26,369 nt of DNA from a virus: positions 1 through 26,369 of the IMG/VR virus record IMGVR_UViG_3300032173_000037; one strand, written 5' to 3'. Shown here in pieces: positions 1 through 26,369 of the stretch (positions are counted from its first letter, which is position 1; each line of letters begins with the position of its first letter). The position numbers were made by a program, and so were the translations under genes. The notes under the pieces are model-generated. The model was given only the letters and a program-made list of their open reading frames with translations. It did no database searches and was not told where the DNA came from.

Positions 1-79
1 TCCGTGTTGTTGTGGGCCCCGTAGCCCCGGGGGAGGGTTCGCGCTGCTTATCAGGCGCAGTGGACCGAAGCCTGTCTGA

Positions 80-161
80 TGCGGACCACCGGAATCGAAC
101 CGGCCCCTGCGGGGGCGTTGCGTACGCCAGCCCCCGACGCAGCACCTTGCTGCCAGCCCGC
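80..161 (-). tRNA. tRNA-like element (atypical, possibly a pseudo-tRNA)
   Basis: On the minus strand a canonical T-arm is visible: stem GCCGG, loop TTCGATT, stem CCGGT. It is followed by GGTCCGC and a discriminator A, which can pair with GCGGGCT at 155-161 using two G-U pairs as a 7-bp acceptor stem. A D-arm-like CAGC/GCTG hairpin with an AAGGT loop follows the 5' acceptor strand. The middle is abnormal: the only strong stem is CGGGGGC/GCCCCCG (7 bp) with a 13-nt loop, and no standard 5-bp/7-nt anticodon arm with U33 can be drawn. CCA is not encoded. It lies just after the SSB-like gene. It may be a degenerate phage tRNA, a structured tRNA mimic, or a tRNA 3'-end remnant of an attachment site. 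No anticodon is assigned. Confidence 0.45.
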
Positions 162-169
162 GTGTGTTC

Positions 170-829
170 CTAGAACGGGATGTCGTTGTCGAACTTCTGC
201 CCGTCGTCGCTGCCGGGCTCGCGCTGGCCCTCCGTCGCAGGCGCCGCCGCCTGCTCCGGCTTCGCGCCGTCCTTCGGCTTGTCGGCAGGCGGAAGGCCCT
301 GCCCGCCCAGCACCGTGCCCTTGTCCGCCGACTTCATCACGGCGTACACGTAGCGCGGGATCTCCGCCGCCGGGCCGTACTTGCCACGCACCTTCAGCGT
401 GCGCTTGGGATCTTGCAGCGGATCGCGCCGGTTGATGTAGCGCGCGTCGCCCTTGCCCTTCGCGGCGTCGCCCGCCACGATGGTGAGCATCGCGCACTTG
501 CCCAAGATGGCGTCCGTGTTGAACCCAGCGTCGATCTCCGCCTCCTTCAGCGGACGACGCAGGCACGCTTCGATGGCCTCCTTCAGCCGGTTCGTGTTGC
601 CGAACGCCGAAGCGGGGACCACGTCGAACATCTGGAAGCAGTTGCCCTTGCTGTCCTGCGCCTCCAACTCCCAGACGATGCAGAACTTCGCGGACTTCTT
701 CTTGACGCCCTTGTACTCGCTGTCGTGCATCCCCACGTCGAACACGTGCGCGCAGACGGCCAAGTGCATCCCCTCCTGCGGGCGCTCGTAGTCGCCCCCT
801 CCGCCCGAACTCGTCTTCGTGACCGGCAT
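170..829 (-). CDS. putative ssDNA-binding protein with SSB-like C-terminal tail
   Basis: 219 aa. The last residues, FDNDIPF, match the acidic-aromatic tip by which bacterial SSBs recruit partner proteins; the preceding region (about 170-210) is a low-complexity Pro/Ala/Lys/Gly linker, as in SSBs. The N-terminal 150 residues (YERPQEGMHLAV, then alternating beta-like segments) resemble the small OB-like proteins of phage replication modules, but no definite family signature is seen. The ATG is chosen because GGAGG lies 7 nt upstream. It has its own promoter at 904-931 and a leader of about 70 nt with a hairpin at 865-886. It follows the Cas4-like nuclease gene, consistent with a role in replication or recombination. 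The tail is direct evidence; ssDNA binding is inferred. Confidence 0.6.
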   Translation of the reverse strand: MPVTKTSSGGGGDYERPQEGMHLAVCAHVFDVGMHDSEYKGVKKKSAKFCIVWELEAQDSKGNCFQMFDVVPASAFGNTNRLKEAIEACLRRPLKEAEIDAGFNTDAILGKCAMLTIVAGDAAKGKGDARYINRRDPLQDPKRTLKVRGKYGPAAEIPRYVYAVMKSADKGTVLGGQGLPPADKPKDGAKPEQAAAPATEGQREPGSDDGQKFDNDIPF

Positions 830-864
830 CTGAAACCCTCCTGCCCGCGCTTGGTTGACGGGGG

Positions 865-886
865 CGTGCCCACGCGGGCGGGCACG
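865..886 (-). promoter_or_regulatory. 5'-leader hairpin of the SSB-like gene
   Basis: CGTGCCC and GGGCACG form a perfect 7-bp stem with an 8-nt loop in the leader between the promoter at 904-931 and the ATG at 829. It could stabilise the mRNA or serve as a translational operator; no direct evidence for either. Confidence 0.3.
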
Positions 887-903
887 TCCCTGATGATGCG
901 AAG

Positions 904-931
904 ACTCTACCAGATTCCGTCCGGCTGTCAA
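904..931 (-). promoter_or_regulatory. repeat-family promoter P1
   Basis: -35 TTGACA (926-931), 16-bp spacer starting GCCG, -10 TAGAGT (904-909). It drives the SSB-like gene. The TGA inside the -35 box is the stop codon of the nuclease gene ending at 928. Confidence 0.8.
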
Positions 932-2016
932 GCGGAAGCGGGAGCGTCCACGGCCCTGCGCCAGACAGGCTTGCCCAGCGCCACCAGCGAGAAGCCCGGC
1001 CAGCACGCTCCGACGAACGGGCAGTAGCCGCAGCGGAAGCCGACGAACGGCCCGCTGCCGTGCCGCTTGCTGTCGCGCGCCGTGTCGATCTGCTCCACGG
1101 GGCCGAACGTGCCGTCCGCGCGCGCGTTGCGCCCCGGCAGCGTGACGCTGACGGCCCACTTCGGACGCGGGACGTTCGCGAGGATGTACGCCAGCGCGGA
1201 CTCCGGGTTGACGCCGTCCAGCGACGCCGTGAACGCGCGCACGTCGTCCAGCCCCACGCCCGTCTGCACCATCGCCAGCGTCCGCAGATGACGCCAGACG
1301 TACGCCGCCTTCGCGACCAACTCACGTTCGTGCTGCTCGTCGTGCGGGATGACCACTTCGCAGACGTGGCCCGTGGACTTCTTCACGCCGATGATGTAGC
1401 CCATCTTGCCGTCGCCGCGCCCGGCGAGCCGCAGCATGAGCATATACCAGCGCACCTGCGCGATGATGTCGTCCCGCGCCTCCGTCCACCACTTCGCGTT
1501 CGGGTTGCGCGCGGCTTCCTCCGCGTCGTCGTACCCGTAGTCGGACATCGACTTCCAATCCGCGACGCATTCGCCGTGGTCGTTCACGCTGATGGTGCAG
1601 TCGATGTTCCCGGCGATGGGGAACGGCTCCTTGCTGTCGTACCCGAAGTCCGCCGGGACGATCAGCGACGACAGCCGCAACTGCTCGCCGCCCACGTCGG
1701 GCGTCAGGAACTGCACGCCAGCCTGCCGCGCCAGCAGCATCCCCACCGCCTCCACGCTGTCGCCCAGCGTGAAGATGACGCGGGACCGGGGCGTGTCGTC
1801 CTCACGGTGCGCCGCCATCGGCAGCGCGTCGAACAACTGCCGCCGCGCGCAGTACCACTTGCTGCTGGGGGACGGCACGCGCACGCGATGCTCGCGCTTG
1901 GCGCCGAAGTTCTTGGACAGCGAGCGCCGCACGTGCGCCGCCGCAACGTCCAGCAGCGCGTCCGGCACGTCCTTGCCGTCGTTCCGCAGGTAACTGTCGA
2001 TGGCATCCGCGATCAT
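928..2016 (-). CDS. Cas4/RecB-like PD-(D/E)XK nuclease with predicted Fe-S cluster
   Basis: 362 aa. Visible nuclease motifs are D139 in GNIDCTIS, D153-x-K155 in VADWKS, and a Q187-x3-Y191 helix (QVRWY), the standard PD-(D/E)XK order of RecB/Cas4 exonucleases. One cysteine before the core (C56, in KWYCARR) and three after it (C329, C332, C338 in FRCGYCPFVGAC) reproduce the split four-cysteine arrangement that holds a 4Fe-4S cluster in Cas4 and AddB. The motif I histidine is not obvious. The ATG has the same ribosome site as its neighbours (GGAGGCCACGCC before ATG). Its stop codon TGA lies inside the -35 box of the next promoter. Neighbouring an SSB-like gene, it likely processes DNA ends during phage replication or recombination. 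No cas genes or arrays are present, so a CRISPR role is unlikely. Confidence 0.75.
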   Translation of the reverse strand: MIADAIDSYLRNDGKDVPDALLDVAAAHVRRSLSKNFGAKREHRVRVPSPSSKWYCARRQLFDALPMAAHREDDTPRSRVIFTLGDSVEAVGMLLARQAGVQFLTPDVGGEQLRLSSLIVPADFGYDSKEPFPIAGNIDCTISVNDHGECVADWKSMSDYGYDDAEEAARNPNAKWWTEARDDIIAQVRWYMLMLRLAGRGDGKMGYIIGVKKSTGHVCEVVIPHDEQHERELVAKAAYVWRHLRTLAMVQTGVGLDDVRAFTASLDGVNPESALAYILANVPRPKWAVSVTLPGRNARADGTFGPVEQIDTARDSKRHGSGPFVGFRCGYCPFVGACWPGFSLVALGKPVWRRAVDAPASA

Positions 2017-2041
2017 GGCGTGGCCTCCGTTGGGTTCGCAA

Positions 2042-2069
2042 ACAGTACCACGAATCAAGCGGCTGTCAA
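2042..2069 (-). promoter_or_regulatory. repeat-family promoter P2
   Basis: -35 TTGACA (2064-2069), 16-bp spacer beginning GCCGCTTGATT, -10 TACTGT (2042-2047). It drives the nuclease gene with a leader of about 20 nt. The TGA in the -35 box is the stop codon of the oxygenase gene ending at 2066. Confidence 0.85.
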
Positions 2070-2689
2070 CTGTCTGCGTGAATCCATCCGCCCAGCGCGA
2101 TGCGCCCGCTCATGGGGTCCGCGCTCCAGCACTCGACGGGCTCCACTTCGTGCTTGTCCTTCGGATGGAACAGCACCAGCCGATCCCACTCCGGCATGAC
2201 CGAAACCGCGCCGCGTGTAAACGTCAAGGCCCCGCCGCTGAACAGGCGCGGCAGGTCGTAGCAGTACCAACTAAATGCCAGCCGCCTGCGCGCGTACTGC
2301 GACAGGCTGTTGTCCGTGTGCGGCTTGTAGAAGCCCCGGTGATGGTACAGCGCCGTCTGGAACTCCCAGCCGCCCAGCGTGAACGCCTCCATGCCCAGCA
2401 TCCGCAGCGCGACCGGAACGCGCTCCAGCACGTGCGCCTTGAACTCGTCCAGCCAGCCGTCCGGCAGTTCAGCCATCCAGCCCGGCGGCATCACGTAGCC
2501 GACGCGGTGCTGCGTCCTGCTGGGGGACTCCTCGCGCCCCGTCGTGGACGGCATCATCAGCGCCACGTGTTCGCGCAGCGTGTGCAGGAACTGCTCGCAG
2601 CGTTCGTGCCCCATCACCCTGTCGGCCACGCACGGAGTGACCGGGCGCTGGCGCTCCGGCAGCGGGATGGTATCGTCGTCGTCGGTCAT
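2066..2689 (-). CDS. 2-oxoglutarate/Fe(II)-dependent oxygenase (P4H-like fold)
   Basis: 207 aa. The facial triad is clear: H124-x-D126 in YKPHTDN and the distal H180 in DKHEVEPV. R196 in SGRIALGGW would bind the 2-oxoglutarate carboxylate. The segment between them (RRLAFSWYCYDLP, then FSGGALTF) is the usual double-stranded beta-helix core of prolyl-4-hydroxylase-type enzymes. The N-terminal 100 residues are less typical. The ATG at 2689 has AGAGG 8 nt upstream. A strong hairpin (2717-2744) separates it from the gene upstream, and no repeat-family promoter precedes it, so it is probably expressed by readthrough from P3. The substrate is unknown; in phages such enzymes may modify nucleobases or proteins. 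The fold call is firm, the role is not. Confidence 0.82.
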   Translation of the reverse strand: MTDDDDTIPLPERQRPVTPCVADRVMGHERCEQFLHTLREHVALMMPSTTGREESPSRTQHRVGYVMPPGWMAELPDGWLDEFKAHVLERVPVALRMLGMEAFTLGGWEFQTALYHHRGFYKPHTDNSLSQYARRRLAFSWYCYDLPRLFSGGALTFTRGAVSVMPEWDRLVLFHPKDKHEVEPVECWSADPMSGRIALGGWIHADS

Positions 2690-2716
2690 AGGGCGTTCCT
2701 CTGGCCTCCGTGGGAA

Positions 2717-2744
2717 GGGGGGCGGGCTTCGCGGCCCGCCCCCC
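2717..2744 (-). terminator. GC-rich hairpin, intergenic terminator or attenuator
   Basis: Perfect 11-bp stem (GGGGGGCGGGC / GCCCGCCCCCC) with a 6-nt loop, directly after the stop codon at 2751. On the minus strand it is followed only by TTCCC, so it lacks a proper U-tract. It may attenuate transcription into the oxygenase gene. Confidence 0.6.
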
Positions 2745-2750
2745 AACCTG

Positions 2751-3377
2751 TCAGGCGTCCAGATACTTGCCGTCGTTCGGCCGCGCCTTGTCGAAGAAGC
2801 GACGCGCCAGCACCGTGTCGCCGTCCGCGAGCGTGACGTAGCGCGCGAACTCCGCCTTGGCCTGCTCGCTGCGGTACTGCTCCGTGCGCGCCGCGTCGAT
2901 CTTGCCCGTGACGTGTTCGGCGATGCGAGCGCGCCCCGTCGCCGCGTCCGTGCGCGCCTTCTCCCCGGCATCCCAGCGCTTCTTCGCGTCCGCGTACGAG
3001 CCCAGCGCCACGCGCACGCGGTCGTACGCCTCACGGGAGAAATGCGCCTCCGTCGTCACGGTCACTTCGTCCGTCGCCGGACGCGCCACCTTGGAGTAGT
3101 CGCCGTCCTTGTAACTCGCGTACTCCGTGCCCATGCGCTCGCTGGCGCTCACCAGCGCCGCCACCTTCTCCGCGTCCTCACGCTTCGCGAAGGCGATGCC
3201 GCCTACGTTGTACGTGGTCACGTCCTTCGGCGCGATGGGCTTGACCGGCTCCGCGCCGGGGCCCGGGGGCAGGAGCGGCACGCCCTCTTCCGCGCACTCG
3301 CGGTCGATGTGGAACTGCACCTGCTCGTCGGTCAGTGACAGCAGTTCACCTGCCGTCAAGTCATCGAAACGCTTCAT
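2751..3377 (-). CDS. hypothetical protein, helical, charged
   Basis: 208 aa, not recognised. The N-terminus (MKRFDDLTAGELLSLTDEQV) reads as two short amphipathic helices. A proline-rich stretch follows (PLLPPGPGAEPVKPIAPKDV, about 34-52), and the C-terminal half is a long, highly charged Ala/Arg/Lys/Asp/Glu helical region that could form a coiled coil. No cysteine pairs, signal peptide or membrane segment. The ATG is chosen because of GGAGGCCACGACG directly upstream, almost identical to the ribosome site of the nuclease gene. It has its own promoter, P3, at 3422-3449. Its position among DNA-metabolism genes suggests an early function, but nothing in the sequence defines one. Confidence 0.75.
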   Translation of the reverse strand: MKRFDDLTAGELLSLTDEQVQFHIDRECAEEGVPLLPPGPGAEPVKPIAPKDVTTYNVGGIAFAKREDAEKVAALVSASERMGTEYASYKDGDYSKVARPATDEVTVTTEAHFSREAYDRVRVALGSYADAKKRWDAGEKARTDAATGRARIAEHVTGKIDAARTEQYRSEQAKAEFARYVTLADGDTVLARRFFDKARPNDGKYLDA

Positions 3378-3421
3378 CGTCGTGGCCTCCGTGTCGCTGG
3401 GGGCTCCAGCGACGTGCGCGA

Positions 3422-3449
3422 ACTGTACCACGCCGCAACCGGCTGTCAA
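3422..3449 (-). promoter_or_regulatory. repeat-family promoter P3
   Basis: -35 TTGACA (3444-3449), 16-bp spacer starting GCCGGTTGC, -10 TACAGT (3422-3427). It drives the 208-aa gene. The TGA in the -35 box terminates the HTH gene ending at 3446. It shares 19 identical bases around the -35 box with P1. Confidence 0.85.
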
Positions 3450-3682
3450 GCGGAAGCCAGCGTCTCCAGCGACGCCACCAGCCGCTCCGCCGCGTTGCGG
3501 TACGGCGTCGCCTCGCCGCGCGCATACCGGCTGATGGTGGCCAGCGACACGCCGGACGCTCGCGCGATTTCCTCCATCGTGTGCTGCTTGCAGAGCCGCG
3601 TCACCAACTCCAGCACGCGCTTCTGCTCCTTCGTGCGCTCGCGGTCGAAACCCGGGCGCGCTCGCTTCGTCTTCTTGGTCAT
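3446..3682 (-). CDS. small helix-turn-helix DNA-binding protein
   Basis: 78 aa. A basic N-terminus (MTKKTKRARPGF) is followed by a helix and a clear HTH at about residues 35-57: TMEEIARASGVSLATISRYARG, with the usual A-x3-G turn and a recognition helix like those of XRE or resolvase/Hin-type domains. The start is the ATG at 3682, which overlaps the upstream stop as ATGA and has GGAGG 4 nt before it. The gene is translationally coupled to the 84-aa gene and shares its promoter, P4. Its stop codon lies inside promoter P3. As one of two HTH genes in the window, it is a candidate regulator of the repeat-family promoters. That role is inference only. Confidence 0.8.
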   Translation of the reverse strand: MTKKTKRARPGFDRERTKEQKRVLELVTRLCKQHTMEEIARASGVSLATISRYARGEATPYRNAAERLVASLETLASA

Positions 3683-3933
3683 GCTGCCTCCAGAGTAAAC
3701 CACTCGCCCGTCGGTGCAGCCGGGACCATCCCGTCTTGCAGCGCGACCGCCAGCCAGATGAACAGCGCTTTCGCCGCCTTGATTTCGCCGCGCATTTCAC
3801 GGTATCGGAACGCCTCGCCCGTGTCCGGGTCCAGCGCGTCCACGCACCATCTGCGCCCATCGGAGCGCAGCGCGAGCGTGTAGCGCCCGACCGTTTCAAC
3901 GGTCAGGGCGTCCTTCGTGAAGTCGCCAGCCAT
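3679..3933 (-). CDS. hypothetical protein, probably translated from a leaderless mRNA
   Basis: 84 aa, not recognised. It starts MAGDFTKDALTVETVGRYTLALRSDGRRWCVDALD, suggesting a beta hairpin or small beta-sheet, then a helix (MRGEIKAAKALFIWLAVAL) and a short tail. The start ATG lies only 7 nt after the -10 hexamer of P4, so the transcript should begin at or within a base or two of the ATG, with no room for a Shine-Dalgarno site. Its stop overlaps the start of the HTH gene (ATGA). The layout, a small protein co-expressed with a regulator, could reflect a cofactor or antagonist, but no homology supports this. Confidence 0.7.
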   Translation of the reverse strand: MAGDFTKDALTVETVGRYTLALRSDGRRWCVDALDPDTGEAFRYREMRGEIKAAKALFIWLAVALQDGMVPAAPTGEWFTLEAA

Positions 3934-3940
3934 CCCGCGA

Positions 3941-3968
3941 ACCTTACCACGTCTCGCCCGGCTGTCAA
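3941..3968 (-). promoter_or_regulatory. repeat-family promoter P4 (leaderless)
   Basis: -35 TTGACA (3963-3968), 16-bp spacer starting GCCGGGCGA, -10 TAAGGT (3941-3946). The predicted start site falls on the ATG at 3933. The TGA of the -35 box is the stop codon of the gene ending at 3965. Confidence 0.8.
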
Positions 3969-4234
3969 GTGTAGTCCCGCAGGAACTCGTCCCGCGCGTA
4001 CGTGATGCCGCAGTGCCCCAGCGGGGGCGCCACCGCGAAGACGACGCAGCGCCCCGGCTGCTCGCGCAGGTACGTGTAAACGGGGGCCCACGGCGTATCC
4101 GCCACGGCGCGCGCGGACTTTGGGTACATCCGCGCCCAGAGCCGCAGCCCCAGCATAGAGCCCCCGATCAGGCAGGCCCCCAGCCGAATCTGCGCCGCCG
4201 CCATGTCGTCCACCACGTCCCTGCGCGTGTCCAT
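3965..4234 (-). CDS. hypothetical protein
   Basis: 89 aa, not recognised. An N-terminal helix (MDTRRDVVDDMAAAQIRLG) leads into a moderately hydrophobic stretch (ACLIGGSMLGLRLWARM, about 19-35) that could be a short membrane segment or a buried helix. The rest is a compact domain with YTYL and CVVFAVAPPLGHCGITYA strands. The ATG has GGAG 8 nt upstream. The stop TGA is embedded in promoter P4. Upstream lies a gap of about 150 nt with only a degenerate copy of the promoter -35 region and a bare TTGACA at 4375-4380, so its promoter is uncertain. Confidence 0.65.
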   Translation of the reverse strand: MDTRRDVVDDMAAAQIRLGACLIGGSMLGLRLWARMYPKSARAVADTPWAPVYTYLREQPGRCVVFAVAPPLGHCGITYARDEFLRDYT

Positions 4235-4380
4235 GTCTTACGCTCCTGACGCTTTTCGGTTGTAGTCCAATCGGCTGTCGCCCGGTCGCGTGTGTGCGCG
4301 CGTGCGCGGACGCGCCTGCGCGCGCGCCCGCACGTGTACGAGGGATAGCAGGCTCAAAACGCTGGGGGGTAGCGTGTCAA
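4235..4380. other. intergenic region with alternating purine-pyrimidine tract and degenerate promoter element
   Basis: Contains a strict CG/TG alternation of 22 nt at 4287-4308, with further CG alternation to about 4340. A GACAGCCG element at 4272-4279 on the minus strand resembles the repeat-family -35/spacer but has no usable -10. TTGACA at 4375-4380 on the minus strand has only a weak TTTGAG -10. ATTGGACTAC occurs at 4262-4271 and again at 4384-4393. Confidence 0.5.
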
Positions 4381-4659
4381 TCACGTAGTCCAATGCGGGG
4401 GCTGGGGGCTCCAGCCGCCCGCCGCCCACGCGGAGCCCGCCCTAAATGCCAGCCCCACCAGCGCCGCGCTGCTGCCCTCCGTGGACGGCAGCACCGTCTG
4501 GTGGAGCCAGCGGCGCCCGCTGGCGGGCTCCTCGCAGGCGAGTCGCAGGCCGGGCCCGCCCGCCCGCAGCGTGGCCCGGACGACCGCGAAGACGTACGGG
4601 CACGTCTTCGGCTCCACCAGCGGCTCGGGGGCCGTCTGCGGGGCGTCCTGCGGGCTCAC
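4381..4659 (-). CDS. hypothetical protein coupled to the alarmone hydrolase
   Basis: 92 aa, not recognised. A Pro/Glu-rich N-terminus (about 1-18) is followed by CPYVFAVVRATLRAGGPGLRLACEE, then RRWLHQTVLPSTEG and a Gly/Trp-rich tail, which looks like a small beta-rich domain. The start is a GTG overlapping the stop of the upstream hydrolase as GTGA, with GGAG 8 nt before it; this overlap type recurs elsewhere in the window. It is probably translated only together with the hydrolase. The region is GC-rich and other frames are open, so reality of the gene rests on the overlap and ribosome site. Confidence 0.55.
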   Translation of the reverse strand: MSPQDAPQTAPEPLVEPKTCPYVFAVVRATLRAGGPGLRLACEEPASGRRWLHQTVLPSTEGSSAALVGLAFRAGSAWAAGGWSPQPPHWTT

Positions 4660-5159
4660 GCCAGCCGCTCCGCCAACTCCGCCCGGAGCGTCACGTCGGC
4701 CAGCGGCATGGCCAGCAGGAGCGCCACCGCCTCCGCCCGGTACACCGGCCAGAACTTCGCGTCATGCTCGCGGATGCTCCGGGCGTTGTCGATCAGGTCC
4801 GCGCACTTGATCGTCTGCGCCTCCGGGCAGCACGCCGCCAGCCGCAGCGTCTCGCGCGCCTTGCGCTCCGCCCGGTTGCCCGTCGTCAGCGGCTCCGTCA
4901 GTTGATCGACCAGCCGCGCGACGGCGGGGCCGAACTCCATCAGCACGTCGTCCAGCGTGGCGCGCGTGTCCTCCACCACGTCGTGCAGGAGCGCTGCCGC
5001 CCGCATCACGTCCACGTCCGCCGCGTACGTCAGCGGCAGCGTGTTCAGCAGCGCCGCCACGGCACGCGGATGCTCCACGTAGCGCTCGCCCGTGTACTTG
5101 CGGAACTGCCCCGCGTGCGCGCCCGCCGCGAATCCATCAGCCCGTGCGATCAGAGACAT
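4656..5159 (-). CDS. SpoT/MESH1-like HD-domain (p)ppGpp hydrolase
   Basis: 167 aa, about the size of single-domain small alarmone hydrolases. The signature elements are in order: AHAGQFRKYTGERYVEHP (15-31) with metal ligand H30, ALLHDVVEDT (56-65) with ligands H59 and D60 and the catalytic E63/D64 pair, and TIKCADLIDN (116-125) with ligand D121. This is the Mn-dependent HD hydrolase of RelA/SpoT and MESH1, which removes the 3'-pyrophosphate of ppGpp. No synthetase, TGS or ACT domain is attached. GGAGG sits 7 nt before the ATG. A 26-nt near-palindrome lies upstream at 5191-5216. The likely role is to lower alarmone levels in infected cells; activity on other nucleotides such as NADPH is possible. 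Confidence 0.85.
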   Translation of the reverse strand: MSLIARADGFAAGAHAGQFRKYTGERYVEHPRAVAALLNTLPLTYAADVDVMRAAALLHDVVEDTRATLDDVLMEFGPAVARLVDQLTEPLTTGNRAERKARETLRLAACCPEAQTIKCADLIDNARSIREHDAKFWPVYRAEAVALLLAMPLADVTLRAELAERLA

Positions 5160-5190
5160 GGGAAACCCTCCGTGTGTGTGTCGAGTGTAG

Positions 5191-5216
5191 CCGGGCGCCC
5201 CACGTGGAGCGCCCGG
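5191..5216. promoter_or_regulatory. 26-nt near-perfect palindrome upstream of the hydrolase
   Basis: CCGGGCGC and GCGCCCGG flank a CCACGTGG core; the only mismatch (5199/5208) is a G-U pair in the minus-strand RNA. It lies between the SprT-like gene and the hydrolase gene with no U-tract after it. It could be an attenuator, an RNA stability element or an operator; TACACT just downstream (5184-5189) could be a -10 hexamer, but no matching -35 is seen. Confidence 0.5.
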
Positions 5217-5228
5217 CGTTTGAACGTC

Positions 5229-5972
5229 CTAGAACGGCGGGATGATCTCGCCGGGCCTGCCCTGCATCGGCGCGGGCTTCGCGCCCACCTGCATCGCCTC
5301 GCCCACCTTGTCGCAGTCGTCGTTCGGGCACGTGGGAGCCGCCACGTCCAGCCACTTCTGCGTCGTCCGCACCGTGTAGCCGCACGCCTTGCACGCGCAC
5401 TTGACCATCCGGCTACCCACCTGCTTCTTGGGCTTGTCGCTGACCGTCCACTCCGTCACGTCCATCTTCGCGTGCGGGTAGAGCCCCAGCGCGGGCAGCA
5501 GCGACGCCTTGAACTCCGCCTTCAACTCGTCGCTGGCCACCGTGCTAGTGGGCTTGCCGTCCAGCCCCAGCGCCTTGCAGAGCGCCGCGAACTCCACGCC
5601 GTGACCGGCCTCCGTGCCCAGCGCCGCGTGCGCGCACTCGTGCAGGAGGATGTCCAGCACGCGCGAGCCGTCGTCCACGTACGGCGTGACGAAGATTTCC
5701 ACCGTGCCCTTCGCGCTCACCTTGGGGTGCCAGCACTCGCCCAGCACGCGCCCGCGCGCCGCCGTACCGCGCGAGGACGGCCAGCCGCAGGTCGCCTTCA
5801 GCGCCTTGGGGAGCGGCTTCCCGGCCTTCGCGAAGCGCACGCGGAAGGCGTCGATGGCCGCAGCCAGCCACTCCTCGCGCGTGTCGAACTTCGTGCTGTT
5901 CGACCGGCGCGCGTTCTCGCGGCCCGTCGTCGTCTTCGTCGTCTTCGCCGCAGTCATCGTCGCGTTGCTCAT
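5229..5972 (-). CDS. SprT-like zinc metalloprotease
   Basis: 247 aa. The zinc-peptidase motif H111-E112-C-A-H115 (LLHECAHAALG) is followed by H124 in the GHG motif as third ligand, the SprT/Spartan layout. A C-terminal zinc ribbon follows: CACKACGY (194/197) and CPNDDC (215/220). The preceding domain (WLAAAIDAFRVRF to VEIFVTPYVDDGSRVLD) matches the helical and strand part of SprT domains. The C-terminus ends EIIPPF, reminiscent of the DNDIPF tip of the SSB-like protein nearby. The ATG at 5972 is used because GGAG TACCTGACC precedes it, identical to the next gene upstream. It has its own promoter, P5. SprT/Spartan proteases degrade proteins crosslinked to DNA; a genome-protection role in infection is inferred. 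Confidence 0.85.
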   Translation of the reverse strand: MSNATMTAAKTTKTTTGRENARRSNSTKFDTREEWLAAAIDAFRVRFAKAGKPLPKALKATCGWPSSRGTAARGRVLGECWHPKVSAKGTVEIFVTPYVDDGSRVLDILLHECAHAALGTEAGHGVEFAALCKALGLDGKPTSTVASDELKAEFKASLLPALGLYPHAKMDVTEWTVSDKPKKQVGSRMVKCACKACGYTVRTTQKWLDVAAPTCPNDDCDKVGEAMQVGAKPAPMQGRPGEIIPPF

Positions 5973-6013
5973 GGTCAGGTACTCCGTGTCAGCCACTGCG
6001 GCCGACGGTCCAA

Positions 6014-6041
6014 ACTCTACACCACTTCAACCGGCTGTCAA
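6014..6041 (-). promoter_or_regulatory. repeat-family promoter P5
   Basis: -35 TTGACA (6036-6041), 16-bp spacer starting GCCGGTTGAAG, -10 TAGAGT (6014-6019). It drives the SprT-like gene with a leader of about 35 nt. TTCTCTG immediately precedes the -35 box, as in P6 and P7. The pyrimidine tail of the upstream terminator runs into it. Confidence 0.85.
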
Positions 6042-6045
6042 CAGA

Positions 6046-6075
6046 GAAAAGAAGGGGCGGTGTAAGTCCCGCCCC
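6046..6075 (-). terminator. Rho-independent terminator of the 102-aa gene
   Basis: Minus-strand stem GGGGCGG / CCGCCCC (6069-6075 with 6054-6060), 8-nt loop, followed by TTCTTTTC. This is the best canonical terminator in the window. It sits directly between the gene ending at 6085 and the next promoter. Confidence 0.8.
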
Positions 6076-6084
6076 GGTAAGCGT

Positions 6085-6393
6085 TTACACGCGCGCCATC
6101 TTTCGCTCAAAGGCGCGCGCCGCGTCGTCCGCCTCCACCTGCGGCTGCGACTCGTACGCCTCCAGCCGCTCGTACTCGTCCGCCGTGATGGCCACGTCCC
6201 GCAGGTTCCAGCCCATGCGCGCGCGCAGCGCCATCATGGACGCCGCTGCGTGAGCGGGCGTCACGTCGCGCCCTTCGTGGTAGCGCGCCAGCACCTGCGT
6301 GCGGGGCTCGCAGCGCACCAGCGTGTCCAGCCCGTCCGCCGTCAGGAAGCCGAAGTTCGCCAGCAGGTCAGCCGTCAGTTCAGCGCGCGTCAT
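6085..6393 (-). CDS. hypothetical protein, possibly antitoxin- or regulator-like
   Basis: 102 aa, not recognised. It reads MTRAELTADLLANFGFLTADGLDTLVR, then QVLARYHEGRDVTPAHAAASMMALRARMGWNLRDVAITADEYERLEAYE: mostly helical, with a possible HTH-like helix pair at about 44-65. No cysteine motifs or membrane segments. The ATG has the ribosome site GGAG TACCTGACC, a 16-nt identity (with the ATG) to the SprT-like gene start. It is a monocistronic unit between promoter P6 and a canonical terminator. The function cannot be read from the sequence. Confidence 0.75.
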   Translation of the reverse strand: MTRAELTADLLANFGFLTADGLDTLVRCEPRTQVLARYHEGRDVTPAHAAASMMALRARMGWNLRDVAITADEYERLEAYESQPQVEADDAARAFERKMARV

Positions 6394-6431
6394 GGTCAGG
6401 TACTCCGTCGGTCACTGCGACCGATGCGCGG

Positions 6432-6459
6432 AGTCTACCCCAAATCAAGCGGCTGTCAA
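6432..6459 (-). promoter_or_regulatory. repeat-family promoter P6
   Basis: -35 TTGACA (6454-6459), 16-bp spacer starting GCCGCTTGATT, -10 TAGACT (6432-6437). Preceded by TTCTCTG. It drives the 102-aa gene. Confidence 0.85.
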
Positions 6460-6545
6460 CAGAGAATCCGCTGTACGTTTACACGCCGGGCCCTTGACAA
6501 GTTCGCCCGGGGAGCGCGCGCTAAATGTTCGGCCCGGAAACGAAG

Positions 6546-6569
6546 CGGGCCCGGAGCGATCCGGGCCCG
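6546..6569 (-). terminator. terminator hairpin after the HicA-like gene
   Basis: Perfect 10-bp stem (CGGGCCCGGA / TCCGGGCCCG) with a 4-nt loop, then CTTCGTTT on the minus strand. It lies between the HicA-like gene and P6. The rest of the 140-nt gap holds a second, weaker CCGGGC/GCCCGG inverted repeat and one copy of the 10-mer CGTTTACACG (6476-6485). Confidence 0.65.
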
Positions 6570-6601
6570 TGGGCATCTTCGCCGTGGCGTTGGATCGCCC
6601 G

Positions 6602-6814
6602 TCAGCAGCGGAGCCCGGAGCGCCGGAGGCTCGCGCGCAGGTTCGCGTACGCGCGCCAATCCCCCGGAGTGCCGGACGTGTACACCATCCGCTTCGTCTT
6701 GTCGGCGGGCACGAAGCAGACGTGGCCCTTGGTCGTCTTCTCCACCACCCAGCCCTGCGCCAGCGCCTTGTCGATCAGGTCGGCCACCTTGTCGTCGTTG
6801 CGAGCCATCGTCAT
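6602..6814 (-). CDS. HicA-like small RNA-binding-fold protein
   Basis: About 70 aa. The pattern is that of the HicA double-stranded-RNA-binding fold: N-terminal helix (VADLIDKALAQGW), strand VVEKTTKGHVCFVP with the conserved Gly-His of HicA toxins, then MVYTSGTPGDWRAYANLRASLRRSGL, a version common in phage and actinobacterial HicA-like proteins. GGGAGG lies 4 nt before the ATG at 6814 and 10 nt before an in-frame ATG at 6808, so either may be used. It has its own promoter, P7, and its own terminator. No HicB antitoxin partner is adjacent, so a toxin role is unproven; it may be a stand-alone RNA-binding protein. Confidence 0.7.
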   Translation of the reverse strand: MTMARNDDKVADLIDKALAQGWVVEKTTKGHVCFVPADKTKRMVYTSGTPGDWRAYANLRASLRRSGLRC

Positions 6815-6851
6815 CGTGCCTCCCGTCCGCCACTGCGGCAGACGTGCCCGT

Positions 6852-6879
6852 ACAGTAGCACGTCTCAAGCGGCTGTCAA
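6852..6879 (-). promoter_or_regulatory. repeat-family promoter P7
   Basis: -35 TTGACA (6874-6879), 16-bp spacer starting GCCGCTTGAGA, -10 TACTGT (6852-6857). Preceded by TTCTCTG, immediately after the stop codon at 6887. It drives the HicA-like gene. Confidence 0.85.
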
Positions 6880-6886
6880 CAGAGAA

Positions 6887-7276
6887 CTACCGGGGCTTGC
6901 GCGGGGCGTCCAGCAGAACGTCGATCTTGGCCGACAGCACGGACTGCCCTTGCTCCAGCGCGGACTGCGCCTGCATGATGCGCTGGAGCGTGGCGAGCAT
7001 AGCAGACTGCGCCGCCGCGCTGTTCTCCCAGCGCACCAGATCGGCCTTGCGCTCCGACTCCAGCGCCGCGATGCGCGGTTCATGCGCCGCCACCGCGTTC
7101 ACGGCAGAGACGGAAGCCGCCTTCGCTTCGTGCGCTTCGGCCGTGGACTCGCCCCACGCCTTCGTCAGCACCACCACCGTGGCGACGACGCCGAACGCTG
7201 CCGACAGCGTGTAGAGGAACCAACCGGGGACCGTCAGCGACGATCCCCGGCCGTTGGCCGCTCCGACAGCCGACAT
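6887..7276 (-). CDS. single-span membrane protein with coiled coil (spanin- or holin-like)
   Basis: 129 aa. A short polar N-terminus is followed by one strong transmembrane segment (about 14-39: VPGWFLYTLSAAFGVVATVVVL) and then a long Ala/Glu/Gln-rich region (about 45-122) with heptad character and no prolines until the end, so probably a coiled coil. This is the shape of inner-membrane spanins and some phage membrane accessories. The ATG at 7276 is preferred over an in-frame upstream start because it lies 4 nt after the stop of the previous gene. It is the last gene of a three-gene module following the fibre-like gene. A lysis role is inferred from topology and context; no family is recognised. 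Confidence 0.7.
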   Translation of the reverse strand: MSAVGAANGRGSSLTVPGWFLYTLSAAFGVVATVVVLTKAWGESTAEAHEAKAASVSAVNAVAAHEPRIAALESERKADLVRWENSAAAQSAMLATLQRIMQAQSALEQGQSVLSAKIDVLLDAPRKPR

Positions 7277-7280
7277 GGAA

Positions 7281-7943
7281 TCAGACCTTCGGCGTGGCGT
7301 CGGCCACGGCAGGGCTGGACTTCGCCACCGTGGTCGTGGCGCCACTGCCGGAGCGCAGCGGGGAGCCGCGCAACAGCCGCGTCAGGAACGTGCCCGTGGC
7401 GCCACCGCCGAAGATGACAGCGATCAGTTCGATCAGCGAGCCCGTCAGGGAGCCGGGGTCCGTCTTCGCGGACTCCGCCGTGTCGTGGTGCGTCTGCGCG
7501 TTCGCCGTGAACGCCGCCAGCGTTGCGTCCTGCACCGGCTTGCCCTTCGCGAGCGCGTCCACGTATACGTCGTGCTGCGTGTCCGCCGCCTTCACGCTGT
7601 CGTCCCTAACCTTCTGCAAGTCGTCCATCGACGCCGGAGGACTGAAGCGCACGCAGCCCGTCATGCCGAAGCCGCAGCAGATGATGGCGAGCGCCACGGC
7701 GTGCCGCCTCTTCGTCAGCATGAAGCCGCCCAGCGCCGACAGCACGCCCGCCACGGTCAGCGTGAGCCCCCAGCCGTCCGCGCGCGTCGCGTGCGGGTTC
7801 GCGGGCTCCACCGTGGGCTTGCTGTCGAGGACGCAGACGCCGTTCACGCACTTGCCGCCGGGACAGTCGTCCGCCGCGAGCGCGAGTGTGGCGCAGAAGA
7901 TGGAGACGATCAGGAACAGCGGAAAGGAAAAGAAACGCAGCAT
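7281..7943 (-). CDS. exported membrane protein with nested lipoprotein-type signal
   Basis: 220 aa. The N-terminus is a classical signal peptide (MLRFFSFPLFLIVSIFCATL, cleavage likely after ALA). A Cys-rich segment follows (CPGGKCVNGVC). A second hydrophobic segment (about 60-75) ends in MLTKRRH, followed by AVALAIICCGFGMTGC: starting from Met75 (7721) this alone looks like a complete lipoprotein signal with lipobox. The rest is an Ala/Asp-rich helical domain and a C-terminal hydrophobic segment (SLIELIAVIFGGGATGTF, near 170-190). The second ATG at 7943 is chosen because GGAGG is 5 nt upstream. It may belong to a lysis module; the nested lipobox would suit an outer-membrane spanin subunit. 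No known family is recognised. Confidence 0.7.
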   Translation of the reverse strand: MLRFFSFPLFLIVSIFCATLALAADDCPGGKCVNGVCVLDSKPTVEPANPHATRADGWGLTLTVAGVLSALGGFMLTKRRHAVALAIICCGFGMTGCVRFSPPASMDDLQKVRDDSVKAADTQHDVYVDALAKGKPVQDATLAAFTANAQTHHDTAESAKTDPGSLTGSLIELIAVIFGGGATGTFLTRLLRGSPLRSGSGATTTVAKSSPAVADATPKV

Positions 7944-7956
7944 CATGGCCTCCGGG

Positions 7957-8280
7957 TTACAGGTTCGGGAACACTCCCCAGACGGCGGAAAGGATGGCCT
8001 TGCTGCCGTCGTTGCCGACCGGCTCCGCGTCCAAGCGCGTTCCGATGCGGCAGTTGTACTTCGCGAGCGTCGCGCGGACTTCCGCGAAGCACGCCTGCGC
8101 GCGCATCCGCGCCACGCTGTCCGCGTCCATCGCGGTGGCGGGCTCGCCGGGCTGCTTGTCCGGCGCGGGCTCCAGCCGGACAGGCTCGCTGGCGGGCTCC
8201 TGCGTGGGCAGTACGGCTGCGTCGCCGACGGGCGGGACGGGGGCGGGGGCGGAAGGAAGCAGGCGCGGCTTGCGGCTCAT
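7957..8280 (-). CDS. hypothetical protein with proline-rich N-terminus
   Basis: 107 aa, not recognised. Residues 1-48 are Pro/Ala/Glu-rich and probably disordered (PSAPAPVPPVG to PDKQPGEPAT). The C-terminal half (MDADSVARMRAQACFAEVRATLAKYNCRIG, then AEPVGNDGSKAILSAVWGVFPNL) is a compact domain with two cysteines. A TTG start 27 nt upstream is possible, but the ATG at 8280 has GGAG 11 nt before it. A variant repeat-family promoter lies at 8307-8335. It heads the three-gene module with the two membrane proteins downstream. Confidence 0.65.
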   Translation of the reverse strand: MSRKPRLLPSAPAPVPPVGDAAVLPTQEPASEPVRLEPAPDKQPGEPATAMDADSVARMRAQACFAEVRATLAKYNCRIGTRLDAEPVGNDGSKAILSAVWGVFPNL

Positions 8281-8306
8281 GGTCGTGATGGACTCCGTTG
8301 CGTTCA

Positions 8307-8335
8307 AACGTACCGCAACATTTAGCCGCTGGCAA
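8307..8335 (-). promoter_or_regulatory. variant repeat-family promoter P8
   Basis: -35 TTGCCA (8330-8335), 17-bp spacer, -10 TACGTT (8307-8312). It keeps several family positions (CAGC, GGTAC) but not the exact -35 or spacer length. It starts just after the stop codon of the fibre-like gene and would drive the three-gene module. A five-codon ATG-TGA reading frame (TAAATG context) lies inside it. Confidence 0.5.
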
Positions 8336-8338
8336 GCG

Positions 8339-11300
8339 CTAGTTCAGCAGCCAATACCGGCCCCACGAACCAGCGCGCACGTTCGGGCCGGAGCCCACAG
8401 CCTCGCGCTTGATGCGAGCCGCCAGCGTGCCCGCGTTCGCGCCGTTCACCAGAATGCCGCTCACCTTGTAGATTCGCGTCGTGGTTCCGGGCGATGCGGC
8501 GGACGCCGTGTTGTTGTCGTATGCCGTGGCCTGCACAGTCACGAACGTGCCCGCCGCCGTCCAATACGTCTGCTCGTAGTTGATGGTGCCAGCGCCGATG
8601 GTGGGGCCGTTGCACGCCACGTCGATACCCGTCGTCGTCGCGTCAGCGTCCGCGATGATGAAGAACTCAAAGGCGTACGTCTTGCTCGCCGCCACGGAGA
8701 ACGTCAGGCTGCTGATGTCCGCGTACGCAGTTCCGATTGCCGTCTGCGCCGACGACTTGTACAGCATCGTCGGAAACCGCGCATCGTTTCCAGCAGCCGC
8801 CTGCGCGCTGCCCGCGCCGAGCGTACGCATGGACGCCGTGGCCGCTGCTCCGTCCTTGTTGGCCGCTGCCACCTTCGCGTCCGTGATGGCGAGCGCCGCC
8901 ACCGTGGGGTTGGGGTACGTGCCCGTCAGGTCGCCGCCCGCGCTACCGTTCGGCGCGCGGCTGTCCGACAGGCGTGCGTCGTTGCCCGCAGCCGCCTGCG
9001 TGGAGCCCGCGCCAAGCGAGCGCAGGCAGTACAGCCCAGCGATTCCATCCAGATACGACGCATCGAAGTGGCTGCTGTTCAGCACTCCGCTGGCCACGCT
9101 GGGGCTGGGGTACGTGCCCGTCAACTGACCACCAGCGCTGCCGTTCGGCGCGCGGCTGTTCGTCGTCGTCGGATCGTTCGCCAACAGCGCGCGATCCGCG
9201 ACGCCCGCCGCGCTCAACTTGACGACGCCGTAACCGCTGCTCCCTGCGCCCTCCAGCGGGCAGACAGGCATCACGATCCAGCGCGTGTCCGACGCCTGAT
9301 AGACGAACAGCACGCACTCATTCACGCCAATATCGTAGAACGTGCTGGAAAGCACGTTGCTGCCGCCCACCATCGTGTCGGTGCCGCCGCGTGCAATCTG
9401 CACCGTGAACGACGAGCCGCTGCGGAACACTCCGACCGTGAAGCCGTCGCGCGGAGAGGAAGGCAGCGTCGTGTTGATCGCGCCAGACGGAATGACGTAG
9501 AACAGCGTGCCGTCGTCGGCAGGCGAAGAAATGGACCACGATCCCGTCTTGCCGACGACCGCCGCGAAGAACGAAGCCGCCGCGCTGCCGCCGACAGCCG
9601 CCCACGCGCCGCCGTCGTACGCCTCCAACTCCGTATTCGTCGTGTTCCAACGGACCATGCCCGTGGCGGGAGTCGTCGGCCTGTCGGCAGTGGTGCCGTG
9701 CGGGAGTCCGAACGCCTGCTTGCCGCTCACGCCCACGTACAACTCGCCCGTGGACTGCTGCACCTTCGCCGTAAGCAGCGCGGTTTCCACGCGCGCGCTG
9801 TTGTACTGCGAGAGGATGAAGCCTTCGTCCGTGTTCGCGCGATTCTGCCGCAGCACCACGGACTTCGCCGCCACGCCGCCGTCCTTCTTGGGACGACCGA
9901 AGAACAGCGACACGCCCGGCGCGTAGCCGACGAACGCCTCCACCAGCGCGCTGCCGCTGTTCGCCGCCGTGCCTCCGGTGCCGTTCAGCAGGTCGAACAG
10001 CATCACGTTGGGGGGCGTGTAAACGAAGCCGCCGCCGACGACGCCGCCGCGCGCGCGGGACTCCTCCGGGGACTTCGTGTACTTCCAATCGCCATCTTCC
10101 TGCGCGCCCCAAGCGTGTTGTGCAACCGTCTGCGGGCGCGCGGCCTCGTCCGCGATCAGGACAGCCTGCGACACTTCCGGGTTGTGGCGGAAGTCCACGA
10201 ACCGCTTGTATTCCAACTGCGGACGGAACGACAGCGACGCGAAGGACTCCATGAGCGGATGGTGGATCAGGTACAGCCCGTCCTTCCACTCTTCGTCAAC
10301 CACTCCGACCGTGGGCGTGATGCCGAGCCAGCGCGGAGTGCCGCGCACGCTCGCAAAGTCCATCGCGCCGGACTCGTCCAAGTTCGCGTAGTCGGTGCCG
10401 CCCTTGCCGCGCCCGCCACGGTACGTGTCCACCGCCAGCGCCGCCGTGCGGTCAACGCCCAGCGCGGACGTGCCCATGCCGCCCTTGCCGCCCCAGCCCA
10501 GCGCGCAGACAGGCTTGCCGCCCGGCGGGCTCGTCACGCCCGGAGACGGGAACCAAGACTTCGGGATCTTGCCATCGCCCCATCCGGGCATCGTGTCGGG
10601 ATCGCCGTCCCAATAGCCGGGCGGCAGAGGCTCCGTGGTGACGCCCGGCGTGGTGGGAGTCGTGACGGGCGGGCCGCTGCGCCCACCAGCGCCGCCCGCA
10701 GCAGGCCCGCCCGGGTTGCCCGGCATCGGGTCGCCCGGCGTGGTGGGGCTCGCGGGGCGCTTCGGGCCGGACGGCGTGACGGGGTCCGTGGGCGTGGTCG
10801 GCGGAGCCGGATCGGACGGAGTGATGACGGGATCTTTCGGCTCCGGCACCGGCACGGGGTCCGGCGGTTCCGGCACTCCCTTGCGCGGGGGCTTCGACGG
10901 GGTCAGGTACGGAACCTCGCACCACCACTTCCATTTTCCCTGCTTCGTGCCGCCGAACCATTCGTGGTCCGCCGCGCCGTCCCAGCCCAGATGTACGCGC
11001 CCGACGCCCGGCAGCGGGCTGGGGTCCGGCCACTTCGCCTTCGTGAAGTGCAGCGGGCCGTCCTGATCCTTGTCGTTGTAGAAGAAAGCGTTGACGCTCA
11101 CGTGCAGGCTGTTGCAGTGTTCGTCGTCCTTCGTCTGGCCGAAGGAGTGCTTGTCGCTCTTGACGTGCCCCAACTCCAGCGGGCCGCACGTCGGTCGATG
11201 CGCCGCGAAGCCGACGACGAGCCCGGACGGCTGCTTGCTGAACGGGCCCGTTTCGACGCTGAACGGCTGCTTCTTGGTCCCGCCGGTTCCGCGCCCCGGA

Positions 11301-12505
11301 GGAACTGCGCCGTTCGGCGGAGCCGCCTTCCCGCCGTTGATGTACGGGGACAACATAACGCTGCCGCCAGCGCCCGCAGGCGGAGTGTCCGGCACCGCAG
11401 GCGACGAAGACGCGGAGCCCGCGCTGGCGTTCGCGCTGTCGGTCGCGAGCCCGCCGGAGTAGTCGGGCCCCAACACGCCTCCGCCAGCGCCGGGATCGGG
11501 CGGGACCGTAGGCGACGGAGTGCCGCCCGTGCCGCCGCGCCCGTCCGCCGCAGGCGGATCGACCGGCGTCGTCGCCTTGCCGGGGCCCGTGTCGCGCGGC
11601 GTGGTGGGGTTGTCCAAGTCCGTCGTCGTCGCCGGGCTCTTCCGGTTGTCGCCGACGCCGATGCAGATGCCGAAGCCCGGCAGGTTGTCCTTGCCGCTGG
11701 GAGCCAACTGCCACGCCAGCGCGTTGCCGGGGCCCTTCACCAACTGCCCGACCGTGTCTTCCAGCGGGACGACGCGCATCATGGACTGCAAGCGCGCCGT
11801 GCGCCCCGTGATGCCAGCCACCGCGCCCTCGCCGCCCATCGCGATTTCGCCGTCCGGCTGCAAGTCGCAGACGATGGTGCCCATGTCGGGCGGGCCCCCG
11901 ACGTTCGCCGCAATCAACCGGCTGTCAGCGTGGAACAGCAAGTCCTCCTGCGCGTGTTCCTCCGTGCCGGACATCGCGATGACCAGCGTCCCCTTGGGGA
12001 GCCCGGGGAGCGCCTTCGGCCAATCCTTCGCCGTGGCGTTCGCGTAGCGCACGTCCGCCAGATACGCGCGGTCCTTGACCGGCAGCGCCATCGGATCGCT
12101 GGAGCCCGCGCTGCCCGCCGCGCCAGCGGACGCACTGCCGCCACGGCCCAGCCCCGGCGTGACCGCTCCGCCCGGCGCCCGCGACGGGCCCGTGCCGGGC
12201 GACGTGACTGCGCCTCCGGTCGCGCCAGCCTGCCCGACGATGCCGCCGAACGCAGGCGACCACGAACCAGCGTAGCGCCCGTCGTGTCGGTCGTCCGTCT
12301 GCCAATAGCGGTAGGGGTGCAGGTCGCCCAGCGTCCCCAACTTGTCCTGCTTCGCCCACGTGACGATGCCCGCCTTCTCCCCCGTCTCGTCCAGCGTGCT
12401 GATGCGCCCAGCGACCAACTGCTGCCGCAGCGACAACTTCGCCCGCTTGTCGTGGTCCTGAAGCGGGAAGACGCCGTGTTCGGACCAATCGCGCGTGAAG
12501 GACAT
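8339..12505 (-). CDS. tail fibre-like / receptor-binding structural protein
   Basis: 1388 aa, the largest protein. The N-terminal part (1-290) is a globular domain (LGDLHPYRYWQTDD, NLPGFGICIGVGDN) and probably attaches to the baseplate. Two Pro/Thr/Gly-rich linkers follow (about 300-345 and 534-620, with repeated TPxDP-type motifs), then a folded middle domain (620-960) and a C-terminal region with two tandem repeats of SRAPNGSAGG-x-LTGTYP and LGAGS-x-QAAAGNDAR, modules typical of phage tail fibres. It ends in a beta-rich tip (about 1255-1388). It starts MSFTRDW at a TAAATG junction with the upstream gene. Receptor binding is inferred from architecture and position at the end of the tail operon. 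Confidence 0.75.
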   Translation of the reverse strand: MSFTRDWSEHGVFPLQDHDKRAKLSLRQQLVAGRISTLDETGEKAGIVTWAKQDKLGTLGDLHPYRYWQTDDRHDGRYAGSWSPAFGGIVGQAGATGGAVTSPGTGPSRAPGGAVTPGLGRGGSASAGAAGSAGSSDPMALPVKDRAYLADVRYANATAKDWPKALPGLPKGTLVIAMSGTEEHAQEDLLFHADSRLIAANVGGPPDMGTIVCDLQPDGEIAMGGEGAVAGITGRTARLQSMMRVVPLEDTVGQLVKGPGNALAWQLAPSGKDNLPGFGICIGVGDNRKSPATTTDLDNPTTPRDTGPGKATTPVDPPAADGRGGTGGTPSPTVPPDPGAGGGVLGPDYSGGLATDSANASAGSASSSPAVPDTPPAGAGGSVMLSPYINGGKAAPPNGAVPPGRGTGGTKKQPFSVETGPFSKQPSGLVVGFAAHRPTCGPLELGHVKSDKHSFGQTKDDEHCNSLHVSVNAFFYNDKDQDGPLHFTKAKWPDPSPLPGVGRVHLGWDGAADHEWFGGTKQGKWKWWCEVPYLTPSKPPRKGVPEPPDPVPVPEPKDPVITPSDPAPPTTPTDPVTPSGPKRPASPTTPGDPMPGNPGGPAAGGAGGRSGPPVTTPTTPGVTTEPLPPGYWDGDPDTMPGWGDGKIPKSWFPSPGVTSPPGGKPVCALGWGGKGGMGTSALGVDRTAALAVDTYRGGRGKGGTDYANLDESGAMDFASVRGTPRWLGITPTVGVVDEEWKDGLYLIHHPLMESFASLSFRPQLEYKRFVDFRHNPEVSQAVLIADEAARPQTVAQHAWGAQEDGDWKYTKSPEESRARGGVVGGGFVYTPPNVMLFDLLNGTGGTAANSGSALVEAFVGYAPGVSLFFGRPKKDGGVAAKSVVLRQNRANTDEGFILSQYNSARVETALLTAKVQQSTGELYVGVSGKQAFGLPHGTTADRPTTPATGMVRWNTTNTELEAYDGGAWAAVGGSAAASFFAAVVGKTGSWSISSPADDGTLFYVIPSGAINTTLPSSPRDGFTVGVFRSGSSFTVQIARGGTDTMVGGSNVLSSTFYDIGVNECVLFVYQASDTRWIVMPVCPLEGAGSSGYGVVKLSAAGVADRALLANDPTTTNSRAPNGSAGGQLTGTYPSPSVASGVLNSSHFDASYLDGIAGLYCLRSLGAGSTQAAAGNDARLSDSRAPNGSAGGDLTGTYPNPTVAALAITDAKVAAANKDGAAATASMRTLGAGSAQAAAGNDARFPTMLYKSSAQTAIGTAYADISSLTFSVAASKTYAFEFFIIADADATTTGIDVACNGPTIGAGTINYEQTYWTAAGTFVTVQATAYDNNTASAASPGTTTRIYKVSGILVNGANAGTLAARIKREAVGSGPNVRAGSWGRYWLLN
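8776..9160 (-). repeat. tandem repeats within the fibre-like gene
   Basis: Two copies of SRAPNGSAGG(Q/D)LTGTYP(S/N)P(S/T)V and two of LGAGS(T/A)QAAAGNDAR alternate over this stretch (about residues 1115-1243 of the 1388-aa protein). The copies are also similar at nucleotide level, so they are possible sites of recombination and length variation. Confidence 0.8.
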
Positions 12506-14776
12506 TTAGCGGTCGCCCTTGCCGAAGGGAACGATTCCAAGAATCAGATGGCGGGCTCCGTCGGTCAGCGTCGCGAAGCGGTCAAGCCTGCGCTGCTGCC
12601 CGGTGAACTCCGTCACCATCGTGACCTTACCAGACGGGGCCGGATGCGCCACGATAGAAACGCTGCCGACGGTGCCGCGCAGGCGCGGATTGTCGGTCAT
12701 ATCCGTGGCCATGTTGCCCATCGTCCCGTCGCAGTAGTTCGACAGCGCCTCCGCCGCCACCGCCTTCGCGTACCCTCGCACTTCCTGCTCTTCGTTGACG
12801 AACTGAAAGCCCGGCAGGTTCTTGGACTCGTCCACGGTCGTCGTCTTCGGATCGTCGCGCACGCCCGCCGCGAACGGATCGTCCGAATCCAGCCCCAGCA
12901 GTCGCCTGCACGTCGTCTTCGCCACGTCGTCCGTCAGCCAGCCGAAGCGCGCCGTGGCCTCGCTGGCGGGCACGAACACGTCCAGCGTGGGGCCCTTGCC
13001 GTCCTTCAGCATCCACGGGCCCTCATACTGATCTTCGATGTCAGCCGCGTGAACCGTCTGCACGTGGAACTGCTTCGTGTTGTTCGGCGCGCACGGGACC
13101 ATCGTCAGCATCACCTTGTACTTCATCGTGGAGCGCAGGAAGATCCCGTTTAGCGCGCCTTCGTTCTCCATGCCGGAGCCCATCGGCTTCTTGTCCTGCT
13201 CCGACAGGTCGCGCGTGGGAACGGCCGCTTCGTCGTCGTTGTTCACCAGATGGCACGGCACGAAAGAGTCGATGATGCCGTACGGACTGCTGATCCACTC
13301 CAGACGGAAGATACCCAAGTCCCTGTCCAGAATCTGCACGCGCGTGGGGCCCGGCGCCGTCTCGCAGACGTTCTTGCCCTCTGCGGGATAGTAGTCCACG
13401 TTGCGATAGATCAGCGCCTCTTCCGGCTTCGTGCGCGAGGACATCAGTTTGCCCTTCGTGCTGGGGACGACGCACGCCTGCCCCCATACGTTCGCGGGGC
13501 TGCGCGTACCGGAGACGGGGTCCAGCAGAAACACGCGCACGGCCTGCAAGTCGCGCATCCGCTCCATGTACCGCTGATTGACGCGAAACGTCTGGCGGAA
13601 ATGCGCGCGGATCGCAGCCACGCGGTTCGCCACGTTGCCCGTCTTGTCCAAGTCCAAACCCTTCGCGCCCAGCGCGCCCTCCAAGTCGCCGTGCAGCCAA
13701 TGCAGGCGGATCGTCTGAAACGTCCACGGCATAGAGCCGTCAGGCTTCAGCAGGTTCCACGCGCGCAGCAGCGCGTCGAACTTCACGAACGTGCCCTGCG
13801 GGACCGTTCGCGTCGTCATCTTGTCCGTGATGGGATCGTAGTCCCGCACCGTCGTGCTGGGATCGACGGTCGGCATCACGTTGTCGATGTAGGGCTTGTC
13901 ACGCTTGCCTGCGTCCGCGTATTCCGCGCCGAAGTAGTCGTCCGAATACTCCATCAGGATTTCGACTTCGCGCGTGATGTGGACGTTGATCTGTTCGGGC
14001 CGGATTACGTTCCTATCCACGCTCACGGTCCTGTCGCCGTCCCACGTCGCCAGCCCGGCCTCGCGCAGCGCCGCCTTCGTGTCCGCCATGTTCATGGCGT
14101 TGTACACCACCGCCTTGCCGTCCTTGTTGACGTACACGTCGGCGCCCGGGACCATCGACAGCGCGCGCGCGAACGCCACGTCCGCCGTGTCGCGCAGCAT
14201 CAGGTTCTGGACGCTGATGCCGCCCTCGTCGCCCTTGTTGCCGGACTTGGCCGCGAGCGGGAACGATTCGATGATGCGGTCAGCGGACAGTTCCTCCACC
14301 TGCTTGAAAACGTCTTCGATCATCGTGCGCGGGGTCCACCGCTCGCCGTTGTCCAGCGAATACGGCTTGTAGTAATACTTATCCACCACGCTGCCCAACT
14401 CAATCGGGGCCTGCACCGCCTTCGCGTCAATCAGCGTCTTGTCGCCCGTGCGCCGCGTCATATTGTAGTCACGCGCGATCAGCGCGTACGCCCACTTCCA
14501 CCTGCGGTCGGACACAAGGAACGACACGCGATGCGGGCTGTCCGACGGAAGAATGTGCAGGATGTACAACTGCTTGATCGTCACCTTCGTGCGGCTGTTT
14601 TCGATGACCAAGTCAACAGCCTTGCCCATCTTCCGCTTCAGTTTCTCCCAGCCCTCGTTGTGGACCGTGAACACCTGCTGGTTCGGTCGCGTTCCGCTGA
14701 CGAAGCGCCACGCGCTCGCGCCCTTGGCGCTCACGGGCACGTTGTCGATCATCACGCTGGACTTGGCGGCAGACAT
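12506..14776 (-). CDS. large tail/baseplate protein, function unknown
   Basis: 756 aa. It begins MSAAKSSVMIDNVPVSAKGASAWRF and has beta-rich segments early (QVFTVHNEGWEKLKRK, VTIKQLYILHILPSD), a middle with DRNVIRPEQINVHITREVEILMEYSDDYFG, and a C-terminal domain with EEQEVRGYAKAVAAEALSNYCDG. The early part has the flavour of tail hub proteins, but no family motif can be named. The ATG directly follows the upstream stop (TAAATG), and its own stop TAA abuts the ATG of the fibre-like gene. Position between a 483-aa tail protein and the fibre suggests the distal tail hub or baseplate wedge. Confidence 0.7.
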   Translation of the reverse strand: MSAAKSSVMIDNVPVSAKGASAWRFVSGTRPNQQVFTVHNEGWEKLKRKMGKAVDLVIENSRTKVTIKQLYILHILPSDSPHRVSFLVSDRRWKWAYALIARDYNMTRRTGDKTLIDAKAVQAPIELGSVVDKYYYKPYSLDNGERWTPRTMIEDVFKQVEELSADRIIESFPLAAKSGNKGDEGGISVQNLMLRDTADVAFARALSMVPGADVYVNKDGKAVVYNAMNMADTKAALREAGLATWDGDRTVSVDRNVIRPEQINVHITREVEILMEYSDDYFGAEYADAGKRDKPYIDNVMPTVDPSTTVRDYDPITDKMTTRTVPQGTFVKFDALLRAWNLLKPDGSMPWTFQTIRLHWLHGDLEGALGAKGLDLDKTGNVANRVAAIRAHFRQTFRVNQRYMERMRDLQAVRVFLLDPVSGTRSPANVWGQACVVPSTKGKLMSSRTKPEEALIYRNVDYYPAEGKNVCETAPGPTRVQILDRDLGIFRLEWISSPYGIIDSFVPCHLVNNDDEAAVPTRDLSEQDKKPMGSGMENEGALNGIFLRSTMKYKVMLTMVPCAPNNTKQFHVQTVHAADIEDQYEGPWMLKDGKGPTLDVFVPASEATARFGWLTDDVAKTTCRRLLGLDSDDPFAAGVRDDPKTTTVDESKNLPGFQFVNEEQEVRGYAKAVAAEALSNYCDGTMGNMATDMTDNPRLRGTVGSVSIVAHPAPSGKVTMVTEFTGQQRRLDRFATLTDGARHLILGIVPFGKGDR

Positions 14777-16228
14777 TTAGGCCCCCGGGGTGATAGCGCC
14801 GCCGGGGTACGTCGTCGTCGCTCCGCCGCCCGGCTTGTCGGGCGCAGGCTCGCCCGGAGTGATGACGGGACCGGCTCCGCCCGTGTTCGCGGGCTTCTTG
14901 TTGTATCGCTCCACCACCGTCTCCGACAGCACCGTCAGCCGAATCTGCTGGTCGTTGCCCGGCTCACCGATGAACTGCGGCGTGGTCGTGGACGTGTTGC
15001 TGACGCGGTTCCAGCCGTCCTGCGCCACCTTCTGCGGGGCTTCGATGTTCATGCTGCCAGCCGGACCCTTGCCCTTGTCGTCGTCAGCCGACAGCCGCTT
15101 GCGCGGGGACTCTTCGCCGATGACGATAACCGTGCGCGTGGTCACGCGCTCCAGCGTCAGGAAGCCAGCGTCCGCGTACGCGCTCAACTCGTCGCCGTCG
15201 TGTACCCACGTGTAGTCAATCTGCCGATTCTCGCGGTATCCCTTCTGGATCGACACTTCGACCACTTCGTGCCCGCCCTTCGGCTGGTACACGTACGTGA
15301 CCATCGCGCCCAGCCGCTTCGCCGTCTCGTCGTACTGCACGCGCTTGTCTTCGATGGCGTACACCTGCGGATCAAACTCGTCCTTGAACTGCTTCCGCAG
15401 GAACGGCAGCACCACGTCGTCGCAGACGGAGTGCAGGTCCGTTCCCACCGTGATGTCGATGTAGGCGTCATACGCACACTGCACGCGACGCAGGCGGTAC
15501 ACGTCCTCCTGCGAGTCGCCCGGATGGCTGGACAGGTTCGTGAAGACGACCTTGTGGCCCCGGATCTTGTTGGAGTCGCGCGAGCCTTCCGCCTGATCGG
15601 CCAGCAGCGCGACGTACTGCCGCGTGAACTGACAGATGCTGTTCGTGCGGTCGCGCGTGTAGTTCTCGTCCACCAACTCAAACGACGCGGAGCCGTCGAT
15701 GGCCGACAGCATCGTGGACGCGACGGAGTCGAACCCGGCCAGATACGTGGCGCTCGCGGACACTCCCGCGCTCTTCGTGTAAACGCCGTTCATGCTCACG
15801 ATCTTCTGGCGCCCCGGCTCGTACTTCACAGCCACGTTCACGTCACGCAGTCCGCCGTTGTCGTCAGCGGGAAGTTCCGCCGTGACCGTGCAGGAGTACT
15901 TGCGACTGACGCCCTTGTCGCTCGCGGGATCGCCGGACTTCGTGCAGGTCGCCGTGCTGTTCAGGATGTCCGTGCCAGCCGTGTACGTCCACGTGGCGCT
16001 GCCCAACTTGATGATGAGCGTCTGATCCCGCTTGCGAAACTCCGCTTCCAGAGACTCGCACTTCGTCTTCAGGTCGGAGTGGTCGGTGCCGATGACGACC
16101 ACGTCGAACTGAACGCGCAGCGTCGTGAAGTCCTTGCTGATGACGTACGGGTTGTGCAGATGGTACGCGCTCGCACCGCCAGCCGTCACGCTGCCCCACT
16201 GAATGCTGAACGGGTTGGTGATGGACAT
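14777..16228 (-). CDS. tail/baseplate structural protein, function unknown
   Basis: 483 aa. The N-terminal domain (MSITNPFSIQWGSVTAGGASAYHLHNPYVISKDFTTLRVQFDVVV) is strongly beta-rich. It continues with Cys-containing strands (TATCTKSGDPAS, RKYSCTVTAEL), QPKGGHEVVEVSIQKGYRENRQIDYTWV, and ends in a Pro/Gly-rich flexible tail (GEPAPDKPGGG). It reads like a distal-tail or baseplate protein, but no family is identified. The start ATG has no obvious Shine-Dalgarno site and lies 9 nt after the upstream stop, so translation may be reinitiated. Its stop abuts the next ATG. Confidence 0.7.
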   Translation of the reverse strand: MSITNPFSIQWGSVTAGGASAYHLHNPYVISKDFTTLRVQFDVVVIGTDHSDLKTKCESLEAEFRKRDQTLIIKLGSATWTYTAGTDILNSTATCTKSGDPASDKGVSRKYSCTVTAELPADDNGGLRDVNVAVKYEPGRQKIVSMNGVYTKSAGVSASATYLAGFDSVASTMLSAIDGSASFELVDENYTRDRTNSICQFTRQYVALLADQAEGSRDSNKIRGHKVVFTNLSSHPGDSQEDVYRLRRVQCAYDAYIDITVGTDLHSVCDDVVLPFLRKQFKDEFDPQVYAIEDKRVQYDETAKRLGAMVTYVYQPKGGHEVVEVSIQKGYRENRQIDYTWVHDGDELSAYADAGFLTLERVTTRTVIVIGEESPRKRLSADDDKGKGPAGSMNIEAPQKVAQDGWNRVSNTSTTTPQFIGEPGNDQQIRLTVLSETVVERYNKKPANTGGAGPVITPGEPAPDKPGGGATTTYPGGAITPGA

Positions 16229-16237
16229 AGTCGAAGG

Positions 16238-16870
16238 CTACCAGAACTTCAGAGCGTCCACGATGGTCGTGCCCAAGTCCTCAAACATCTGCTTGACGCC
16301 CTTCAGCAAGCGGTCCAGCAGGTCCAGCGGGCCGGGCCCCCGGAAGTTGTCATTGTTCTCGAAAAGTTCCCGGCCCTTCTCTTCGTTCGCTCGCAGCGCC
16401 TTCACCTGATTGAAGAAGTTCTGCGCGCCCGGAGGAATCTGCCCTGTCTGGCCAGCGATGACGCCGAAGGCCCCAATCGTCTGTTCGCGCGCCGACTGCG
16501 CCGCACGTCCCTGCGCGCCAAGATCGCCGAACAGAAACTTTTCGACGCGCCCGCCGAAGCCGCCGAGCCCTTCGGACATAACGTTGCCCGCCGTGCTGAA
16601 CGACTTCCCAAGCACCGGGGCTCCGATGGCGAACGCGCCCGCAGCCGCAGCGCCCCACGCGCCCAACTTCGCCATGCCGAAGCCGCCAAGCCCGGACAGC
16701 ATGGAGCCAGCGCCGCCAGCGCCGCCGCCGCCGCCAGCGCCACCCATGCCCTGCGCCGCGTTCTGGCCGATGATGCCAGCCGTGCGCTGGCCCTCGCGCA
16801 CCAACGCGCGCAGGTCCGCGTGCGCGTCGCGCGTGTCCAGCCTGATCTTGATGACCGCTTCGTCGCTCAC
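16238..16870 (-). CDS. short tape-measure-like protein
   Basis: 210 aa. The N-terminus (VIKIRLDTRDAHADLRALVREGQRTA) resembles the opening of phage tape-measure proteins. A Gly/Ala-rich hydrophobic centre (about 42-95: GGAGGGGGAGGAG, then GAWGAAAAGAFAIGAPVLG) is followed by helices up to DLLDRLLKGVKQMFEDL. If it is a tape measure it is unusually short, implying a very short tail. The start is a GTG overlapping the upstream stop as GTGA. Alternatives are a membrane-active or ejected internal protein. The context, before the large tail/baseplate genes, supports a tail role. Confidence 0.5.
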   Translation of the reverse strand: MSDEAVIKIRLDTRDAHADLRALVREGQRTAGIIGQNAAQGMGGAGGGGGAGGAGSMLSGLGGFGMAKLGAWGAAAAGAFAIGAPVLGKSFSTAGNVMSEGLGGFGGRVEKFLFGDLGAQGRAAQSAREQTIGAFGVIAGQTGQIPPGAQNFFNQVKALRANEEKGRELFENNDNFRGPGPLDLLDRLLKGVKQMFEDLGTTIVDALKFW

Positions 16871-17652
16871 GTGTGCATCCCCACTTCGTAGGGACTCGCG
16901 AACGCAGCCACCGTGCGGCTGCGCGCGTTGTAGCGCGCGAAGACGGAATGCTTATTCGTGCCGATGGGGCCCGACCACGCGCCCGCGCGCGCGCTGTCCG
17001 TGTAAACGATGGACCCATCGGACACGGACGTGGGAGCGCTACCGGCCTTCGCCACCACCACCGTGTCCACGTAGTCGTACCGCGCCCAGCAGTGCGCCGC
17101 GCTCCACGCGAGCCCGGTGCCTCCGCTCACGCGCAGATTCTGCGGTGCCGCATAGCAGAACTCCGTCGTGACCAGCGCGCGCACTTCGTGTTCGTGCAGC
17201 ACGCAGTGTCTGCCCTTGCCGAGCGGGGACGGAGCCCCGGGGCCGGACAGCGCGACGACGATGGGGGCTCCGTCTGCTCCCGTCAGGTCCGCGATGCAGG
17301 CGTGTACGCGCTCCGCGATTTCCAGCACGCCGCGATTCGCGCTGCGCCCGATGCCGTCGCTCGCGAGCGGCCCGCCGATCAGCGTCATTTCGCCCAAGGG
17401 ATCGCCCGCGACTTCCGCCGCCGTCACGATGGTGTAGGGCTGGTCCAGCAGCGTGGGCTGCTCCCTGTCGGGCGTGCCGCGACCGATGCTCACCAGCGCC
17501 CACGGGAAGCCCGGCGGAATCTGCTCTTCGTTCGGCGTGCCCGCGAAGACGTAGACGCCGCGCGAGCCGAACACCACCTGCCCGCTGCCGGACGGCCAGA
17601 CGACCGTCGCCAGCCGGAACTTCAACTGCTCCGCCATCTGAAGCCCGTTCAC
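16867..17652 (-). CDS. tail-associated protein, function unknown
   Basis: 261 aa from a GTG at 17652 that overlaps the upstream stop as GTGA. An ATG at 17637 (MAEQLKFRLA) is an alternative, and an ATG at 17682 would overlap the upstream gene by 34 nt. The N-terminus (MAEQLKFRLATVVWPSGSGQVVFGSRGVYVFAG) is beta-rich; later segments (PYTIVTAAEVAGDPLGEMTLIGG, GRHCVLHEHEVRALVTTEFCYAAPQNL) suggest a head-tail or tail completion protein fold. A fibronectin-like C-terminal stretch (GGTGLAWSAAHCWARYDYVDTVVV) may be an Ig-like domain. No family is assigned. Confidence 0.65.
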   Translation of the reverse strand: MNGLQMAEQLKFRLATVVWPSGSGQVVFGSRGVYVFAGTPNEEQIPPGFPWALVSIGRGTPDREQPTLLDQPYTIVTAAEVAGDPLGEMTLIGGPLASDGIGRSANRGVLEIAERVHACIADLTGADGAPIVVALSGPGAPSPLGKGRHCVLHEHEVRALVTTEFCYAAPQNLRVSGGTGLAWSAAHCWARYDYVDTVVVAKAGSAPTSVSDGSIVYTDSARAGAWSGPIGTNKHSVFARYNARSRTVAAFASPYEVGMHT

Positions 17653-18104
17653 GCGGGACCGTCCGGGGCCCTGCCCAGCCATGAGCGCGCCGCGTTCGCT
17701 GCGACCGTGCGCGCCTCCTGCACCGCCTGCCTGCGGGCTCCGATGCCGCCCATGCTCTGCGGGCGCGTCAAGTCCTCCGGGCCCGCGCCCGGCCCGCCAG
17801 CGGCCTGTGCGCGGGCTCGCGCGACGACCGCCGACGACAGGGACTCCAGCAGCCTGCCCTCGCCCTCCGCGCGGTCGGAGCGCGTGCTGATCGCAGCCGC
17901 CGCCACCGGGGACTGCGTGGCGTACCCGATGGCCGCGATGATGTCCGCCACGTACGCCTCGCCGATGCCCGCCAGCGCTTCCTGTTCGCCCTCCGGCAGC
18001 GTCAGGAACCACGGGAGCGTCTGGGGACGGCAGGCGCGCAGCCATCGCTCGTAGGCGGGCTGCGTCAGGTTCACCTGCACCGGCTTGCGCTTGCGCCCGA
18101 ACAT
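17649..18104 (-). CDS. putative tail assembly protein
   Basis: 151 aa. A basic start (MFGRKRKPVQVNLTQPAYERWLRACRP) is followed by a helical centre (TLPWFLTLPEGEQEALAGIGEAYVADIIAAIGYA) and an Ala/Arg/Glu-rich helical C-terminus. Position between a tube candidate and a tape-measure candidate is that of tail assembly chaperones, but the sequence gives no proof. It has the GGAG-N6-TAAATG start cassette. The reading frame of the downstream gene stays open across most of this gene, but no classical slippery heptamer is visible at its end. Confidence 0.6.
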   Translation of the reverse strand: MFGRKRKPVQVNLTQPAYERWLRACRPQTLPWFLTLPEGEQEALAGIGEAYVADIIAAIGYATQSPVAAAAISTRSDRAEGEGRLLESLSSAVVARARAQAAGGPGAGPEDLTRPQSMGGIGARRQAVQEARTVAANAARSWLGRAPDGPA

Positions 18105-18121
18105 TTAGGACCGCTCCGCGT

Positions 18122-18682
18122 TTACAGCGCCAAGTCTACCAGACGGCCCACCTTCAGGATTCTGTCGCTGGAGTCGCGCACGCACTGAAAGACGACCGGC
18201 ATACCCAACTCCTCCGTGCGCCCGAAGTGCAGGCGCGCGCCCTGATCCCACTCGGGAACGGCCGCGTAGAGGATGCAGGCGGGGGCGTGGATGGGGTTGT
18301 CTGGCACGAAGACGAACTTGTGCGCGCGCCCCAGCGCGGACTTGCCCGGCGTGTTGCCCGGCGCGCTGAAGACGTTGTGGCCGCTCACGGAGCCAGCCGC
18401 GACCGCGCTGCTGCCCAGCACCTTCATCAGCGCGTCGTCGTCCCAGCCGCGCAGGAAGCACGTAGCCGCGAACTCCTCCGAAGGCTCCAGAATGTCGCCG
18501 GGCCCGCCGTTGCCTTCGTACCAGATGGTCAGGTTGCTGCCGAGCGGCGCGAGCGCGTACTGCGACACGATCCCCAGCACCGTCCCACCGTACGGGAACG
18601 TGCCCGTCAGGAAGGCGTCCGTGGGATCGCAGACGAGCCTGCCCGGCGCGCGAACGATGCGGGAAGTGGTCAGCGTCGCCAT
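18122..18682 (-). CDS. putative tail tube or structural protein
   Basis: 186 aa. Beta-rich throughout: MATLTTSRIVRAPGRLVCDPTDAFLTGTFPYGGTVLG, then SNLTIWYEGNGG and HKFVFVPDNPIHAPACILYAAVP, ending VFQCVRDSSDRILKVGRLVDL. Size and composition fit a tail tube or a virion surface subunit. AGGA precedes the ATG by 7 nt, and the stop of the gpG-like gene is 9 nt upstream. The downstream gene begins 17 nt after its stop. No clear family is recognised. Confidence 0.6.
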   Translation of the reverse strand: MATLTTSRIVRAPGRLVCDPTDAFLTGTFPYGGTVLGIVSQYALAPLGSNLTIWYEGNGGPGDILEPSEEFAATCFLRGWDDDALMKVLGSSAVAAGSVSGHNVFSAPGNTPGKSALGRAHKFVFVPDNPIHAPACILYAAVPEWDQGARLHFGRTEELGMPVVFQCVRDSSDRILKVGRLVDLAL

Positions 18683-18691
18683 GATTCGATC

Positions 18692-19282
18692 CTACGGCCC
18701 CACTTCAAAGATGTCCACGCCAATCGTGTACTTGATGCCGTCGCGCGTGTACTGCGTGATGCCCGTGATGGGGCGCTCCGGCAGTTGCATCGTCAGCCGC
18801 TTGCCCGTGAACTTCGCATTCAAGAGCCAGCCCAACTTGCGACGCAACTGCTTCGGCTCACCCTTCAGCCACGTCCACAACTTCTTCTGCACCAGCGCCG
18901 TGATGACTTCGGATTCCGTCTTCTCGCCGCGATGGTGCTTGCCCGCGTACTTCAGCCGCGAGCCCACTTCCACCGTGTCGTCCGCCGTCACCCAGAACGA
19001 CAGCGACTTCAGCAGGTCGCCCTTGTCCTCCAGCGCGGGCGTCTTGTCGAATCGACGCTTCGGAGGCTTCGTCGTGCCAACCTGCGAAAAGTCCGCGATG
19101 ATGCCGAAGACGTTGGGCACGCTGCGCTCGCGCCACTTGCGCTTGCCGAAGCGCTGCTGGCTGAACGCCTCCTGCGACTCCTCCACCATCAGCAGCCCGA
19201 TGGCCTTCAGGCATGACTCCGGCTTCGCGAAGCGCCCAAAGATCCGCAGGATCTTGTCGCCCGGGTCGAACGTGCCGCCCAC
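18692..19282 (-). CDS. Mu gpG-like virion morphogenesis protein
   Basis: About 196 aa from a GTG at 19282 (MGGTFDPGDKILRIFG), the first plausible start after the upstream stop at 19287. The pattern is that of the Mu gpG/phage virion morphogenesis family: LKAIGLLMVEESQEAF, QQRFGKRKWRER (the F-x-x-x-x-W element), then LEDKGDLLKSLSFWVTADDTVEVGSRLKYAGKHHRGEKTE, equivalent to the family's LxxTGxLxxSI...VGTxxxYAxxHxxG. This family helps head or tail assembly. The C-terminal part (KLGWLLNAKFTGKRLTMQLPERP) also fits. The start codon is uncertain, since longer in-frame versions overlap the upstream gene. Confidence 0.75.
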   Translation of the reverse strand: MGGTFDPGDKILRIFGRFAKPESCLKAIGLLMVEESQEAFSQQRFGKRKWRERSVPNVFGIIADFSQVGTTKPPKRRFDKTPALEDKGDLLKSLSFWVTADDTVEVGSRLKYAGKHHRGEKTESEVITALVQKKLWTWLKGEPKQLRRKLGWLLNAKFTGKRLTMQLPERPITGITQYTRDGIKYTIGVDIFEVGP

Positions 19283-19286
19283 GGCG

Positions 19287-19757
19287 TCAAGATTCCGCCG
19301 GGTTCGCTCGCGGAAGGTTGCCGAGGAACAGCGACTTGTCCGACCACGGACGAATGCGCTGACCGTCAGCCGTCGCCTCGCTGGACTGCGACAGTTCGCT
19401 GTTGCTGCTGGGGGCGATTCGCGCACGCGCTCCGACGTTACGCAGCGTCTTGATGACGCCGCTGTCGCCGTAGACTTCGTCCCACTTCACCTGTTCGATG
19501 CTGGACGACGTGCCGCCGCGACGCCACAGCATCGCGATGACGCCCAGCACCGCCGCCTGCACGTGCGAAGCGTTCGTGGGGTCGAAGTCCGCCTGCGCGT
19601 AGATCGGGAACAGGTCGATGGTGTCCTGCGACGCCTGCGTGCCCGCCGTCGTGTTGATCGACGTGGCGCTGCGGTCGCGGATGTTCGTCAACGGGATGAG
19701 CCCGTCAGCGTCGTACCGCAGGACGACCGCCGCCCATAGGTCACTCGCCGCCGACAT
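19287..19757 (-). CDS. head-tail connector-like protein
   Basis: 156 aa. It starts MSAASDLWAAVVLRYDADGLIPLTNI and has a pattern typical of phage connector (gp6/gp36-type) proteins: an N-terminal helix, then AQADFDPTNASHVQAAVLGVIAMLWRRGG, suggesting a helical connector core. The C-terminal third (GARARIAPSSNSELSQSSEATADG) is polar. The start uses the GGAG-N6-TAAATG cassette and directly follows the upstream stop. Placed directly upstream of the gpG-like gene, as in Mu-like phages. Confidence 0.55.
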   Translation of the reverse strand: MSAASDLWAAVVLRYDADGLIPLTNIRDRSATSINTTAGTQASQDTIDLFPIYAQADFDPTNASHVQAAVLGVIAMLWRRGGTSSSIEQVKWDEVYGDSGVIKTLRNVGARARIAPSSNSELSQSSEATADGQRIRPWSDKSLFLGNLPRANPAES

Positions 19758-21059
19758 TTAGGCGGGCTCCGTGACCGACGGAGAGCCCGTCGTGGACGGA
19801 AGGTAGCCGAGCCCGGCCACCCAGAGCCACCAGCCGATCTTCGACGTGGTCGGGGCTCCGCCCGTGTCCGTGAAATCCAAGTAGTCGTTCACCAGCCACG
19901 GCGTCGTGCCGCCTTCCATAAACCAATACGAGCCGTCCACCAAGTCGAACGGCGCGAACAGCACGTCATCGAACAGCAGGTAGCCGCTGGTGGGCGTGTT
20001 GCCCCACTCGATTTCCACGTCCAGCCCGTTCTCGTTGAAGCGCGAGTACCACGCATCCTGCCCGATGGACAGGTACAGTTCGTTCCAGCCCGCCGACAGC
20101 GCCGACACGTTCACGCTGGCCGACTTGCTGCCGAGCCGCAGATACACCGTGCCGCCGAGCCCGCTGCCGACGCTCTTGTTGACCATCACGCGCAGGAAGT
20201 ACGGCCTGTCGGGGTCCAGACGCGACGTGCGCCACTCGTCCGTACCCTGCACGATCTTGCAGGCCGCAGTCATCTTCAGCGAGCCGTCCACGTCCGCGTT
20301 CGGATGCGAGCGGTAGAAGTTGACGATGTCCTGCGTGGGCGCCGTGCCCGTGACGGTCCAGCCGCTGAACACGTTCGTGGCCGTGCTGTCGTACGTGCTG
20401 AAGGAACTGTTTCGCAGCAGCGAGCCGCCCGCGCCGCTGCCCGCGTGATGCGAGCGCAGGAACGTGCGCGCGTTCATGCCGGAGCCGCGAGACGCACGCG
20501 CGAGCCCGTCCTGCCCGGCCTCCTGCCCGTAAATCTCAAACTGTTCGGCGTGCGCGCTCGCGCCGCTGTTGCGGTCGCTGCGGCACGTCAGCCGCTTCGT
20601 TTCTACCGTGACAGCCTGAAGCGGGAAGCCGTTCTCGTCCGTGGACAGCCGCAGCACGCTGCCGTTGCCGACGTTGCTGCCTCCAGCCGTCGCCGACGTG
20701 TCAAACGTGATGGCGCGGCCCTTCACGGTCAGCGTGTTGGTCACGAACCAATCGTACAGCGCGCGCATCAAACGGCTGGCATCCGTGTACGGGGAACGGA
20801 TGGCCTTGCCGTACTCGTACAGCACCGGGATAAGCCACTGCTGCGCGCGCGAAGCGCTCACCAGCGACGACAGCGCCGCGCGGTAGTCCGCCGCCGCGAG
20901 CGCGTGCGAGCCCGGCAGGTAGTCGCCCTCCAGCGCCTGCTCCACCGTGTCCAGAAGCCCCAGCGCGGTCCCGTCCGCGTAGTTACGACCGCCCTCCAGC
21001 ACTGCGACGGCGTTCGTCCACTGCGTGCGGATTTCGGATTCGCTGGGGCTTCCGGGCAT
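19758..21059 (-). CDS. virion protein with carbohydrate-binding-like C-terminal domain
   Basis: 433 aa. The N-terminal half is helical (EQALEGDYLPGSHALAAADYRAALSSLVSASRAQQWLIPVLYEYG), then a small domain (VKGRAITFDTSATAGG, VETKRLTCRSDRNSG). The C-terminal half (about 215-400) has the pattern of a jelly-roll module: LLRNSSFSTYD, then FSGWTVTGTAP, FLRVMVN, VYLRLGS, GWNELYLSIG, VEIEWGN and YLLFDDVLFAPFDLVDGSYW, as in CBM4/9-type domains (N-x-S/D-F and final W/FDDV). It lies between the capsid and connector genes. Surface display of a glycan-binding domain is inferred. The start uses GGAG-N6-TAAATG. Confidence 0.65.
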   Translation of the reverse strand: MPGSPSESEIRTQWTNAVAVLEGGRNYADGTALGLLDTVEQALEGDYLPGSHALAAADYRAALSSLVSASRAQQWLIPVLYEYGKAIRSPYTDASRLMRALYDWFVTNTLTVKGRAITFDTSATAGGSNVGNGSVLRLSTDENGFPLQAVTVETKRLTCRSDRNSGASAHAEQFEIYGQEAGQDGLARASRGSGMNARTFLRSHHAGSGAGGSLLRNSSFSTYDSTATNVFSGWTVTGTAPTQDIVNFYRSHPNADVDGSLKMTAACKIVQGTDEWRTSRLDPDRPYFLRVMVNKSVGSGLGGTVYLRLGSKSASVNVSALSAGWNELYLSIGQDAWYSRFNENGLDVEIEWGNTPTSGYLLFDDVLFAPFDLVDGSYWFMEGGTTPWLVNDYLDFTDTGGAPTTSKIGWWLWVAGLGYLPSTTGSPSVTEPA

Positions 21060-21073
21060 TTAGGTGCGCTCCT

Positions 21074-21763
21074 CTACTTCGGGACTTCGATGCCCGTCAC
21101 CGACAGCGTGGACGGGTAGGCGAGCCCGGGAAGCGGCTCCACCTGATTCTCGCACGGAACGCAGAACAGGAACTCTGCGGCCGGACGGTCCCCCTCCTTG
21201 TGGACGAACGGACGGAAGCGCCCGCGCTCCTGCTGCACCTTCTGCTCCGCCTCGCTGGGGATCGTGCGGACGAAGCCACGGCGCGGACGCTCCACGTCGT
21301 CGCCCTTCGGGCGCTTGATGCGACCGCCCGCCAAGTCTGCCGCCTCCGCAGCCGCCGCCGCAGCCTCTGCGGCCTCGTCGGGCACCACGTGGACGATCTT
21401 GCGGGGCAGGTCCGCGATGAGCCGCAGCACCTGCTGCTTCGTCAGCGCGACGATGGAGCCGATGCGGGGCACGCGCGTGAACTTGCCGGGCTGGCCGGGC
21501 ACGCGCTGCAACTTCTCCGTGACCTTCGGGAAGTTGATGCCCGCCACGTCCACGGACTCCGTGGGGCACTGCCGGTTGCAGCCCACCCAGAAGTACGTTT
21601 CCGCGTTGTAGCCCCGGCTCGTCTCTGCGAACTGCGGCGCGAGCGCGGAGCCCGCGACGCGCGCGGGGGCCGTCGGGGGGCCGTCGTCACGGATCGCGGG
21701 CGCGTCCGTCGTGATGCCGGGCGTGCCCGGCGGAGTACCTGCGGAACGAAGCGGGCTGACCAT
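21074..21763 (-). CDS. hypothetical head-proximal protein
   Basis: 229 aa, not recognised. The N-terminus is Pro/Gly-rich and probably flexible. Two Cys near CNRQC, then VPRIGSIVALTKQQVLRLIADLPRKIVHVVPDEAAEAAAAAAEAADLAGGRI, with a long Ala/Glu helix (about 125-145). The C-terminal third holds a second Cys pair in FLFCVPCENQVEPLPG. The four cysteines (two pairs) could bind a metal. Its AGGAG is 8 nt before the ATG. It is the first gene after the major capsid gene and its downstream hairpin. Confidence 0.65.
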   Translation of the reverse strand: MVSPLRSAGTPPGTPGITTDAPAIRDDGPPTAPARVAGSALAPQFAETSRGYNAETYFWVGCNRQCPTESVDVAGINFPKVTEKLQRVPGQPGKFTRVPRIGSIVALTKQQVLRLIADLPRKIVHVVPDEAAEAAAAAAEAADLAGGRIKRPKGDDVERPRRGFVRTIPSEAEQKVQQERGRFRPFVHKEGDRPAAEFLFCVPCENQVEPLPGLAYPSTLSVTGIEVPK

Positions 21764-21800
21764 CGGCTGAACTCCTGCGGATGGGGTTTGCTGCTTGGAA

Positions 21801-21830
21801 CCGCGCGCCGTTTACACGAACGGCGCGCGG
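21801..21830 (-). terminator. strong hairpin downstream of the major capsid gene
   Basis: Perfect 12-bp stem (CCGCGCGCCGTT / AACGGCGCGCGG) with a 6-nt loop. Only TTCC follows on the minus strand, so it is more likely a partial terminator or a 3' stabiliser that raises capsid expression over downstream genes. The loop and inner stem contain one copy of the 10-mer CGTTTACACG. Confidence 0.65.
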
Positions 21831-21852
21831 TACTAGTGCGTCGCAGCGTGCG

Positions 21853-22845
21853 CTAGTTGTTGACCTTGATCGTGGAGTTCGGGAGCGCGACGCCGGGGCC
21901 GGAGCGCAGTTCCCACTGCACGTATTCCTCGCCCGTGTTGCGGACGTGGTCGCTATTCTGGTCGCCCTCCAGCGCCGTGAACTCCTGCAGGCCCTCGCGG
22001 TCCAGCGTGAACGTGGGCTTCTTGGGGGCCTTCAGCAAGAAGGCGTACCAATCCGCGCCCGTCAGGCGCTGCGTGCCCCACAGCATCACGTTGCGGCTCG
22101 CGTCCTGCACGATGTTCGACGGGGTGACGCCCGCGTCGGTGCCCTTGACGATGCCCTGACGCTTCTGGAGGAAAGCCGTCTCCATCTCCTCCGTGTGGTC
22201 CGCCGCGTGGACGATCAGCAGCCCGCCGTCGATCACGTCGTCCGTGAACATCGGCTGGCCCTTGCCGTCCTGCATCATCTTGAACTGCTCCAAGACGTTG
22301 TAGTAGTCGGTCAGGATGTGCGCGGTCGTGTCCGCGCCGGAGCCCGTCAGCAGGTTGCCGTACTGCACGCCGAAGCGGTAGCCGCCCGTGCCGTCGGTCG
22401 CCGAGTAGAGCCCGACGCCGTCGGGCGCGTTCGGCACCGCCGGGATGGTCGTGGTCGTGCCCGCCAGCAGGTCGAAGAAGAAGCGCTCCGGCAGGAGCGC
22501 CGCCGACTTGCCCGCCATGCGCGCCAAGTCCATGAGGGACTGCGTCTGGTCGTCCTTGCGGTCGAACTTCGACCACGCGATGCGACGCGCCCACTCGTAG
22601 ACGTAGGTCGTGAACTGCACGCTGTCGAAGCCGTCCTGCGGGACGGGATCGCCGCGACGCCAGAACTCCATGTGCGGGGCCGCGTTGAAGTACGCGAACT
22701 CGTGCTGGCGGTTCGTGGCGTTGATGCCCGTGTCCATCACGATGGCCAGACGTGCGTCGGCCTCGCGCCGGAGCATGGAGTACGTGTCCGCGAACTCCGT
22801 GCGGAGTCCGTTTGCGAGGACGTTACTTGCGATGACGGTGGACAT
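21853..22845 (-). CDS. major capsid protein, Mu gpT-like
   Basis: 330 aa, the usual length of Mu-like (HK97-fold) capsid proteins. It starts MSTVIASNVLANGLRTEFADTYSML. Landmarks: AYFNAAPHMEFWRRGDPVPQDGF, TTYVYEWARRIAWSKFDRKDDQTQSLMDLARMAGKSAALLPERFFFDLLAG, then NVMLWGTQRLTGADWYAFL and KKPTFTLDREGLQEFTALEGDQ near the end, matching the gpT family layout. GGAG TTCTGATCC precedes the ATG. It follows the cement protein gene and is followed by the hairpin at 21801-21830. No frameshift or truncation. Confidence 0.9.
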   Translation of the reverse strand: MSTVIASNVLANGLRTEFADTYSMLRREADARLAIVMDTGINATNRQHEFAYFNAAPHMEFWRRGDPVPQDGFDSVQFTTYVYEWARRIAWSKFDRKDDQTQSLMDLARMAGKSAALLPERFFFDLLAGTTTTIPAVPNAPDGVGLYSATDGTGGYRFGVQYGNLLTGSGADTTAHILTDYYNVLEQFKMMQDGKGQPMFTDDVIDGGLLIVHAADHTEEMETAFLQKRQGIVKGTDAGVTPSNIVQDASRNVMLWGTQRLTGADWYAFLLKAPKKPTFTLDREGLQEFTALEGDQNSDHVRNTGEEYVQWELRSGPGVALPNSTIKVNN

Positions 22846-22899
22846 GGATCAGAACTCCGGGGCGTGAACTTCAGGGAATCGTTTGGGAGCCGCCTGCGA

Positions 22900-23490
22900 C
22901 TAGACCGCGCGCAGCGCGTTGATCTTCGCGGCCAGCGACGCGATGGCGTCGCGGACCTCGGACTGCGAGTACGTGCCGCCGATGGCCGCGATGGTGTTCG
23001 ACGGGGAGCCGCCGGACGAGTCCGTCAGCGCCACGATGCCGTTCTTCTTGTTCATCGCCTCTTCGGGCGTGAACAGCGTCACGTCCGCGACGCCGCTGGA
23101 CACGAAGCGCGCGACGTAGCCGACGGGGCTGGACAGGAGCGTGCTGCCGGGCGTCAGCGTGAAGTCCGCCGGGTTGTCCGTGGTGCAGTACACCAGCGCG
23201 TTTTCGTCCGTGCGCGCGACGCTCGCGACCGTGGCGCTGCGGAGCGTGATGCCGCTGATGTCCACGCGCCCCTCCGGGGGCAGCGTGGCCGACGTGTCGC
23301 CGACGACCGGCGCCAGCAGGAGCCCGAGGAACGTGTGCCCGGCCGTGTCCGCCCACTTGGCGAGATACCCGGCCGCGTTCAGGCCGACGAGCCCGCCGCC
23401 GTAGAACGTGATTCCGTTCGCGGCCGTGTACGCCTTGCGACCGGCGCGCGGCTCCGACTTGTGGACCTTGCTGTACGTCAGGTTCGACAT
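22900..23490 (-). CDS. capsid cement/decoration-like protein
   Basis: 196 aa. The N-terminal half (RKAYTAANGITFYGGGLVGLNAAGYLAKWADTAGHTFLGLLLAPV) fits the DUF2190-type head decoration proteins encoded next to Mu-like capsid genes. The C-terminal segment (GGTYSQSEVRDAIASLAAKINALRA) is the short helical repeat seen at the end of phage head fibre and decoration proteins, often used for trimerisation. GGAG TCTGATCC precedes the ATG, nearly identical to the capsid gene start. Family assignment is moderate; the structural role follows from position between protease and capsid. Confidence 0.7.
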   Translation of the reverse strand: MSNLTYSKVHKSEPRAGRKAYTAANGITFYGGGLVGLNAAGYLAKWADTAGHTFLGLLLAPVVGDTSATLPPEGRVDISGITLRSATVASVARTDENALVYCTTDNPADFTLTPGSTLLSSPVGYVARFVSSGVADVTLFTPEEAMNKKNGIVALTDSSGGSPSNTIAAIGGTYSQSEVRDAIASLAAKINALRAV

Positions 23491-23548
23491 GGATCAGACT
23501 CCGCTGCGTGTTCCGGTGTGACTTCCGAGTGACTTCTGCGGGGGCGCG

Positions 23549-24310
23549 CTACTGCGCGCTGCCGCCGACGATGGCCTTGGCGCCGCCCGCCATGTTGATC
23601 TCCACGTAGCGGTCCACGCTGATGCGCGTGTGCCCGCCCGCGATGAGCGTGGCGTGTTCGCGCGCGAACTTCGCCGCGCGCTCCACGGCGTCCACGCCGT
23701 CCTTCTGGTACTTCATGGCGACGGCGGGCACGTTCGCGCCCTGCGCGCCGAAGTCCTCGGCCTTGCGACCGTCGGACGTGGCGCCGATGCGGGGCGCGAC
23801 CGCCTGCATCTGCTCCACGTACGCCTTGAACGCGACCGCGCCGTGCGCCTTGCGGAACTTCAGGAGCCCGCCGCGCACGTCGGAGCCCAGCGCGCGGTCC
23901 TTCAGGGACTCCACGGCCGCGTCCACGTCCGCGTTGCACTCGCGCTCCGCCTTCATCTGCGACAGTTCGGCCTTCGCCGCCGCCGCGTCCGCGCTCACGC
24001 GGGCGAACTCCACGGGGTCGATGCCGTCGGAGCGACGCATGGCCGTCGCCGGGCCCGCCGCCGGGGCCGGGAGCGCGTCCGCGTTCGGCTTCGGCTCCGT
24101 CTTCTCCTCGCCGCCGGACTCCTGCGCCGCCATCGCGTCCTTGATGGCCGCGAAGTCCTTGACGCTGATGCTGCCGTTCTTGATCGCGGCCAGCACCGCG
24201 CCCACGTCCAGCCCGCCCTCGCCGCCGTCCTTGCCCTGCTTGTCGCCCTTCGGGGGGCCGTCCTTCTTGGGGGCGTCGTCCTTCTTGTCCTTCGGGGCGT
24301 CTTCGGGCAT
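23549..24310 (-). CDS. probable nested scaffold protein (internal in-frame start)
   Basis: An internal ATG (Met212 of the protease ORF, MPEDAPKDKK) has GGAGG 8 nt upstream; GGAGGCCAACGCC before the ATG is one base different from the nuclease gene's GGAGGCCACGCC. Translation from it would give a 253-aa scaffold without the protease domain, as known for Mu gpZ and lambda Nu3. The site falls exactly at the protease/scaffold domain boundary. The start is inferred; no direct evidence of use. Confidence 0.6.
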   Translation of the reverse strand: MPEDAPKDKKDDAPKKDGPPKGDKQGKDGGEGGLDVGAVLAAIKNGSISVKDFAAIKDAMAAQESGGEEKTEPKPNADALPAPAAGPATAMRRSDGIDPVEFARVSADAAAAKAELSQMKAERECNADVDAAVESLKDRALGSDVRGGLLKFRKAHGAVAFKAYVEQMQAVAPRIGATSDGRKAEDFGAQGANVPAVAMKYQKDGVDAVERAAKFAREHATLIAGGHTRISVDRYVEINMAGGAKAIVGGSAQ

Positions 24311-24943
24311 GGCGTTGGCCTCCATCATCAGAGAAACGAACCGCTGGCGAGAAAAGGACAATACCACGCCGTCCTCGCCGTTTGAACGCTCCATCGAAAA
24401 AGTCTCACGTGAGACTGCGCCGCCGACCGGGGCGCCCACCGCCTGCACGCCGCTGCCGGGCACCACTTCACGGACCACCAGCATCGGCAGTTCCAGAAAC
24501 GGGGCCTCATGGTCCAGCAGCGCGAGGGAATCCAGATTCGGGTTGTCCACGTCGAAGATTTCGACGCTGCGGTACGGCAGGCGCTTCGCCAGCACGTCCG
24601 CCTGCGCCGCCGGATCGGTCACGATCAGGTCCGCCAGCAGCGCCGCGCGCAGCCCGCCCTTGAAACGGACCATCTGCTTCCGCGTGATGCGGAAAACGCC
24701 CGCAGACCGCACCTGCGAGTCGTCCCCTTCGTGATGCCGCACGTGCAGCGGGGGCAGGTAGCCGTCGGACTCGGCCTGCTTGGCGCGCGCCAGCGCCTTG
24801 TCCAGCCACGCCTCCGCGAACTCCACCTTGCCGCGCGTGCAGGTCACGAACACCGGCACGTCGTGGACGGTCAGCGAGCCGTCCGCGTTGCGCGTGGCCT
24901 TGAATCCCCACGCCGTGCTGATGCCGCTGTCGTTCGTGTTCAT
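23549..24943 (-). CDS. Mu gpI-like prohead protease with C-terminal scaffold
   Basis: 464 aa from ATG 24943, which overlaps the upstream stop as ATGA and has GGAG 9 nt before it. The N-terminal 160 residues match the phage head maturation protease layout: GYLPPLHVRHHEGD (61-74) with candidate catalytic H70/H71, LLADLIVTDP, and YRSVEIFDVDNPNLDSLALLDHEAP with candidate serine S126. A lysine/acid-rich linker (about 212-245) leads to a helical scaffold domain with LDVGAVLAAIKNGSISVKDFAAIKDAM and Ala-rich coils. This fused protease-scaffold is the Mu I/Z arrangement. It processes or organises the prohead. Confidence 0.8.
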   Translation of the reverse strand: MNTNDSGISTAWGFKATRNADGSLTVHDVPVFVTCTRGKVEFAEAWLDKALARAKQAESDGYLPPLHVRHHEGDDSQVRSAGVFRITRKQMVRFKGGLRAALLADLIVTDPAAQADVLAKRLPYRSVEIFDVDNPNLDSLALLDHEAPFLELPMLVVREVVPGSGVQAVGAPVGGAVSRETFSMERSNGEDGVVLSFSRQRFVSLMMEANAMPEDAPKDKKDDAPKKDGPPKGDKQGKDGGEGGLDVGAVLAAIKNGSISVKDFAAIKDAMAAQESGGEEKTEPKPNADALPAPAAGPATAMRRSDGIDPVEFARVSADAAAAKAELSQMKAERECNADVDAAVESLKDRALGSDVRGGLLKFRKAHGAVAFKAYVEQMQAVAPRIGATSDGRKAEDFGAQGANVPAVAMKYQKDGVDAVERAAKFAREHATLIAGGHTRISVDRYVEINMAGGAKAIVGGSAQ

Positions 24944-25152
24944 CGCTGCGCGCTCCGTTTGAACGCGGTGGACTCTACCACGCGACGCACGCCGAACAGA
25001 ATGGCCAGCGTCGGTGGCCTTTCCGCGCGCATCAGGCGGTACACGGTAGCCCGGCCCGCCGGGATTCGCTCCGCGACCGTGTCCGCGCCCATATGAGCCA
25101 CTGCGCGCCGCAGTTCGGGGCGAAGGCTGGCCCACAACTCGTCACGTGACAT
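24940..25152 (-). CDS. small HTH protein within the head operon
   Basis: 70 aa. MSRDELWASLRPELRRAVAHMG is followed by a helix-turn-helix at about 24-45: DTVAERIPAGRATVYRLMRAER, with the recognition helix ATVYRLM, then a third helix. The basic C-terminus (FKRSAQR) could also contact DNA. The ATG at 25152 overlaps the upstream stop as TGATG; a GTG one codon earlier is possible. Its stop overlaps the protease ATG (ATGA). A -10-like TAGAGT lies inside it (24972-24977). A DNA-binding protein here is unusual; it may regulate the head operon or the repeat-family promoters. Function is inferred. Confidence 0.7.
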   Translation of the reverse strand: MSRDELWASLRPELRRAVAHMGADTVAERIPAGRATVYRLMRAERPPTLAILFGVRRVVESTAFKRSAQR

Positions 25153-26141
25153 CACGCCACTGCCGCCTTGATGAACAGGTCGGGCCTGCCGCCGTGACGG
25201 AAGCCCGGGTCAGGGTAGGCGTCGCCCGGCAGGCTGTCCTCGCGGATGCTCCCGTCGGCATTTAGCCGCCCCATCCGCATCAGGCTGAAGCGCGACACGA
25301 ACGCGACCGTGCAGCGGCAGTTGTAGCCCAGCGGGGGCGCGATCTTGTTCCATACGCCGTTGTCCTGACGGAAGATCAGCCCGTTCGCAGCCTTGTGGTT
25401 CGCGCGGCAGTCGCTGTCGCCGATGGCGTGGAACTTCAGCGCCGGGATGACGCCGCGCACGTCTTGGTCCTGCACCTGCCGGAAGCGGCCCGCCGTCGTG
25501 GCCGTGTTCAGGTTGGTGCGGTACACCATCCGCGAATACGCCTCCGTCCAATCCGCCGCCTCCTTCTCCACCCAGCGCACGCCCGCGCTGATGAGCGTGC
25601 CCGCCTCGCGCTCCGCGAGCCCTTCGGCGATGGCCTGCACCAGCAACTTCTGCACGCGCTCCGCCACCGCCTGCTCCGTGGCGCGCACGAACGCCAGCAC
25701 GCGCCCCTCGCCGTACATCTGCGCGATGCGCTGCGCCGTGCGCTCCGCCGCCTGCCTCACCACCTTCGGCGTCCTCGCCCGCAAGTCCTCCAGCATTTCG
25801 TTGAACTGAATGCGGGGCAGGTCCGTGCCGACTCCGACCGGCCGAGAGAACACGATGGACAGGCGCCTGCGGTCCAGCGGAGCCTCCGCGTTTACACGCG
25901 GTGCCTCCATGAGCCCCGCCGCCGCCTCCAGCGCGTGCGCGCAGCCCACGGCGTCGGCCATGCCCATCGTGGCACCAATCACGTCGTCCAGCACCACACG
26001 CGCGCGCTCCATGCCCGCGCGGTCGCCCATCGCCGTCGCCACCACCAAGTCGTTGGCGGCAAGCGTGTACGGACGAGAGCCCGTGGCGTACAGCCGCTCC
26101 AACTCGCGTTCGCTGTTCAGATGGCCTTCGTCGGCGGACAT
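25152..26141 (-). CDS. Mu gpF-like minor head / head morphogenesis protein
   Basis: 329 aa. The C-terminal region carries the SPP1 gp7/Mu gpF head morphogenesis signature: FHAIGDSDCRANHKAANG (about 237-254), QDNGVWNKIAPPLGYNCRCTVAFVS (258-282), with the two C-x-C/D-C elements. The N-terminal half is helical with LEAAAGLM and RRRLSIVFSRPVGVGTDLPRIQFNEMLEDL. It starts MSADEGHLNSERELERLY directly after the upstream stop (GGAGCGCTAAATG). These proteins sit on the portal inside the capsid and help assembly and DNA ejection. Confidence 0.85.
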   Translation of the reverse strand: MSADEGHLNSERELERLYATGSRPYTLAANDLVVATAMGDRAGMERARVVLDDVIGATMGMADAVGCAHALEAAAGLMEAPRVNAEAPLDRRRLSIVFSRPVGVGTDLPRIQFNEMLEDLRARTPKVVRQAAERTAQRIAQMYGEGRVLAFVRATEQAVAERVQKLLVQAIAEGLAEREAGTLISAGVRWVEKEAADWTEAYSRMVYRTNLNTATTAGRFRQVQDQDVRGVIPALKFHAIGDSDCRANHKAANGLIFRQDNGVWNKIAPPLGYNCRCTVAFVSRFSLMRMGRLNADGSIREDSLPGDAYPDPGFRHGGRPDLFIKAAVA

Positions 26142-26369
26142 TTAGCGCTCCACGTGCGGCAGCAGTCGCATCGCCGCGTCGTCCGGCAGCGTAGCAGGCA
26201 CGATGATGCGCCTCCACCACCAGCCGTCCGTGCGCCACGCCGCCGCCGCCATGTCCTTGGCCCACGCCGAGCCGTACGCCGTCCGCGAGAGCCCGGGGCC
26301 CTCCAGAGCCACGCGGATCAGCGCGGGCTTCGCCTGCCCGTCCTCGCGCCCCAGCAGCCAGAAGCCAGC
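26142..26369 (-). CDS. C-terminal part of an upstream virion gene (portal candidate), cut by the window edge
   Basis: The last 75 codons are visible, reading AGFWLLGREDGQAKPALIRV, later WRTDGWWWRR and ending LLPHVER with TAA abutting the gpF-like ATG. The start lies outside the window. In Mu-like gene order the gene before gpF is the portal, but this fragment holds no diagnostic motif. The frame is open from the edge with codon use like its neighbours. Confidence 0.6.
   Translation of the reverse strand, partial: AGFWLLGREDGQAKPALIRVALEGPGLSRTAYGSAWAKDMAAAAWRTDGWWWRRIIVPATLPDDAAMRLLPHVER

Follow-up and report, generated by a model that had tools for sequence, protein, structure and literature searches.

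At least 13 transcription units of one phage, seven in the window (the whole stretch of DNA analysed, a virus record of 26,369 bases) and six on a second contig that completes the genome, are headed by promoters of one pattern and one orientation. In 10 of the 13 units, the promoter is followed by a leader with a 5'-terminal hairpin, a feature absent from the preliminary description of this DNA, and then by a Shine-Dalgarno sequence and a start codon. The reading that we favour, and hold with some reserve to be probable, is that these sites are early promoters of the phage used by the host RNA polymerase, that the hairpin shields the resulting mRNAs, and that the cassette spread by copying.

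The preliminary description had reported seven minus-strand sites composed of TTGACAGCCG, a 16-bp spacer, and TAnnnT, and all seven are present, in numbers above chance. Exact copies of TTGACAGCCG lie at 922-931, 2060-2069, 3440-3449, 3959-3968, 6032-6041, 6450-6459, and 6870-6879, all on the minus strand; with up to one mismatch allowed, the window holds nine matches against 2.3 expected, and none of 100 shuffles reaches nine. The 16-bp spacer and TAnnnT are found in all seven, and a search of both strands of the window for TTGACA-N15-18-TAnnnT returned only these seven sites, with GCCG after the -35 box in each. It is also true, as had been claimed, that TTGA follows GCCG in four of them (2069, 6041, 6459, and 6879).

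All seven promoters have a gene downstream on the same strand. Promoter 931 (TTGACAGCCGGACGGAATCTGGTAGAGT, 904..931) precedes gene 170-829; promoter 2069 (TTGACAGCCGCTTGATTCGTGGTACTGT, 2042..2069), which lacks the leader hairpin, precedes a PD-(D/E)XK/Cas4-like nuclease gene (928-2016); promoter 3449 (TTGACAGCCGGTTGCGGCGTGGTACAGT, 3422..3449) precedes gene 2751-3377; and promoter 3968 (TTGACAGCCGGGCGAGACGTGGTAAGGT, 3941..3968) precedes gene 3679-3933 and then an HTH gene. At these four sites, the upstream gene ends on the TGA within TTGACA; the genes concerned are ORF 928-2058, ORF 2066-3034, the HTH gene 3446-3703, and ORF 3965-4234, respectively. The ATG of gene 3679-3933 coincides with the predicted transcription start of promoter 3968, and its transcript would be leaderless. 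The remaining three are promoter 6041 (TTGACAGCCGGTTGAAGTGGTGTAGAGT, 6014..6041), before a SprT-like gene (5229-5972), promoter 6459 (TTGACAGCCGCTTGATTTGGGGTAGACT, 6432..6459), before gene 6085-6393, and promoter 6879 (TTGACAGCCGCTTGAGACGTGCTACTGT, 6852..6879), before gene 6602-6814.

A position weight matrix scan, as the preliminary description had proposed, was run with a matrix built from nine sites over both strands of the window and of the second contig, L066, and over shuffled genomes. It gave seven strong sites in the window and six in the rest of the genome, none on the opposite strand, and only 0-1 weak matches in the shuffled genomes. The same scan bears on a proposed eighth site with a 17-bp spacer: the sequence exists (TTGCCAGCGG-17-TACGTT, 8307..8335, minus strand, first base 8335), but its score of 12.4, against 34-43 for the seven, is near that of the 0-1 matches per strand found in shuffles, which makes it a borderline site and at best a weak relative of the others.

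Contig L066 (IMGVR_UViG_3300032173_000068; 18,663 bases) was found via the promoter pattern. It overlaps both ends of the window, by 148 bp at 99.3% and by 127 bp at 100% identity, and joining them yields a circular genome of about 44.8 kb, which is as long as the longer relatives and of which the window makes up about 60%. Across the junction, the portal gene on L066 is followed by the genes for the minor head and major capsid proteins in the window, an order also seen in related contigs. L066 also encodes TerS, TerL, a helicase, and a primase-like protein, and no tRNA was found at the contig junction. Its six further sites, at 1560, 6474, 7896, 8427, 9463, and 10214, run in the same direction, and in four of them TTGCAA replaces TTGACA. 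Sigma70-type hexamers 15-19 bp apart, above chance, are present in full at seven plus two sites and with TTGCAA at four. The claim of a single regulon stands in the completed genome, where 13 sites point in one direction and all lie upstream of non-structural genes; a regulator that reads the spacer is only one candidate explanation, since an extended contact of RNA polymerase or sigma, or the copying of a cassette, would produce this pattern as well. The 13 sites are confined to one stretch of about 17 kb, whose genes encode the helicase, the nuclease, the SprT-like and HTH proteins, and small unknown proteins, and there are none in the structural module. This gene content suggests that the units are early.

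Terminator-like hairpins end no more than about 12 nt from promoters 6041 and L066 8427, 9463, and 10214; the one directly upstream of promoter 6041 (GGGGCGG..CCGCCCC with a T-rich tail) lies at 6054..6075 on the minus strand. From these hairpins and the four overlaps between TGA and a stop codon, it follows that the unit is laid out as terminator (where present), promoter, leader, and gene.

None of 32 contigs that are relatives by capsid or matches to the pattern (L066 excluded) has a TTGACAGCCG promoter, and the early region is not common to them. Searches for relatives via the early proteins 5229-5996 and 928-2058 gave none, the capsid protein and the nuclease had no match among known phages, and a capsid scan of genome contigs for a link to a host gave no relative.

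In the leaders, a stem of at least 5 bp begins 7 nt (nine units) or 8 nt (one unit) past the -10 box, and the stems have 6-8 pairs. In the window, and on the minus strand, these hairpins are CGTCTGCC[GCAGT]GGCGGACG (6824..6844), TCGGTC[GCAGT]GACCGA (6408..6424), and GTCGGCC[GCAGT]GGCTGAC (5988..6006), all 7 nt past the -10 box, and GTCGCTGG[AGCCC]CCAGCGAC (3393..3413), 8 nt past it, in unit 3449, where both the 8-bp stem and the loop are unrelated to the others. A stem of at least 5 bp at that distance has a background of 6.8% of genome positions, and P = 6e-4 for its occurrence in four of the seven flank-independent leaders, the six L066 leaders being near-copies and counted once. The seventh base after the -10 box is A in 11 of the 13 sites and is preceded by C in 11 of the 13. 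Since this A after C is the predicted start in most sites, the stem would begin at +2 or +3, and with this assumed start 10 of the 13 leaders have a stem-loop as near to the 5' end (about 0-4 nt) as protective hairpins do. Units 931, 2069, and 3968 have no 5'-terminal hairpin. The leader of promoter 931 does contain an inverted repeat, CGTGCCCGC[CCGC]GTGGGCACG (865..886, minus strand), located 17 nt past the -10 box and thus not 5'-terminal, and the minimum-energy fold of that whole leader pairs its bases otherwise.

The differences in the stems between units are compensatory or lead to G-U pairs. Taken singly, the leaders fold with unremarkable energies (z from -1.5 to +1.0), ordinary for such GC-rich sequence, so the argument for the hairpin is one of position and covariation. 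In the commonest L066 leader, too, the minimum-energy fold pairs the same bases otherwise, and a search with Rfam covariance models, up to E = 1, matched none of the leaders.

The leader, unlike the promoter, recurs. IMG/VR scans that used the leader, not the promoter, as query showed CACGGTCGC..TGACCG..GGAG..ATG behind other promoters in some 25 viral contigs from other lineages, which were qualified by eye; of the matches of one leader scan, about half fell within coding sequence, had no promoter, and were set aside, also by eye. The contigs have 54-66% GC, many hold 2-5 copies of the leader, one group has an SU10-type portal, and one contig (L153) has an integrase. There, the leaders directly follow TTGACA-type promoters with another spacer sequence, often with a GAAnnnnTTC dyad. 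A model, R1, trained only on the leaders of other phages recovered all six L066 leaders (E from 2e-8 to 2e-5) and the window leader at 6403-6423 (E = 6e-4). It also recovered further leaders in the contigs of the other phages, where TGGTT/AACCA and CCGC/GCGG replace CGGTC/GACCG by paired changes and the loops have 3-8 nt. Covariation was taken only from alignment A3 and from non-seed matches; in alignment A4, the stem was fixed by the search pattern.

The leader was not found in phage isolates. Three matches to its core in genome contigs lack a preceding promoter and look fortuitous. A capsid relative of the window phage, G023, has repeated promoters of its own, near whose predicted start lies a different hairpin, GCTGAGGGG-GTGGT-CCTCTCAGC; the architecture of a hairpin near the start thus recurs with other sequence.

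How might such units work? Under the favoured reading, the extended -35 element (TTGnnAGCCG), the 16-bp spacer, and TAnnnT would form a sigma70-type promoter, read at the start of infection by what we assume to be the host RNA polymerase, with no phage factor. Transcription would begin at the conserved A, the predicted +1, and the RNA would carry about one unpaired nucleotide followed by the hairpin at +2 or +3. Both RppH and RNase E require single-stranded 5' ends, which for the B. subtilis RppH means two or more unpaired nucleotides (PMC3997798). Because the enzymes of 5'-end-dependent decay need unpaired 5' nucleotides, the hairpin should prolong the life of the mRNA: it probably shields it from pyrophosphate removal and from 5'-end-dependent decay, the decay enzymes of the host being assumed, and would leave the ribosome site behind it open. 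The cassette would have been multiplied within the genome by copying. A wider and more tentative proposal, to which we give appreciably less credence, is that the CACGGUCGC..UGACCG leader, made up of a terminal hairpin and a ribosome site, acts as a mobile 5' "cap" module: it would stand behind differing promoters in unrelated phages, let all of their early mRNAs evade 5'-end-dependent decay in the host, and represent an uncatalogued class of phage RNA element.

An important question is what reads the promoter. Conservation past the -35 box into the spacer, as described from the seven sites, is borne out and is stronger than claimed: GCCG is present in 13 of 13 sites while positions 4 and 5 of the -35 box vary. 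The invariant columns are C(-2), TTG, A6, GCCG (7-10), G14, TA (23-24), and T28, and the four TTGCAA sites on L066 nonetheless keep AGCCG. The invariance of GCCG beside two variable -35 bases suggests that the edge of the spacer is read by some factor, and the polymerase, a sigma factor, and a regulator are all compatible with the sequence. One explanation, quite possible though we stop short of calling it probable, is that the host RNA polymerase, or a host alternative sigma factor, touches GCCG as an extension of the -35 box, and that this contact offsets a weak -10 box and a short spacer. This would fit the fixed 16-bp spacing, the restriction of the sites to promoters, and the weakness of the -10 boxes (TAGAGT, TACTGT), which are mostly preceded by G or TGG; it fits less well with the other phages that have the same leader but use promoters without GCCG. 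Moreover, we know of no sigma70 contact with the sequence GCCG.

Another explanation, which we find rather doubtful, is that the 13 units are switched jointly by a phage repressor or activator that binds TTGnnAGCCG(n)TTGA over the -35 box, the HTH protein 3446-3703 being one example. The same invariance of GCCG beside variable -35 bases speaks for it, as does the genuine HTH_3 protein in the 3968 unit. However, HTH_3 proteins as a rule recognise dyads, and the element is not one; only some of the sites keep TTGA; the element is never present outside promoters, which makes it inseparable from a polymerase contact; and no relative shares both the sites and the protein. This Cro/CI-like protein of 85 amino acids (3446..3703, minus strand), downstream of promoter 3968, reaches the Pfam HTH_3 cut-off and is the only local candidate for a putative regulator; a PDB sequence search with it gave only matches with E > 0.1. 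The second HTH candidate of the preliminary description, at 24940, is a poor one. The protein 24940-25155 has no HTH match above cut-off and is kept beside head genes in at least 13 related loci without the promoters, and it is therefore unlikely to be a regulator.

As for the hairpin, a protein could bind it and thereby control how early genes are translated, in the manner of T4 RegA or gp32 on their targets. The place of the hairpin just upstream of the Shine-Dalgarno sequence and the constancy of the GCAGU loop in the window phage would suit such control, yet the loop varies freely among the other phages and differs in unit 3449, and we regard this as unlikely. That the shared bases reflect nothing but recent copying of a promoter cassette, with no factor reading them, is less likely again. 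Copying is visible in L066 7896, 8427, 9463, and 10214, which are nearly identical through the leader, and in the recurrence of TTTCTCTG-type upstream flanks, but it is insufficient by itself because GCCG and G14 are exact in 931, 2069, 3449, and 3968, where the flanks are unrelated and the mid-spacer differs. Slightly less probable still is an operator in the DNA: the GGTC..GACC inverted repeat, largely constant in its arms and placed at the transcription start, where operators often sit, would bind a dimeric repressor and form no RNA hairpin. The distance between the half-sites varies by several bp (loops of 3-8 nt), and the changes in the arms are compensatory or lead to G-U; both argue for an RNA and against a DNA operator. 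Against it also are the separate dyad that other phages already have in the promoter spacer and the leader of 3449, which keeps a hairpin with a different sequence. Finally, a reading of the sites as stoperators of the mycobacteriophage L5 type is highly improbable, even though the L5 consensus GGTGG(c/a)TGTCAAG (PMC5712189) matches CGGCTGTCAAG at 10 of 11 bases. It was rejected on distribution, since stoperators are genome-wide and mostly outside promoters and here every good site is a promoter with none elsewhere. A search of most, though not all, ORFs against PHROGs and Pfam for the cognate two-domain repressor also gave no match, which speaks against this reading too.

The promoter part is specific to one phage and the leader hairpin stands behind other promoters elsewhere, which means that the two functions are separable. 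This separation lets one ask whether a viral 5'-terminal hairpin is a general protector of early mRNA, and the presence of the leader in unrelated phages suggests a common way of protecting or tuning viral mRNA. In practice, the succession of promoter, hairpin at +2, Shine-Dalgarno sequence, and ATG offers a search signature for early genes in uncultured phages.

Parts of this arrangement have counterparts in known systems. The strong early promoters of T4, T5, and SPO1 depend on the host sigma factor and, as here, occur in many near-identical copies with conservation past both hexamers; to our knowledge, they have neither a GCCG extension nor a shared terminal hairpin module. The stoperators of L5 and cluster A are likewise asymmetric elements containing TGTCAA, the complement of TTGACA, and one lies on an early promoter (PMC5712189, PMC9283540), but the roughly 24 sites of L5 are mostly without a promoter, whereas every good site here is one. 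The stabilising 5'-terminal stem-loops of ompA and papA (PMC3997798) resemble the present leaders in having a hairpin near the 5' end and upstream of the ribosome site; they belong to single genes, whereas here one module serves 10 units of one phage and occurs in other phage lineages.

The closest parallel is found in the cluster K mycobacteriophages, where modules of promoter and start site in many copies are already known, though their role is unclear. These phages carry 11-19 start-associated sequences (SAS), about half with an extended promoter part (ESAS) of unclear role, and in Adephagia seven ESAS hold SigA-like promoters (PMC3203893, PMC11373665). As in TM4 and Adephagia, the sites described here are present in many copies per genome, in one orientation, and upstream of non-structural genes, and the start codon is immediately preceded by a conserved sequence. 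The cluster K SAS is GGGATAGGAGCCC, 3-9 bp from the start, and in the ESAS an imperfect 17-bp inverted repeat flanks a spacer of 17-18 bp. In the present phage, by contrast, GGGATAGGAGCCC is absent just before the start codons of the listed leaders, no 17-bp inverted repeat surrounds the promoter, no dyad is present in the 16-bp spacers, and the hairpin sits at the 5' end of the transcript, upstream of the Shine-Dalgarno sequence. The cluster K SAS/ESAS are the nearest known kind, and the part that may be new is the terminal-hairpin module common to several lineages.

Judged by the sequences at their ends, the window and the contig IMGVR_UViG_3300032173_000068 (L066) together make up a single phage genome, about 44.8 kb long and circular or circularly permuted, of which each is one half; the overlap between them is at window positions 1-148 and 26243-26369 and at both ends of L066. 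Across this genome, the pseudo-palindrome CGTTTACACG / CGTGTAAACG occurs in 17 exact copies versus about 0.2 expected, at 2214, 4073, 6082, 6476, 10016, 15776, 16999, 21809, and 25889 in the window and at 575, 1523, 6438, 7144, 7869, 10695, 13382, and 15346 in L066. These copies lie both between and within genes; five promoters have one 17-50 bp upstream, and a sixth has a copy with a single mismatch. The preliminary description had proposed that a regulator reads the conserved spacer between the -35 and -10 boxes; the pseudo-palindrome, which was not found in the 19 relatives searched, is a better candidate than that spacer for the site to which an HTH repressor would bind.

A second motif, CTAAATG(T), is present in 20 copies in the two contigs (1.1 expected): at 8319, 12503, 14774, 18102, 19755, 21057, 25259, and 26139 in the window, at 951, 7513, 9099, 11122, 11515, 12797, and 13538 in L066, and at five further places in the reverse direction. 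Many are accounted for by TAA-ATG stop/start junctions. Since other copies are reverse-oriented or intragenic, CTAAATG(T) is likely to be a DNA-level motif as well.

Another promoter-like type, TTGAC..TGCTATCCCTCG(C/T)ACACG with a long GC-rich inverted repeat behind it, occurs in two places: at about 4290-4400 on the minus strand of the window and at 12172-12290 on the plus strand of L066. The L066 copy lies ahead of the terminase genes and is possibly a late promoter. Separately, a leader model built from leader hairpins of other phages weakly matches window positions 23584-23630 on the minus strand (15.1 bits, E 0.005), at a site that is not part of the promoter set.

A relative identified via its major capsid protein (L079, genome G023) has its own family of six to seven near-identical promoters, TTGCAC-16-TACCTT, at 43-3265, which are followed by the hairpin GCTGAGGGG-GTGGT-CCTCTCAGC and then by a Shine-Dalgarno sequence. 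The genome of another relative, G021, contains nine GACTGGTTC / GAACCAGTC repeats clustered in about 230 bp (L076, 12203-12431), perhaps an origin or an operator array. Among other phages (L104, L106, L123, L124, L135, L144, L162, and others), the promoter spacer carries a dyad, GAA(C)n(3-7)(G)TTC, that is probably an operator, and many promoter-less genes follow a terminator hairpin and have ATGGAGATnGAyATGA as their first bases.
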